Shown: one piece after another, positions 1 to 64,000 of the stretch
How the letters are laid out: each line of letters begins with the position of its first letter
Numbering within the stretch: the stretch's first letter is position 1
DNA from: Trichocoleus desertorum NBK24
GTDB taxonomy: Bacteria; Cyanobacteriota; Cyanobacteriia; FACHB-46
Reading direction: 5' to 3'
Length of the DNA: 64,000 nucleotides
NCBI RefSeq assembly: GCF_030409055.1
Contig: NZ_CP116619.1
Coordinates: forward strand, 1,335,628 to 1,399,627
Made by a program: the position numbers and the translations under genes
The notes under the pieces: generated by a model
Told to the model about the DNA's origin: nothing
Database searches by the model: none
What the model saw: the letters and a program-made list of their open reading frames with translations, nothing else

Positions 1-1
1 T

Positions 2-214
2 CTTTTGCAGCAACTCGCTCAACCTGAACTCCTTCAGTTAGATGCATTTTCTGTAGAATTTGAGCAAAATGCGTTTAACACCTCGGCTTACCAGGCTGCA
101 TGGCTCAGGGTTGAGCGGATTTTACGCCAGTGTGCCCAGTATCATTTCGATCGCCCGATTCGCTCCGCTGCCTTGATTGATACCTGTTTCCTGTCTGTGC
201 CAACTGCTCCTTAA
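2..214 (+). CDS. 3' end of an unidentified gene (partial)
   Basis: An open frame enters from the left edge and stops with TAA at 212-214. Its last residues are [13 protein letters not shown]. It is open from the first complete codon, so the true start probably lies outside the window, although a TTG at position 5 is possible. I do not recognise the family. It lies 11 nt before the MFS gene on the same strand, so the two may be cotranscribed. It could also be a chance open frame. Confidence 0.35.
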
Positions 215-225
215 CTGCTTCAACT

Positions 226-1953
226 ATGATGCGATTGTCGGATTCTGATTTGCAACTGCTGGCTTTGCCATCCCTCAACCATGCCAACTCTGGGATGGAA
301 GTTGGTAACCGCTATCATTCCCAGTCCAACGGCGATCGCGACGCCTTTGCGGGAGAAGGCCAAGCTAGATTTAATCCAGCCACTAGTCGCCTCTCTCAAG
401 AAGATTTAGCCGAAGTCGTTAAAGCAGAGCAGCATAAGGAAGTGGCAGACGAAACTTCTCAATTTTCGGCTACAGAAGATGAGCGATCGCCAACCGTCGA
501 GCATCATAGTGATCATCACAGTGGCCCTAGCACCCTAGCAGGTTTAGCCCCTGCCCCTGGAGAGAGCCATTTAACGCCTAGCAATGGCACTAGCACTGGC
601 GGCACTGCTCTCCCGAGTGAAACTCCTGATGTAGAGCCAGATTTTGAGCAGGGGTTTCTGCCAGTTCTCAAAAATCGTAATTTTCTAGCCTTGTGGAGTG
701 GCCAAGTTTTTTCGCAATTGGCCGACAAAGTTTACCTAGTGCTAATGATCGCGCTGATCGCAACTCGCTTCCAAGCGGAAGACCAAACGATTAGCGGCTG
801 GGTCTCTTCGATCATGATTGCCTTTACGATTCCAGCCGTTTTATTTGGCTCTGTCGCCGGAGCGCTAGTCGATCGCTGGCCGAAGAAGCCTGTGCTGGTC
901 ATTACAAATTTGTTGCGGGGTGGTTTGGTCTTAACTCTACCCCCACTGCTCTGGATTTCTCAAGGTTGGGCACCCCTGGGAGGCTTCCCCATCGGCTTTG
1001 GTCTCTTGCTAGGCGTGACTTTTCTCGTCTCTACGCTGACTCAGTTTTTTGCTCCAGCAGAACAATCTGCCATTCCCTTGATGGTAGAGCGGCGGCATTT
1101 GTTGTCAGCCAATTCCCTCTATACAACCACCATGATGGCTTCTGTGATTATTGGCTTTGCTGTGGGGGAGCCGCTGCTGGCGATCGCGGATCACATCATG
1201 ACGCAAATCAGTGGCGGTCTCAGTATTGGCAAAGAACTCGTAGTTGGGGGTGGCTATGCGATCGCGGGTTTAATTTTGCTATTGCTGAAAACCAATGAAA
1301 AAATAACCGTCACTCAAGAAGAATCTCCTCACATCTGGCAAGACGTGCGAGAGGGACTGGATTATTTGAGGCAGCAAACCCGTGTCCGCAGCGCTCTGAT
1401 TCAACTGGTCATCCTATTCTCAATTTTTGCCGCTTTAGCAGTGTTGGCAGTTCGTTTGGCAGAGGTAATTCCAGGGATAAAATCTTCGCAGTTTGGCTTC
1501 CTACTGGCTGCGGGTGGTGTCGGCATGGCGGGCGGAGCGGCTGTTTTGGGGCAATTCGGTCAGCGCTTTTCTCACAATCAACTGAGCTTGATTGGCTCGA
1601 TTGGCATGACAGGTTCTCTACTCGGACTTGCGGTATTTACCCATCAGCTTTGGCCCGTATTGCTACTACTTACCGCCCTAGGTGGCTTTGCCGCCATTAT
1701 TGGGGTGCCCATGCAAACCACGATTCAAGAAGAAACCCCGGAAGAAATGCGAGGGAAGATCTTTGGTTTGCAAAATAATGCCATTAATATTGCTTTGAGT
1801 TTGCCCTTGGCTTTAGCAGGTGTGGCTGAAACATTCCTGGGTTTGCGGGCTGTATTTGTCAGCTTGGCCCTGTTGGCGATCGCAGGAGGGCTCCTGACCT
1901 GGTATATTTCCCGTACAGGATCAAATCCGTTAGCCAACACTGACAAATCATAA
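226..1953 (+). CDS. MFS transporter with long N-terminal extension
   Basis: This is a 575-residue integral membrane protein of the major facilitator superfamily. Residues 1 to about 140 are hydrophilic and low in complexity (rich in S, T, E, H and P) and are not part of the fold. The transporter starts near residue 145 (LPVLKNRNFLALWSGQ), followed by about 12 hydrophobic segments. The loop after TM2 has an MFS-type basic motif (GALVDRWPKKP). The substrate cannot be told from sequence. There is no clear Shine-Dalgarno before ATG 226, so translation may start later and the extension could be shorter. The glycosyltransferase gene follows after 16 nt on the same strand. Confidence 0.8.
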   Translation: MMRLSDSDLQLLALPSLNHANSGMEVGNRYHSQSNGDRDAFAGEGQARFNPATSRLSQEDLAEVVKAEQHKEVADETSQFSATEDERSPTVEHHSDHHSGPSTLAGLAPAPGESHLTPSNGTSTGGTALPSETPDVEPDFEQGFLPVLKNRNFLALWSGQVFSQLADKVYLVLMIALIATRFQAEDQTISGWVSSIMIAFTIPAVLFGSVAGALVDRWPKKPVLVITNLLRGGLVLTLPPLLWISQGWAPLGGFPIGFGLLLGVTFLVSTLTQFFAPAEQSAIPLMVERRHLLSANSLYTTTMMASVIIGFAVGEPLLAIADHIMTQISGGLSIGKELVVGGGYAIAGLILLLLKTNEKITVTQEESPHIWQDVREGLDYLRQQTRVRSALIQLVILFSIFAALAVLAVRLAEVIPGIKSSQFGFLLAAGGVGMAGGAAVLGQFGQRFSHNQLSLIGSIGMTGSLLGLAVFTHQLWPVLLLLTALGGFAAIIGVPMQTTIQEETPEEMRGKIFGLQNNAINIALSLPLALAGVAETFLGLRAVFVSLALLAIAGGLLTWYISRTGSNPLANTDKS

Positions 1954-1969
1954 GTTGACACTCATCTGA

Positions 1970-3130
1970 ATGCACATTGCTTGGCTTGGAAAAAAATCGC
2001 CCTTTTGCGGCAACGTTACTTATAGCCGGGAAGTTACCAACAATCTGCTAGATCGGGGATACCAGGTTAGCTTTCTCCACTTTGCCCAGGAAGAAGACAC
2101 TCCAGCAGCTTGGTCAGACTATCAGGAAGTCTCCATTCCCTTTCTTTACAAATCTCAGGTTTACACCATTCCCACCCTCAAATCCAGCAAAATTCTGGCA
2201 CAGGCACTCCGGGAACTTAAGCCTGATATAGTCCACGCTTCCTTAACGCTATCGCCTCTCGACTTTTTACTGCCAGAGATTTGTGCTGAGCTAGATTTGC
2301 CCTTGGTGGCGACCTTTCATCCTGCTTTCGATCGCAGGCGTCGGCTAACTTCGAGTACGCAGCACTTGACGTACCAGCTCTACGCCCCTTTTCTCGCCAA
2401 CTACGATAGTGTCATTGTCTTTTCCGATATTCAACGAGATTTGCTGGTGCGCTTAGGCGTTTCTCCAGGCAGAGTGGCAGTGATTCCGAACGGAGTTGAT
2501 GTTCAAAAATATTCTCCAGGCCCTTCCCGGCTCAAAGCGCAGCTAAATGCCCAACAAGTCTATGTTTATCAAGGCCGCATCGCTTTAGAGAAGAATGTTG
2601 AGTCTTTACTGCGTGGCTGGAAACAGGCAAATATGGGACCTGACTGCAAGCTAGTCATTGTGGGAGATGGCTCCCTAAGACCCTCACTAGAACCGTTTTA
2701 TGGCCCAGATGCGGGCATTCTATGGTTAGGGTTTGAAGCCAATGAGCAGCGCCGCATCGAGATTTTGCGCGGTTCAGATGTATTTATTTTGCCTTCTTTT
2801 GTAGAAGGGTTATCGCTGTCTCTGTTAGAGGCAATGGCCTGTGGCGTTGCTTGTATCGCGACCGATGCGGGAGCAGACGGGGAGGTTTTAGCAGGAAGTG
2901 GAGTGAGTGGGGATGCGGGCGTCATTTTGAAGCCCCAAGGCGTGCACGGGCAATTACGCCACATTTTGCCTATGTTCCGTAACTTACCTGAGCTAGCAGC
3001 TTTGCTAGGCCAAAAAGCCCGCCAACGAGTGCTGGAACGCTACACCCTGAATGGCAACATCACACAGATAGAAGAGCTTTACGCCCAGGTATTGCAACGA
3101 GGGCGAGTTCAAGTGGGTAGCCGAGTTTAA
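1970..3130 (+). CDS. GT4 family glycosyltransferase, possibly DGDG synthase-like
   Basis: This 386-residue GT-B glycosyltransferase belongs to family GT4 (retaining). The N-terminal domain opens with MHIAWLGKKSPFCGN. The donor-binding C-terminal domain shows the GT4 pattern PSFVEGLSLSLLEAMACG, with two conserved glutamates, and a GxG-type loop (IVGDGSLRP). There is no signal peptide or transmembrane helix, so it acts in the cytoplasm or at the membrane surface. From memory, the N-terminus resembles cyanobacterial digalactosyldiacylglycerol synthase DgdA (Synechocystis slr1508), which would make thylakoid galactolipid. That link is a recollection without an alignment, so I give no gene symbol. 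Confidence 0.8.
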   Translation: MHIAWLGKKSPFCGNVTYSREVTNNLLDRGYQVSFLHFAQEEDTPAAWSDYQEVSIPFLYKSQVYTIPTLKSSKILAQALRELKPDIVHASLTLSPLDFLLPEICAELDLPLVATFHPAFDRRRRLTSSTQHLTYQLYAPFLANYDSVIVFSDIQRDLLVRLGVSPGRVAVIPNGVDVQKYSPGPSRLKAQLNAQQVYVYQGRIALEKNVESLLRGWKQANMGPDCKLVIVGDGSLRPSLEPFYGPDAGILWLGFEANEQRRIEILRGSDVFILPSFVEGLSLSLLEAMACGVACIATDAGADGEVLAGSGVSGDAGVILKPQGVHGQLRHILPMFRNLPELAALLGQKARQRVLERYTLNGNITQIEELYAQVLQRGRVQVGSRV

Positions 3131-3146
3131 TCCGCAGATTAGAGGG

Positions 3147-4070
3147 TTAGTTCTCAGAGGGAATTGCGGCAGCAGGCAGAGGCCAACCTAAACGGGTGGG
3201 CTGCTGATAAACTCGCTTCAAGGTATTGACATCTCTCGGAGAAATAGCGGCTGGATTACGCACTTGCGAAAAATAAAGGGCGTCAGTTTGCAGAGGGCTA
3301 TGGCCCCAAAGGCCCAAGGCGTGACCTAGCTCGTGGCGAGCTGCTGCTTGGATGTATTGAGGAGTTTGGCTAGGACGCAACCAAATTGTGCAGCGGTGAA
3401 GTAAAACAGGTAACGTATTATCCGATTGCTTGGTATAAAGTTCGTAGCGGGTTTCGGCGGAGCGGACTCGGTAATTGCGATCGCCAGGTTTCGGCCCCCC
3501 TTTGGTTAAAGGAGGAGGCGATCGCCAAATCGTAATATCTGCCTGCTCCGAGCGTTCAATTAATTGCAAGGGTAGATAAGCTTGCCATTCCACAACGGCT
3601 TGCTTCACTGCCTGCACCCATGCCTGAGTTTGAACCTGAGCTTGAGACTCTCGTTTTGCGACTCCTAGCATCGCTGCTGTCGCAATCGGTGACTCCACAT
3701 AAACCTTGACAGGAAACTGGGACCAAACTAAAGCCCCTACAGACAGCGGTTGAATTTGATCAAAGTAGTCGCCCTGACTTGAGCGATCGCGCCAACTGGC
3801 CAAGGTCTGGGGTAAAGGGTGAACTTGCAGAGGTGGCAGTTCTGAGCTAGATGGGGAGCTAGACAGAGCGGCATTGACCCAAAGGGCGGTCATAACAACC
3901 AACGCAATGGTTCCTAAAACTAACCCTGAACTGCGAAGAAGCTGCTTCAGTTGGCGATCGCCCGACCTCTGACCATTTTGTGTACACGAAAAAGGCGATC
4001 GGATTCTACCCAGCCGTAGCAGCGATCGCCTCTGTAACCAATGCATGACCTTCAACAAAATGCCAGACAA
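3147..4070 (-). CDS. Membrane-anchored matrixin-like zinc metallopeptidase
   Basis: The protein has 307 residues. A hydrophobic segment at about 48-70 is a likely signal anchor, leaving the rest in the periplasm or lumen. Residues 246-257 read HELGHALGLWGH, an HExxH zinc motif with catalytic Glu247 and a metzincin-like glycine at 253. The third histidine (257) is one residue later than in the classic HExxHxxGxxH. A Pro/Ser-rich stretch follows the anchor. The gene starts 2 nt after the secG stop, so gpmI, secG and this gene look cotranscribed. The substrate is unknown. Confidence 0.7.
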   Translation of the reverse strand: MSGILLKVMHWLQRRSLLRLGRIRSPFSCTQNGQRSGDRQLKQLLRSSGLVLGTIALVVMTALWVNAALSSSPSSSELPPLQVHPLPQTLASWRDRSSQGDYFDQIQPLSVGALVWSQFPVKVYVESPIATAAMLGVAKRESQAQVQTQAWVQAVKQAVVEWQAYLPLQLIERSEQADITIWRSPPPLTKGGPKPGDRNYRVRSAETRYELYTKQSDNTLPVLLHRCTIWLRPSQTPQYIQAAARHELGHALGLWGHSPLQTDALYFSQVRNPAAISPRDVNTLKRVYQQPTRLGWPLPAAAIPSEN

Positions 4071-4072
4071 TT

Positions 4073-4306
4073 CTACCGATTAAACCATCCAGCACTCAGA
4101 CCCACCGTTAAAGACATAAAGACCACCACCAAGGTCCAGGTGACTCGGTTCAAGGTAGTTTCAGCACTCTTAGTACTTGTAAAAAGTTGGGCTTGCCCAC
4201 CGATGCCACCAAGGCCATCTCCTTTAGGACTGTGTAGCAAAACCAGGATAATCAGGCCCAGCGCTGACAAGGCCCATATTACTTGAATGATCGTACTCAG
4301 TGTCAT
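4073..4306 (-). CDS. secG: Protein translocase subunit SecG
   Basis: This 77-residue protein has two transmembrane helices joined by the glycine-rich loop LLHSPKGDGLGGIGG, which is characteristic of SecG. SecG is the small accessory subunit of the SecYEG channel and assists SecA-driven export across the plasma or thylakoid membrane. Length and hairpin topology match the family. It sits 42 nt after gpmI and 2 nt before the peptidase gene. The channel subunit secY is in this same window at 15210-16514. Confidence 0.92.
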   Translation of the reverse strand: MTLSTIIQVIWALSALGLIILVLLHSPKGDGLGGIGGQAQLFTSTKSAETTLNRVTWTLVVVFMSLTVGLSAGWFNR

Positions 4307-4348
4307 TACAGCCAGCTCAATTGCAGTAGGTTTAACGAGATAGAAATT

Positions 4349-5947
4349 CTACAGAGACACTCGGACGGGGGTTCGATTCGCCCGCACATCAAGAGTAGCG
4401 GGTTGAATCATGGAACGACCTGTCATTTCCGGTGGCTTCGGTAGTTTCAGAATATCCAAAATTGTTGGGGCAATATCTGCCAAACGACCGTCCGAGCGCA
4501 GGGACACATCAGTTCCATGACCCGGAATTTTCAGCCCTTCCCCTTCTACCAGAATAAAAGGAACTGGATTAGTCGTGTGGGCTGTCCAAGCACTACCCTG
4601 CTCATCCCGCATATACTCGGCGTTGCCGTGGTCAGCCGTAATCAAGGCGGTGCCCCCAGCTTGGCTAATACTCTCTAACAAACGGCCCAAACATCGGTCT
4701 ACCGTTTGCAACGCCTGCACTGTCGCTTCAATCTGTCCCGTATGCCCCACCATGTCTGGATTGGCATAGTTGATCACAATCAGCGAGTAAATCCGCTTCT
4801 CAATTGCGGCAATCGCCCTATCCGTTAATGGCTCGGCGGACATGGCTGGGGCACGATCGTAGGTAGGTACCATTGGACTCGGAACGAGTTCTCGGTCTTC
4901 CCCCGCAAATGGCTCCTCAATCCCACCGTTGAAGAAGTAGGTGACGTGAGCGTACTTTTCTGTTTCAGCGGTGCGGAACTGGTTTAAACCATGACTTGCG
5001 ATTACTTCGCCCAAAATATTGCTAAGGTTCTGCGGCTCAAACGCCACTAAAACGGGCAGGCTGGAGTCGTATTGCGTGAAGGTAGCAAAGGTTAAGGGTT
5101 GAACTTGCTCCCGCTCAAACCCTTTGAAGTTGGGGTCTACAAACGCTTGAGTGAGTTGACGAGCCCGATCGGGACGGAAGTTGAAGAAGATCACACCATC
5201 TCCCGGTGCGATCGCGCCTGAGGCAATCCGAGTGGGGAGTAGAAACTCATCTGTTGTGCCCTCTGCGTAAGCAGCCAGCAGCACTTCTAAGGCCGAGCGA
5301 CCATCTCCAGGGCCATCCGTGGTCATCACCTCATAAACCCGTTGCACCCGATCCCAACGGTGATCGCGATCCATACTGTAGTAGCGACCACAAAGAGTAG
5401 CAATACGACCCACACCAATGCGATCAATATAGGATTGGAGGCTAAGAAGGGTCTCCTTACCGTCGTTGGGCTGGGTATCGCGACCATCGGTGATGGCATG
5501 GATACAGACATCTGCGATCGCTTGCTCCTTAGCTAAGTCCAGTAGCCCAAACAGGTGGCTGAGATGAGAGTGAACTCCACCTTCGGAGCAAAGTCCCACT
5601 AGGTGCAGCTTAGTGCCTCGCTGCTTTACCTCTTGACAAACCTTAACTAGAGCGGGATTACTAAGCAGGGTACCGTCTTCTACTGCATCAGAAATTCGCA
5701 CCAACTCTTGCGGCACAATTCGCCCCGCTCCAATGTTGAGATGGCCGACTTCAGAGTTTCCCATCTGACCTTCAGGCAAACCCACATCTTTGCCCGAAGT
5801 CCGAATCAAAGTTTTAGGATAAACGGCCCAAAGGCTATTCATCACGGGTGTTTTGGCAGCGGCAATGGCATTGCCATCAGTTTCTTCCCGGTATCCCCAA
5901 CCATCTAAGATGACTAGCACCACCGGAGAAACAGGTGCTTGCGCCAT
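4349..5947 (-). CDS. gpmI: 2,3-bisphosphoglycerate-independent phosphoglycerate mutase
   Basis: GpmI interconverts 3- and 2-phosphoglycerate in glycolysis, using two Mn ions and a phosphoserine. The protein has 532 residues, normal for the family. VVLVILDGWGYREETDGNA at the start and GNSEVGHLNIGAGR hold the metal site and the phosphorylated serine. The alkaline-phosphatase-type ADHGNAE motif lies in the C-terminal part. I chose the second ATG (MAQAPVSP) because AAAGGG lies 9 nt upstream of it. An in-frame ATG 18 nt earlier would make that same stretch coding. It is the first gene of the gpmI-secG-peptidase group. Confidence 0.93.
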   Translation of the reverse strand: MAQAPVSPVVLVILDGWGYREETDGNAIAAAKTPVMNSLWAVYPKTLIRTSGKDVGLPEGQMGNSEVGHLNIGAGRIVPQELVRISDAVEDGTLLSNPALVKVCQEVKQRGTKLHLVGLCSEGGVHSHLSHLFGLLDLAKEQAIADVCIHAITDGRDTQPNDGKETLLSLQSYIDRIGVGRIATLCGRYYSMDRDHRWDRVQRVYEVMTTDGPGDGRSALEVLLAAYAEGTTDEFLLPTRIASGAIAPGDGVIFFNFRPDRARQLTQAFVDPNFKGFEREQVQPLTFATFTQYDSSLPVLVAFEPQNLSNILGEVIASHGLNQFRTAETEKYAHVTYFFNGGIEEPFAGEDRELVPSPMVPTYDRAPAMSAEPLTDRAIAAIEKRIYSLIVINYANPDMVGHTGQIEATVQALQTVDRCLGRLLESISQAGGTALITADHGNAEYMRDEQGSAWTAHTTNPVPFILVEGEGLKIPGHGTDVSLRSDGRLADIAPTILDILKLPKPPEMTGRSMIQPATLDVRANRTPVRVSL

Positions 5948-6045
5948 ACTAAGTTGCCCTTTCATTCAGTGATTTCTCCGCAATCATACCATCGAGTTCT
6001 AAATCTAAAATTGCTGATATTACGAGAATCTTAAGTGAGGCTGGA

Positions 6046-7764
6046 TTAAGCTTGCGCTTGGGTCTTTTTGGATTTTTCTTTTTCGCGCTGTTTTTCGCGT
6101 TTCGCAGCTACTTTAGCCGCCTTCTCAGCCTCTATAGCCGCCAGCTTAGCTTTTTCTTTTTCTTCAGCAACCTTATCTAAATAGTAGTGATAATCTCCCA
6201 AATAAACTCGAAATTCTCCATCGCGAATTTCCACAATTTTATTAGCGACCTGAGAAATAAAATAGCGATCGTGGGAGACGATAATTGCCGTTCCATCGTA
6301 GTTTTGGAGGGCTTCTTCCAGCATTTCTTTGGCTGGAATATCCAAATGGTTGGTAGGCTCATCCAGAATCAGCAAGTTAGCAGGCTGCAAAAGCATTTTA
6401 GCTAGAGCCAGACGGGCTTTCTCACCGCCACTCAAAGCTTCTACACGCTTATAAACGGTATCACCACTAAACAAAAATCGCCCTAATAATGTCCGGACTT
6501 CCTCATTTTTCCAGTCAGGCACCTCATCATGAATGGTTTCCATGACGGTCTTATTTAGGTCTAAAGCTTCGGCTTGATTTTGCTCAAAGTAGCTAGGAAT
6601 AACGTTATGATCCCCTAACTTAACGCTGCCTTCGGTTGCTTGCTCCATGCCCATAATTAAGCGTAGAACAGTGGATTTACCCGCTCCATTTGGACCTAGG
6701 AAAGCCACGCGATCGCCACGCTCAATTAAAAGCTCCGCTCCTAAAAACAGAATCTTCTCGTCGTAGGTGTGAACCAAGTTTTCGATCATCACTACTTCCC
6801 GACCACTCCGGGGAGCAGGGGGAAAACGGAAGTGGAGGGTGCGGACATCCCCAGTTGGAGCTTCAATTCGCTCAACTTTTTCTAGCTGCTTTTCACGGCT
6901 CTTAGCCTGGGTACTGCGAGTTGCACTAGCGCGGAAGCGATCTACGAAAGCTTGTTGCTTATCGAGTTCTTTTTGCTGCCGTTCGTAGGCACTCAATTGG
7001 GCATCGCGCAGTTCAGACTTCTGTTGCAGATAGGCTGAGTAGTTGCCGAGGTAGGTGGTAGAAACTCCACGTTCAGTCTCGACAATTTGGGTGCAGAGGC
7101 GATCTAAAAATTCTCGGTCATGAGAGACAATCACCAGAGGGGTGGTCAATCCTTTGAGATAGGTTTCCAGCCACTCAATTGTTTCTAGATCTAGGTGGTT
7201 TGTCGGCTCGTCCAGCAGCAGCAGATCAGGGGACTGGAGCAAAATTTTGCCCAAACTCATCCGCATCTGCCAACCCCCACTAAAGGCGCTGACTAAGCGA
7301 TCGCTATCTTCAGGTTCAAAGCCAATTTCTGGCAAGATCTTTTCAATCTGCGCCTCTAATCCATAGCCATCTAGAGCCTCAAACTGCCGTTGAAAGCGAT
7401 CCATCTTGCGGATGAGAACGTCTAATTCTTCGGGAGTGGCAGTTTCCATTTGCCGATGGATTTCGGACAAGGCTATATGCGCTTGGTTCGCCTCTTCAAA
7501 GGCTTGCCACATTTCTTCTCGGACAGTCCGAGTGGGATCTACATCAAATTCCTGAGTTAAATGGGCGATTCGCAAGCTCGCAGGTCGAATCACCTCACCT
7601 GCCGTTGGCTCGATCTCCCCCACAATAATCTTTAGCTGGGTCGATTTCCCTGCCCCATTTACCCCTACTAAACCAATGCGATCGCCTGGTTTGACTTCCC
7701 AGCTAACATCTTTTAAAACTTCGCCAGTGGGGTAAATTTTGCTAATACGCTCTAACCGTAGCAT
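6046..7764 (-). CDS. ABC-F family ATP-binding protein
   Basis: The protein has 572 residues and two ABC ATPase domains in tandem with no membrane segment, the ABC-F arrangement of ribosome-associated translation factors (EttA, Uup, YkpA types). Domain 1 has Walker A GVNGAGKST and signature FSGGWQMRMSL. Domain 2 has GPNGAGKST and LSGGEKARLAL. Both Walker B regions read LLLDEPTNHLD or LILDEPTNHLD. A charged linker of about 80 residues separates the domains. The C-terminal tail is rich in Lys, Glu and Ala and probably forms a coiled coil. The subfamily cannot be assigned by eye. Confidence 0.9.
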   Translation of the reverse strand: MLRLERISKIYPTGEVLKDVSWEVKPGDRIGLVGVNGAGKSTQLKIIVGEIEPTAGEVIRPASLRIAHLTQEFDVDPTRTVREEMWQAFEEANQAHIALSEIHRQMETATPEELDVLIRKMDRFQRQFEALDGYGLEAQIEKILPEIGFEPEDSDRLVSAFSGGWQMRMSLGKILLQSPDLLLLDEPTNHLDLETIEWLETYLKGLTTPLVIVSHDREFLDRLCTQIVETERGVSTTYLGNYSAYLQQKSELRDAQLSAYERQQKELDKQQAFVDRFRASATRSTQAKSREKQLEKVERIEAPTGDVRTLHFRFPPAPRSGREVVMIENLVHTYDEKILFLGAELLIERGDRVAFLGPNGAGKSTVLRLIMGMEQATEGSVKLGDHNVIPSYFEQNQAEALDLNKTVMETIHDEVPDWKNEEVRTLLGRFLFSGDTVYKRVEALSGGEKARLALAKMLLQPANLLILDEPTNHLDIPAKEMLEEALQNYDGTAIIVSHDRYFISQVANKIVEIRDGEFRVYLGDYHYYLDKVAEEKEKAKLAAIEAEKAAKVAAKREKQREKEKSKKTQAQA

Positions 7765-8053
7765 TCAGAGCCTCCGAGGCAGGTAGGGTGGGAAGAGTTG
7801 GCACAAGGCAGGAATGCAGTTTTTCTAGCGATCGCCAAGCGCTGAATCTGCAACAAAATTTAATTATAGTTGGCGGTCAACGATCCTTATACATCTGTAA
7901 GTTTGATTCCTACAGGACTCAATCATCAGACGTTGACAGTCACCGCCTGCCCGACACTTTTGTTAGTAAATCAAAAAACTAAACGCCTGCACCGTTTCCT
8001 TACCAACAGTACAGGCGTAGATGAGCCACTCGTGTCTTAACAACTTAGCTCGC
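7765..8053. other. Intergenic region between prfA and the ABC-F gene
   Basis: Both flanking genes are on the minus strand. The right end holds the prfA terminator (annotated separately). The middle is AT-rich and contains, on the minus strand, a perfect TATAAT (revcomp near 7862-7867) that could be the -10 element of the ABC-F promoter, but no good -35 lies 16-18 nt upstream. I see no RNA gene or supported ORF. Confidence 0.4.
7972..8018 (-). terminator. Intrinsic terminator after prfA
   Basis: On the minus strand a 14-bp stem (arms 8018-8005 and 7996-7983, two G-U pairs) closes an 8-nt loop and is followed by TTAGTTTTTT. It lies 36 nt past the prfA stop codon and is the best candidate for the end of the whole ribosomal protein cluster. 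Confidence 0.8.
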
Positions 8054-9172
<1,119 letters not shown>

Positions 9173-9194
9173 TTACTCAAAAGTAGAGGTGTTG

Positions 9195-9232
9195 AGAAAA
9201 AAGTTAAACGCCCTAGCAGCTCATCCAGGGCG
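9195..9232 (-). terminator. Terminator-like hairpin between rpmE and prfA
   Basis: On the minus strand CGCCCT pairs with AGGGCG around a 12-nt loop, followed by TTTAACTTTTTT. It lies about 20 nt after the rpmE stop and 38 nt before the prfA start. The stem is short, so it may terminate only partly and lower prfA expression relative to rpmE. Confidence 0.55.
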
Positions 9233-9251
9233 ATACCAGCCAACCACCTAC

Positions 9252-9500
9252 CTACTTCTTCTTTCTCGTCTGAGCTGTATCTTCTGGTTGGCCATCCATC
9301 ATGCCGTACTTCCGCAGGAAACGCTCAACGCGACCCTCGGTATCAATAATTTTTTGGGTTCCGGTATAGAACGGGTGGTTACCAGACCAAACATCGACGT
9401 GCAACTCTGGCTTGGTGGAACCCACTGTCATCACTACTTCCCCATTGCAGTACACTTTGGCTTCTGGGTACCACTCAGGATGAATCTCCGACTTAGGCAT
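9252..9500 (-). CDS. rpmE: 50S ribosomal protein L31
   Basis: L31 sits at the central protuberance of the large subunit and bridges to the small subunit. The protein has 82 residues and reads MPKSEIHPEWYPEAKVYCNG, the usual L31 start. Only one cysteine (Cys18) is present and the CxxC pairs of the zinc-binding form are missing, so this is the zinc-free (C-) variant. It is separated from rpsI by a terminator-like hairpin and so probably has its own promoter, which I could not place. Confidence 0.93.
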   Translation of the reverse strand: MPKSEIHPEWYPEAKVYCNGEVVMTVGSTKPELHVDVWSGNHPFYTGTQKIIDTEGRVERFLRKYGMMDGQPEDTAQTRKKK

Positions 9501-9570
9501 GACTCTCTCTCTCTGAAACTTGGCTATCTCTCTACAAATTTTAGCTTTTAGTTCTACAGCTTTGGCCCGT

Positions 9571-9609
9571 AAAAACTAAAGCCAGGAATTAACCACACTT
9601 CTGGCTTTA
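9571..9609 (-). terminator. Terminator-like hairpin after rpsI
   Basis: TAAAGCCAG (minus strand) pairs perfectly with CTGGCTTTA across a 15-nt loop, followed by GTTTTTACG. It begins about 30 nt after the rpsI stop and precedes rpmE. Confidence 0.65.
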
Positions 9610-9638
9610 CCAGTCTCTTGGCTAAAAGAGCGAGGTGA

Positions 9639-10052
9639 TTAACGCTTGGAGAACTGAGGAGCTTTCCGAGCTTTGCGCAAACCATACTTCTTCCGCTCTT
9701 TGGCGCGGGGGTCGCGGGTCATATAACCTTCGATTTTCAAAGGCTTCCGATTTTCTGGATCGAGCTGGCACAGGGCACGGGCTACACCCAAGCGAATAGA
9801 GTCAGCTTGACCTGTCAAACCGCCACCTTCGGCGTTGACAAGAATGTCATATTCATTTTCCAAACCCAAAGTCTCCAAAGGAGCCTTGGCAGCTGACAAA
9901 TAGGCTGCATTAAATTGCAGATACAAGTCGCCAGGTTTGCCGTTGATGGTTAACTTGCCATTGCCTGGAACCAAACGCACACGGGCAATAGCAGACTTGC
10001 GGCGGCCTGTACCCCAATAGACAACGCGATCGCTTTGGTCAGTTGCTTGCAT
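9639..10052 (-). CDS. rpsI: 30S ribosomal protein S9
   Basis: S9 is a head protein of the small subunit whose C-terminal tail reaches the P-site tRNA. The protein has 137 residues with the fold signature [19 protein letters not shown] and the invariant basic tail ending QFSKR. Its ATG overlaps the rplM stop by one base (TAATG), which implies translational coupling. The rplM-rpsI pairing is conserved across bacteria. Confidence 0.96.
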
Positions 10053-10507
10053 TACTTCTCTCCTCCGGGAATAGTTTGAATTTCTAGTACTTGAGGCTGC
10101 TGGGCGGCATGGGGATGATCTGGCCCTGCGTATACTTTAAGCTTTGTGAACAGCTGACGACCCAAAGTATTCTTTGGCAGCATGCCTCGCACTGCTTGCT
10201 CCAGAATTCTTTCTGGCAAACGGGCTTGCAACTTGGCAAAGGTTTCCGTTTTCATACCGCCTGGGCGACCAGAGTGGCGACGATACAGCTTTTGGGTCCG
10301 CTTTTTGCCAGTAACAGCAATTTTCTCAGCGTTGACAATGATGACGAAATCACCAGTATCCATAGAAGGGGTGTAGGTCGGTTTATTCTTACCGCGCAAC
10401 ACCATCGCCACTTCAGTGGCCAGTCGGCCTAATCGCTTGTCAGTAGCATCTACGACATACCACTTGCGATCCAAGTCATCCTGATGAGGAAGATAAGTTT
10501 TGTTCAT
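10052..10507 (-). CDS. rplM: 50S ribosomal protein L13
   Basis: L13 is an early-assembly protein of the large subunit. The protein has 151 residues and begins [21 protein letters not shown]. The conserved [18 protein letters not shown] and HSGRPGGMK stretches are present. It lies between truA and rpsI, the standard cyanobacterial order. A stem of CTTTGT with ACAAAG lies just upstream near 10510-10530, with no clear role. Confidence 0.96.
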
Positions 10508-10566
10508 AACGGTCTTTGTATCCTTGACAAAGGGTTGAGTCTACAGCGGTTGTGCAGCAATTTAGC

Positions 10567-11463
10567 TCAAAGTGAGCAGGGTTCTGAAACAGCCATAGCT
10601 GGCAAAACCAGCTTAGGTTGAGTGTCGAACCAAATATCCCGTGGAAAGGGATGATCTGGGTATCCCACTCTCAACAGGCAGAGCCCTTGAGGGGGTGCAG
10701 CATACTTCACTTGGTCTCGACGCTCAGATTGCCAGAGTTCAGTGAATTCTTCTGGCGATCGCATTCCGGTACCTACTTGCACCAACAAGCCCATCAGTAA
10801 GCGCACCATGCCATACAAGAAACCACTCGCTTGAATCTCCATATGGACAAACGGTCCTTGGCGCTGGCAAATAACATCCTGAACATCAACCCAGGAGTGA
10901 GCTCGCTTAGATCCAGCTCGGTGAAAAGCAGCTAAATGATGTCTTCCGAGCAGGGGATTGAGAGCCGACTGCATCAGTACATCATCCAAGGGAGCGTAAT
11001 AATAGTGCCAAGCCAATGGCTGCACAAACAAGTTGGGAACTGCATCGGTGTACAGGGTATAGCGATAGCGCCGCCAGGTCGCCGAAAATCGAGCATGCCA
11101 ATCCGTACCCACTGTCGTGGAGGCACGAATCAAAATATCCTTGGGCAAACGTGAATTGAGAATAGTAGCCCAACGGTAAGCAGGAATCGATGAACCCAGA
11201 GCATCAAAGTGCGCAACTTGAGCAGCCGCATGCACTCCTGCATCGGTCCTACCTGCTCCAGAGAGAGCGACAGGGTAACCTAGTACTGATTCCAGAGCCT
11301 TTTCTATCTCTTCCTGTACGGTTCGATGATGGGCCTGTCGCTGCCAACCATGAAAATGAGTGCCCAGGTATTGAATTACCAGGGCGACTCGCTGAGATGG
11401 GCTTGACTTGAGTTCTACAACTGAATCAAGCGCATCGGATGGCAGAGGCAGTACAGAGGACAT
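10567..11463 (-). CDS. truA: tRNA pseudouridine(38-40) synthase
   Basis: TruA converts uridines 38-40 of the tRNA anticodon stem-loop to pseudouridine. The protein has 298 residues. The catalytic aspartate is Asp74 in the motif GAGRTDAGVHA. The substrate-binding GFLYGMVRLLMG is near residue 220. The first 20 or so residues precede the usual start (VALVIQYLGTHFHGWQ), so translation could begin slightly later. It follows rplQ by 19 nt and belongs to the same operon. Confidence 0.95.
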   Translation of the reverse strand: MSSVLPLPSDALDSVVELKSSPSQRVALVIQYLGTHFHGWQRQAHHRTVQEEIEKALESVLGYPVALSGAGRTDAGVHAAAQVAHFDALGSSIPAYRWATILNSRLPKDILIRASTTVGTDWHARFSATWRRYRYTLYTDAVPNLFVQPLAWHYYYAPLDDVLMQSALNPLLGRHHLAAFHRAGSKRAHSWVDVQDVICQRQGPFVHMEIQASGFLYGMVRLLMGLLVQVGTGMRSPEEFTELWQSERRDQVKYAAPPQGLCLLRVGYPDHPFPRDIWFDTQPKLVLPAMAVSEPCSL

Positions 11464-11482
11464 CAGAAGTAGGTTAGTCCGA

Positions 11483-11833
11483 TCAAGTCAGCTCAATGAT
11501 TGCCATATCAGCGTTATCTCCCCGACGAGACACAGTACGCAAGATCCGAGTGTAACCACCCTGGCGATCGCCATACCGAGTACTCGCTTGTTCAAATAAC
11601 GCATGAACTAACTGCTTATCATACAGATAGCCCATAGCCTGTCGCCGAGCGGCTAGAGAACCATCCTTAGCCAAGGTGATCATATGTTCCACCTCAGAGC
11701 GAACGGCTTTAGCCCGAGTTTTGGTAGTTGTAATCCGACCATTCCGGATTACTTCAGTCGCGAGCGCTCTCAATAAAGCTCGACGTTGATCGGCAGGTTT
11801 GCCAAGTTGATGAACACGACAACGGTGACGCAT
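11483..11833 (-). CDS. rplQ: 50S ribosomal protein L17
   Basis: L17 lies near the peptide exit tunnel. The protein has 116 residues and begins [27 protein letters not shown], a typical L17 N-terminus. It follows rpoA, the conserved arrangement of the bacterial alpha operon. The 110-nt gap to rpoA carries a two-part stem-loop (11886-11929). Confidence 0.96.
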
Positions 11834-11885
11834 GACATTCTGTAAAAAGTAAACAGCCTAACTAATTTCAGACCTCAGCTTTTAA

Positions 11886-11929
11886 CTTCCAGAGCCTGAT
11901 TACAAATGAGGTCAATCAGACATTGGAAG
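11886..11929 (-). other. Intercistronic stem-loop between rpoA and rplQ
   Basis: CTTCCA pairs with TGGAAG (outer) and CTGATT with AATCAG (inner), separated by a symmetric 4-by-4 internal loop and closed by a 12-nt loop. There is no T-tract on either side, so it does not look like a terminator. An RNA processing or stability site is possible. Confidence 0.45.
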
Positions 11930-11943
11930 ACAGTATCGGCCTC

Positions 11944-12891
11944 TTAACTAGTCTTTGCAGACTTTTCTTGGGGCAGAGTAATCCCCAAACGTTGCTGCAG
12001 AGCTTCAATTACTTCCTCAGCAGATTTTTGGCCGAAGTTTTTGATCTCCAGCAAATCTTCTTGGCTGTAATCGAGCAAGTCTGCAACAGAGTTAATTTGA
12101 GCCCGCTTCAGACAGTTGTAAGCCCGTACTGAAAGCTGTAGTTCTTCAATAGGAATCTGACTAATAGGATCCTCATCTGGAAACTCATCCTTGTCCATGG
12201 GCTCGAAGGTGATGTCCTTCAGAGGATTGAACAGATCCACTAAAATATTTGCAGCTTGGCTTAGCGCCTCTTGGGGCGTTAAACTGCCATCCGTCCAGAC
12301 CTCCATGATTAGTCGATCTTTCTCTAGTGAACCACCTACACGAGCATCTTCGACACTGTAGTTCACCTTGCGAACAGGCATAAAAACTGCATCAATGTGG
12401 AGAAAATCTAGCGCAGCCGCTTCATCACGCCCACGATCAACAGCCCGGTAACCTTTACCACGCTCAGCTCTAAACTCCATTTCTAGAGTTGCTCCTGTAG
12501 ACAGCGTGGCAACATACTGATCAGGATTCACCAACTCTAATTCAGAGGGCAGATCAAATTGAGCAGCTGTCACTGTCGCAGGACCATGCACTAGTAGCCT
12601 GCCCAGCTGGGGTTGAGAAGAATAGCTTTTCAGAACAATCTGCTTCATATTGAGCAGAATATCTAGCACATCTTCTCGTACACCTGGAATAGTGGCAAAT
12701 TCGTGGTTCACACCAGCAATACGAACAGATGTAACTGCTGACCCTTCCAAGTTAGATAGCAAAACTCGTCTAAGGGCATTCCCAACGGTAGTTCCTTGAC
12801 CACGATCTAGTGGTTCCAGAACAAACCTGCTGTACTGACTCTGATCGTTTTCAGTATTAGACTCTACACATTCAACCTGAAACTGCGCCAC
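11944..12891 (-). CDS. rpoA: RNA polymerase subunit alpha
   Basis: The alpha subunit dimerises to start RNA polymerase assembly. Its C-terminal domain contacts promoter DNA and activators. I chose the GTG at 12891 (VAQFQVECVES), giving 315 residues, because GGGAGG lies 8 nt upstream and other cyanobacterial alphas begin MAQFQ. An in-frame ATG 36 nt earlier has no such support. The N-terminal domain has GTTVGNALRRVLLSNLEG. The C-terminal helix-hairpin-helix reads DLLEIKNFGQKSAEEVIEAL. It is cotranscribed with rpsK upstream and rplQ downstream. Confidence 0.96.
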   Translation of the reverse strand: MAQFQVECVESNTENDQSQYSRFVLEPLDRGQGTTVGNALRRVLLSNLEGSAVTSVRIAGVNHEFATIPGVREDVLDILLNMKQIVLKSYSSQPQLGRLLVHGPATVTAAQFDLPSELELVNPDQYVATLSTGATLEMEFRAERGKGYRAVDRGRDEAAALDFLHIDAVFMPVRKVNYSVEDARVGGSLEKDRLIMEVWTDGSLTPQEALSQAANILVDLFNPLKDITFEPMDKDEFPDEDPISQIPIEELQLSVRAYNCLKRAQINSVADLLDYSQEDLLEIKNFGQKSAEEVIEALQQRLGITLPQEKSAKTS

Positions 12892-12986
12892 GGAGCGACC
12901 TCCCTTCTCCATATCCCCGGAAGGCATAACCTTCCCAATCCAAAACCCTGCACGAATTCTCAGTCATCAGTACGGAGTCAAAACAT

Positions 12987-13008
12987 TTCAGCTTAACTGA
13001 GAGCTGAA
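12987..13008 (-). other. Small intercistronic hairpin between rpsK and rpoA
   Basis: A perfect 7-bp stem (TTCAGCT with AGCTGAA) encloses an 8-nt loop about 24 nt after the rpsK stop. No T-tract of terminator quality follows. Confidence 0.35.
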
Positions 13009-13031
13009 GTTCCTTAGCGACTCACTCGAAA

Positions 13032-13427
13032 TTAGACTCGGCGACGCTTGGGCGGACGGCAACCATTATGAGGAATTGGAGTTACGTCTCGAATGAGAGT
13101 AATTTCCAGTCCAGCAGCTTGGAGAGCACGAATCGCGGTTTCGCGTCCAGCTCCAGGGCCACTGACCATCACCTCAATTTGGCGCATTCCTTGGTCGGTA
13201 GCACGACGAGCTGCACTTTCAGCTGCAGTTTGAGCTGCAAATGGAGTGCCTTTTTTAGCTCCTTTGAAGCCACTTGAGCCGGAAGATGCCCAAGAAATCA
13301 CCTCGCCCACTGTGTCAGTGATGGTGACAATGGTGTTATTGAACGTTGATTGGATATGAGCCATACCACTGGGCACATTGCGCTTTTGTTTACGAGGCCC
13401 AGTTTTTTTGGTCGGTTGTCGCGCCAT
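13032..13427 (-). CDS. rpsK: 30S ribosomal protein S11
   Basis: S11 forms part of the small-subunit platform near the mRNA exit. The protein has 131 residues, starts [17 protein letters not shown], and carries the signature [19 protein letters not shown] and the conserved end [11 protein letters not shown]. It lies between rpsM and rpoA. A perfect 22-bp palindrome occupies the spacer before it. Confidence 0.97.
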
Positions 13428-13480
13428 ATGAGTTTCTTGGATTGAAGTGTTGACTTGCTGAATGAATTACGACATGGGGA

Positions 13481-13502
13481 GAAGTGCGTCGCGACGCACT
13501 TC
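13481..13502. repeat. 22-bp perfect palindrome between rpsM and rpsK
   Basis: The 11-base arm GAAGTGCGTCG is followed directly by its exact reverse complement, with no spacer. It fills part of the 84-nt rpsM-rpsK gap. The GTGCGTCGCGACGCAC core resembles short palindromic repeats that I recall as common between cyanobacterial genes. As RNA it would form a strong hairpin with a few unpaired loop bases. Confidence 0.8.
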
Positions 13503-13511
13503 ATAGGATCA

Positions 13512-13895
13512 CTATTTCTTACTAGGTGCCTTCTTCTTACCTGCAACAGTGCGGCGACCACCCCGACGAGTACGAGCATTAGTACGAGTTCTTTGACCGC
13601 GTACTGGCAAGCCCATACGATGACGACGCCCTCTATAGGTGCCAATGTCCATCAAGCGCTTGATCGACATTGCTTCGAGCCGTCTCAGGTCTCCCTCAAT
13701 TTCGTAGTTGGTTTCTACGTTTTCTCTGAGGGCAGCAACATCAGCGTCGCTCAAATCCTTGACTCGCGTATCAGGGTTCACACCTGTCGCAGCTAAGACT
13801 TCCTTTGATCGCGTTAACCCAATCCCATAAATGTAAGTCAGACCAATCTCAACGCGTTTGTCGCGAGGAAGGTCTACCCCGGCAATCCGTGCCAC
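13512..13895 (-). CDS. rpsM: 30S ribosomal protein S13
   Basis: S13 is in the head of the small subunit and makes the bridge to 50S and contacts with P-site tRNA. The protein has 127 residues and begins [26 protein letters not shown]. It carries [26 protein letters not shown] and ends in a lysine-rich tail. It sits between rpmJ and rpsK. Confidence 0.97.
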
Positions 13896-13982
13896 GTCTT
13901 CTACTCCCTAATTTTGCTTTCCTGCTGTGATCTTCAACAACAAAGATGCTGGTTGGCATCTGTACTGTATAAGATGAATCAA

Positions 13983-14096
13983 TTAACCTTGGCGCTGCTT
14001 GTGTTTTGGATTGGAGCAGATCACCATCACTCGACCGCGACGGCGAATCACGCGGCACTTTTCACAGATTTTCCGGACAGATGCTCGAACTTTCAT
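13983..14096 (-). CDS. rpmJ: 50S ribosomal protein L36
   Basis: L36 is a 37-residue zinc protein of the large subunit. The frame starts [16 protein letters not shown] and ends KHKQRQG before TAA. The zinc ligands Cys11, Cys14, Cys27 and His32 are all present. It occupies the conserved place between infA and rpsM. A near-consensus promoter lies 32 nt upstream of its ATG, so rpmJ is likely the first gene of a separately initiated alpha-operon transcript. Confidence 0.95.
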
Positions 14097-14127
14097 GCCT
14101 TAGTCTCGGCAGCACTACAAAAGTGAT

Positions 14128-14157
14128 ATTATATCAAATTTCTATAATTTGCGTCAA
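14128..14157 (-). promoter_or_regulatory. Sigma-70-type promoter upstream of rpmJ
   Basis: On the minus strand TTGACG (14157-14152) and a perfect TATAAT (14133-14128) are separated by 18 nt. Transcription would begin near 14120, giving rpmJ a leader of roughly 25 nt. A hairpin just after the infA stop lies upstream, which supports a new transcription unit rpmJ-rpsM-rpsK-rpoA-rplQ and onward. Confidence 0.7.
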
Positions 14158-14177
14158 ACAAATTATCCTAGCAACCG

Positions 14178-14197
14178 ATAACTTCTAGGGAAGTTAT
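14178..14197 (-). other. Perfect 8-bp hairpin after infA
   Basis: ATAACTTC pairs with GAAGTTAT around a 4-nt loop, 6 nt past the infA stop. No T-tract follows it, so it is either a weak terminator or a 3'-end stabiliser upstream of the rpmJ promoter. Confidence 0.5.
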
Positions 14198-14203
14198 GAT
14201 TAC

Positions 14204-14431
14204 TTACTTCTTATTACGCAGACGATAAGTAATCCGACCTTTAGTGAGGTCATAAGGGGTCAATTCAACTTTGACGCGATCGCCCGGTAAGATCTTGATG
14301 TAGTTGCGGCGAATCTTCCCAGAGATATGGGCTAGGACATTGAATCCATTGTCTAAGTCAACGCGAAACATAGCATTAGGCAAGGATTCTGTAACAGTTC
14401 CTTCCATTTCGATCAGATCTTGTTTAGACAA
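14204..14431 (-). CDS. infA: Translation initiation factor IF-1
   Basis: IF-1 binds the ribosomal A site during initiation. The TTG at 14431 gives 75 residues ([21 protein letters not shown] and on, ending YRLRNKK), the normal length and start for cyanobacterial IF-1. AGGAG lies 7 nt upstream of it. The frame remains open for 30 more codons upstream, but that part does not resemble the family. The protein is a single S1-type OB fold. It sits between adk and rpmJ. Confidence 0.94.
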
Positions 14432-14655
14432 TTCACTTCTCCTAAAAACTTGGATTGTTTTAGATTTACAGACACAAAGATAGGTTAATTGCCTACCCCA
14501 GAAAGGAAACATCCTGAGCATAGATAATTAACCTTTCATTACCAGGCTATCAAATCCAGAACAGAGCTGTTGGAAGTTTCAGTCCTACCAACTACCTACG
14601 AGCTGTGCTGTACCTATTGGCAATCACCATAGCAACTGCGGTAACAGGTGTAAGA

Positions 14656-15210
14656 TTATGGCTTCACAGATGCCTGTAAAGCGTTAGTAACTGCCTCCAT
14701 TGATTGATTGCCATCCACTGAAACTAGTTGCTGGCGATCGCGATAGAAGCTGATTAAAGGAGCTGTTTGCTCGTGATAGACAGCTAAACGATGACGAATT
14801 ACAGTTTCTGTATCGTCCTTACGGAGCCGCTTTAGCAAACGCTCGACTAAAACTTCATCTGGAACTTCTAGACTAATGACTCGATCGTAGGACAAGCCGA
14901 TCTTTGTAAGTAGTTCGTCTAGAAATACGGCCTGTGCTACATTGCGAGGAAAACCATCTAAGATCCAACCTGATGACGCATCCTGTTGGCTTAATCTTGC
15001 CTGGATCATGTCAAGAATTAGTTGATCGGGAACTAACTCTCCTTGATCCATGTATGACTGGGCTTTTTGACCAAGATCGGTCTGCCGAGTCACATTATCT
15101 CGCAAAATATCGCCTGTAGAGATATGAGGAATTTGCAGAAGATTGGCCAAGACTTGAGCTTGAGTTCCCTTACCAGCTCCTGGTGGACCCAGGAAGATCA
15201 ATCGCGTCAC
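14656..15210 (-). CDS. adk: Adenylate kinase, short-LID type
   Basis: Adk catalyses the reaction ATP + AMP = 2 ADP. The protein has 184 residues. The P-loop is [14 protein letters not shown] at the N-terminus, and the AMP-binding [12 protein letters not shown] and DGFPRN motifs are present. It lacks the roughly 30-residue zinc-type LID insert, so it is the short form. It begins with GTG at 15210, whose first G is the last base of the secY stop (TAG), a 1-nt overlap that implies translational coupling to secY. Confidence 0.95.
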
Positions 15211-16514
15211 TATTGCTTCACCATTCCTTCGTATCGCTGAGAGATGACGTAAGTTTGAATCTGTTTCGCTGTGTCGATCGCCACGCCTACTAGGATCAGC
15301 AGAGAAGTTGCTCCTAAACCCCGAAAAGTAGGAACTCGGGTTGCACTTTCAACCGCCGTAGGAATAGTCGCCACCAAACCCAAGAAAATTGCTCCTAGGA
15401 AAGTTAAGCGGTTAATGACTCGCTCCACATACTCACTAGTAGCTCTACCGGGACGAATACCTGGAATGCTAGCGCCCATCTTCTTTAGGTTCTGAGCCAT
15501 GTCAACAGGGTTGACGATCAAGGAAGAGTAGAAGTAGCTAAAGAAAACGATGAGCACTAAATACAGAACCACATGCAACCAAGAGGTAGGACTGAGATAG
15601 GTAGTAATAAACTGACTAAAAGCCTGGTTCTTGATAACCTGGGTCAGAAAAGCAGGTAGAGTCAAAACGGCGGATGCAAAAATAATTGGCATGACACCGC
15701 CTTGATTGAGGCGCAGCGGCAAATAGCTACTCTTCTCCAAATACATCCGGCGACCTACTTGGCGGCGAGCTGAGATAATTGGAATTCGGCGTGTTCCTTC
15801 TTGCACGAACACGATTCCCACAATCATTGCTAGGAAGACTAGAAGCAAGATAATGACACCGCCGACAATGTTGCGATCGCCACCTTGAGCTAGCTCGATC
15901 GTCTGCCCTAAAGATCTAGGTAAGCCAGAGACAATGTTAAGGAAGATCAAGAGAGAAGCACCGTTACCGATGCCCCGTTCTGTAATCACTTCACCTGCCC
16001 ACATCACAAACATCGATCCTGCAGTCAAAGCTAGGACTGTTTGAACCACAAACAGAGGTCCCCAGTTTTCTGCAAAAGGTCGAATCAAACCCACTGTGAT
16101 GCCAACACTTTGAATAATGGCCCAACCTAAAGCCACGTAGCGAGTAATCTGAGAGATTTTGCGTCGCCCAGCTTCGCCTTCGTTTTTCTGTAAATCTTCT
16201 AAAGCAGGAATTGCTGCTGTCAGCAATTGCAAAATGATAGAAGCATTAATGAAAGGTAGAATACCTAACGCAAAGATACCGAGCGCCATTAGTCCGCCCC
16301 CGGCGAATAAGTCTAGAAAGCCTAGCGCTTGGTTATTCTGAATATTTTGAGCAAATGCGACTCGATCGATTCCTGGTATTGGAAGAAAGATGCCCAAGCG
16401 AACTAAGATCAACAAGCCAATAGTTAAAAGCAACCGACTTCTTAGGCCAGCAGCTTGAGCCATTTGGGCAAAAGTTTCTTGGGCGCTTGGAGTTTTGTCC
16501 CGACTAACAACCAT
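15210..16514 (-). CDS. secY: Protein translocase subunit SecY
   Basis: SecY is the channel of the Sec translocon in plasma and thylakoid membranes. The protein has 434 residues with about ten transmembrane helices. The plug/TM2 region has [20 protein letters not shown], and [16 protein letters not shown] is the conserved TM7 segment. It lies between rplO and adk, the standard spc-operon position, and its stop codon overlaps the adk start. Confidence 0.97.
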
Positions 16515-16594
16515 GAAGGGCTCCCTCTACAAAGCTAAATGCAATGCTGCAGAAGCAACTCTGACTGGAATTACTTCTGCACTCATGCTAAACC

Positions 16595-17047
16595 TTATTC
16601 TGCCTCTAATGCCTCGCAGCTGCCACCTGCAGCTTCAATCTTTGCTTTGGCAGATTGTGTAAAGGCTGCAGCCTGAACTTTTAGGGGAACATTCAGTTCG
16701 CCATCCCCTAATACCTTCAGAGGACCATCATCGGATGTCAGTAAGCCCACTTCTAGCAAAGAGGACAAACTAACTTCTGTGTTTGCTGCCAAGGATGCCA
16801 GCTTACTAACATTGATGGTGGTATATTGCTTACGATTGATTACGGTAAAGTGCTTCAACTTAGGCAAGCGACGATAGAGAGGCATTTGCCCCCCTTCAAA
16901 ACCAGGGCGCGTACTGCGTCCCGATCTAGATTTTTGACCGCGCATGCCAAATCCACCGCTTGCACCCTGTCCAGCAGCAATCCCTCGCCCGATACGACGA
17001 CGGCGCTTCTTAGACCCCTGCTGGGGATGAGCATCTTCTAGTCTCAT
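16595..17047 (-). CDS. rplO: 50S ribosomal protein L15
   Basis: L15 is an internal large-subunit protein. The protein has 150 residues. Its extended basic N-terminus ([21 protein letters not shown], broken here by no insert) and [18 protein letters not shown] are diagnostic. It follows rpsE directly, because rpmD (L30) is absent as usual in cyanobacteria. Confidence 0.96.
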
Positions 17048-17128
17048 GATTTTAAACCCGTTAACAAGTTGTATAAACGCGATCGCGCCGCGTGCCTACA
17101 GCAGCTAAACCATTCGTTAAAGTCCGGC

Positions 17129-17650
17129 TTAAGCGTAGAGATTTTCGATGGGGATACCCCGCTCTTCAGCCACTTCGGAGAAGGTTCGCAGAGTACCCAA
17201 AGCTTCAACAGCAGCTCTAGCATTGCTGAGTGGGTTACCAGATCCTAGCTGTTTCGCCAGGATATTACGAACGCCTGCCAGCTCTAGTACTGTCCGTACA
17301 GCACCCCCAGCAATTACCCCAGTACCAGGTGCAGCAGGACGCATCATGACCTTAGCTCCACCGCCCTCGCCAGTTGCGGGATGAGGAATAGAGTTGGCCT
17401 TGGTGAGAGGCACTTCAACAATGTGCTTCTTCCCATCAGCGACACCCTTCTTAACTGCGCCGATCACGTCGCTGGCCTTACCGACACCAACACCAACTTG
17501 GCCTCGTTCGTTACCAACAACGACGATCGCACGAAAACTGAGTTTTTTACCACCTTTGACTACTTTAGTCACGCGGCGGATTTGCACAACTCGCTCTTGC
17601 CAGTCGGCCTCTTTTTCACGAGTGCGGTTGCTTTTACGACGATTCGCCAT
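17129..17650 (-). CDS. rpsE: 30S ribosomal protein S5
   Basis: S5 contributes to decoding accuracy and mRNA unwinding at the small-subunit entry. The protein has 173 residues. The double-stranded-RNA-binding-like N-domain has [20 protein letters not shown], followed by [14 protein letters not shown]. It lies between rplR and rplO. Confidence 0.97.
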
Positions 17651-17760
17651 GTTTCTGTCCTGAGTTTTGATAACCTGAAGCGATATCTAATTTTGAGCTT
17701 TCTACTTGTAACCTAGCAGACTATTGCTGGCCTTCAGCTCTAACAGCAATGACAGGATCT

Positions 17761-18123
17761 TTAGAAGTCCAGACCACCTTCGCGAGCTGCATCTGCCAAT
17801 GACTTCACGCGACCGTGGTAGAGATTTCCACCCCGATCAAAGACTACTTGCTTAATGCCTTGCTCTAGCGATCGCTGAGCAATCAATCTACCAACTTCAA
17901 TAGAAGCATCACAAGTAGAGCTAGACGACAACTTCGTCTTCAGTTCTGGTTCCAAAGTTGAAGCAGATGCTAGGGTACGTTGCTTACTATCATCAATAAC
18001 TTGGGCATAGATATGTTGATGGGAGCGGAAGATTGACAGCCGAGGGCGCTCTGCTGTACCTACTACATCTCGCCGAATTCGACGATGCCGACGACGTGTT
18101 GACTCTTTACGATTAAGCTTCAT
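17761..18123 (-). CDS. rplR: 50S ribosomal protein L18
   Basis: L18 binds 5S rRNA in the central protuberance. The protein has 120 residues, with the very basic start [18 protein letters not shown] and the family stretch [20 protein letters not shown]. It begins 2 nt after the rplF stop, so the two are tightly linked. Confidence 0.96.
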
Positions 18124-18125
18124 AT

Positions 18126-18665
18126 CTATTTCTTCCCTGCCTTGCCAGCCTTGCGTCTGACGAATTCACCTGCATAGCGGATACCTTTACCCTTGTAAGG
18201 CTCAGGTGGACGAACAGCACGAATGCGGGCCGCGATGTTCCCTACAATTTCTTTGTCAATACCACTGACAACCACGTTGGTGTTGTTTTCTACAGCCATT
18301 TGAACCCCATCGGGAGGCTCAATTTGAACGGGATGGCTATAGCCAACGCTCAGAACCAAGTTACGCCCTTGCACTTGAGCGCGGTATCCAACCCCTTGAA
18401 TTTCGAGGCGACGCTGAAATCCTTGAGAAACCCCTTCCACCATATTGGCGACTAGGGTACGGGACAAACCGTGACGTTGACGAGCCGCGCGGGATTCATC
18501 ACGACGCTTTACAAGCAGGGTTTCACCTTCTTGCTCTACAATCACTTCATTCGGTAGAGTCCTAGAAAGTTCACCTTTTGGGCCTTTGACGGCAACTTGC
18601 TGCCCCTCGATCGTGATAGTCACTTTCTGAGGAATACTAATGGGACGCTTACCAATGCGAGACAT
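18126..18665 (-). CDS. rplF: 50S ribosomal protein L6
   Basis: L6 lies at the base of the factor-binding stalk. The protein has 179 residues, starts [15 protein letters not shown], and its second domain ends with [19 protein letters not shown], the family signature. It lies between rpsH and rplR. Confidence 0.97.
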
Positions 18666-18748
18666 GACTGAATACTCCTGGTTGATGTAGATGAACAGGA
18701 TCTAGGATTTCCTGTACATCTCGACAAGATTCTGCTTGGTAAATTGGC

Positions 18749-19150
18749 TTACCAAACATAGCAAAGCACTTCGCCGCCAACACCACTACGACGTGCCTCA
18801 CGATCCGTCATAATGCCGCTTGAAGTAGAAATGATCGCAATGCCAATGCCGCCTAGCACTCGCGGTAGTTCTCTACGATTGGAGTAGACACGCAAACCTG
18901 GCTTGCTAACCCGTCTTAAGCCTGTAATAATCGGTCGACGATTTTTTCCTTTATATTTCAGGGCAATGACTAAATGCCGCTGAACTCCGTCCCCAACTTC
19001 TTCGAAGTCAGAGATAAAACCTTCACTTTTGAGGACTTTGGCAATATTTTGAGTCATTCTAGTTGCCGGAACCTCTGTAGTCTGATGCCGCGCTAGATTT
19101 GCATTACGAATACGCGTCAGCATGTCTGCAATTGTGTCGTTAGCCGCCAT
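18749..19150 (-). CDS. rpsH: 30S ribosomal protein S8
   Basis: S8 binds the central domain of 16S rRNA and is an early-assembly protein. The protein has 133 residues, begins [18 protein letters not shown], and holds the conserved [21 protein letters not shown] near its C-terminus. It follows rplE directly. rpsN (S14) is absent from this site, as is normal in cyanobacteria. Confidence 0.97.
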
Positions 19151-19181
19151 AGTTCCCTCTTTATGAAACCGTCTGCCTTAA

Positions 19182-19724
19182 TTACTCCCGAAAGGGCATT
19201 CCCATTTCTTTCAGTAAGGCGCGGCCCTCCTCGTCATTGTTTGCAGTTGTAATGATTGAAATATCCATCCCACGAATCTGGTCGATGCTGTCATAGCTAA
19301 TTTCTGGGAAGATGAGTTGCTCACGCACGCCCAGAGTGTAATTGCCACGACCATCGAAGCTCTTGGGACTGATGCCACGAAAGTCACGAATTCGGGGCAG
19401 CGACAGGTTAATGAGCCGCTCTAGAAAGGAATACATGCGATCGCCCCGTAGGGTGACCATGACACCGACAGGCATTCCTTCACGGATTTTGAAACCAGCG
19501 ATCGCCTTCTTGGCTCTGGTCACTACTGGCTTTTGACCTGTAATAACCGCGACTTCATTGACAGAAGCCTCAAGTGCTTTCGCATTTTGAGAAGCTTCGC
19601 CTAGACCACGGTTAATAGTGACCTTCACTAGTTTCGGCACCTGATGGATGTTTGTATAACCAAACTGATCCATCAACTTTGGTACGATTTGTTCTTGATA
19701 AGTGGTTTTTAGCTTTCCCGCCAT
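19182..19724 (-). CDS. rplE: 50S ribosomal protein L5
   Basis: L5 binds 5S rRNA and contacts P-site tRNA. The protein has 180 residues and includes the family pattern [15 protein letters not shown] and the segment [16 protein letters not shown]. It lies between rplX and rpsH. Confidence 0.97.
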
Positions 19725-19801
19725 GATTTCGTCCTTTGCCCCTGGGCTTTGTCAGGGAAATGAAGCCTAGTAATTTACCTGGAGTTAAAACTTGACTTTA
19801 T

Positions 19802-20155
19802 CTAGTCAATAATCTCACCAGTTTTTTTGAGCATCCGTACTTTACGACCGCTGTCATCAAAGGTGTAGCAGATGCGGCTAGCAACTTTTTGCTTGGTCGA
19901 ATAAAGCATGACGTTAGAGCTATGGATAGGGGCTTCAGTCGTCACAATTCGGCCTGATTCACCTTCTTGCTGAGGCTTAACGTGCTTAGTCTTGACGTTG
20001 ACCCCTTGAACCACCACCTTGCTGAGCTTGGGATAGGTCTTTAAGACTTCACCAATCGTCCCTTTCTCTTTGCCAGCGATGATTTGAACTGTGTCGCCTT
20101 TCTTCACATGCATTCTGTGACGAACTGGCGTAGTTTCTTGATTTTTGCTTGCCAT
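19802..20155 (-). CDS. rplX: 50S ribosomal protein L24
   Basis: L24 is an assembly-initiating protein next to the exit tunnel. The protein has 117 residues, with a KOW motif ([20 protein letters not shown]) near the N-terminus. Its ATG shares one base with the rplN stop (TAATG), suggesting coupled translation. Confidence 0.96.
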
Positions 20156-20520
20156 TACAGCACCTCCGGAGCCAGAGAAACAATTTTGGTAAAGTTTTTG
20201 TCGCGTAGTTCACGGGCTACGGGGCCAAATACGCGAGTTCCCCTGGGGTTGCCGTCAGCGTTAATAATGACAGCTGCATTATCATCAAAGCGAATGCTCA
20301 TGCCGCTATCGCGTCTCAGTCCTTTCTTGGTTCGAACGATCACAGCTCGAACGACATCGGACTTCTTGACTGCCATATTAGGAATTGCATCCTTAACGAC
20401 AGCGATAATGACATCGCCAACACCACCGTAACGGCGGTTACCCCCTAAAACGCGGATACACATCAGTTTGCGCGCACCGCTATTGTCAGCCACATTGAGG
20501 TAAGACTCTTGTTGAATCAC
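20155..20520 (-). CDS. rplN: 50S ribosomal protein L14
   Basis: L14 lies at the subunit interface. The protein has 121 residues, starts [20 protein letters not shown], and includes [12 protein letters not shown] near the C-terminus. Length and motifs match the family exactly. It lies between rpsQ and rplX. Confidence 0.97.
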
Positions 20521-20537
20521 GTCTGGTCTCCCTGGTT

Positions 20538-20789
20538 CTAGACTTGTGAAGCACTATTAAGGATGTCACTGACAATCCAGCGCTTGGTGCGGCTGAGAGG
20601 TCGAGTTTCACGAATGCGGACGCGATCGCCCACATGACATTTGTTCTCTTCATCATGGGCTTTGTAACGCTTGGTGCGTACCATGATCTTGCCGTACTTG
20701 GAGTGAGGTGCTCTATTCTCTACCGCCACGACTACTGTCTTGTCCATTTTGTCGCTGACAACCAAGCCAACTCTTTCTTTAACTGCCAT
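20538..20789 (-). CDS. rpsQ: 30S ribosomal protein S17
   Basis: S17 is an OB-fold protein that binds the 5' domain of 16S rRNA. The protein has 83 residues, starts [21 protein letters not shown], and carries the signature [18 protein letters not shown]. It begins 7 nt after the rpmC stop. Confidence 0.96.
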
Positions 20790-20796
20790 TGATTGC

Positions 20797-21033
20797 CTAC
20801 TCCTGTTCTGTGGCTGACTGCGTGGTTGAGGATGCAGCTATCTGACGCGCTCTTTCCACTGTCATGAGTTGAGCCAGCTGGTGCCGAGCATGCTTAAACT
20901 GATGTGACTTATCCAACTGTCGAGTTGCTTTTTGCATTCGCAACTCAAACAACTGACGCTTTACAGCTAGAATTCTGTCATTGAGTTCTTCGTCACTGAG
21001 GTTTCTTACCTCATCAATCTTAGGAAGAGACAT
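20797..21033 (-). CDS. rpmC: 50S ribosomal protein L29
   Basis: L29 is a two-helix protein at the tunnel exit and helps to bind trigger factor and SRP. The protein has 78 residues; [13 protein letters not shown] and IAASSTT-type tails agree with the family. It begins 3 nt after the rplP stop, and rpsQ follows. Confidence 0.95.
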
Positions 21034-21036
21034 AAC

Positions 21037-21480
21037 CTACGACTCCTGAGCGGGCGCTTCTGCTTCTGCCGCTACTTCACGAACAATTACTTTAGTCTTA
21101 ATAGGTAGCTTGAAGGAAGCCAAGCGCATGGCCTCACGGGCAGTCGCTTCTGGCACCCCACCAATCTCAAATAAGATTCGACCTGGCTTCACAACTGCTA
21201 CCCAAAATTCAGGGTTACCTTTACCAGAACCCATCCGGGTTTCAGCAGGACGCATCGTTACAGGCTTATCAGGGAAAATCCGAATCCAGATTTTACCGCC
21301 CCGGCGAATGTAGCGAGTCATGGCTCGACGACTAGCCTCAATCTGGCGGGAGGTAATCCAAGAGGGTTCCAGCGCTTGCAACCCGAAATCACCGAAGTTG
21401 AGCGTGCTCCCTTTAGTCGCCATACCGCGCATTCGACCGCGCTGCTGCTTTCTAAATTTAGTTCTTCTGGGACTTAACAT
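21037..21480 (-). CDS. rplP: 50S ribosomal protein L16
   Basis: L16 is needed for A-site tRNA positioning. The protein has 147 residues, starts [19 protein letters not shown], and has the conserved [20 protein letters not shown]. It lies between rpsC and rpmC. Confidence 0.97.
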
Positions 21481-21556
21481 GATTCGATTCCAATCTGTAG
21501 GCGATCAACTTAAAGCTGATGTTTAGCAATCCTATGTCTATGCTCAAACTTCGCAA

Positions 21557-22288
21557 TCAACCTTCATTAGAGCGGTCTTCAAACTGCTGACGGCGGCGTT
21601 GCTGACGACGACGAGGCTGAGTGTTTCCTGCGGGAGCGGGTTCTTCTTGTCCAGGGATGATTTCACCCTTGAATACCCAAACTTTGATCCCTAACACTCC
21701 ATAAATGGTTTGAGCGGTGCGATAGGAATAATCAATATCGGCACGTAGGGTATGAAGGGGAACTCTACCTTCACGAGTCCACTCAGGACGAGCAATTTCT
21801 GCTCCATTCAAGCGACCGCTCACTTGAATTCTGATCCCTTCAATTCCAGCTCGTTGCGCTCTTTGGATTGCTTGACGCACTACTCGTCGGAAAGAAACCC
21901 GACGCTCTAGCTGTTGAGCAATATATTCAGCGATCAGAGCTGCATCTGCATCTACACGAGCAACTTCTACAACGTTGATGCGAATTTGGCGATCGCTGCT
22001 GCCCAGTGCTGCTTGTAGCCCAGCGCGCAGAGATTCGATCCCAGTACCACCACGTCCTACAACGACGCCAGGACGAGCAGTACGAATTTCTAAATCGATT
22101 TGATCGGCTTTGCGCTCGACTCGAATTTCAGAGATACCAGCATTGTTCAGATTTTTCTGGACAAACTGGCGAATTTTGTAGTCTTCCTGCAAAAGCTCTG
22201 GGTAACGGTTAGGTTCAGCGAACCAACGAGAGCGGTGTTCTTGGGTTGTACCCAAACGAAAACCAACTGGATGAATTTTCTGTCCCAC
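21557..22288 (-). CDS. rpsC: 30S ribosomal protein S3
   Basis: S3 forms part of the mRNA entry channel. The protein has 243 residues, starts [13 protein letters not shown], and has a KH domain with the GxxG loop in [11 protein letters not shown]. It ends in an Arg/Gln-rich tail longer than in some relatives. It lies between rplV and rplP. Confidence 0.97.
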
Positions 22289-22360
22289 GAATACGTCCTC
22301 AATAAAAGCAGTAAAGGGCTAGCTAAGTTAAGGGGATAGAGATACCAAGAAGCGTCCTAT

Positions 22361-22717
22361 CTATGCATCCCCTTGAGGCGCAACCGCTACAGTAATGTGG
22401 CAGGTAGGTTTACGAATTTGATAGGCGCGACCCTGAGCCCGAGGTCTGAAGCGCTTTAAGGTAGAACCTTGGTCAGCAAAGGCTTGGCTAACCACCAAGG
22501 TAGCTGGGTCAAGTCCAGCATTGTGCTCAGCATTAGCAACCGCAGAGCGTAAAACTTTAAGTACAGGCTCACAAGCCCGATAGGGCATAAATTCCAGAAT
22601 AATCAGCGCTTCTCGATAAGACCGACCCCGGATTTGATCTAGAACCCGCCGAACCTTGTGGGGGGACATGCGGATGTAGCGTGCGATCGCTTTTACTTCA
22701 GTTGTATCAACAGCCAT
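22361..22717 (-). CDS. rplV: 50S ribosomal protein L22
   Basis: L22 lines the peptide exit tunnel, and its hairpin forms part of the constriction. The protein has 118 residues. [18 protein letters not shown] and the C-terminal [19 protein letters not shown] are diagnostic. It lies between rpsS and rpsC. Confidence 0.97.
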
Positions 22718-22814
22718 AAATTTACCCTTCTATCCCTCTGGCTAGCAGCCTGCAAAATAGGTTTCCAATCTCCAACTCACAGGCTGAAGCAAACGGCTAA
22801 ACCCTCACATCTTT

Positions 22815-23093
22815 TTACCGACGAGCCTTCTTGTCACTCTTAGAGTGACCGCGAAATGTGCGAGTCGGAGCAAACTCTCCTAGTTTGTGACCCACCATTT
22901 GCTCGGTCAAATACACTGGAACATGTTGACGACCATTGTGAACCGCCACGGTATGACCAATCATTTGAGGCAGAATCGTAGAGGCTCTAGACCAAGTTTT
23001 AATAACTTGCTTTTCGCCCCTAGCATTCAACGCTTCAATCTTGCTCATTAAGTGGTCAGCAACAAAAGGGCCTTTTTTTAAGGAACGAGACAT
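22815..23093 (-). CDS. rpsS: 30S ribosomal protein S19
   Basis: S19 is in the head of the small subunit and pairs with S13. The protein has 92 residues, starts [15 protein letters not shown], and carries the signature [16 protein letters not shown]. It lies between rplB and rplV. Confidence 0.97.
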
Positions 23094-23182
23094 AGCTCAG
23101 TCAACCTATCGGTGATTACAAATCGTTCTAATCAAGAGTCAATGCAAACCCAGTTTCAGGGCCTACATCAGAAGCCAGAGAT

Positions 23183-24046
23183 TTAGGACTCCCGACCGCC
23201 ACGACCCCGCTTGGAAGACTTACGACGGCGACGGACGATCAAGGCATCGCTTAGTTTCCGCTTCTTACGAGTCTTGTATCCCAGAGTTGGCTTACCCCAA
23301 GGAGTGACAGGCCCGCTTCTACCAATAGGAGCGCGACCCTCACCACCACCATGTGGGTGATCCACTGGGTTCATGACACTGCCTCGAACTTGGGGTCTAC
23401 GTCCTAGGTGTCGCTTACGGCCTGCTTTACCCAAGCTGATATTTCTAGCTTCGGCATTGCCTACCTGACCAATCGTGGCGTAGCACTCGCGGCGAATCAA
23501 GCGAACTTCACCAGAAGGCAGCTTCAGAGTGACAAAAGCTCCCTCTTTAGCGACAACCTGAGCACTAGCTCCGGCAGCCCGGACAATTTGTCCGCCTTTG
23601 CCTGGTGCCAACTCAACGTTATGGACGCTAGTACCTAGGGGAACGTTGCTCAGGGGTAGAGCATTACCAACCTCAATCGGCGAATCAGGGCCAGCAACTA
23701 TTACAGTGCCGACTTTGAGACCTAGGGGATGAAGAATGTAACGCTTTTCGCCATCGCGATAATGGAGCAGGGCAATGCGAGCATTGCGGTTGGGATCGTA
23801 TTCGATCGATACAACCCGTGCCTGAATACTGCGCTTGTCACGACGAAAATCAACAATACGGTAAAGGCGTTTGTGACCACCACCCCGATGGCGAGTGGTA
23901 ATTACACCCCGATTGTTCCGACCTTTGGCGCGGTGAACTGAAACTGTTAAAGATTTTTCTGGCTCGCTACGTGTAATCTCATCGAAGTCTGAGACGGTAC
24001 GCTGGCGAGTTCCAGGGGTATATGGCCGATAAGAACGGATGCCCAT
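23183..24046 (-). CDS. rplB: 50S ribosomal protein L2
   Basis: L2 lies next to the peptidyl transferase centre and is needed for subunit joining. The protein has 287 residues, starts [16 protein letters not shown], and has the highly conserved [18 protein letters not shown] with the functionally important histidine. It lies between rplW and rpsS. Confidence 0.97.
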
Positions 24047-24138
24047 AACTCAAACTCTTGGGTGACTAGTAGACCATTCAACAATGTCGCTAGTACGGGC
24101 TATATCAAAATACGCCCCTACCGACAGTACAAGGAAGC

Positions 24139-24441
24139 CTAAACTTCAGGAAACAGAGTGATAGAATCCCCTGCTGCTAGAGTTACGATCGCCCGCTTGT
24201 ACTGGGGGCGATGACCCATAAACTTACCAACTCGACGCTGCTTTAAAGGAGGTCTTTGGGTATTAACACCAATGACGCGGACTTCAAATAGTTCTTGGAT
24301 CGCCGCTTTGATTTGTGGCTTAGTCGCTTGAGGAGCAACTTCAAAGGTGTATTTGTTGTCCTCTAGCAGTCGAGTTGCCTTCTCAGTTACCAGAGGACGG
24401 CGAATCAAGTCTGCTAGGGAGCGAGGATTAGCCTTAGTCAC
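24139..24441 (-). CDS. rplW: 50S ribosomal protein L23
   Basis: L23 sits at the tunnel exit and docks trigger factor and SRP. The protein has 100 residues, with [21 protein letters not shown] near the start (quoted without its flanks). Its start overlaps the end of rplD by 8 nt, suggesting translational coupling. Confidence 0.95.
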
Positions 24442-25066
24442 CGTAGACCTCCTGGATTTTCGTAAGAGCAGATGCTGTGGTCACAATCTGGTCCGCAGCA
24501 AGGATGTCGAAGACATTCAAGTTGGATGCAGAGATGAGTCTCAGGTTAGGAATGTTGCGAGCTGAGAGATAAATAGTTTCGGCACGCTCAGGCAAGATCA
24601 ACAGAACTTTAGCGGCTGGATCAACTCCCCAACGAGCGATCGCGGATACCAATTCCTTAGTTTTTGGCCGAGGCAGTTGATCAGCAAAATCTTGCACAAT
24701 CACCAAATCTTCGAACCGACTTTGTAGAGCAGTTCTCAAAGCCAAACGACGCTCTTTCCGGTTCATCTTGATCGAGTAATCTCTTGGCTTCGGGCCAAAG
24801 ATTACACCACCACCCCGCCACAGAGGGGAGCGGTTGGAACCAGCACGAGCACGACCTGTACCTTTTTGGCGCCAGGGCTTACGGCCCCCTCCACTCACCT
24901 CTGCACGGGTTTTAGTACTCGCAGTTCCTTGACGAGCGTTCGCCAGTTGACGAACCAACGCTCGGTGAACTACGTGAGAGGCTGTCCCTTCTTTTGCAAC
25001 GCGGAGATCTAGGGGAGCCTCTCCAACTTCCTTTCCTTCCCAGTCTCGAACTACACAGTTAACCAT
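24434..25066 (-). CDS. rplD: 50S ribosomal protein L4
   Basis: L4 reaches into the exit tunnel beside L22. I chose the ATG at 25066 ([15 protein letters not shown]), giving 210 residues, because that is the normal cyanobacterial start and AAAGAGAG precedes it. The frame is open 18 codons further up. The tunnel loop region has [19 protein letters not shown]. It follows rplC and overlaps rplW by 8 nt. Confidence 0.96.
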
Positions 25067-25149
25067 ATCTCTCTTTAATCCCTGTCCTGTAGCCTCTTGT
25101 CTGCGATGGCCTGCGAGCAAAGTCAGCCAGCATAGCGCCTACAGAGCTT

Positions 25150-25791
25150 TTACTTTGAACGACCTACTTGCTTAGCAGGAACGATGCTCAGCAACGCACC
25201 CGGCTTACCAGGAACCGCCCCTTGGATCAGAAGTAGATTGCGCTCAGCATCTACGCGAACCACTGTCAATTTACGAATCGTGACTTGCGAGCCACCCAAA
25301 CGACCAGCCATCCGCTTTCCTGGATAAACGCGTCCTGGCGTAGTACCAGCTCCGGTAGAACCCGGTGCGCGGTGGTTTTTAGAACCGTGGGCCATAGGAC
25401 CACGAGCGAAATTGTGACGCTTTTGATAGCCAGCGAAGCCACGGCCAATGCTGGTGCCAATCACATCAACAATCTGACCAGCCGAGAAAATATCAGCATT
25501 GATTTGCTGACCCAGTTCAAACTCACTGGTGCTGTCTAACCGATACTCCTGTAGATGGCGTAGCGGCACAGCATTTGATTTAGCCAAGTGGCCTAGTTCA
25601 GGTTTATTCAGCGCTTTCTGGCTCACTTCGCCAAAGCCAACCTGAATAGCAGAGTAGCCATCGGTTGAGGCTGTTTTAATCTGCGTGATAGAGCATGGAC
25701 CCGCTTGAACGACAGTCACAGGAATTGCTTTACCTGTTTCGTCGAAAATCTGAGTCATGCCAAGTTTGGTGCCGAGAATACCCACAGACAC
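25150..25791 (-). CDS. rplC: 50S ribosomal protein L3
   Basis: L3 is an early-assembly protein reaching the peptidyl transferase centre. I chose the GTG at 25791 ([18 protein letters not shown]), giving 213 residues, because family members start there and GGGAG lies about 10 nt upstream. The frame is open nine codons further up. The conserved [13 protein letters not shown] is near the C-terminus. It is the first gene of the cluster. rpsJ is not upstream, as usual in cyanobacteria, where it follows tufA. Confidence 0.95.
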
Positions 25792-25830
25792 AGCAACTGG
25801 TCTCCCTTTTGTACACACTACAAAGAAGCT

Positions 25831-25846
25831 GAATCAAAAATGATTC
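25831..25846 (-). other. Hairpin just upstream of rplC
   Basis: GAATCA pairs perfectly with TGATTC around TTTT on the minus strand, 40 nt before the rplC GTG. It could affect ribosome access but is too short to call an attenuator. Confidence 0.3.
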
Positions 25847-26226
25847 ATAACTCCGATGAACCTTGTCAGAGACCAGCCAAGAGTCAGACCTGAATGAACA
25901 GAATCTTTCTCTTGGAAGTCCTGCAATACTTGAGGCTAGCTTTGTTCAATGCCAAACCAATAATGGTTCGACGCTGCCTACTTTCGCCGGGACTTAAGCC
26001 AAATAGCTCAGTATCCATAGGGCACAAATCAAGCTACGGCCCGAAGCTCATGTTAACATGCTTTGCTTCAGGCAATTTCAGCTTAACCTCAACTCTCGAT
26101 TAAACGACCCAGAAACCACGTTTCTTTGCTTGAGTTATCAACTCTAAGGCAAAGGCAGCAAAGCTTTCGCTTTATCTGAAATTCTGGGGAGAATTTGTTA
26201 GCCCGGTTTTTTGGCGACAATAAAAC

Positions 26227-26255
26227 ATCTTAGACAATTTGTTTTAACTTGTCCA
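26227..26255 (-). promoter_or_regulatory. Candidate promoter of the ribosomal protein cluster
   Basis: On the minus strand TGGACA (26255-26250) and TAAGAT (26232-26227) are 17 nt apart, matching 5 and 4 of 6 consensus positions. It is the best match I found in the leader, but the match is not strong. Confidence 0.35.
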
Positions 26256-26340
26256 GTCTATTTCTAAAATTAGTTAATCTAAAATTCACTCTACCGTTCC
26301 TTGATACCTGACCAGATAACTAAACAACTTGTCGTAGAGA

Positions 26341-28122
26341 CTAACGCAAGGCTTTGCGGAGAGTGGCGCTAATTAAATCAACCAAAAAGGTTAGGCCGAT
26401 AAAGCAACTCAACGTAACCAGTAATCCTAGATAGTCGAAGCTGCTGAGTTGTTCTGTTAGCAATCGACCGAGGCCACCTGCCCCAACCAAGCCGACAATC
26501 ACGGTTTCTCGAATACAGACTTCCCAGCGATACAGGATATAAGCAATGAAGCGAGGCAGGGTGGGAGGCAAAACCCCATATAGAAAAATTGGAGTGGCTG
26601 CGGCACCTTGAGCTTTGAGGGCTTTTAAGGGACGTTCATCTAAATTTTCTATCACCTCAGCCATTAATCGACCCAAGATGCCCAGATTATGTAAGCCTAG
26701 GGCGATCGCACCTGGAAGAATGCCAGGGAACAAGATGAATAGCCACATCAAAGCCCAAATGGGGGCTGGAATCGCTCGACTCACAAGCAAGCAGAAGCGA
26801 GTGAGTAATAAACCAGCCGTACTCCAAAATTTGGCGGCTTGACTCGTTTTAGTGGGATTGAGTAGGCCACCTGGCAAAAAGAAGTTATGAGCGGCAGGGA
26901 AGGAAAGTAAGATACCGCCAACTCCAGCGATCGCCATTGCCAAGATCGACATGGCTAAAGTTTGCGTTGCTAGTTCCCAAAGCTGAGTGACAGAAATGCC
27001 AGTTAAGTGAGGGGGCCAAGCAGTCCGAGACACCTGACTCAGAAGTTGCAGAGTCCGAGGTTGCCAAAGCTTACTCACATCGGCTTGAACATACCAAAAC
27101 GAAAACGGTAGCAACAGTGCTACGCCCATTCCAGAACCGACTACCACTGGATCGCGTTGATGGAAAAAGGAAGGACGCTGAGCCAGATTAAGAGTATTGA
27201 GATCCAGCCGATTCGCTAAACCCAATCGGTGACGCAGGAAAGCGCTCCAAAAGTCAACCGAGCCATTGAGCAGAAATAGAGCGAAGAATAATGTCCACAA
27301 TTGCTCGTAGCGCAGCGATTGCAGACTCAGTAGGATTTGGTAGCCCAGACCGCCAGCCCCAATGATTCCCAACACAGCCGCAGAACGAATCGAGCATTCA
27401 AAGCGGTAGAACGTGTAAGAGAGTAGGTTGGGAAATGCTTGAGGAATCAAGCCATAAGTCAATGCTGACAGCGGTGCGACTCCACTGTTTAAGAGCGCTA
27501 ATAAGGGTTGACGCGGCGTTTCATCCAGAATTTCGGAGAAGACTTTGGCGGTAATGGCCCCAAAGGGAATGGCGATCGCGAGAACGGCTGTAAGCGGGTC
27601 TAAACCGAAAATGTTAACGAAAAACAGTCCCCAAATGATTTCATGAATCGCTCGTGGCACCGATAAGACCGCTCGAATAATGAGCCAAGGCCAGCGATCG
27701 CGCTGGGGGAATGGCAATCGTTGGAATTTTTTGCGCCAGAACTCGAATCGAGCGGTCTGACGCTTAGCGGGAAAAACGGATTGCCACCAAACCTCAGAAG
27801 CCAGCACACCTCCAATTACACCAACCACCACACTAAGGCTCGTCCCACAAACTGCATAAGCTAGGGTTGTCAGCGTCGAGCGCCAGGTGAGCCAGAGAAA
27901 TTCTGGACTGAGATCCGCGTGTAGACTGGCTGCGAGAAAACGCTCTACCAAAGCCCAACCATCTGGATTAAACAGGCTGCGGCTAAAAATGCCAGTCTGC
28001 TGCACAGACCAAGCGACCGCGGCAAAACAGACTACCCCCCACAATGTTCGTTGATTTAGGAATGAAGGGCGAGGAGGTAGGTTTGTAGCGGCTTGAGAGG
28101 AGCGATCGCGCGTGGGCAACAC
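26341..28122 (-). CDS. phnE: Phosphonate/phosphite-type ABC permease, fused PhnE-PhnE
   Basis: This 593-residue inner-membrane permease consists of two PhnE-like domains in tandem, about twice the usual length of about 260-290 residues. Each half carries the BPD transport fold and its own coupling loop: LDETPRQPLLALLNSG with GIIGAGGLG in the first, and LDERPLKALKAQGAAA with GLVGAGGLG in the second. A fused pair could form the whole channel from one chain. It follows phnC by 7 nt in the order phnD-phnC-phnE. The substrate may be phosphonate, phosphite or a related anion. No C-P lyase genes are in this window. Confidence 0.9.
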   Translation of the reverse strand: MLPTRDRSSQAATNLPPRPSFLNQRTLWGVVCFAAVAWSVQQTGIFSRSLFNPDGWALVERFLAASLHADLSPEFLWLTWRSTLTTLAYAVCGTSLSVVVGVIGGVLASEVWWQSVFPAKRQTARFEFWRKKFQRLPFPQRDRWPWLIIRAVLSVPRAIHEIIWGLFFVNIFGLDPLTAVLAIAIPFGAITAKVFSEILDETPRQPLLALLNSGVAPLSALTYGLIPQAFPNLLSYTFYRFECSIRSAAVLGIIGAGGLGYQILLSLQSLRYEQLWTLFFALFLLNGSVDFWSAFLRHRLGLANRLDLNTLNLAQRPSFFHQRDPVVVGSGMGVALLLPFSFWYVQADVSKLWQPRTLQLLSQVSRTAWPPHLTGISVTQLWELATQTLAMSILAMAIAGVGGILLSFPAAHNFFLPGGLLNPTKTSQAAKFWSTAGLLLTRFCLLVSRAIPAPIWALMWLFILFPGILPGAIALGLHNLGILGRLMAEVIENLDERPLKALKAQGAAATPIFLYGVLPPTLPRFIAYILYRWEVCIRETVIVGLVGAGGLGRLLTEQLSSFDYLGLLVTLSCFIGLTFLVDLISATLRKALR

Positions 28123-28129
28123 AGCAAGC

Positions 28130-28891
28130 TTAATTTAAGGATTCAATTCGATATAGGGCTGTAATCATGGCAGGGGAAACAGCCGTGGCTGGAGCATCAA
28201 AAATGATGCGGCCTTGTCTCAAGCCAATGATGCGATCGCAGTGGCTCTGGGCTAGTTCAATCGAATGCAAGCTCATAACCAGAGTTTTGCCTGTGCTTCG
28301 ACTTAAATCACGTAACAAATCCATGATTTCTCGGCTACGCTCTGGGTCGAGACTAGCGATCGGTTCATCCGCCAGAATTAACGCTGGGTCTTGCACTAAG
28401 ACACGGGCTAAAGCTACCCGTTGCTGTTGCCCCCCAGAAAGTTGGTCGGTGCGATCGTAAAGCTTTTCAGGAATGCCGACTTGAGTCAGGGCTTTTGCTG
28501 CAACTTCCACTTCCAAAGGCCAGAGGAGGGAAATAGCTGCCTGAAACCAAGACCAGCGGCCTAAATGTCCTGCATTGACGTTATGTACCACTCGCAGATT
28601 ATCAACTAGATGAAACTGTTGGTAGACCGTGCCAATCTGTTGCTGCACTCGCCGCAAGGTGCGAGGGGGAAGCATAGCTAAATTGCGACCGATCGCCCAA
28701 ACTTCCCCTTGACTAGGGAACAGGGTGCCATTGAGCAAGCTGATTAAGGTACTTTTGCCTGCCCCACTAGGGCCAACCAGAGCCACTCGCTCTCCCGCTT
28801 GAATTTGCAAGTTGATGTCAGCCAAAGCAGGAAACTTACCGAACCATTGGCTGACTTGTTTTAACTCCAAAATCGGGACAGCCACACTCAT
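28130..28891 (-). CDS. phnC: Phosphonate-type ABC transporter ATP-binding protein
   Basis: The protein has 253 residues and is the ATPase of the importer. Walker A is GPSGAGKST at 40-48, the signature is LSGGQQQRVALAR, and Walker B with the catalytic Glu is ALILADEPIASLD. The H-loop (MSLHSIE) is present. Its ATG overlaps the phnD stop by 4 nt (ATGA), and phnE follows 7 nt later, so the three genes form one operon. Confidence 0.93.
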   Translation of the reverse strand: MSVAVPILELKQVSQWFGKFPALADINLQIQAGERVALVGPSGAGKSTLISLLNGTLFPSQGEVWAIGRNLAMLPPRTLRRVQQQIGTVYQQFHLVDNLRVVHNVNAGHLGRWSWFQAAISLLWPLEVEVAAKALTQVGIPEKLYDRTDQLSGGQQQRVALARVLVQDPALILADEPIASLDPERSREIMDLLRDLSRSTGKTLVMSLHSIELAQSHCDRIIGLRQGRIIFDAPATAVSPAMITALYRIESLN

Positions 28892-29808
28892 TTAATCTTG
28901 CCAATCTCACGACCCACGGCTTCAATTTTGGCGTAGTTGGCATTTTGAGTGGGAATAAACTTCTCTGCCCCGAACAAATCCAAAATTTCCTTTTGCTCTG
29001 GCACCTTGGGATCTAGCTTCACCAGCGCGGCCTGCACCTTCTGCGGAAAGTCCTCGCCATAACGCTGCTTAACTTGAGGATTTACCACCCAGTGATAGTC
29101 GTAGTAAGCGGGGGTTTGCCACAACACCACAACCTTATCTAGATTGACTTCTCCCGCCTTGACGCGATCGCGCCAAACTTGCTCATTCAGTACGCCAGCG
29201 TCGTAAGTTCCTGCTTCTACTAACTTAATCGTGGCATCGTGAGAGCTAGAAAATCCGGGTTGGCCTTTGAAATCATTTAAGCTCATGCCCGCTTGCTGGA
29301 GAAAGTATTGCGGCATCAAGCGACCCGAGGTTGAGGACTCACTGCCAAAGGTAAACGTACGACCCTTCAATGCAGTTAATTCTTTGAGGTCTTGAATGGG
29401 CGTGAGGCCACTAGATTTGTTAGCGATGAAAATGCTGTGAAACTTTTCGTCAATGTCGCGTTGGGCGATCGCTTCTGCCCCCGGTACTTGTAAGCGTGCT
29501 TGTACCCCTGTCAGCCCCCCAAACCAAACCAAGTCTAGGTCACCCACCTTAAAGGCAGTCACGGCTGCTGTGTAATCGGTCACAGGCTTGTATTGGACCG
29601 GAACACTCAACTCTTTACTTAGGTAATCTGCTAACTTGCCATACAGCCGTTGTAGCTTCTCTGGGTCTTGATCTGGGATGGCTCCCGCCACCAATGGCTG
29701 AACCTTACCACTGGCATTTGGCGCAGGCACGGTTGAATTGGGCTGAGGTGAGCAAGACCCTAGGGGCAGTAACAAAAGTAATAAACCAATCAGACCAGCT
29801 TTTTGCAT
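28888..29808 (-). CDS. phnD: Phosphonate/phosphite-type substrate-binding lipoprotein
   Basis: This is the periplasmic binding protein of the importer. I chose the ATG at 29808 (MQKAGLIGLLLLLLPLGSC), which gives a clean lipoprotein signal ending in the lipobox cysteine. A GTG 27 nt further up lacks this logic. The mature part belongs to the PhnD/PtxB-type solute-binding family (VAGAIPDQDPEKLQRLYGKL and GGLTGVQARLQ). Several such proteins bind phosphite or methylphosphonate better than other phosphonates, so the ligand is open. Confidence 0.9.
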   Translation of the reverse strand: MQKAGLIGLLLLLLPLGSCSPQPNSTVPAPNASGKVQPLVAGAIPDQDPEKLQRLYGKLADYLSKELSVPVQYKPVTDYTAAVTAFKVGDLDLVWFGGLTGVQARLQVPGAEAIAQRDIDEKFHSIFIANKSSGLTPIQDLKELTALKGRTFTFGSESSTSGRLMPQYFLQQAGMSLNDFKGQPGFSSSHDATIKLVEAGTYDAGVLNEQVWRDRVKAGEVNLDKVVVLWQTPAYYDYHWVVNPQVKQRYGEDFPQKVQAALVKLDPKVPEQKEILDLFGAEKFIPTQNANYAKIEAVGREIGKIK

Positions 29809-29911
29809 ACACCTTCCATCTCTTCTAGATTGCACCAGACCAGAAAAGATGATAATCCGAATTTACGGTCAACCTCATCGTTGGCGTAGTTTCTAGCTGA
29901 ACGGCGTACTT

Positions 29912-31132
29912 TTAGCTAGAGGGCAGCGTTTGCACAAAGTCGAACAAACGGTGAGCCATTTCTAGCTTGCTGCATTGCGGCACAGGAACCCGGCGACCGT
30001 GAGCATCGAGCAAAACTGCTTGATTGGTATCGGTGCCAAAACCACTATTAGGCTGATCAACCGGATTGGCTGCGATCGCGTCTAATTTTTTCCGTCGCAG
30101 TTTATCTAAGGCAGGGGTGACAATATCTCCCGTCTGAGCGGCAAAGCCAATCAAACGTTGGTGCGGTTGCTTGAGTGTGCCCAACTCGGCGGCGATGTCG
30201 GGCACTGAGGCTAACGGTAGGGTAGACGGGAGCGATCGCTTTGGCAGTTTCTCCGCGTGATATTCAGCGGGCTTAACATCGGCTACCGCTGCTGACATCA
30301 CAATCCAATCTGCATTGGGTAAGCATTCCAGTAAAGCTTGACGCATTTCCTCGGCACTGACAACTGGGAGCGATCGCACTCCTGCAAAACCTCTCTCACC
30401 TACCCCAGTTAGAGGAGCATGCACAAGCGTCACGTCAGCACCTCGATGTAGAGCCGCCTGGGCTAATGCCAAGCCCATTTTGCCTGTAGAAGGATTGCCA
30501 ATAAAGCGAACGGGGTCCAGATGCTCGCGGGTACCCCCAGCACTAATCAAAATCTGCTTGCCAGCTAAATCTCGCTGACCCTGGGTATGCAGCAGGGAAA
30601 GTAAGTGCGGCAAAATCTCTTCCGGTTCTGCCATCCGCCCTGCCCCCACGCGATCGCAAGCTAACAGCCCTGCTCCTGGCCCAACCGTGTGATAGCGCGG
30701 GTCAGCTTGAATCTGCTGCCAATTTCGTTGGACTGCCTGCTGCTCCCACATATCTGTGTTCATCGCTGGAGCGAGTAGAACTGGGCAGGCAGAAGCCAGA
30801 ACCGTGTTCGTGAGTAAGTTATCTGCTAAACCGTAGACCAGCTTGGCTAGAGTGTTGGCAGTGAGGGGAGCCAACAGCAATACTTCAGCCCATTCACCCA
30901 ACTCAATATGCAATGGGCGACCGTGTACAGGCTGCCAAAAATCTTGATCAGTATAAGCAGGATAACGGGACAGCGTGGCAAACGTCAGGGGAGTGACAAA
31001 TGCTTGCGCCGACTGAGTCAGAATCACTCTGACTTCTGCACCTGCTTTGGCGAGGCTAGAAACCACCTCACAAATTTTGTAAGCAGCGATGCCCCCACTG
31101 ATGCCAATTAAGACTCGTTTACCTTGAAGCAT
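29912..31132 (-). CDS. coaBC: Bifunctional phosphopantothenoylcysteine synthetase/decarboxylase
   Basis: CoaBC joins cysteine to 4'-phosphopantothenate (CoaB, C-terminal) and decarboxylates the product (CoaC, N-terminal, FMN) in coenzyme A synthesis. The ATG at 31132 ([19 protein letters not shown]) gives 406 residues and is the usual family start. An upstream extension runs into a palindromic repeat. [10 protein letters not shown] holds the decarboxylase catalytic motif (PxMNxxMW). Later, [18 protein letters not shown] marks the synthetase. Confidence 0.94.
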
Positions 31133-31165
31133 GAATTGATTGACTGGAACTGACCTCTCCCCCAT

Positions 31166-31188
31166 CCCCTCTCCTAGAAGGAGAGGGG
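31166..31188. repeat. Palindromic repeat CCCCTCTCCT-aga-AGGAGAGGGG
   Basis: A perfect 10-bp stem has a 3-nt loop, between coaBC and the DUF2555 gene. The same architecture occurs at 33928-33950. Such G/C-tract hairpins are widespread intergenic repeats in many cyanobacteria. Confidence 0.75.
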
Positions 31189-31231
31189 TGCCGCAGGCGG
31201 AGTGAGGTTTGATTTTAGCTAAATCACAACT

Positions 31232-31444
31232 CTAGGCTTCGTCGTAGGCTTCTAAGTCCAGTAGGTGCATATAGGGTTCAATCAGTTCAGGACGCTGAAA
31301 GGCGATCGCCCGGAGGAGATGCCAATCATTCAACCCATCGAACGGATTGGTATAACTATCCTGCTCCAAACGTGTTGCCAAATCTGCAACATCAGACTCG
31401 GTCAACGCTTCAATTTCTCGGCTCGAAATACTTAACGTAGTCAT
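31232..31444 (-). CDS. DUF2555 family protein
   Basis: This soluble 70-residue protein is of a cyanobacteria-specific conserved family without an assigned function here. The family pattern is LTESDVADLATRLEQDSYTN followed by PFDGLNDWHLLRAIAFQRPE and a C-terminal LLDLEAYDEA. It is acidic, with no signal or membrane segment. It is next to coaBC on the same strand, separated by the palindromic repeat. Confidence 0.85.
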   Translation of the reverse strand: MTTLSISSREIEALTESDVADLATRLEQDSYTNPFDGLNDWHLLRAIAFQRPELIEPYMHLLDLEAYDEA

Positions 31445-31534
31445 GGCTCGCCCCTCCCGTCAGCAGCACCAGCATGTAGTGGATAGCTTGATCCAAGTAC
31501 CCCTCTATACTACTGAGTTCAGTCAGTATACCCG

Positions 31535-32200
31535 TCAAACTTTATAAGAAGTTTTTGCACGATTCTGTGACAGGACTTGAAGCACAAACGTCCGCATGAG
31601 CTGCAACACTTCTGGGCGAATATCATGTCCCATCTGAAATTCTTGATATTGCACGGAGGCTCCCAGTGCCAATAGTCGATCTCTAGCATCTCGCGCAGCA
31701 CTGAGAGGAACAACGGTATCTTCTAAGCCATGCGCCATAAATACAGGTGGAAAGGTATCATTTTTGGGTTGTGCAGATTGATGCCAGTAACCACTGAGGG
31801 ACACTAAGCCTGCCAAAGGCAAATTTAGACCGACATCTAATGTCATTGCGCCACCCTGAGAGAAACCAGCCAAAACAGTTCTGGCTAGTGGCACGCCTGT
31901 CTTACCTTCTAACGACAAGAGCCAATCACTCAGAGCTTGGCGACTTTCTTCCAGACCAGTCCCGGCGGCAACTGGGAAGGTTGGGGTTTGACCAAAGCTA
32001 TACCACATTCGCCCAGAAGGCGGGTTGTAGGGATGAGGCAATGGCCCATCTGGACAGAGAAATTGACAATTGGACAAATTCAGTAGGGGCAGTAAAGATG
32101 CTACATCTTGAGCATTTGCACCCCAGCCGTGTAACACCACGATCAGTCCTTCGGGTGTTTGACCTGTCGTGGGTGGAATTGAAATGGCCTGTAGACTCAA
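31535..32200 (-). CDS. Alpha/beta hydrolase, carboxylesterase/phospholipase type
   Basis: This 221-residue cytoplasmic esterase is of the small acyl-protein-thioesterase-like group. The nucleophile serine is in GFSQGG, the acid is likely in LEDTVVPL, and the histidine in MGHDIRPE. The oxyanion region is LHGWGAN. The start is a TTG at 32200 with AAGGAG 5 nt upstream. The substrate is unknown. It diverges from purH. Confidence 0.85.
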   Translation of the reverse strand: MSLQAISIPPTTGQTPEGLIVVLHGWGANAQDVASLLPLLNLSNCQFLCPDGPLPHPYNPPSGRMWYSFGQTPTFPVAAGTGLEESRQALSDWLLSLEGKTGVPLARTVLAGFSQGGAMTLDVGLNLPLAGLVSLSGYWHQSAQPKNDTFPPVFMAHGLEDTVVPLSAARDARDRLLALGASVQYQEFQMGHDIRPEVLQLMRTFVLQVLSQNRAKTSYKV

Positions 32201-32227
32201 AGCGGCTCCTTATAAGATTGCGCTAAC

Positions 32228-32255
32228 TTGCGATCGCTGCCTTGACGATCATAAT
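32228..32255 (+). promoter_or_regulatory. Candidate purH promoter
   Basis: TTGCGA and CATAAT are 16 nt apart, matching 4 and 5 of 6 consensus positions, about 80 nt before the purH ATG in the divergent spacer. The -35 overlaps a HIP1 GCGATCGC. Confidence 0.3.
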
Positions 32256-32335
32256 GATGCATCGGTGCAAATTCCATTTATCCTGAGTAAGGCTAGTTTT
32301 CTGGCTGTTTGTGCACTAGGGGAGATTTCGGCGTC

Positions 32336-33898
32336 ATGGCGCGTCTAGCACTGCTGAGTACATCGGATAAAACAGGTCTAATTGATCTGGCTCACAGCTT
32401 AGTAGAAGAATTTGGGTTTGAACTAATCAGCAGTGGTGGCACCGCTCAAGCAATCAAAGACGCTGGGCTGCCTGTAACCAAAGTATCGGATTACACCGGA
32501 TTTCCGGAAATTTTGGGTGGACGAGTCAAGACATTACAACCTCGGATTCATGGTGGCATTTTGGCGCGGCGAGATGTGGCCCAAGATTTGGCGGATTTGG
32601 AGGCGCACCAGATTCGCCCCATCGATCTAGTTGTGGTGAATCTTTATCCGTTTGAGCAAACGATCGCTAAACCAGGCGTGACGTTAGCCGAAGCGATCGA
32701 GCAGATTGATATTGGTGGGCCAGCGATGTTGCGAGCTTCCGCCAAAAACCACGCTCACCTGACGGTACTGTGCGATCCTGCTCAATACAACACATACCTG
32801 CAAGAACTACGCCAGAACAACGGCGATGCGTCTCTGGAATTCCGTCGAGCTTGCGCCTTGCAGGCTTTCCAACACACGGCTGCTTATGACCAAGCGATCG
32901 CCACTTATCTCAGCCAAGTCAGCGCCCCAGAGGGTGAATCTACCGAGCTACCTCAGCAGTTCTCCCTCTCTGGGCAGCAGTTGCAACCGCTACGCTACGG
33001 CGAAAACCCTCACCAACCTGCGGCTTGGTACCAAAGTGGAGCTGCCGCGACGGGCTGGGCCGCAGCGACTAAACTCCAGGGCAAAGAACTCAGCTACAAC
33101 AACTTGGTAGACCTCGAAGCAGCACGACGGATTATTGCTGAATTTACTGACGCTCAAAGCCCTGCGGCTGCCACCATCATTAAGCACAACAACCCTTGTG
33201 GGACTGCCTTGGGCAACAGCTTGGTAGAAGCCTATCAAAAAGCCTTCAATGCTGATTCCACTTCGGCGTTTGGTGGCATTGTGGCCCTGAACCGACCGAT
33301 TGACGCAGCGACTGCCACTGAACTCACCAAAACATTCTTGGAATGTGTCGTTGCCCCTGGCTGCGATGCAGAAGCCCAAGAAATCCTGGGTGCCAAGTCG
33401 AAAGTTCGAGTTCTAACCCTGCCAGATTTACGGAGCGGTGCCAAGGATAATGTCAAAGCGATCGCCGGAGGCTTCCTGGTTCAAGCCTCTGATGATGCCG
33501 TAGAAGACCCGACGCAATGGCAAGTGGTAACAGAGCGCAAACCCACTGATGAGCAGCTCGAAGAATTGTTGTTCGCCTGGAAAGTCTGTAAGCACGTCAA
33601 GTCCAACGCCATTGTGGTGACCCGCGATCGCACCACATTAGGAGTGGGTGCAGGCCAAATGAACCGCGTTGGTTCCGTCAAAATTGCCCTAGAGCAAGCA
33701 GGCGAAAAAGTCCAAGGAGCGACCCTAGCTAGTGATGGCTTCTTCCCCTTCGATGACTCCGTGCGAACTGCTGCCGCCGCTGGCATTGTGGCGATCGCTC
33801 AACCGGGTGGCAGCATGCGTGACCAAGACTCCATTCAAGCTGCTAATGAGCTAGGCATCATCATGGTCTTGACAGGCGTGCGCCACTTCCTGCACTAA
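32336..33898 (+). CDS. purH: AICAR transformylase/IMP cyclohydrolase
   Basis: PurH performs the last two steps of IMP synthesis. I chose ATG 32336 (MARLALLSTSDKTGLIDLA), giving 520 residues, over a TTG 27 nt earlier. The N-terminal cyclohydrolase domain has SGGTAQAIKDAGLPVTKVSD-type sequence (MGS-like fold). The C-terminal transformylase domain has KHNNPCG with the catalytic Lys-His and ends LTGVRHFLH. It is a single-gene unit followed by a palindromic repeat and the convergent ankyrin gene. Confidence 0.96.
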   Translation: MARLALLSTSDKTGLIDLAHSLVEEFGFELISSGGTAQAIKDAGLPVTKVSDYTGFPEILGGRVKTLQPRIHGGILARRDVAQDLADLEAHQIRPIDLVVVNLYPFEQTIAKPGVTLAEAIEQIDIGGPAMLRASAKNHAHLTVLCDPAQYNTYLQELRQNNGDASLEFRRACALQAFQHTAAYDQAIATYLSQVSAPEGESTELPQQFSLSGQQLQPLRYGENPHQPAAWYQSGAAATGWAAATKLQGKELSYNNLVDLEAARRIIAEFTDAQSPAAATIIKHNNPCGTALGNSLVEAYQKAFNADSTSAFGGIVALNRPIDAATATELTKTFLECVVAPGCDAEAQEILGAKSKVRVLTLPDLRSGAKDNVKAIAGGFLVQASDDAVEDPTQWQVVTERKPTDEQLEELLFAWKVCKHVKSNAIVVTRDRTTLGVGAGQMNRVGSVKIALEQAGEKVQGATLASDGFFPFDDSVRTAAAAGIVAIAQPGGSMRDQDSIQAANELGIIMVLTGVRHFLH

Positions 33899-33927
33899 GC
33901 ACCAACCTCTAATACTGCCTCTTATGT

Positions 33928-33950
33928 CCCCTTCCCTTGCAGGGAAGGGG
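33928..33950. repeat. Palindromic repeat CCCCTTCCCT-tgc-AGGGAAGGGG
   Basis: A perfect 10-bp stem has a 3-nt loop between the convergent purH and ankyrin genes. It may also act as a terminator in either direction, though neither side has a strong T-tract. It matches the architecture at 31166-31188. Confidence 0.7.
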
Positions 33951-33966
33951 CTAGGGGTTAGGTGCT

Positions 33967-35442
33967 TCACTCCGCTCCCGATTGTTTCAGCAATCGCACC
34001 ACCTGATCAAATCCATTAAATTCAGCGATCATTAAAGCCGTGTAACCCCCTCGATTTTTGAGGTTGACATCGGCTCCAGCCTTGAGAAGCGTCTGGACGG
34101 CATCCACTCGTCCCCGATGCGCTGCCCACATTAGAGCCGTTGCTCCCGCTTGGTCTTGCAGATTGGCGTCTGCTCCTTTGTGGAGTAATTCCTGCATGAT
34201 ATCGACGTAATCGCGATCGCAAGCTTTCATTAAAGGCGTTTTGCCATCATCACCTTGAATATTGGCATCGGCACCATGAGACAGCAAGACTTGAACCACT
34301 GGCGTATGACCGCGCATCGTGGCAATGCTCAAAGCCGTTTCCCCAAAGTTTCTCGCCGCCACATCCGCTCCATGACGTAGTAGAGCGATCGCAATCTCGC
34401 GATAGCCATGAATCGCTGACACCATCAAGGGCGTGTCTCCTAACCGATTACGGGTTTGGCAATCTGCGCCTCGACTCAGCAACAACTCCACCATTTCGGT
34501 GTGCCCTTCAACCACCGCTAAGTTCAAGGCTGTCTCGTACTCTTGATCCCTGGCGTTAATGTCAGCTCCCGCATTGAGTAAAGCAGTCGCGATCGTGGTT
34601 TCTCCACCAGCCGCCGCAGCCATCAGCGCTGTAGCCCCCTGGCGGTTCTTAGCGTTTACCTCTGTACCTTGAGCTAGCAGGGCTTCAACCACTGGCAAAT
34701 GCCCTTGATCAGCCGCCAAGGTCAGAGCAGTTTCTCCCTCACCATCTTGAGCATTGGCATTTGCACCTTGGGCTAACAACCCTTGCACCACATCTACAAA
34801 GCCTAGTTCTGCCGCTTGCATCAAAGCTGTTCTGCCGTCTGGAGTTTTGCCATCGATCGCTGCTCCCTGCTCGACCAAAACTCTGACAATTGCTACCTGA
34901 TTTTCACTAGCTGCTAATGTTAGAGCCGTTTCACCATGACTAGTCTGGTTAGCATCAGCTCCCGCTCTTAGCAACGCTTGAACCACGGCTATATGCCCTT
35001 GAGCCACTGCCAGATTCAGCGCTGTATCCTCATCTTTATCCTGCACATTGGGCTTTGCACCTGCTTGTAGCAAGAGTTGCACCGTGGGGGTGTGGCCTTT
35101 CAGTGCTGCCGCCATCAACGCGGTACTCCCATCATCGTTGCGAGCATTCACATCCGCACCGTGAGCCAACAGAGTTTGCACGCTATCCACTTGGTTATTG
35201 GCTGCGGCCAACATCAAGGCTGTAATGCCAAACCTAGCTCTGACCGCGTTGACCTCTGCTCCTGCCTCCAAGAGCGATCGCACAATTTCTGTGTAGCCAC
35301 TTTGAGCTGCAAACATTAAAGCTGTCGTGCCATCTTTATCTTTGGCATCAGCAGTCACGCCATCCGCTAGCAAAGCTTGGACCTGACGGACATCACCCCG
35401 TCTAACCGCCTGAAGAAATGCAAGATTGTTAGCAGCGGTCAT
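33967..35442 (-). CDS. Ankyrin repeat protein, 15 repeats
   Basis: This soluble 491-residue protein is made almost wholly of 15 consecutive ankyrin repeats of about 33 residues (pattern G-TALM-AA--G----V--LL--GADVN), with short caps at each end. There is no signal peptide or membrane segment, so it should be cytoplasmic. Repeats 5-6 and 11-12 lack one residue at the turn. Ankyrin repeats bind proteins, and the partner is unknown. It is a lone gene, convergent with purH. Confidence 0.92.
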   Translation of the reverse strand: MTAANNLAFLQAVRRGDVRQVQALLADGVTADAKDKDGTTALMFAAQSGYTEIVRSLLEAGAEVNAVRARFGITALMLAAANNQVDSVQTLLAHGADVNARNDDGSTALMAAALKGHTPTVQLLLQAGAKPNVQDKDEDTALNLAVAQGHIAVVQALLRAGADANQTSHGETALTLAASENQVAIVRVLVEQGAAIDGKTPDGRTALMQAAELGFVDVVQGLLAQGANANAQDGEGETALTLAADQGHLPVVEALLAQGTEVNAKNRQGATALMAAAAGGETTIATALLNAGADINARDQEYETALNLAVVEGHTEMVELLLSRGADCQTRNRLGDTPLMVSAIHGYREIAIALLRHGADVAARNFGETALSIATMRGHTPVVQVLLSHGADANIQGDDGKTPLMKACDRDYVDIMQELLHKGADANLQDQAGATALMWAAHRGRVDAVQTLLKAGADVNLKNRGGYTALMIAEFNGFDQVVRLLKQSGAE

Positions 35443-35552
35443 TTTTCGGCATTACCCCGTTCAAAACGTAAATTTTCTATCAGTAGAGAGTTGACTATTA
35501 TGCTAACTTTTATGAAGTCCTTAGCCAATCCTTAGATTCCCCTGAGCACACT

Positions 35553-36026
35553 ATGAGCTTTGAGATTCCTGCATCGACAAAATTCTGGCTCAACTTTCTA
35601 CATCCCATCATGATGTGGGTTCTGTTAGCGATCGCCCTTTACGCAACCTACTTAGGCTTCCAATGGCGACGGACGCGTAAAGCCGAGGGGGATGAGAAAA
35701 AAGAGCTGGTCAAAGGTAGATTTAACGTTCGCCACTACCAATTTGGCTCACTTATGCTAGCTGTTATGGTAATTGGCACCTTAGGTGGCATGGCTGTCAC
35801 TTACATTAACAATGGCAAGTTGTTCGTCGGCCCTCACCTCTTGGCAGGATTAGGCATGACCGGGATGATTGCGGTCTCTGCGTCTCTCAGTCCTTTGATG
35901 CAAAAAGGCAATGACTTGGCTCGCTACACCCACATTGCTATTAATATCGTGCTCCTAGGACTGTTTAGCTGGCAAGCAGTTACCGGGGTGCAAATTGTTC
36001 AACGTATTTTGAGCCCTGAAAGCTAG
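35553..36026 (+). CDS. DUF4079 family membrane protein
   Basis: This 157-residue protein has four predicted transmembrane helices, of a conserved cyanobacterial and plastid-lineage family (DUF4079). The first helix carries LNFLHPIMMWVLLAIALYATY. There are paired histidines (HP near 17; GPHLLAG; YTHIAIN) that could in principle bind haem, but this is only inference. It diverges from the ankyrin gene and converges on the DUF1997 gene across a terminator. Confidence 0.82.
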   Translation: MSFEIPASTKFWLNFLHPIMMWVLLAIALYATYLGFQWRRTRKAEGDEKKELVKGRFNVRHYQFGSLMLAVMVIGTLGGMAVTYINNGKLFVGPHLLAGLGMTGMIAVSASLSPLMQKGNDLARYTHIAINIVLLGLFSWQAVTGVQIVQRILSPES

Positions 36027-36071
36027 TTCCTGCAATCGAATTTTGCTACGTTAACTCAAAAACTCCACAAA

Positions 36072-36096
36072 AAAAGGGGCACAAGTTGCCCCTTTT
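36072..36096. terminator. Bidirectional terminator
   Basis: AAAAGGGGCA pairs perfectly with TGCCCCTTTT around CAAGT. A-tract on the left and T-tract on the right allow termination from both convergent genes (35553-36026 plus; 36135-36863 minus). Confidence 0.85.
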
Positions 36097-36134
36097 GCAT
36101 ATCTTTTACAAGATTAAACTAATACAGGATTGAA

Positions 36135-36863
36135 CTAAGCAGATTTTCGCTTGAAGTGCTTGGGGAATGGTACCCCAATTTCGTTATGAAAGTCTTCTTG
36201 CACTTTATAAGTAAGGCGACGAGAGATTTGCTTAACCACTTGATAAAGCAAGCGATCGCCTGTGCTCTGAATAATATGTTGCGGTAGCGTTTGAACAAAC
36301 TTAGGAAACTGTAGCGATACGACTAGATCGAGCTGCCACTCTACTCGCGTCATGACTGGGGGTAGATTAGAGAGCAGCGATCGCTTGATCTTCATCGTCT
36401 CAACGACTTGCTCGGTTGGCACTTCCACCAACTCCAACTCAGCTTGGAAATCTACGTCGTAGCCCTGGGGTACATAGTCAGGGACAGGAATGGTTTTGAT
36501 GCGGTAAACCCCTTGATCCTGAGGTAGCAAATCTAGACCCACTCTCGGTTCTACTTGATAGCCAAACGAGCCATAGGGTCCCAAGATTAAGGCGTAGCCG
36601 TTTTCACCTAAAGCTTCCACTTTAATTGGATGAGCACAGCGACGAAACCAACCGTGATGAGTATCTAGATAGTTAGCAACAGTGGCTTGGTCAGCCAACA
36701 TCTCCATGCAGTCGATAAACCGACTCTGAAATTGAGTCGTTTCCGTCTGGCCCTGAGCGGTATCTTCTGAATTCAAATAAGTCGGCTCTATAAACCCTGT
36801 CATTGGATGCAAAATAGCCTCAGCGGGATCAGCAGGTGGATGTTCAATAAAATTTGACTGCAT
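36135..36863 (-). CDS. DUF1997 family protein
   Basis: This 242-residue soluble protein belongs to DUF1997, a family found in cyanobacteria and plants. The conserved stretch FRRCAHPIKVEALGENGYAL is followed by LGPYGSFGYQVEPRVGLDLL, and the C-terminus has FHNEIGVPFPKHFK. It has a START/SRPBCC-like feel (beta-rich with a long C-terminal helix), but I cannot confirm the fold. No function is assigned. Confidence 0.8.
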   Translation of the reverse strand: MQSNFIEHPPADPAEAILHPMTGFIEPTYLNSEDTAQGQTETTQFQSRFIDCMEMLADQATVANYLDTHHGWFRRCAHPIKVEALGENGYALILGPYGSFGYQVEPRVGLDLLPQDQGVYRIKTIPVPDYVPQGYDVDFQAELELVEVPTEQVVETMKIKRSLLSNLPPVMTRVEWQLDLVVSLQFPKFVQTLPQHIIQSTGDRLLYQVVKQISRRLTYKVQEDFHNEIGVPFPKHFKRKSA

Positions 36864-37426
36864 AGCAAGCGTTCCTGCACTAGTTGCCCATCGCTCAACT
36901 CTAAGACTCGTAAAAAGTTATTTGGTCTTTCCCATTCTATGGAGAACTAGTAAAAACCAACCTTACTTTATCGAAGATTGAATCTTGACGTGGGAGGTAG
37001 ATGTGTGAGTTTCAGCATGATTGTCCCATCAGCATAACGCCCACTATTCTGGCTCAACATGCCTAATGTTACGGATTAAAATTTAGACTTGTGCGCTGAA
37101 TCACCCCCAAATTTAGGTATTTTCCAGTTTAGTTGCTTTACTTCTAGTTAACGAAGCCGCCGATCACATCTGGGATGAGATCAAGATCAACCAGTGCCAG
37201 AAATATCTACCTTGAGCCAGTAATCTGGCTACGCCACAGCCTGAATTGAATAGAAAACCCTTAATTATACACTGGGGATCAATTCATTCCACAGAAGGGT
37301 AAGGAACTACAGAAGTTCCACTATAATCGTGTAGGTTTGTGATCAGTCTGTCTCAAGCGATCGCGCCTTTATAGACAGCCTGCCGCTGAAAAGTCTACGT
37401 AACTAACAAGGAAAGTAGAAACAGCA
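36864..37426. other. Divergent intergenic region, DUF1997 and SDR genes
   Basis: A 563-nt AT-rich spacer. It holds the -10 element and inverted repeat listed separately (37303-37327) near the SDR gene. I found no tRNA, small ORF with an SD, or other structured element. The promoter of the DUF1997 gene is not evident. Confidence 0.4.
37303..37327 (+). promoter_or_regulatory. Candidate promoter and operator of the SDR gene
   Basis: A perfect TATAAT (37322-37327) lies 100 nt before the SDR start. The inverted repeat GGAACT-acaga-AGTTCC (37303-37319) ends 2 nt before it, occupying the -35/-10 spacer. No -35 match is seen, so activation by a regulator bound to the repeat, or repression by one, are both possible. 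Confidence 0.45.
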
Positions 37427-38086
37427 ATGAAAGCGTTTGTAGCTGGAGCCACAGGTAAAACAGGTCGCAGGATTGTAGAAGAACTACTCAAGCGCAACAT
37501 TCCCGTCCGGGCATTAGTTCGCGATGTTGCCGCAGTTCGTGACAGTTTTTCCTCGGAAGTCGAGTTAGTGGTGGGAGACGTATTGCAGCCTGATACCTTA
37601 TCCACTGCTTTGGGAGACAGCACAGTGCTTTTATGTGCCACAGGTGCCAGACCCAGCTTCGACTTAACAGGCCCTTACAAAGTGGACTACAAAGGCACTC
37701 GCAACTTAGTAGAAGCTGCTAAAGCTCAGAGAATTGAGCACTTTGTCTTTGTTTCCTCGCTCTGTGTCTCGAAATTCTTCCACCCTCTAAATTTATTTGG
37801 TCTAATTTTGGTTTGGAAGCAAAAAGCAGAGCAGTATCTACAACAAAGTGGTCTCACCTACACCATTGTGCGACCAGGGGGACTGACGGAAGCAGAAGAC
37901 TCTAATGCCGTGGTGATGAAGCCAGCAGACACCTTGTTTGATGGCAGTATTCCCCGTCGTCAGGTTGCTCAGGTTTGTGTTGAAGCGTTGTTTCAACCCA
38001 GCGCTCGGAACCAGATTGTGGAAGTGATTGCTGAGGCAGCCGCACCAGCAAAAGCGGTTGAGGAACTGTTTACCAGTGTGTCCTAA
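37427..38086 (+). CDS. Atypical SDR-family NAD(P)-binding protein
   Basis: This 219-residue Rossmann-fold protein is of the atypical short-chain dehydrogenase type (NmrA/Tic62-like). The dinucleotide-binding motif GATGKTG is at residues 7-13, and FVFVSSLCVSK and YTIVRPGGLTE mark the active-site region. The YxxxK dyad is not evident, so it may bind NAD(P) without classic dehydrogenase activity. Plant relatives act in chloroplasts. The specific role is unknown. Confidence 0.85.
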   Translation: MKAFVAGATGKTGRRIVEELLKRNIPVRALVRDVAAVRDSFSSEVELVVGDVLQPDTLSTALGDSTVLLCATGARPSFDLTGPYKVDYKGTRNLVEAAKAQRIEHFVFVSSLCVSKFFHPLNLFGLILVWKQKAEQYLQQSGLTYTIVRPGGLTEAEDSNAVVMKPADTLFDGSIPRRQVAQVCVEALFQPSARNQIVEVIAEAAAPAKAVEELFTSVS

Positions 38087-38914
38087 TTGAACGAAAGCAA
38101 TACTATTCGGCGATCGCCACGTCGCACTCGTCGCCTAGCTCCAGTGGCTATTCAGCAGAGAAAACGCCAAAACCGGAGAGTTAAGGCTATACAAAGGTTT
38201 CTCGCTACCTGTCTTGCTCTGCTAGGGCTTCTGTTAGCACTCTCACATTGGCCCACGCGATCGCCACTGCCACAACAGCCCCAAGTTCTTAGCAACTTGC
38301 CACCCTTAGCCATGCAGGGGGGAGATCCTTACATTCGAGCTTTGATGCGAACCATTTCTGCCAGCGAGTCGAATGATGACTCTCCTTATTCGTTGCTTTA
38401 TGGCGGTCGGCACATTTCCGACCTGAGTAAGCATCCAGACCTCTGCATTAAAATCGTCAACGGCCCCAACAAAGGGAACTGCACAACAGCAGCAGGTCGC
38501 TATCAGTTCCTAACTACCACTTGGGCCGAAAAGTCTCGCCTATATCATTCCCAACCAACCCGATTTCTGCTTTGGGAGGCTTATAGCTTTGAGCCACAGT
38601 ATCAGGATGAGGTTGTTTATGGCTGGCTCTATGACGATCAAGCTTGGGGGGTAGATATCCCAGCTTTGTTACGAGCAGGTGAGTTAAATCAGGTGCTGCA
38701 ACTCTTATCGGGCACTTGGACAAGTCTAGGTTATGGCATTGAAGACAATGTCATGACAGAAGTCTTGCCGGAGATTTATCAAGAAATGCTCCAGGAAGAA
38801 CTGCAAGCCATCAGCCTCTCGCGTTATAGCCAAGCTAGGCCCGTACTGCATTGGTCTGTTTGGAACTCGATCAGTCAGTCTCTAAGGCAAGAAGCGATCC
38901 AGAGCAGCTTTTAA
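38087..38914 (+). CDS. Membrane-anchored GH104-type muramidase/lysozyme-like protein
   Basis: The 275-residue frame begins with a basic cytoplasmic tail, followed by one transmembrane helix (about 38-56) and a lysozyme-like domain from about residue 80. ALMRTISASESNDDSPYSLLYGG holds the probable catalytic glutamate, and GNCTTAAGRYQFLTTTWAEK is the family pattern of phage lambda-R-like (GH104) transglycosylases. It probably cuts peptidoglycan. The start (TTG directly after the SDR stop) is uncertain. Its end overlaps the convergent sensor gene by 33 nt. Confidence 0.78.
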   Translation: MNESNTIRRSPRRTRRLAPVAIQQRKRQNRRVKAIQRFLATCLALLGLLLALSHWPTRSPLPQQPQVLSNLPPLAMQGGDPYIRALMRTISASESNDDSPYSLLYGGRHISDLSKHPDLCIKIVNGPNKGNCTTAAGRYQFLTTTWAEKSRLYHSQPTRFLLWEAYSFEPQYQDEVVYGWLYDDQAWGVDIPALLRAGELNQVLQLLSGTWTSLGYGIEDNVMTEVLPEIYQEMLQEELQAISLSRYSQARPVLHWSVWNSISQSLRQEAIQSSF

Positions 38915-39277
38915 TTCTTCAATTTCAACTTCAATGTTGCCTTCTAAGGCAGCACGAGCAACACATTGCGTCAAATGCTCATCTAAGATCATCCGGGCCA
39001 CTCGATCCACAGCTCCTCGAACTGCGGCCAGTTGTACCAATACATCTGGGCAGGGGCGGCTTTCTTGAACCATGACTTTGACACCACGCACATGGCCTTC
39101 AATGCGGGAGAGGCGATTGACGATACGCCGTAGCGACTCTTCGCTATGCACATGGGGATGATCTGCTAAGCCGTTTGCATCATGGGAGTGATCGCCATGA
39201 GCTACATCCTTAAAGATCAGGTTGTTTGTCCCTGGTGAGGACAGCATTTCATTAGGATGGGGCTCAGATTTAGTCAT
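38882..39277 (-). CDS. CsoR/RcnR-family metal-sensing repressor, InrS-like
   Basis: This is an all-helical DUF156 transcriptional repressor. The ATG at 39277 gives 131 residues. A TTG 18 nt upstream is possible, and numbering here follows that longer form. Cys82, His107 and Cys111 match the W-x-y-z metal site of the family. The N-terminus has a His-rich stretch (His33, 36, 38, 46, 48, 50), reminiscent of the nickel sensor InrS of Synechocystis. Nickel or copper is therefore likely. It follows the thioredoxin-fold lipoprotein gene, and G/C tracts in the 66-nt gap (39321-39350) could be an operator. Confidence 0.85.
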   Translation of the reverse strand: MTKSEPHPNEMLSSPGTNNLIFKDVAHGDHSHDANGLADHPHVHSEESLRRIVNRLSRIEGHVRGVKVMVQESRPCPDVLVQLAAVRGAVDRVARMILDEHLTQCVARAALEGNIEVEIEELKAALDRFLP

Positions 39278-39343
39278 TGTGCTCAACAAGGACAACAGAG
39301 GTATGTTTCATTCTAGCTTAGGGTGGATCTTCCAAGGGTCGGG

Positions 39344-39823
39344 TTAGGGGTTGGCTTCTACACTTGGATTGTTGACAGAGGGTGGTTTGTAACCTGACAG
39401 AGCTGCCAGTTCTAAAAGCGATCGCGTCCCTGGGTAGAACTCACCTTCAATCTCCCAAGTGGGATATCCTTCGATTTGTTTGGCTTGGCACAAATCTGGC
39501 TGCGGTTTTTCTCCCTTCAGGTCACATTCTACGTAGGGCACCGCAGTCAGCGCAGACTTAAACAAGGCTTTTTGATCAGCACAATGAGGGCACCAGTAAG
39601 CACCATACATCTTGGCTCCTGTCTGTTGCAGGTGTTGAGCCAAGCTTTGTTCGAAGGCGATCGTTTCAGGCGAGGCAAGAGGATTAGCCGCCGTTAGATC
39701 GTCACATCCTCCCAAGAAAACGGCCAAGCTGAGGGCGATCGCGATACCCCAGACTTTTGACTGTTTAAGTAATGGTGCTACTGAGTTCCAAGCATGCTGA
39801 GCGTTTTTTTGGTTGAACCACAT
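39344..39823 (-). CDS. Thioredoxin-fold lipoprotein
   Basis: The protein has 159 residues, with a signal peptide ending in the lipobox LGGC (Cys40), so it is probably anchored in the membrane facing the periplasm or lumen. A single thioredoxin fold has the redox motif WCPHC (Cys78 and Cys81) and the cis-proline segment GYPTWE. It resembles the thioredoxin domain fused to VKOR in cyanobacteria, so it may oxidise or isomerise disulfides. It is upstream of and probably cotranscribed with the metal sensor. Confidence 0.82.
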   Translation of the reverse strand: MWFNQKNAQHAWNSVAPLLKQSKVWGIAIALSLAVFLGGCDDLTAANPLASPETIAFEQSLAQHLQQTGAKMYGAYWCPHCADQKALFKSALTAVPYVECDLKGEKPQPDLCQAKQIEGYPTWEIEGEFYPGTRSLLELAALSGYKPPSVNNPSVEANP

Positions 39824-39866
39824 CTCCTTAGTTCTCCTCTAGTGCATCAAACAAAGCTTAAGACAA

Positions 39867-39916
39867 ATGCCACAAAATCCCTTTTCCAAAAATGGAATCA
39901 AAGGCTTTTGTGGCAT
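39867..39916 (-). terminator. Long hairpin after bcsA
   Basis: An 11-bp perfect outer stem (ATGCCACAAAA with TTTTGTGGCAT) encloses a further stem CCTTT/AAAGG with TCC/GGA. It lies 40 nt past the bcsA stop and is followed on the minus strand by TTGTC. It may end the cellulose operon, although the T-tract is poor. Confidence 0.55.
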
Positions 39917-39955
39917 GTATTGATAGGGTTGGCAGAATCTCTGAACTAGTCTGAA

Positions 39956-42544
39956 CTAGAGGGTTGCCAAAAGCTGCTTAATGCGACCTTCCTGGCGTTC
40001 TTGCAGTTGTTCAGGAAAACTCAATTCGACCGCAGCACTAGCAGTTCCTTCACTGCCTAGAGCAGCTAACGGTTCTATGGTTCGCACCACTGCTAGTAAG
40101 CGCTTCGGTAAGGGATGCCCATCTTCCACCAACACACCGACAACGGGTTGATCGCGTTGCAGCGATTCCAAAGCATTAATCGGTTCGTTGAATTCTAACC
40201 GCAGACTCCGGACTCCCATCTCAGTTGCAGTGGCCGTATAAAAATGGCCTTCCCAATATAACTGAGCAGGTGCTTGAATTCGTTTGCGAACCTTCTGGCC
40301 TTGGATGGGCTTTGCCTCTTGGAAAGACCGAGTCAAGGTAGTCGCAATAAAGCGTAGAGAATCCAAGGGGTCATCTAGTTCTTGGCGATTTTGTGAATAC
40401 CACTCTCGCACATCCGAGTAAAGCACGATCGCTAGAGCATCTAACTCGGATTGACTGGGGTTAATAAAGTCAACCACTAGAATGGTTTGAGCATCATTCA
40501 GTGGCACCCCTCGCACGATCCGGGCTTTAAGAAATGCTCTGGCTCCGTAGTCACCCACCAGTTCCAGTTCGATCTCGTCCGGTAAATTGGGCCAGGAATC
40601 TAGAACAATTCGCGCCCCAGATTCACTGACATCCTCAGTTTTGCCTCTCCAGGTTTGGTCGGGGCCATAAATGACGGCAGTTAACTTGCGGTTGAGGCGG
40701 TGAGTTCGTCGCAATTGCGGCTGCTCAAAGGCCACCAAAATTGCGGCCACAATTAGCACCAGATTGAAAATGCCCCAGAGCATGTTTACCAGGACAGCTT
40801 CGGTATCTTCTGGCCGTAAAATCAACCAAAATGGCACCGCTAACAACGACAGTGCCACTAGAACTGCTACCGCTACCAATGGGCGAGCTGATTCCCAGTC
40901 AAAGTCCCGCTTAGTCACCGACAACCCTTTATCGGTGACGTTGAAAGACCCCATTTTAGGGTTGATCAAGGCCATGAACGTCACTGCACCTGCATAGAAC
41001 GACATCGCGAATTCATAGATTTCGTTCCAGAACGAAAAGCGCACATTCTTGTACGTGATGAAGTTGGCGTACATCGACAAGAGAATGTGGGGCAGAGCGT
41101 AGGCTAGAGTTTCTAATCCCAACCCTCGAATCGGGTTAATGCTAAACAGCAGAAACAGGGTTGGGGCGATCGCGTACATTAAACGCGGAAAGCCAAAGAA
41201 AAAGTGCGAAGTAGCTGAAAAATAGCAAATTCGCTGCGGGATCGTCAGGTTGAGCTTGCGGTTGAGGAGAGGATTTTCTAGGCGCAGAATTTGGGCCATG
41301 CCTCTAGCCCAGCGCACCTGCTGACCAATGTAGGACGAGAATTTCTCTGGGGCTAACCCCGCCACCATGATCTGGTCGTAATACACCGATTTGTAACCCA
41401 AGGAGTGCAGCCGGAAAGCAGTGTGGCAATCTTCTGTCACCGTTTCTGTCGCAATGCCGCCGATTTGTAGGGCATAGTCTTTACGAATGACCGCCGCAGA
41501 ACCGCAGAAAAAGGCCGCATTCCAAAAGTCATTACCCTTTTGCAACACCTTATAGAAAAGTTCGTTGCCCACGGGCACTTTGCCACGAGTGAGCAAGTTA
41601 CGCTCGAATGGGTCTGGGTTATAGAACCAGTGAGGTGTCTGGACAAAGGCCACCTTTGGGTCCAGGAAAAAGCCCACCGTGGTTTGCAGAATCGGTCGAG
41701 ATGGAATGTGGTCACAATCTAGAATCAAGACCAAGTCGCCATCGGTGCGGGTAAACGCTGTGTTAATGTTGCCCGCTTTGGCATGGTCGTTATTGTCGCG
41801 GGTCAGCAAGGTGCAGCCAAGCTCCTCGCACATCCTGCGCAGAGACTCCCGTCGGTCTTTATACTTTTCAGCCCGACCGTCATCCAAAATATAGACCCGC
41901 TTTTTGTCCGCCGGATAATCGATCGCCAAAGCTCCCAATACCGTTTTGCGAACGATTTCCACATCCTCGTTGTAGGTCGGAATGTAGACATCTACCTTAA
42001 ACAGGCGATCGCTAGGAATGGTAGACAGGTCAATCGGTTGGCGCTCTTTGATTTTGAGGGTTTGAAAGTAGGCCAGAAACAGGGTGATGATCGCGTATAG
42101 CTCTGCCCCATACAGCACCACTGAAAAAAAACCGTTAACCAAACCGTCAAAGTTAAAGGTATAGGCAGTGCGATAGTACAGGTAACGCGCCGTCGTCACC
42201 GAACTCAACCACACTAAAAACAGATGCAAATACTCGCTGGTCTGCACATCGTTGCGCTGTTGCTCGATGCGTACAACCAACCAACCAATCAGCATCAACA
42301 ACACAGCAACCACGCCCTGTTGCCAAATCTTCAGCGGTGTCGTGATTAAGGGCAAAGACAAGCCGAACAAGAGTAAAGCCAGCAACCAAAGCTGACGGCG
42401 GTTTAGCGAGTCTAAGACCCGATCAAACCAACTGGGAACTCGATCGACTAACCAATCGGTCAGTTTATCCAGGGGCGATCGCCGCCTTGGTACAGTCGCT
42501 AAGGACTCTGGATCTGGCCGTAACGGGGGAGAGGGATTGGCCAT
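39956..42544 (-). CDS. bcsA: Cellulose synthase catalytic subunit with PilZ domain
   Basis: BcsA is the inner-membrane GT2 processive glycosyltransferase that polymerises UDP-glucose into glucan and threads it across the membrane. Of 862 residues, about 50-160 hold the N-terminal helices. The GT domain shows DDG at 221-223, DCDH at 276-279, FFCGS, TED at 370-372 (catalytic base) and QQVRW at 408-412 (acceptor site). C-terminal helices follow. The PilZ domain has RRTHR at 612-616 and DVSESG at 638-643, the c-di-GMP-binding residues. Its ATG follows the bcsB stop with no gap. This and the other family names in the operon come from motifs and gene order, not alignment. Confidence 0.93.
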   Translation of the reverse strand: MANPSPPLRPDPESLATVPRRRSPLDKLTDWLVDRVPSWFDRVLDSLNRRQLWLLALLLFGLSLPLITTPLKIWQQGVVAVLLMLIGWLVVRIEQQRNDVQTSEYLHLFLVWLSSVTTARYLYYRTAYTFNFDGLVNGFFSVVLYGAELYAIITLFLAYFQTLKIKERQPIDLSTIPSDRLFKVDVYIPTYNEDVEIVRKTVLGALAIDYPADKKRVYILDDGRAEKYKDRRESLRRMCEELGCTLLTRDNNDHAKAGNINTAFTRTDGDLVLILDCDHIPSRPILQTTVGFFLDPKVAFVQTPHWFYNPDPFERNLLTRGKVPVGNELFYKVLQKGNDFWNAAFFCGSAAVIRKDYALQIGGIATETVTEDCHTAFRLHSLGYKSVYYDQIMVAGLAPEKFSSYIGQQVRWARGMAQILRLENPLLNRKLNLTIPQRICYFSATSHFFFGFPRLMYAIAPTLFLLFSINPIRGLGLETLAYALPHILLSMYANFITYKNVRFSFWNEIYEFAMSFYAGAVTFMALINPKMGSFNVTDKGLSVTKRDFDWESARPLVAVAVLVALSLLAVPFWLILRPEDTEAVLVNMLWGIFNLVLIVAAILVAFEQPQLRRTHRLNRKLTAVIYGPDQTWRGKTEDVSESGARIVLDSWPNLPDEIELELVGDYGARAFLKARIVRGVPLNDAQTILVVDFINPSQSELDALAIVLYSDVREWYSQNRQELDDPLDSLRFIATTLTRSFQEAKPIQGQKVRKRIQAPAQLYWEGHFYTATATEMGVRSLRLEFNEPINALESLQRDQPVVGVLVEDGHPLPKRLLAVVRTIEPLAALGSEGTASAAVELSFPEQLQERQEGRIKQLLATL

Positions 42545-45115
42545 CTATTTATCCTGCTTTGCTACACGCTTTAGATAAAGCTGAGTCACACCGTAGAGAC
42601 CCAGAGCGAACACAACGATTCCAGTCGGCAACACGAACCAATTGTCTTGGAGAAAGCGGGAAGCTTTACTAAAAGGATTGCTGTTATCCAACCGCCGTGG
42701 GGAGCTTTGCTGGAGAAACTCTAAATTGTAAGCATCTGGATCATAGCCAGAAGCCCCTGCTTGATTCGCACTGACTAGCGCTGTATCACCATTGAGTTGG
42801 AAGAACAATGGATCTTGGTTCAGCACATTCTGGACTTGTTGCAAGCCTGCCTCTGTTTGGGCACTCAAAGCTAGCAGAACGCGATTGTCATTCCAAGGAG
42901 AAATTACTTCTTTGATCACCCCTTCACTATCTGGCAAGGCTTGAATCTGGCTTTGATTCCACCTCCGAGAGAACAGATCTTTGAGAACAAAGCCGCTTGC
43001 TTGGAAGGCTTCTGGGAAAGGGAATTGCGATCGCTCCCCAATTGCCACTAGGTTTTGTCGATTTCTTACCTCTTCAGGTAAGGCATCAACTGTGTAAGCT
43101 TCCACCTTCACCGTATCCGCTTGGCTCAATCGGCCTAATCTCTCACTAAACTCTAGGAAGGTGCCCAAGGCGGTGATCGATGGGGTAGTGGGTAAAACCA
43201 TCGCGGTGGTCGAGAGGTCTTGAGGGGCCGTAAAAGGATACCCTGTCGCCAGCAACTTCAGGTCAGGAATTTGGACAACGTTCTGGCGCTTGAGGTTAAA
43301 GCGGGTGTCGGCATGGACTTTCCCCCACAACTGCTGGTCATTGACCCGACCACAGTTAGCAGGTTCACGGGGGCTGAGATTAAACACCACCTGAATTTTG
43401 GAGTCCGGTTTAATCAAGTCAGCCGGGAGGTTGACGTTTAAGGTTTCCCTGGTAGCTCCTTGCTCGGCGGTCAACCGCTTACCGCCGATCGGGGCACCAT
43501 CAAGCCGCACTTCTACCGTAGAGAGCCGAGGATTAACCTGGGGGCCGTGGCTATATACCAGGTTCATCGAGCTACCGCGCGTAAACTGATCGTCTGGCAA
43601 AGCCCGGAAGTTCATTTCCACCGGTGGGGCATAGGCCCCTCGAACAGTCACATCCTGAAATGGCTTATCGTCCGCAGTTTTTAGATCACTGAGCTGGAAG
43701 GAATTTTTGTCTGGGAGATAACCAGGCCATTGTCTAGGAGATGGGGTGGGTACAGGCGTAATGTCATTGACCACGACATAATAGCCAGTGCTAATCTGAC
43801 GATCTTGTGGCTGTACTAAAAACTGCACAGCTTTGTTGACGCCTTCCGGCCCATTACCTGTGGCAATCAACACGGGCACCCCATTACTCCGAGTAGTGGC
43901 TAGCATCAAAATGCCTGCATCTGGGGGCAAGGGGTTGCGATTGCCGTCTAAGACTTGATTGCCTGCGATCGCCAGCGGCAGCTTAAGCGACTTCAGCCCA
44001 GGTTGGTCTTCGGGAGTCCCGATCATGACCAAGCGCTCATCGGCTCTCGCCTGATTGATATTTTTAACCAGTCGAGTTTCTAGCGGTCGAAACTCTGCTA
44101 AGCGTCCTAACGAAGCTTGGAAACGAGCAGCGGAGGTCAACCAGTTACTGTCTACCTGGTTAGGTAACAGATACGTCACTCGGTTAGGGTCAAGGCTGAG
44201 ATTGTCAAAGAAAGGATAGGGATACCGAGCAAAGTCCAGCCTGACGGGTTTGGGTTGGTAATTAAACAGCAGCTTGGAATCAGGTAAGATTTCTGTCCAC
44301 AAAGTCGGGTCAGCGGGATCAGTACAGGTTGCTGAATTATTCTGCTGAGCCACCAACGACACTTCATTAAAGTCTTGAATTAAGTTAGGCGGTACATTGA
44401 GCAGAACTTGACCAATTTCAGACTGCTTGCGGTTCAGCGGCACACTGCCGATGCTGGTGCCATTGACTCGGACGGTTAGGTTAGAGCGATTCGCTAAGAG
44501 GGCGGGCGAGTGCTGAAACCGTACCAATACTTTAGCGGAGCGCAGGTTCCAGTTCCGGGGCCGTGTAAAACCTAAGCGAGCATCAGAAAATACACCTTGT
44601 AGTCGTAACCGATTCCCTACCACCGGACTGCGATTGAATTCCATTACATAAGGAATGGTTGGCCCTCCGCTAGCAGGCGTATCGGGTGTAGAGCTGGCAC
44701 TGGGAGCCGTAGTTGATTCTGACGGGGTAGAACTAGTAGATTCTGGGGCCGCTGGAGCGGGAGCAGCAGGCTCAGGATCAGGCTCTGGGGCGGGTTCTGG
44801 GGCTGGCTGATAAGAGGCAGGTTCTCTAGGAGCGGGCGCTTCTACTGGGCCAGGATCAGGGGCTGGGGCGGGCGCGGGTTGGTATACCGGAGCTTGCGGG
44901 GGCGGCTCTGGCAGCGTGAACTCCTCAATGATCTGATTTTCTGCTTCTTTAATATCGCGATCGCTCTGCTGGGCTACGGCTAAGCTTGCCGTCACTCCAA
45001 TAGCTGTGCCCGCAAAGCTGAGCAATAAAAGCCAGATCATAGGGCGCTGTTGGCGGCTCCCTGGGCGGGACTGGCGGCGGGAAGATGGAAGGAAGGGACG
45101 GAAGATGCGTGGCAT
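42545..45115 (-). CDS. bcsB: Cellulose synthase regulatory/periplasmic subunit BcsB
   Basis: BcsB guides the nascent glucan in the periplasm and is required for BcsA activity. The protein has 856 residues, with a signal or anchor helix at about 26-48, then a long Pro/Glu/Ala/Ser-rich linker (about 75-160), an unusual extension, then carbohydrate-binding/flavodoxin-like domains (two similar halves with VRFQHSP and VNLPADL-type segments). The C-terminal transmembrane helix (WFVLPTGIVVFALGLYG) anchors it to BcsA. It is directly adjacent to bcsA and 27 nt after the GH8 gene. Confidence 0.88.
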   Translation of the reverse strand: MPRIFRPFLPSSRRQSRPGSRQQRPMIWLLLLSFAGTAIGVTASLAVAQQSDRDIKEAENQIIEEFTLPEPPPQAPVYQPAPAPAPDPGPVEAPAPREPASYQPAPEPAPEPDPEPAAPAPAAPESTSSTPSESTTAPSASSTPDTPASGGPTIPYVMEFNRSPVVGNRLRLQGVFSDARLGFTRPRNWNLRSAKVLVRFQHSPALLANRSNLTVRVNGTSIGSVPLNRKQSEIGQVLLNVPPNLIQDFNEVSLVAQQNNSATCTDPADPTLWTEILPDSKLLFNYQPKPVRLDFARYPYPFFDNLSLDPNRVTYLLPNQVDSNWLTSAARFQASLGRLAEFRPLETRLVKNINQARADERLVMIGTPEDQPGLKSLKLPLAIAGNQVLDGNRNPLPPDAGILMLATTRSNGVPVLIATGNGPEGVNKAVQFLVQPQDRQISTGYYVVVNDITPVPTPSPRQWPGYLPDKNSFQLSDLKTADDKPFQDVTVRGAYAPPVEMNFRALPDDQFTRGSSMNLVYSHGPQVNPRLSTVEVRLDGAPIGGKRLTAEQGATRETLNVNLPADLIKPDSKIQVVFNLSPREPANCGRVNDQQLWGKVHADTRFNLKRQNVVQIPDLKLLATGYPFTAPQDLSTTAMVLPTTPSITALGTFLEFSERLGRLSQADTVKVEAYTVDALPEEVRNRQNLVAIGERSQFPFPEAFQASGFVLKDLFSRRWNQSQIQALPDSEGVIKEVISPWNDNRVLLALSAQTEAGLQQVQNVLNQDPLFFQLNGDTALVSANQAGASGYDPDAYNLEFLQQSSPRRLDNSNPFSKASRFLQDNWFVLPTGIVVFALGLYGVTQLYLKRVAKQDK

Positions 45116-45142
45116 GGATGAGTAGGTTTAGCGGGTGGGGCT

Positions 45143-46501
45143 TTAACGAGGTTGCAACAGTTGAGAAGAAACGGTGTCAGGTGGCAGCAAGCCTAACCAA
45201 GCCAGGTTTTGCACATAATAAGCGGAGTCGTTATCCCAAAAACCATTGCGGTATCGGGACTGCAACTTCTGCTGCCAAACTTGCTCAGCGATCGCAGGTT
45301 CCAGCAGTCGCCAAGCAGGATACAACATGGCATATTGAGCGGTGGCTTCATAGCTCACGGTGGGTGCCCCTGAAAGATCAAAAATGGCGGGAATTTTTTG
45401 TTGCGATCGCCATTGTTTTTGTAAAAATCCTAAATGCTTTTGCAGATACGCTTTAGCAGGTGCAGAGTCAAATAACTCAGCGTCCCACGCCACCCGCCAC
45501 CAAACCCGGTAAGCATCAAAACTGTACCGACTTTGCAGTGGCCCAGAGAGCGGCAATGGTTGAAACTCCCCTGTGGTCGTATCCAGCGCCACCCAATCAC
45601 TCGGCAAGCCAACCGCTGAAAGCTTGGCTGAATTTTCCAACGCTTGATAACTACTGTCCACCAAGCTCAGCCAATCGTGGTTGGGGTCTACTTGAGCGAA
45701 GAGACGAAACGCATAAGGCGCGAAATAGGACGGATTCAGTTGAATCACGCTCTGCTGCTGAAAAGCTGCGGCTGGCCCTGGCAGTAAATAGCGCTGCCCA
45801 CCCGCAGCTACAGTGGAAAATCGCCACAAGTCTTGCAGCTTGACTTGCGCTAACTTCAGGTATTCTGGTTTCTGCCAACGCCGGGAAGCCCAGATCAGAG
45901 CTGTAATAGCATCTACATCAGCGTCACTGGCAAAGTTGGGATCGATCGCACCCCATTTTGGTGGCTCGTTAGGGCTTTGTTCGAGACGGCCCCACTTCCA
46001 CACCCAGAGCTGGTCAGTCCGTTTGCCGTTGGCTTGACGTTGCAGATTGTTTTCTGACCACTCCAACGTTTTGGCGAAGGTGGTGGGATCATCAATCAGG
46101 ACGGCTCGTAGCATGGCATAGGCTTGCCCTTCTGAAGTAGAGCGATCGCCCGCTTCCCGGTCAATCACCCGCCCATCGGCTTGGATAAAGCGTTGCCGAT
46201 AGGCCGCCCAACTTTGCTCTAAGAGCTGCTCAATGGGAATTGCTGCCGTGGTTGAACTTGTAGTCGGGGAGGGGCTGATAGCAGGTGCCGTTGTAGCTGG
46301 AAGAGGGGTTGGTGGAGACTGCCTCGCATCGCTCAAAAAGCTGGAGCATCCGACCAAACCCATTGCACCGAGCAAACTAACCGATGTTGCTACCCGACTC
46401 CACCATGACCACGAGTACTTTTGTTGTTTAGTTTTGGGGTACCGTAACATCTCAACTGGCCCTGCACGTAGTAAAGCTAGAGGCACAAAATTGAACCGCA
46501 T
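45143..46501 (-). CDS. bcsZ: GH8 endoglucanase lipoprotein, BcsZ-like
   Basis: GH8 enzymes cut beta-1,4-glucan. In cellulose operons the BcsZ enzyme releases misfolded chains and permits export. The protein has 452 residues, with a signal peptide ending at lipobox LVGC (Cys52), unlike soluble BcsZ of enterobacteria, so the enzyme is probably membrane-tethered. The catalytic acid is likely Glu124 in TSEGQAYAM, and ASDADVDAI at 191-199 has the second acidic residue. Start is ATG 46501; a second ATG at 46450 (MLRYPKTK) is also possible. It lies 27 nt upstream of bcsB. Confidence 0.88.
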   Translation of the reverse strand: MRFNFVPLALLRAGPVEMLRYPKTKQQKYSWSWWSRVATSVSLLGAMGLVGCSSFLSDARQSPPTPLPATTAPAISPSPTTSSTTAAIPIEQLLEQSWAAYRQRFIQADGRVIDREAGDRSTSEGQAYAMLRAVLIDDPTTFAKTLEWSENNLQRQANGKRTDQLWVWKWGRLEQSPNEPPKWGAIDPNFASDADVDAITALIWASRRWQKPEYLKLAQVKLQDLWRFSTVAAGGQRYLLPGPAAAFQQQSVIQLNPSYFAPYAFRLFAQVDPNHDWLSLVDSSYQALENSAKLSAVGLPSDWVALDTTTGEFQPLPLSGPLQSRYSFDAYRVWWRVAWDAELFDSAPAKAYLQKHLGFLQKQWRSQQKIPAIFDLSGAPTVSYEATAQYAMLYPAWRLLEPAIAEQVWQQKLQSRYRNGFWDNDSAYYVQNLAWLGLLPPDTVSSQLLQPR

Positions 46502-46526
46502 GGTGACAACACCATCCCTTTGGCAG

Positions 46527-48863
46527 TTAGTAACGTTCCCACGGAGGTTGAAACCCGCGCTGTCTTAATAGGTCTTCCTTAATCTGCTGCACCCTGCGAG
46601 ACAAACTACTATCCGGGGTTCCGGTGGTTGCTTGCTGTACCTGAAGTTGCTCAAGTTGCTGTAAAGCGGTCAGAGGCATCCCTTGAGCCGCCATCAACTC
46701 AGCCAGCGATCGCTGCGCCCCCACATCAGTCGGATTGAACGCCAGCACTTGTGAGTACAACTCTTCTGCCGCTCCAAAGCGACGTTGCTGGAACCGCACC
46801 CCGCCCAAAGCAGACAACGCTTCCACATTATTCGGTTGTAGCTGTAACAGCCGCTGGTAGGCATCGCTGGCTTGATCCAAATCTCCCAATGCTTGGGCTA
46901 CCTGACCTTGCAGTTGGTAAGCACCCGGATTGTTGGGGTTACGAGCTACCAGTTGGGCGGCGATCGCTCTGGCTTGGGCAGGACTCCGAGCCGCAATCAC
47001 TTGAATCGAGCGCAACTGCAACACAGTATTGTTCGGGTCAACTTGCAGCAGCGCATTGTAAAGCGGTTCACGTCGGGGATCAGGGGGTAAAACTCCCACC
47101 AAAGTCACCAATTCCGGAGGCATATCGGTAGGGGGGCGGGTTTGCAGCCAAGTATTCAAAACCGCTTCCGCCTCTGCCAGAGAAATCCGTTGAGCCTGAT
47201 AAGCCAAAGCGGCTCGACCAAGCTGAATTTGTAAATCTTGCGGATTTAGAGCCACCAACTGGTTGTAAATTGCGATCGCCTCGTCCGTCCGCCCCTGGGT
47301 TTGGCGAACACTAGCCAAGCCTTGCAGCGCATTATTGATAATGTCGCGATCGCTGGGGTTACTGGCCAAAATCGCTTGATAGCGCTGGGCACTCGCTTCC
47401 AGATTCCCTTCGCGCCGTTCAATTTCAGCCAGCAGCAGTTCCGTAGCTCGGTCTTGAGTTCCAGCCGGAGTATTCGCATAGGCAGCCAAGGCACTTCTAG
47501 CCGCTGGCAAATTATTTTGCTGAATGAAGATTTGAGCAATGCGGAAGTTGAGGAAAGGCGCATTCACTCCTGCTTGCAGCAGTGTTTGGTAAACCGGAAA
47601 TAGTTCGGGGTCAGCATCTATAGCCGATAGCGCCTGGGCCAGTTGCTGTAGCTCAACCGGATTAGTAGGGAGCGGTTGCAAAACCGTTCTCAGTCGTTGC
47701 TGCACTTCAGCTTGGGAAGCTACTCCTAACTGGCTCTCCAAGGCTAATTGCTTCAGCGCCAAAATTTGACTGTTGGGTTGCTGCTGCGTCAGTTGACGAT
47801 ACAGTTGCAGCGCATAAGGACGCTCGGCAGGAATACCGCTGAGCACATCGGCCACTTCTTGCACCAAGGTAGGAGTGGGATTAGTTTGGCGCTGGAGTTC
47901 CTGACGGTAAAGGGCTGCTGCTTCTTGGGTTAGGGTCGGAGCATTCGCTTTACGGCCTAACTCATTAAGTGCCCGCGCCAGAGGCAACACCGCTTCCGGA
48001 CGACCTCGGAGCGGATCTAACGCTGCTAGCGCTTCGGCAGATTGCTGATTGGCTAAATAAGCTTGAGACAGCTCCGAGCGGGCCTGAATTGCAGTGTCGT
48101 CTAACTCGCGAGAGGATTGCAGTTGCGTTTGCAGAATGGCGATCGCTTGAGTCGGATTGCCCGTTTCTCTCAAAGCACGAGCATAGGCAACGGCAGCATT
48201 TCCTGTAATCGATCTGCCTAAAGCGCGATAACGGTTGAATAGAGCCAGTCCTTGTTGAGCATTTCCGGTGTAAGTATAGATTTGCGCTGCCCCCAGAATC
48301 GCATCCGGGGTGGGGTTGTTCTGGAGAACCACTTGGTAGTCAGCCAAAGATTCGGCAAAGCGGCCTCGGTAGCCTAGCAAAAGCGCCCGCTGTGCCCGCG
48401 CCTCCAAATCGTTTGGCTCTAAAGTCAGCAAAGTAGTGAGGGCAATAATGCCTCGGTCTTGCCACTCAGCACGGTAGCCTCCTAGCAAACCCAGCGTTTT
48501 CAGTGCCAAACGGTTGTTTGGGTCTTGCTCTACAACCCGCTCATAGGCTTGAAAGGCATCGGCATCTCGTCCGGCTCGTCGGTAAGCGATCGCCAAACCC
48601 AACTTGGCTTCTATCGATTGGGGGTAATTGCGAATGGCTCGCTGAAAAGCCGCGATCGCATCATCGACCAAGCCACGATTGAGCAAAGTATAGGCTTGTC
48701 GCACCGGAGCGGGCACCGTTTGTGCTTGAGCTGGGGGAATTTCCCACTGCCAGAGGTCTATCATCAAGCCACCACTCAACCCCAAAACCAGCAAGCAAGA
48801 GCATCCTAAGCGCTTCAGCCTCACTCTGCGGGCGTTTTTACGAGTGTCATGCCGTTGGTTCAT
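46527..48863 (-). CDS. Periplasmic TPR protein, BcsC N-terminal-like
   Basis: This 778-residue protein has a signal peptide ending near AQAQ (about 48) and at least a dozen tetratricopeptide repeats in the rest (YTLLNRGLVDDAIAAFQRAI is the first). It corresponds to the periplasmic TPR arm of BcsC, which bridges the synthase to the outer-membrane pore and coats the glucan on its way. It has no beta-barrel, which is on the upstream gene. Its ATG overlaps the upstream stop by 4 nt (ATGA), so the two are translationally coupled. Confidence 0.85.
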   Translation of the reverse strand: MNQRHDTRKNARRVRLKRLGCSCLLVLGLSGGLMIDLWQWEIPPAQAQTVPAPVRQAYTLLNRGLVDDAIAAFQRAIRNYPQSIEAKLGLAIAYRRAGRDADAFQAYERVVEQDPNNRLALKTLGLLGGYRAEWQDRGIIALTTLLTLEPNDLEARAQRALLLGYRGRFAESLADYQVVLQNNPTPDAILGAAQIYTYTGNAQQGLALFNRYRALGRSITGNAAVAYARALRETGNPTQAIAILQTQLQSSRELDDTAIQARSELSQAYLANQQSAEALAALDPLRGRPEAVLPLARALNELGRKANAPTLTQEAAALYRQELQRQTNPTPTLVQEVADVLSGIPAERPYALQLYRQLTQQQPNSQILALKQLALESQLGVASQAEVQQRLRTVLQPLPTNPVELQQLAQALSAIDADPELFPVYQTLLQAGVNAPFLNFRIAQIFIQQNNLPAARSALAAYANTPAGTQDRATELLLAEIERREGNLEASAQRYQAILASNPSDRDIINNALQGLASVRQTQGRTDEAIAIYNQLVALNPQDLQIQLGRAALAYQAQRISLAEAEAVLNTWLQTRPPTDMPPELVTLVGVLPPDPRREPLYNALLQVDPNNTVLQLRSIQVIAARSPAQARAIAAQLVARNPNNPGAYQLQGQVAQALGDLDQASDAYQRLLQLQPNNVEALSALGGVRFQQRRFGAAEELYSQVLAFNPTDVGAQRSLAELMAAQGMPLTALQQLEQLQVQQATTGTPDSSLSRRVQQIKEDLLRQRGFQPPWERY

Positions 48864-51607
48864 TGCAGCCTACCCTTCGGTGTGACATCAAATTCAGTTT
48901 TGAGGCGGAATCCCGCAATCGTCTCCGAGAAACCATTCAACTCCTGCAAGGTAAAACCTAGCCGCAAGTTGGGCAAAAAGCGAAAATCGTAGTACAGCTC
49001 CAGAACATCTGGGTTGCGATCGCCCTGCTCACGCCGCAAAGCCGCATTAGACAGTTGGCGACCATAAGCGAGACCCAAGCGATCGTCAGGGGCAAACACA
49101 TCTAAAGCGGTAACCCCTACGTTGTAAGTATTGCCCTGTTCGCCGATGCCTCGGTTGTTGTACTCCCCGTAGCGACCAAACAAACCCATATTGAGGCTAG
49201 GGATAAAGACTTCTGCGTTAATGCCAAAGCCTTCCTCGCGATCGCCCCGTTGAGGCCCCGTTATCCCATCGCCTCGATTCACCTGAAAGATTTCTCGGAA
49301 GCCGTCGCCTGCACCCGTTTCTCGCCCGGTAGTGTAGGTAGCCCGAATAATGGCATTGCCGTAGCGCAGTCCCAGTTCACCTGCAAAACCATCCAAACTA
49401 AAATCCCCGATACTCCGGGCGGAAGAAAAGGCCGCAAATCTCGCTTCGATGTTGTCCGTCAAAGACCAATTAACCAACGCTCCTGGACGAGAACCGATTC
49501 CTGTAGCCGTCAAAGCGGAGTTGGTCTGAAATACGGGGTTAAAGAAGTGGCTGGCTCCATCCTTGGCGAAACTGTTGCGATCGAAATAGGACGTTAAGTC
49601 CAATTGCCCCACCACAAACCGCAAGTTTGGCAAGTCCCTTGGAGAGGTAGCGACAAACAGCTCATTCAGGCTCAGACCTTCTTGTTGAGAATCCGCCAAC
49701 CCCTGCCCAGTGGTCAAATCCAACGCCCCACCAAACAGAATATTCGGGGTTAAGGGGTAAGCTGCCGATAAGCGGGCTCTAGCAGATGAGTCATTTCCTT
49801 GATAAAGATAGACGCCTTGCAGTTGCACCGAAGGTTCGCTCAAAGCCGTACTCCGCAGAAGCGGCATGGAGGAGGTTTCTGGTCGAGTTTCCAAGGCGGC
49901 AGCGGGCGTTAAGTTGCTCGGAGGCACCGTGGTACTTTGAGGCGCTGTCGGTGTTGGTGTGTTTTGGAATGGTGGAAAAGCTGTTGGCTGCCCCGATGGA
50001 TAACCGCTGCCATAAGGACTCGGAGCACCGGAGGGGCCATAGGGCGCACTGGGATAAGGGCGGCTGGGAGCAGGGTTGCCAGGATAATTGGGCGCAGCGT
50101 TGTAAAAACTACCAGGATAGGCTGGGGGCGGGCCTGAAAAATTGCTGGGATAACCCGGAGCGGGTGGGTACGGACTAGCAGGGTAAGGAGTAGCAGGATA
50201 CCCTACCATAGGCCCAGGAAAATTACCGGGATAACCAGGACTGTTGGGATAAAAATTGCTCGGATAACCCGGAACTGGCGGATAGGAATTATTGGGATAA
50301 GCAGTAGCGGGGTACCCTACCGTAGGCCCAGGAAAATTACCGGGATAACCAGGATTTTGGTTATAAATGTTACCTGGATAGCCAGGTGGAATAGGACTAG
50401 AGAAATTAGTCGGGTAACCCGGATTTTGGTTATAGAAATTATTGGGATAGTTAGGAGCTCCATTCGAGAAATTGCTTGGGTAATTAGGCGCTCCTTGATA
50501 AAAATTACTGGGATAGGTAGGCGCTCCTTGATAAAAATTTTGCTCTACAGGTGGCGCACTCAAATTAGGCATTGAGGGCGCAGCTACAGGCGCTGAATTA
50601 GGAGAGGGGGATGGAGCAAATCGATTGTAGAAATAGACATTATTTGAGCTATTAGAGGGGTTAGAAACACCACCGGAAACCATTGGAGCGGGCATCGGGG
50701 CAGGAAGTGGCTGTCCCATCGGGTAGAAACCACCATTAGGATTCCAACCGTAAGGACTGCCATAAGGATTCCATCCTCCAGGTGGCATAGGTGATGCCTG
50801 AACAGGAGGTAGCTGCCCGACTGCGTAGGGATAGGGGTAAGCATTACCATTGGCAACTCCCCACCCTGGCGCGGGGACAGGCACTCCAGACATCCAGGGC
50901 AATTGCTGAGGAGAAAAATTGCTGCTGGATGCTTCCGAGCGAACCGTAGGCAATGGAGTTGGGACTGGCAGCGGTTGTTCGGCGGCGGAAAGCGTGGGCA
51001 AATTGCTACCCTGCCCTAGAGGCTGGGGCCAACCATTGCAATTACCTCCACACATCCCAGGGCCATACTGACCGGGTACGCCTAACCCCGTACCATTCAT
51101 CTGCCAGTAATTATCAGCCGTCTGGATAGGAACAGTAGGGGAAATGCCAACAGTATTGGTAGGAATCGAGGTGGATTGAGCAGAGGGCGATCGCTCAGGA
51201 GCACTAGAGGTAGCCGATCGCTCAGGAGTAGCCCTAATTTCCAGATCAGTATTTTTTAGCTCAAGCGGCTGAGCTAGATCCACTTCAGCAGCAGACAAAC
51301 TTTTAGGGGCATTGAGGGGAGCGGCCATAGCCACCCCAGAGCGAACCTGAGCTGTAACGTTTTTGCCTCTGATCTTTTTCTTTTCTTTCCTTTCTGCGTC
51401 AGCTTGTCTCTGAGTAGCTGGGACTGGATTCGGAGAGGTTGCCTCAGGCGTTGGCTCTTGCTGATGGAGAGAGTTTGCCAAGCTAGGCTTTGCCTGAATT
51501 AACCCAGCACCCAAAAGCAATGAGATTGAGCCAGATGCCAGGACTCTAACGGAGAATAAATAGCTACGAAAGATAGACCAACGAGAATCAAGCATGATAT
51601 GGCTCAC
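48860..51607 (-). CDS. Outer-membrane barrel protein with Pro/Tyr/Gly/Asn-rich domain
   Basis: The protein has 915 residues. A signal peptide covers about 20-45. Residues 45-360 are low complexity (Pro, Ser, Thr, then Pro/Gly/Tyr). Residues about 365-560 are repeats rich in PGYP, NYPxNF and PYPP, including a 38-residue tandem duplication at 419-494. Residues about 593-915 look like an OprB-like beta-barrel with alternating strands, such as LRFVVGQLDLTSYFDRNSFA. It has no TPR. I infer that it is the outer-membrane exit of the cellulose system, replacing the BcsC barrel. It is the first gene of the operon. Confidence 0.72.
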   Translation of the reverse strand: MSHIMLDSRWSIFRSYLFSVRVLASGSISLLLGAGLIQAKPSLANSLHQQEPTPEATSPNPVPATQRQADAERKEKKKIRGKNVTAQVRSGVAMAAPLNAPKSLSAAEVDLAQPLELKNTDLEIRATPERSATSSAPERSPSAQSTSIPTNTVGISPTVPIQTADNYWQMNGTGLGVPGQYGPGMCGGNCNGWPQPLGQGSNLPTLSAAEQPLPVPTPLPTVRSEASSSNFSPQQLPWMSGVPVPAPGWGVANGNAYPYPYAVGQLPPVQASPMPPGGWNPYGSPYGWNPNGGFYPMGQPLPAPMPAPMVSGGVSNPSNSSNNVYFYNRFAPSPSPNSAPVAAPSMPNLSAPPVEQNFYQGAPTYPSNFYQGAPNYPSNFSNGAPNYPNNFYNQNPGYPTNFSSPIPPGYPGNIYNQNPGYPGNFPGPTVGYPATAYPNNSYPPVPGYPSNFYPNSPGYPGNFPGPMVGYPATPYPASPYPPAPGYPSNFSGPPPAYPGSFYNAAPNYPGNPAPSRPYPSAPYGPSGAPSPYGSGYPSGQPTAFPPFQNTPTPTAPQSTTVPPSNLTPAAALETRPETSSMPLLRSTALSEPSVQLQGVYLYQGNDSSARARLSAAYPLTPNILFGGALDLTTGQGLADSQQEGLSLNELFVATSPRDLPNLRFVVGQLDLTSYFDRNSFAKDGASHFFNPVFQTNSALTATGIGSRPGALVNWSLTDNIEARFAAFSSARSIGDFSLDGFAGELGLRYGNAIIRATYTTGRETGAGDGFREIFQVNRGDGITGPQRGDREEGFGINAEVFIPSLNMGLFGRYGEYNNRGIGEQGNTYNVGVTALDVFAPDDRLGLAYGRQLSNAALRREQGDRNPDVLELYYDFRFLPNLRLGFTLQELNGFSETIAGFRLKTEFDVTPKGRLQ
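50126..50353 (-). repeat. In-frame 114-bp tandem duplication
   Basis: Two copies of 38 codons (50353-50240 and 50239-50126) encode PGYPGNFPGPxVGYPAT and a following PYPP-GYPSNF stretch. They differ at few positions, so the duplication is recent or maintained. It lies inside the barrel protein's repeat domain, not in a CRISPR. Confidence 0.85.
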
Positions 51608-51735
51608 ACCTACTGTGCTGTCTGATGCGGTCTAGCGAATATTGAAGCGAAGACTGTCGAAAACACTGAGACTGCTGAAAACTTTAGCAGAAGCAGTGGT
51701 CATAAGGAAAATAAAAGTCTTCTTTATTTAAGTGC

Positions 51736-51780
51736 TTCATCTAAATACTTCGCTGATGTTTGGATCTGAATTCATCTAAA
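51736..51780. promoter_or_regulatory. Direct repeats TTCATCTAAA upstream of the cellulose operon
   Basis: Two identical 10-mers start 35 bp apart, about 130-175 bp upstream of the barrel gene's start codon. They could be binding sites for one regulator, but the match could also be chance in AT-rich DNA. Confidence 0.35.
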
Positions 51781-51978
51781 CGCTGAATTAAAATCAAAAT
51801 TGGAATCAAATATTTTAGACAGCACCCATCCCTTGAACGGTCTCAAAAGAGCCTATCTAAGGAAATACAATACTTTGAGATCTGTTGGTACAATAATCTG
51901 CTGAAGTTCATTAATTTTTCACACAAAAAACCCAAATATTAAAATATTATTTCTATCAGGAATACCAGGCTCAATAGC

Positions 51979-52014
51979 TAGTTGATGCTATTCTGATTTT
52001 GCTTTCATCAACTA
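51979..52014 (+). promoter_or_regulatory. 9-bp inverted repeat upstream of the lipoprotein gene
   Basis: TAGTTGATG and CATCAACTA are perfect complements, 18 nt apart, ending 42 nt before ATG 52057. It is either an operator or a leader hairpin. Confidence 0.45.
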
Positions 52015-52056
52015 ATAGGATTTTGTTATTTTATTAAAAACTTACTCGCGATCGCC

Positions 52057-52839
52057 ATGCCACATCAGTTTCTAAATCTCACCCAAGCCAAGCAGATTTG
52101 GCAGAAAGCGCTACCCTATTGTCTGAGCGCCCTGGCTCTTGCTGGCACTGGTTGCTCGGAGGCAAAAGCTCCTGTCGCTCATTTGAGCTTTCAAGTAGAA
52201 CCCGCTGGGCGATCGGGAGTTTATGCCATGTCAGGCAGCACCAATCTACCCGATCAAAGCCAGATCACTGTTGCTGCGATTCGCTATCTTTCTGCCAGCA
52301 ACACAGCACCCATAGCTGCTGGACGCTTGTCATCAGAACTTTCATCTCAGCTAACTTATACAGTCTTGAGTCGGCAAAAGGTTGCAGTCAACCAAGGCAA
52401 ATGGCAAACCTCGCTGAATCTTTGGCAAGTTGCACCCAATGGTCAAATCCGGGAAGGATGGCAACTCAATCAACCGGAACTCAAACTTCCCATGACTCCT
52501 GCGCCTGATGTCGTCTTCCTAGCAACCTTCGAGCCTGCAAATCAACCAGCTACTATTTCCCAAAAATTACAAGAGCAAGGTCTGCAACTAGAAGGTAATT
52601 CAGCCCGCTTTACTACGGATGGCCAACGATACTTGCAAGTGAGTCAAGCATTACCTGTAGCCCTGCCCACAGGTAAAACAGCTCCTCCCGCCATTACCGC
52701 AGCTGATACCAACGGCGGATGGGGCGATCGCTCTGGGAACACCCCTAAACAATCAAACACAGAGGATCTCAAACCATCAGCCAGCGCCAATATTAGCCAA
52801 ACTACTGCCCCGCTCTCACCCGACCAGCAACTTCGCTAG
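52057..52839 (+). CDS. Probable lipoprotein of unknown function beside the cellulose operon
   Basis: This 260-residue protein has a signal sequence ending ALAGTGC (Cys33). The -3 residue is Gly, so the lipobox is imperfect. The middle (about 45-200) alternates in a beta-rich way and includes RYLQVSQALPVALP. The C-terminal 55 residues are low complexity, Asn/Ser/Thr/Pro-rich. I recognise no domain. It is divergent from the cellulose operon and sits in its regulatory region, so a role in the envelope part of glucan export is a guess from position only. Confidence 0.6.
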   Translation: MPHQFLNLTQAKQIWQKALPYCLSALALAGTGCSEAKAPVAHLSFQVEPAGRSGVYAMSGSTNLPDQSQITVAAIRYLSASNTAPIAAGRLSSELSSQLTYTVLSRQKVAVNQGKWQTSLNLWQVAPNGQIREGWQLNQPELKLPMTPAPDVVFLATFEPANQPATISQKLQEQGLQLEGNSARFTTDGQRYLQVSQALPVALPTGKTAPPAITAADTNGGWGDRSGNTPKQSNTEDLKPSASANISQTTAPLSPDQQLR

Positions 52840-52951
52840 TTGATACCCATCTGAAACCGGATCTACAATATCGAGTTCAGTGGTATCCAGGGTTTGAGGA
52901 AGCAGTAGTTTAGATTGCCAATGCCATCAGTGCAAAAGCAAAACTTGTAGC

Positions 52952-53779
52952 TCAGGAAGCCACTCGCTGTTGTACATGGATAGGCTCCACTTTTTGTGAG
53001 CGAGGCTGATGACTCATATTGGAATGAAATCGATTGAGGCTAGTAGCTCGTCCAGCATCTAATTGAGGTAAATCTTGGAAGGCTCCTTGCAACACTTCTA
53101 ACTGAGACATAATTTGTTTCAGTTGAGTTTGCAACTCATCTACCTGAGCATGAGCTGCGGTGGCTTGCAACTGTGCCGCCTCAGTCGTTGCCCCTGCTTG
53201 AGCAAAGCTGAGGAAAGCTTGAGCGGGATGCAAAGCGGAAACGGCAGCTTGCATCGACATCGAACGAGGGGCATCAGTTTTTACCTCGGCCGTTGGAGTC
53301 GAAGCTGTTGCAACTTCAAATGCAGGCGGAGCTGAGTCGGTAATTACTACAGGTTGAGCTACATTAACGACAGTTGCTGTCACAGCCTGTGCAGGTTTGT
53401 CATACAGAAAATCAGAGAGTCCTGTCGCTGCCAAGCGAACTTCAGATAACTTCAGATCTTCTAGCTGGCTCTCTTTTACTTGCAAATCCTCTTTGAGGCT
53501 AGACAGTTGTTCCTCGGCTTGAGCAGATTTACGAGAAGAGTGCCGCCAACCTGTTACCGCGATACTTGCAATTCCTGCACCCAAGCTCAGCGCCGCTGCA
53601 AACCCTAAATAGGGAGCTGCTACATCTTTCAGCTGACCACTAAAAACAGGTTCTTGTTGCATCCGAATATCAACTGGTTGTGAACCCAACACAACTAGTG
53701 GCAACGTCAAGCTAGAAAACACCGTGCTAGAGAGAAGAACAGCAGGTAGTAAAAAGCTCTTAAGTGGCGATACAGGCAT
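52952..53779 (-). CDS. Membrane protein with coiled coil, unknown function
   Basis: I chose ATG 53779 (MPVSPLKSFLLPAVLLSS), with GGAG 9 nt upstream, giving 275 residues over a TTG 18 nt earlier. A signal or TM segment covers about 5-30 and a second about 58-80. Then a Lys/Glu/Leu coiled coil (EEQLSSLKEDLQVKESQLED) precedes an Ala/Thr/Val-rich region and a second short coiled coil (about 205-235). No family is recognised. It converges with the lipoprotein gene and diverges from the GH5 gene. Confidence 0.6.
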   Translation of the reverse strand: MPVSPLKSFLLPAVLLSSTVFSSLTLPLVVLGSQPVDIRMQQEPVFSGQLKDVAAPYLGFAAALSLGAGIASIAVTGWRHSSRKSAQAEEQLSSLKEDLQVKESQLEDLKLSEVRLAATGLSDFLYDKPAQAVTATVVNVAQPVVITDSAPPAFEVATASTPTAEVKTDAPRSMSMQAAVSALHPAQAFLSFAQAGATTEAAQLQATAAHAQVDELQTQLKQIMSQLEVLQGAFQDLPQLDAGRATSLNRFHSNMSHQPRSQKVEPIHVQQRVAS

Positions 53780-53797
53780 ATTTCGAACTCCAAGCAA

Positions 53798-54372
53798 ATA
53801 CGGGTTTCAAAGGTCGTTAGTTTCGTCGTGGAAATGATGTTTACTGTTTTCATTTCCCTGGCTCTTCTATAACTCAGGGCTAAAAGCAGCGGCTGACTGG
53901 GTGAGCAGAGAATTAACCCTAGAAAACTTAAGTGGAGTAACTTCTCTTCTTTATAAACATTAATAGGTATCTCAGTAATTTCCGTATAGAGGTGATAAAG
54001 ACACCCCTAGACGCTGATGAAGATGATATGAATTTTGCTTTAAGGCCTCTAGGCTCAAGCATCTACCTACGTCTATCCCCTTAGATATAGGTCGCATCTT
54101 CATAATTCGGACAAATGCAGGAAGTAAATACCTCAAAAGGTACATTTTTTCTAGAAACAGGTTTGGATTGCAAGAAGTTTAGATAAAGCTGACTAATAAA
54201 ATCATGAATTTTTTGATAAAACGACACTTTCGACTTGGGTTGGCGTCGTAGGGCGTAGTTTTTACTACCTGCTGGTTACGGTGGAGTCCCTCGGAACTAT
54301 TTATTAGCTCAATGACCATTAAGCTGCTATTCCAAGCAATTTCTGCAATGAGTTTAATAGCCAAACGAAACA
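53798..54372. other. Divergent region upstream of the GH5 gene
   Basis: A 575-nt AT-rich spacer. Two 8-bp arms, TGAAGATG (54018-54025) and CATCTTCA (54095-54102), are 69 nt apart. The stretch at about 54220-54300 could fold (GTAGT-TTTT-ACTAC hairpin, ACGAC with GTCGT). It could be a structured leader of the GH5 gene, but I recognise no riboswitch. A 64-codon minus-strand frame here (54179-54373) has no support. Confidence 0.35.
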
Positions 54373-56091
54373 TTGACTAAAAATATGATCGAATTCTTCC
54401 AGCAAGTCTCAAGTTTTTTTAGACAGCATTCTCAAAGAGTGGTTCACGTCCGGAACCGCTGGCGATCGCGTTCTTTGCCCCAATGGCTAGCCTTAGCTCT
54501 GGTTGGTTTCTGTCTCAGTTTAGGACTACAGTTCTATCCAAGCTTAGAGTCAGCGAATGCTACCCCCGCGATCGCTTTCCCCCTAGCGACCAGAGGAGCT
54601 CAAATTATTGATGCCAGAGGTCGGCCAATATTACTGCGGGGAGTGAATTGGTTTGGCATAGAGACGGAACTGCACGCCCCTCACGGCTTATGGGCCCGTG
54701 ACTACCGTGAGATGTTGGCGCAAATCAAAGGTTTAGGCTACAACATCATTCGCCTTCCCTTCTCAGTACAAGCCCTACGCTCTGCTGAGGTAAGCGGGAT
54801 TGATTTTAAGATTGGCGCGAACCAAGACTTGGAGGGTAAATCGCCCTTAGAAATCATGGATGCTGTGATTCAAGCAGCGGGGCAACAAGGATTGTTGATT
54901 TTGCTGGATTGTCACCAACTTAACGATCAACGCATTCCAGAGCTTTGGTATGGCGATGGCTTTACCGAAGCAGATTGGATCGACACCTGGAAAATGTTAG
55001 CAATTCGCTACAAAAACCAGCCCCATGTGATTGGAGCCGATCTTAAAAATGAGCCTCATGGTCGTGCCAGTTGGGGCACGAATGACTCAGCGACAGATTG
55101 GCGACTGGCGGCTGAGCGAGCAGGCAACGCCATTTTGGCTGTGAATCCTAACTGGCTAATTGTGGTCGAGGGAGTAGAAAACAATGTCCCAGGGCAGAAG
55201 CTAGCAGTTCACTGGCAAGGTGGCAACTTAGAAGGCGTCAAGCGTTTCCCGGTTCGCCTAGCAGTCAAGGATAAATTAGTTTATTCGCCCCATGAATATG
55301 GCCCCGGTGTTTACAACCAGCCTTGGTTTTCAGAAGCAGCTTTTCCTAAAAACCTTTATAGTCGCTGGGAAACTGGGTTTCACTACATTGCAACTCAGAA
55401 ACTAGCGCCGATCTTGATTGGAGAGTTTGGGGGGCGACAGGTAGATCGCAACTCCCCTGAGGGAATTTGGCAACGGCAGCTCGTTGACTTTATTCGGCAG
55501 AAACAACTGAGCTTTACTTACTGGAGCTGGAACCCGAACAGTAAAGATACTGGCGGTATTTTACAAGATGACTGGCGCACGGTGGAGCGTGATAAACAAG
55601 CCCTCCTCAGCCAACTCTTACCCAAGTTGAGTGCTCCCTCAGTTCCTTCGGCAACAAATCGCGCCACTCCTCCTGCCAGACGTCAGCCCATTCCAAGAGT
55701 TCAACGTCCAACGAGGCGATCGCCTACCCCATCCTCACCCACTCCGTCTTCACCTGCTTCATCTGCCACAACAACTCGACCTACCAAAGCTCAACTGCAA
55801 GTGAAGGCTGCGATCGAGTCAGATTGGGCTACTGGCTTTTGTACCAGGTTCTTAGTGACAAATTCAGGCAAGACCGCAACCCAAAATTGGCAGTTGGCTT
55901 TTCGGATGAACCAAGCCAACATTAACAACAGCTGGAATGGTAGCTTCAATCGTCAAGGTCTCCAGTATCAAGTCACTCCGCCTGATTGGGGAAAGACACT
56001 ACAGCCGAACCAAACGATGGATCTGGGCTTTTGCGCTACTAAGTCGGGCTCCGATTACCGCCCCCAGCAAGTTTCGATTTCCAGCCCTTGA
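54373..56091 (+). CDS. Secreted GH5 endoglucanase with CBM2
   Basis: The protein has 572 residues. A hydrophobic segment at about 38-55 with a cleavage-like ESANA tail (58-62) suggests secretion. The GH5 TIM barrel (about 70-410) has the acid/base Glu227 in KNEPHG and the nucleophile Glu351 in LIGEFGG. A Ser/Pro/Thr linker follows (about 420-470). The C-terminal 100 residues are a CBM2 cellulose-binding module with surface tryptophans (DWATGF, NNSWNG, DWGKTL) and two cysteines. It should hydrolyse beta-1,4-glucan outside. The start could be TTG 54373 or ATG 54385; neither has a good SD. It is the last gene before rpoC2, convergent across a terminator. Confidence 0.85.
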   Translation: MTKNMIEFFQQVSSFFRQHSQRVVHVRNRWRSRSLPQWLALALVGFCLSLGLQFYPSLESANATPAIAFPLATRGAQIIDARGRPILLRGVNWFGIETELHAPHGLWARDYREMLAQIKGLGYNIIRLPFSVQALRSAEVSGIDFKIGANQDLEGKSPLEIMDAVIQAAGQQGLLILLDCHQLNDQRIPELWYGDGFTEADWIDTWKMLAIRYKNQPHVIGADLKNEPHGRASWGTNDSATDWRLAAERAGNAILAVNPNWLIVVEGVENNVPGQKLAVHWQGGNLEGVKRFPVRLAVKDKLVYSPHEYGPGVYNQPWFSEAAFPKNLYSRWETGFHYIATQKLAPILIGEFGGRQVDRNSPEGIWQRQLVDFIRQKQLSFTYWSWNPNSKDTGGILQDDWRTVERDKQALLSQLLPKLSAPSVPSATNRATPPARRQPIPRVQRPTRRSPTPSSPTPSSPASSATTTRPTKAQLQVKAAIESDWATGFCTRFLVTNSGKTATQNWQLAFRMNQANINNSWNGSFNRQGLQYQVTPPDWGKTLQPNQTMDLGFCATKSGSDYRPQQVSISSP

Positions 56092-56109
56092 ATTTTCATT
56101 AGAAAAGAA

Positions 56110-56146
56110 AAACCGGAGGTTCAGATATTTCTGGAGCCTCCGGTTT
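56110..56146. terminator. Bidirectional terminator between GH5 and rpoC2
   Basis: AAACCGGAGG pairs perfectly with CCTCCGGTTT across a 17-nt loop, preceded by an A-rich tract (AGAAAAGAAA) on the left. It serves the plus-strand GH5 gene and the minus-strand rpoC2 gene. A second GC hairpin lies at 56153-56171 (AAG-CCCC with GGGG-CCTT), on the rpoC2 side. Confidence 0.8.
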
Positions 56147-56201
56147 CACTTAAGCCCCAATGGGGGCCTTAATGCAGATTAAATAACGTGATTAGAGGAG
56201 A

Positions 56202-59200
56202 TTAATCCTCATCGTCGTCATCCACAACCTCGCTAAACTCATCATCAATCAGTTCGTCATCGTCCAAAATGGCAGATGTAGGTTTCTCCTCTCCAGGAAC
56301 AGGCACGGTGAAACTTTCAAAGCTGAAGTTGGGGCGATCGTCAAACGCACCATCTAAGCCGTAGCTACGAGCTGTGCGATCGTCTAAAACCACATCCCGC
56401 AAGTCTGCGTCTTCGTCAAAGACATTGGTGCCATCAAAGCTGAGGTCAATGTCCGGACTGCCAACTTCTTCATAAGCATTGAAACCAGTACCCGCTGGAA
56501 TCAAGCGTCCGATGATCACGTTTTCCTTCAGACCTCTCAACCAGTCAGACTTACCTTCGATCGCAGCTTCTGTGAGAACCCGTGTGGTTTCTTGGAAACT
56601 AGCCGCCGAGATAAAGCTGTCTGTGTTGAGCGATGCCTTGGTAATACCCAAGAGCACAGGCGTATACTCAGCAGGAGCCCCACCCGTAATCGCCATTGCC
56701 TCGTTGACCTGCTGAACTTGGTAAAGTTCAACCAATTCACCAGGCAACATGGTAGTGTCGCCCCCGTCATCAACACGAGCCTTGGAAGTCATCTGACGCA
56801 CGATAACTTCAATGTGTTTGTCAGAAATATCAATCCCCTGGGACTGATATACAGATTGGACTTCGTTCACTAAGAAGGTTTGTACCTTCTGCAAACTAAT
56901 GAGAGATGCGTCATGAACTCCCAGGGTTTCTCGGTTGACCTTGAAGACGATTTCTAGGATTTCGTGAGGATTGGATGGACCATCCGTCAGGGGTTCTGAT
57001 GCGCCAACTTCCTGACCATCAGAAACAATCACATTCTGACCAGGGCCAAGGGGGTAATCTGTCATCACCCCATCCGATTCGATGACTTTGACTTCCGCCA
57101 CATCATCATCACTGTAGACCACTTGAGCCGTGCCAGGACGTTCTGACAAGATGCAAGCTTCCTTAGGTTTGCGAGCTTCCAGCAATTCTTCAATTCTGGG
57201 CAAACCTTGGATGATGTCTCCAGTTTTCGTGCGTTCAAACACCAGCAGTACTAGGTTGTCACCCCGCTGTACCAGATCGCCATCATCAATGTGCAGCACT
57301 GCTCCAGGAGATACCCGATAAGGACGAGCAATGCGCAAAGTAACTTCGGAATCAGCCACTCCAACAACTTGACCAGAGTCTTCTAGTTTAGTGCCAGCAG
57401 CGATTTCGGTTCCAGCAATGAGCAAGTCACCCTCTTGCACCTTGGGAGCTTTACCTTGAGTGCTAATGACCACTCGGTCAGCGTCCCTCACTACTAGGAC
57501 TCGGCGAATTGCCTCAGCCCCTTCGCGAATACCTCGAACTTCACCCGCTTCTTTACACTGAATCTCAGTCCGCGCGACTACAGCACCTGGAGCAATTTGA
57601 TCGCCGTCTTTGACCAGGAGCCGAGTGTTGGTACTTCCCTGAGTCGCATCTGCGGCAATATCGCGACGAATGACCAAAGACTCCAGAATCACGAGTTGGA
57701 GACGCATGATTTCTGAATCAGTTTCGTCTGGAATCAGCTCAATATCGGCAGCCAACTGAGGTGCATCTTGATCAATTTCTAGCACGAGCTGGGTGCGGAG
57801 CAGTTCTAAGCCTTCAACGGACTTAACCCGCTCTCCATCCTTGTAAGGGAGGCGCTGTACCGCTCGTAGTTGAATGGTACGGCCCGATTCTTCACTAGTG
57901 GAAGCTTGGCTCGGCACAGAAGGTTCATCAGGAACGACGAATTCAGTCACAGGCCGCAACAGCACTGCTGGACCTTCGGGTGTCTCTACATACTCCATGT
58001 AGCGCAGTTCGCTGAGCGTCAAACCAGGAAGTACTTCTTGCCCAGGATTAGCCAGAGTAGGTTCTTTACCCATGAATTCTTCGGGGTTATCAATCATGTG
58101 CAAGTCCCCTGGCTTGATCACGATTTCCCGTAGAATGTCATTCTTCTGGATCACTTCGACCACACCATTGCTTTGGCAGAAGATGTCTTTAACGACTTCA
58201 GTTCCTGCCTCGACGTACTGGCCGTCCTCCACAAGGAGCAAAGAAATATCTTTGTTCACTTCGTGCGCTTCTTCTGGAATCCAAAGCAGCGTACCGCCTT
58301 GAACCACTTCGTAGCCTTGCTTAGCTTTGCCTCGCTTCGCGACTTCAACGCCAGAGTAACGGATGATCCCGCCTGTTTGAGTCCGGTAGCGATCGTCGAT
58401 CAGCTCTGCAACGACCTGGTTGTTCGTCACCTTAGTACCAGGCGTTGCTTTGAGGGAGAACGATTGGTTGTGGTTAGTTTCAACTAAGTAGTGATCGCGG
58501 CCTTGATAGCTCTCTACCCGCACCCGCGCTTCATCTAGCAAGACTGAAGCTGTAATAATTTCAACTTCACGGCCTCCTTTGCCTTCAGCTTCTTGCTGAG
58601 GTAGGCGCACAGTTCCACCATGCTCTGTAATCAACTTAGTTTCAGCTAGGACGCTACTCGCATCCACGCGATCGCCGTTCTTCACGATCGGTTCAGCACC
58701 TGGCGGCAAGTTGTAAACTTCACCCGACAGAATCCAGATCAAACCACCCCTTTGAGCAATCCGAGTGGTATTGCCCTGACGGTCTTTCTTCTCTTCGGGC
58801 ACAATGTCTGCAAACTTGACTTCTCCAGCCAAGTCTGAAGCCACGTCTTTACTAGCCTTCTCAGTCGTGCGCCGAGTCCGACCCGCAAGGGGAACTTCTG
58901 CCAAAAATTGATCCTTCTTGACATGCTCACCATCTTTAACCAGCAAGGTTGAACCTTGAGGAATCGCAAAGGATTCTTTCTTAGAACCCGATTCCAGCAT
59001 CAGATCAGTATTGCTTTCCGCAATTAAGGCTTCATCTCCATGACGGGTTCGGTAGGGACGAGTCCGAAAACGCTTAGCGTAACGAATGGTGCCTTCAAAG
59101 GTAGCCCGCACTTGACGCGCCATTTCCCCTGTGAATACCCCTCCCGTGTGGAAAGTCCGCATGGTTAGCTGCGTTCCAGGCTCACCAATAGATTGCGCAG

Positions 59201-60194
59201 CGATAATGCCGACGGCTTCACCCAAATCAACCATGTGAGCGTGAGCCAAGCTCCAGCCGTAGCAGTGCTGACAGACGGAACGAGTTGCTTCACAAGTTAG
59301 GGGCGATCGCACCACAACTTCTGCGACGCCTGATTGACCAATGAGGTTGCAGAGGTCATCTGAGAGGTCTTGGTTCCGAGCTGCAATCACCTCGCCAGTT
59401 TGAGGATGAACCACATCTTCTGCTACCACCCGACCAAACAAGCGGTCTTTGAGAGGAATCAAGACGCGATCGCCGTCGGTCATGCTACGCACTGGGATAC
59501 CTCGTTGGGTGCCACAGTCAATTTCACGAATGATCACATCCTGGGCCACGTCAACCAGACGACGGGTGAGGTATCCAGAGTCTGCGGTTCTAAGGGCGGT
59601 GTCTACCAGTCCCTTCCGTGCCCCGTAGGAGGAAATGATGTACTCAGTGACAGTCAAACCTTCCCGGAAATTGGTTTTGATCGGTAAGTCAATAATTTCA
59701 CCTTGCGGATCGGCCATTAGTCCACGCATACCGACCAACTGGCGCACCTGGGAGATATTTCCTCTAGCCCCAGAGAAGGCCATCATGTAAACCGAGTTCA
59801 ACGGATTGGTGGTTTTGAAGTGGCGAACCACCTCATCCTTAAGTTCCTCACTCGTACCATTCCAGGTGTCAATAACCTTTTGAAAACGCTCTACTTCAGT
59901 AATCTCACCACGGGTATAACGGGTTTCAGTGTCTCGAATCTCTTCTTCCGCTGCGTCCAATAGCGCTCGCTTGGTCGGAGGTACTTGTAGGTCGTCTACA
60001 CTAATCGAAACCCCTGCCTTGGTAGCGTAGCGAAAGCCCAGATCCTTCAGCAAGTCAGCCACTTGGGCGGTCCGAGCCGTACCGTAGTTGGTAAAAGACC
60101 AAGAAATTAGTTTCTTGAGCTGTCCTTTATCAACCACTCGATTCCGAAAAATCACTGCTTCTTCAGGCTTCTGGTTTGAATTTTGCTCTGCCAT
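56202..60194 (-). CDS. rpoC2: RNA polymerase subunit beta' (C-terminal part)
   Basis: In cyanobacteria the beta' subunit is split in two, and RpoC2 is the larger C-terminal part, bearing the zinc-binding [11 protein letters not shown] motif and the long cyanobacterial insertion. I chose ATG 60194 (MAEQNSNQ), giving 1330 residues, with AAAGAGGG upstream; a longer start 78 nt earlier is less likely. [13 protein letters not shown] marks the trigger-loop area. The C-terminus ends in an acidic tail (DDDDED). It follows rpoC1 in the same operon. Confidence 0.96.
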
Positions 60195-60240
60195 TGTTGC
60201 TCTCTGTCCCTCTTTTAATGCAGGAAGAGACGCGTATAGA

Positions 60241-60260
60241 CGCGACACTGGGAAGTCGCG
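60241..60260 (-). other. Hairpin between rpoC1 and rpoC2
   Basis: CGCGAC pairs perfectly with GTCGCG around an 8-nt loop, next to repeated AGACGCG motifs. It lies 47 nt before the rpoC2 ATG. The GACGCG repeats resemble common cyanobacterial intergenic repeats. Confidence 0.4.
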
Positions 60261-60320
60261 CCTACTCATCACGTCTGTAAAGGCTTACGCCATAAAGTTG
60301 CAGCTTCTACCGTCATGAAG

Positions 60321-62195
60321 CTAGTTGGTCAAGGCGTCTTGAATCGTCTTGTTGTAGATAATTCGTCCCGGAGTCGTTCGAATGTACTGCGAGATCAAAT
60401 TCCCTTCATTGTCCTCACGTGTTCTGCGGAACTTATAAACTTTGGTGACCGTACCATCTGTAGACTCTTGGACTTCTACAGGTTCCGTATCCGGTTCGTT
60501 AGATTCGATAGCGCCATCAAATCGCACCCAAACATAAGCATGGAGGTCAACCTGCTGCTGCTCATAAGCAGTAATGGCATCATCTAAATTGGCAAAATAG
60601 CCACCTGACCCCTTCTGGTGAGTTGGATTCTCAGCCGTCAAGTAATAGCAACCCAATACCATGTCTTGGCTTGGTGTCACAATAGGGCGACCTGTCGCTG
60701 GCGACAAGATATTGTTAGAAGCCAACATCAACAGCCGAGCCTCTGCCTGTGATTCTAGCGAGAGTGGCACGTGAACCGCCATTTGGTCACCGTCAAAGTC
60801 AGCGTTAAACGCGGGGCAAACCAACGGGTGCAATTGAATCGCGCGGCCTTCTACTAAGATCGGCTCAAACGCTTGAATCCCCAAACGGTGGAGGGTTGGC
60901 GCTCGGTTTAGTAGCACCGGGTGACCATCAATCACTTCTTGGAGAACATCCCAAACACTCGGATCGCCCCGTTGAATTAGCTTCTTCGCAGCCTTGATGT
61001 TGTTCACTAACCCTTGGCGAATCAACCGATGAATCACGAAAGGTTGGAACAGCTCGATCGCCATTTCCCGTGGCAGACCACATTGGTGAATCTTGAGCTT
61101 GGGGCCTACCACAATGACAGAACGGCCAGAGTAGTCTACCCGTTTACCCAACAGGTTTTGACGGAATCGTCCTTGCTTACCTTCAATGATGTCTGACAGC
61201 GATTTCAAAGGACGGTTATTAGCCCCGACGACCGTTCGTCCCCGACGACCATTGTCAATCAGGGCATCCACTGCTTCCTGAAGCATCCGCTTCTCGTTAC
61301 GAACGATAATCTCAGGAGCCAGGATTTCTTGGAGACGTGCTAGACGATTATTCCGGTTAATCACCCGCCGATACAAGTCATTCAGGTCAGAGGTTGCAAA
61401 TCGGCCCCCATCTAGCTGCACCATCGGGCGTAAATCCGGCGGAATTACCGGAATCACCGACAGTACCATCCATTCTGCTTGAGCACCTGTTGCAATAAAG
61501 TTATCAATCACACGCAGACGCTTAATCAGCTTGGCCCGCTTCTGACCTTTAGAGGTAGCAATTTCTTCGCGCAGTTGCTCAGCTTCTGTTTCTAAGTTGA
61601 TGTCTTGCAGCAACCGTTGCAACGCTTCGGCTCCAATGCCAACCTCAACCCCTTCTAGAGGCGAATCTTCGCTGTAAATTTGGTCTTCAATCTCAATCCA
61701 TTGGTCTTCTGTCAGCAGTTGCTTATAAGTTAAGTTTTCTGCATTGCCCGGATTGAGCACCACATAGGCGTTAAAGTAAACAATCTGCTCCACATCCCGC
61801 AAAGGCATGTCAAGTAGGATCGCCATGTAGCTCGGGATCCCCTTGAGGTACCAAACATGAGCGACAGGAGCAGCTAGTTTGATATAGCCCATGCGATGCC
61901 GACGCACCCGCGATTCTGTGACTTCAACGCCACAGCGCTCACAGACAATCCCACGATGCCGAACTCGCTTGTATTTACCGCAATGGCATTCCCAATCTTT
62001 AGCTGGGCCAAAGATCCGCTCACAGAACAAACCATCCATTTCTGGCTTTAGCGTCCGGTAGTTGATGGTTTCCGGTTTGGTCACTTCACCAACCACCTGC
62101 CCATTAGGTAGAGTTCGCTCCCCCCATTGGCGAATTCGATCCGGAGATGCCAGACCAATTTTGACGTAGTCAAATCGCTGTTCTAGCTTTGGCAT
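60321..62195 (-). CDS. rpoC1: RNA polymerase subunit gamma (N-terminal part of beta')
   Basis: RpoC1 (gamma) is the N-terminal part of beta' in cyanobacteria. The protein has 624 residues. The zinc site is at [20 protein letters not shown] (residues near 70-90). The catalytic magnesium site is [32 protein letters not shown] is another universal segment. It lies between rpoB and rpoC2. Confidence 0.97.
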
Positions 62196-62256
62196 CGCTT
62201 GCAGCTTCCTTAGTGTCTATTGTTGAGATCTGTATGTTGGGCTTAGTTTTTGGTTG

Positions 62257-62309
62257 ATGGGCTGCTAGCGGTCAGCTTGGTTAACTGACCATTGACTCTA
62301 GCAACCCAT
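62257..62309 (-). other. Long hairpin between rpoB and rpoC1
   Basis: Three paired segments, ATGGG/CCCAT, TGCTAG/CTAGCA and GGTCAG/CTGACC, form a long stem with small bulges and a 9-nt loop in the 125-nt gap. No T-tract follows, so it does not look like a normal terminator. Confidence 0.55.
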
Positions 62310-62320
62310 CTCGCATTAAC

Positions 62321-64000
62321 TTAGGCGTCTTCTTCTTCCAGTTCGTCTCTGGAGATAGATTCGTAGGTGGGCCGAGAGGGGGCTCGACGGCTATTAACAT
62401 CTGCCATCAGGTCTACCTCTACATCTCGGCTAGTTCCATCCTCCTTCGTTTCTACCTTGTGAACCGCAATATCTAGGCAAAGGGACTGCAATTCCCGCAT
62501 CAGCACCTTGAAGGATTCTGGCGTTCCGGGACGAGGAATGGCTTTTCCTTTGACGATCGCATTAAGGGCTTCATTCCGACCTTGCATATCATCCGACTTC
62601 ACAGTCAACAACTCTTGCAAGGTGTAGGCAGCACCGAAGGCTTCCAACGCCCACACTTCCATCTCTCCGAAGCGCTGTCCCCCTTGTTGAGCTTTACCGC
62701 CCAAGGGTTGCTGCGTTACGAGCGAATAAGGTCCAGTAGAACGAGCGTGAATCTTGTCATCAACCAAGTGAACCAGCTTCAGCATATAAGCTTTACCAAT
62801 GGTCACAGGTTGATCAAAGGGTTCGCCAGTCCGACCATCAAACACTTGAATCTTGCCAGCATTATCCGGGTCAAATAGCCAATCTTGGCCCTTCTTCTTA
62901 CTGGCTTCTAGAAGCTTGCCATGCACGGTTTCACGAGATTTCTCCGCTCCATGCATTTCGTCAAAAGGAACCACCTTGAAGCGGACATCTAGATTCTCTC
63001 CAGCCCAAGCTAAGAGACATTCAAAGACTTGACCGACGTTCATCCGGGAAGGCACACCCAAGGGGTTGAGCACAATATCCACAGGACGGCCATCTGGCAA
63101 GTAAGGCATGTCTTCAATCGGCAGAATCCGGGAAATAATCCCCTTGTTACCGTGGCGACCCGCCATCTTGTCACCCACTTGGATCTTGCGCTTCTGGGCT
63201 ACATAAACCCGCACAACCATGTTGGCACCCGGAGGCAGTTCATCCCCTTGCTCACGAGTAAAGACTCGCACATCCACAACTCGGCCTTTTTCGCCGTTAG
63301 GAACACGCAGGGAGTTATCGCGAACATCTCTGGCTTTTTCACCAAAGATGGCTCGTAGTAGCTTTTCTTCGGGAGGCTGGTCTGATTCCCCTTTGGGTGT
63401 TACCTTACCAACCAGAATGTCGCCTGCTTCTACCCAAGCACCAATCCGAATAATGCCACTTTCATCCAGTTGCCGAAGCGAGTCTTCACCGACGTTAGGA
63501 ATTTCACGGGTGATTTCTTCGGGTCCGAGTTTGGTCTGACGCGCTTCAATTTCGTATTTTTCAACGTGAATCGAAGTGTACACATCATCAGAAACTAGGC
63601 GCTCGCTGATCAGGATCGCGTCCTCATAGTTGTAGCCTTCCCAAGGCATGTAGGCTACCAGAACGTTTTGTCCTAAGGCTAATTCTCCGCCCTCGGTGGC
63701 TGAGCCATCGGCTAAGACTTGACCTGCCACGACGCGATCGCCCACAAACACGATGGGGCGTTGATTCAAGCAGGTATCTTGGTTAGACCGCTGATACTTC
63801 TGCATGGGATACTCAATTTCGCGACCTTGAGGCTCTCTTACTCGCAGCTTATCAGCCGCTACATAAGTTACTTCACCAGCGGTTCGGCTAACCACAACCA
63901 TACCGGAGTCACGTGCCGCTTGAGCTTCCAAACCTGTCCCCACTAAGGGCCGCTCTGGCCGTAATAGAGGTACAGCCTGACGTTGCATGTTGGAACCCAT
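62321..64000 (-). CDS. rpoB: RNA polymerase subunit beta (3' part, partial)
   Basis: The 559 residues seen are the C-terminal part of beta, and the gene continues past the right edge. [35 protein letters not shown] (catalytic region) and [19 protein letters not shown] are diagnostic. The apparent ATG at 64000 is an internal methionine. rpoB-rpoC1-rpoC2 is the normal cyanobacterial order. Confidence 0.97.

Follow-up and report, generated by a model that had tools for sequence, protein, structure and literature searches.

How does cellulose leave a cyanobacterial cell when the operon of its synthase encodes a TPR protein and a barrel protein as two genes? In E. coli, a single chain, BcsC, combines 19 TPRs with a barrel of 16 strands, and the first of these TPRs binds BcsB (PMC11379886). 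A survey by Pereira et al. in 2015 recorded no BcsC_C domain in cyanobacteria, with BcsB and GH8 in few strains, and considered the cyanobacterial exporters likely to be different (PMC4594306). Another survey from 2015 described BcsC-type barrels in five strains, including alr3754 of Anabaena 7120 (PMC4365693); the alr3754 locus is of a different type from the cluster analyzed here. According to a 2025 review, cyanobacterial operons lack BcsB, and XcsAB-TolC (HlyD/TolC) is an unconfirmed model (PMC12430437). We found no account of the present cluster in the open-licence literature, and subscription papers may hold one.

Operon organization and identity of the synthase genes

The cluster lies in a window of 64,000 nucleotides, which is the whole stretch of DNA analyzed. 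Its five genes are all on the minus strand and are transcribed in the order barrel, TPR, GH8, bcsB and bcsA. The barrel gene (48860-51607) encodes 915 residues from a GTG start, with an ATG four codons 3' of it, and the product carries an OprB-family porin domain at the C-terminus. It is followed by the genes for the TPR protein, a predicted periplasmic solenoid of 778 residues (46527-48863), a BcsZ-like GH8 endoglucanase of 452 residues (45143-46501), BcsB, a periplasmic co-polymerase of 856 residues with a C-terminal membrane anchor (42545-45115), and BcsA, a cellulose synthase of 862 residues with a PilZ domain (39956-42544). The barrel and TPR genes overlap by four bases (ATGA), and the gaps between TPR and GH8, GH8 and bcsB, and bcsB and bcsA are 25, 27 and 0 bases, respectively. 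This spacing agrees with the original prediction that the five genes form one operon, and the places of the TPR and barrel genes as separate reading frames overlapping by ATGA were confirmed. No c-di-GMP riboswitch or other Rfam RNA was found near the operon, promoter and terminator scans at the operon gave scores no better than those of shuffled sequence, and HlyD matched none of the ten reading frames scanned in the cluster and its flanks.

Family profiles bore out the assignment of BcsA, BcsB and GH8 as real cellulose synthase genes. BcsA matched TIGR03030 (CelA) with 709.6 bits against a cut-off of 699.1, also matched the PilZ domain (PF07238) above its cut-off, and was 38% identical to E. 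coli BcsA; it was the sole CelA-type synthase found in a search of its own genome. It carries QQVRW, and its PilZ part carries RRTHR and DVSESG, motifs whose meaning is established for PilZ proteins and which make control of BcsA by c-di-GMP likely. BcsB scored 350.8 bits with PF03170 (cut-off of 21), and across 737 aligned columns it was 21% identical to its E. coli counterpart. The GH8 protein matched PF01270 with 138 bits, well above the cut-off, and the BcsZ equivalog model with 160 bits, below the cut-off of 299 bits. It is 32% identical to E. coli BcsZ and keeps the equivalents of E55 and D243, the mutation of which inactivates BcsZ and impairs cellulose secretion (PMC11379886). The GH8 protein of the window has an N-terminal LVGC lipobox. 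For the GH8 family as a whole, a lipoprotein nature is no more than a possibility: a strict lipobox was present in 8 of 36 relatives only, although most have a Cys after the hydrophobic stretch.

Structure and family of the barrel protein

Neither Pfam nor NCBIfam gave a match to the full-length barrel protein. Its first ~560 residues comprise a signal peptide and a Pro-rich low-complexity stretch of ~500 residues, and the barrel proper occupies the C-terminal ~325 residues (~590-912). The total length varies from 488 to 1267 residues among relatives, and so does, widely, the N-terminal stretch; in the N-terminal half encoded in the window (49900-51450, minus strand), repeats of the YPxNFY/PGYPxNF type were seen, with ~20% Pro. 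We aligned residues 560-915 with 49 relatives and used the alignment as input to AlphaFold2, which predicted a barrel domain of 16 strands with a pLDDT of 81 and a pTM of 0.79. The claim that the 915-residue protein forms a barrel thus stands for the predicted structure of its C-terminal part, not for the whole chain. Conservation in the alignment was highest in a long inner loop that joins strands 5 and 6, around DLTSYFDRNSFAKD..HFFNPVFQTN; this loop is nearly invariant and was partly of low confidence in the model.

The top solved match to the barrel model was OprB from Pseudomonas putida (Z score of 23.4, 297 aligned residues, RMSD of 3.3), and general porins ranked below it with Z scores of 18 to 22. 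BcsC and AlgE were absent among the structural matches listed, an absence that excludes nothing. At the sequence level, the barrel domain matched PF04966 (OprB) with 28.9 bits against a cut-off of 22.9, and 28 of the 50 barrels compared matched this family, with a best E value of 2.9e-12. Alginate_exp matched none of the 50. When a barrel profile was compared with four OprB porins that this genome encodes, the E value was 6e-5 and the probability 64%. A search of PDB sequences with the barrel returned nothing but chance ferritin matches. The profile match together with the structural and profile comparisons places the barrel with the OprB porins, as a putative divergent carbohydrate porin of that family rather than a BcsC barrel. 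An assignment to BcsC_C was rejected: PF05420 matched none of the 50 barrels and nothing in the genome, and hhalign against the E. coli BcsC barrel gave a probability of 0.8% in what is, with a single sequence, a weak test. The genome encodes seven further OprB matches; in the four of them that were inspected, the N-terminal region is conserved and of SLH type, and the operon barrel lacks such a region.

Structure of the TPR protein

Many TPR models matched the TPR protein, and its predicted structure was a single all-helical solenoid spanning residues ~50-770 with ~20 helical hairpins (pLDDT of 88), in line with the earlier observation of a TPR protein with its own gene. The number of hairpins is comparable to the ~19 TPRs of BcsC. 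A Foldseek search with the model returned generic solenoids only and was uninformative. The protein has a Sec-type signal ending in AQA and lacks a lipobox, which was seen in none of the 55 sequences surveyed. A conserved C-terminal tail, GFQPxWER[YF], was considered as a barrel-docking signal that would be lost with the barrel, and this idea was dropped because locus L079, without a barrel, retains GYQPFWERY. Additional matches to the tail pattern in genomes G118, G289 and G376 were in short reading frames and look like chance.

Conservation and genome distribution

A scan of genome contigs with the barrel yielded 59 loci, all of them cyanobacterial according to their record titles. In most, the genes run barrel-TPR-(GH8)-bcsB-bcsA along a single strand, and the arrangement is not a matter of chance, since the same order and strand recur in this way. 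The survey of gene order across cyanobacteria that the original prediction called for thus came out in its favour, the order being conserved. The TPR gene directly followed the barrel gene in all 52 loci with at least 2.4 kb downstream, and a 4-base overlap was the commonest junction between the two. Among the 36 loci with 9 kb downstream, BcsB was present in 32, BcsA in 31 and GH8 in 24, GH8 being missing from about a third.

We also searched 386 genomes sampled from the phylum, counting the barrel as present above 300 bits and BcsB as strong above 250 bits; the genomes are not independent, and no P value is claimed for these counts. The barrel occurred in 16 of the 386 genomes, belonging to 15 genera and 8 families. 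Strong BcsB occurred in the same 16 and in one genome of another class, so that within Cyanobacteriia the two sets were identical. Genera g21 and g57 each include species with all parts and species with none. Weaker barrel matches elsewhere (E values of 1e-10 to 1e-4) mostly covered 60-110 residues of reading frames of ~390-590 residues, and these are probably ordinary porins. Two BcsB genes lie side by side (L080:8198-12942) in genome G343, which comes from a different class of the phylum and has no barrel of this family.

Barrel and BcsB agree in copy number, with two of each in genomes G215, G305 and G360; the exception is G011, with 1 and 2. In Moorena, second copies (L033-L035 and L052) consist of barrel and TPR genes with no neighbouring synthase, and the barrel-TPR pair behaves as a unit because this second pair stands apart from the synthase genes. 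Conversely, the second operon of G011 (L079, 6971-14404) has TPR, BcsB and BcsA with no adjoining barrel; a transposase-like reading frame (3040-4230) lies upstream of it. In G011 and the Moorena-like G360, the missing parts are present elsewhere in the genome. Pairwise distances of barrel, TPR, BcsB and BcsA correlated with r values of 0.88 to 0.93, which is compatible with joint descent and also with shared species history.

A lipoprotein and other neighbouring genes

Outside the region covered by the original prediction (39956-51607), and missed there, a divergently transcribed gene on the plus strand (52057-52839) encodes a lipoprotein family member of 260 residues. Its Cys33 is invariant and sits in a sequence resembling a lipobox, and no Pfam or NCBIfam family was recognized. 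A profile search found this family in exactly the 16 of 386 genomes that have the barrel and BcsB; the copy in G011 is remote from any operon. The lipoprotein is a probable sixth component, judging from this distribution, and the strongest new lead. A predicted exported coiled-coil protein of 281 residues is encoded on the minus strand (52952-53797) between the lipoprotein and a secreted GH5-CBM2 cellulase (54373-56091, plus strand; PF00150 and PF00553). The coiled-coil gene is syntenic in part of the loci only, and the cellulase gene in some relatives only. The cellulase is a possible member of the system and could remodel or release exported cellulose.

Comparison with known secretion systems

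The cluster shares with the Bcs systems of E. coli type II and relatives (BcsA-BcsB-BcsZ-BcsC) BcsA, BcsB, the GH8 enzyme BcsZ, periplasmic TPRs and a 16-strand outer-membrane barrel. However, TPR protein and barrel are encoded by separate genes here, whereas BcsC is one chain; the barrel belongs to the OprB family, there is an additional lipoprotein, and the gene order is mirrored, with the porin first and BcsA last. As modelled, the TPR protein and the barrel together amount to the parts list of BcsC.

In alginate secretion, which is also synthase-dependent, a separate TPR protein, AlgK, works with an outer-membrane porin, AlgE (PMC9734138). By analogy, AlgK/AlgE is the closest working counterpart of the TPR/porin pair, although AlgE is assigned to a different barrel family (Alginate_exp), AlgK, unlike the TPR protein here with its lack of a lipobox, is a lipoprotein, and polymer and synthase differ. 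The XcsA-XcsB(HlyD)-TolC systems of Thermosynechococcus, S. elongatus and Nostoc share a PilZ-type cellulose synthase and an endoglucanase with the present operon (PMC12430437), but they are without BcsB and have an HlyD-like adaptor and TolC where the operon here has TPR protein and porin. A TPR-plus-barrel exporter gene divided in two is known from pelB in aquatic thermophiles (PMC7112194). That case concerns the Pel system and was reported as fission of one gene.

Loci of the type barrel-DUF3131-CesA (PCR type) also have a stand-alone barrel next to a cellulose synthase-like gene. Their barrel is weakly BcsC_C-like, however, DUF3131 proteins take the place of TPR protein and BcsB, and the synthase has no PilZ match. 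Two loci, L098 (7086-15864) and L099 (8023-14822), showed such a stand-alone, weakly BcsC_C-like barrel and a synthase with no PilZ match, and in L098 one DUF3131 and one double-DUF3131 protein are encoded between the two. They are probably of the alr3754-alr3757 type of Anabaena 7120.

Probable replacement of BcsC and alternative explanations

The original prediction held that the TPR and barrel proteins together replace a BcsC that had been split. Replacement was supported, but the split was not, as the barrel matches OprB and not BcsC_C. The BcsC barrel thus looks to have been replaced by a different porin family rather than separated by fission of BcsC, and "BcsC replaced by an OprB porin and a TPR protein" is the better description. 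A true fission of an ancestral BcsC, with a BcsC_C barrel diverged past recognition, would account for the 16 strands and for the similar sizes of TPR part and barrel. We consider it improbable given that OprB was matched by 28 of 50 barrels and BcsC_C by none, that OprB came first among the solved barrels aligned, and that hhalign against the E. coli BcsC barrel gave 0.8%, weak as this single-sequence test is.

OprB is by family a carbohydrate uptake porin, and with a secreted GH5-CBM2 cellulase encoded close by, the barrel might instead take up cello-oligosaccharides released by GH8 and GH5-CBM2, while cellulose exits elsewhere, for example through a TolC-type channel as in the HlyD/TolC model of cyanobacterial cellulose export (PMC12430437). 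This reading appears unlikely because the barrel is obligately paired with the TPR protein, never apart from it in 52 of 52 loci, and follows BcsB genome by genome rather than the GH5 cellulase, the gene of which is present in some loci only. The seven other OprB matches of the genome could also serve uptake, and the TolC model applies to systems that have an HlyD-like protein but no BcsB. The genome has many porins, and the barrel could simply share the operon with no role in export; this is very improbable, because the barrel co-occurs with BcsB and the lipoprotein in an all-or-none manner, in 16 of the 386 genomes and even within genera, and stays paired with the TPR protein when apart from the synthase.

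For the preferred reading, replacement of BcsC, the cluster would function as follows. BcsA would polymerize cellulose and extrude it across the inner membrane with BcsB, activities that are established for both families. The periplasmic TPR solenoid may take the chain from BcsB and guide it to the outer membrane, where the OprB-family 16-strand porin would release it. GH8, with its kept catalytic residues, may trim stray periplasmic chains like BcsZ, and the lipoprotein encoded at 52057, to judge from its profile and lipobox, would be an accessory that is probably anchored in the outer membrane. The predicted folds, the 52 of 52 pairing and the co-occurrence of barrel, BcsB and lipoprotein in 16 genomes support this model. 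Counting against it are the synthase operon without a neighbouring barrel (L079), the barrel-TPR pairs without a neighbouring synthase (Moorena), the lack of GH8 in about a third of the loci, and the fact that OprB porins normally import sugars. On balance, we infer cellulose export by the barrel-TPR pair, and barrel, TPR protein and lipoprotein probably carry cellulose out of the cell.

Implications for cellulose export in cyanobacteria

The cluster is real and conserved and is a variant of the Bcs system. There is good reason to believe that it serves c-di-GMP-controlled cellulose synthesis and secretion, with a separate TPR protein and a recruited carbohydrate porin in the role of BcsC. We lean, with less assurance, towards the broader proposal that an OprB-family porin was recruited from cyanobacterial porins and, run in reverse in concert with a soluble TPR protein of solenoid fold and a previously undescribed lipoprotein, replaces BcsC in BcsB-containing cyanobacteria. 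If true, this would give cellulose one more path through the outer membrane of Gram-negative bacteria. The cluster offers a specific candidate for the outer-membrane step that has been missing from cyanobacterial cellulose export and adds the lipoprotein as a testable component, and it suggests that an uptake-type porin can be converted to polymer export when a TPR protein guides the chain to it.
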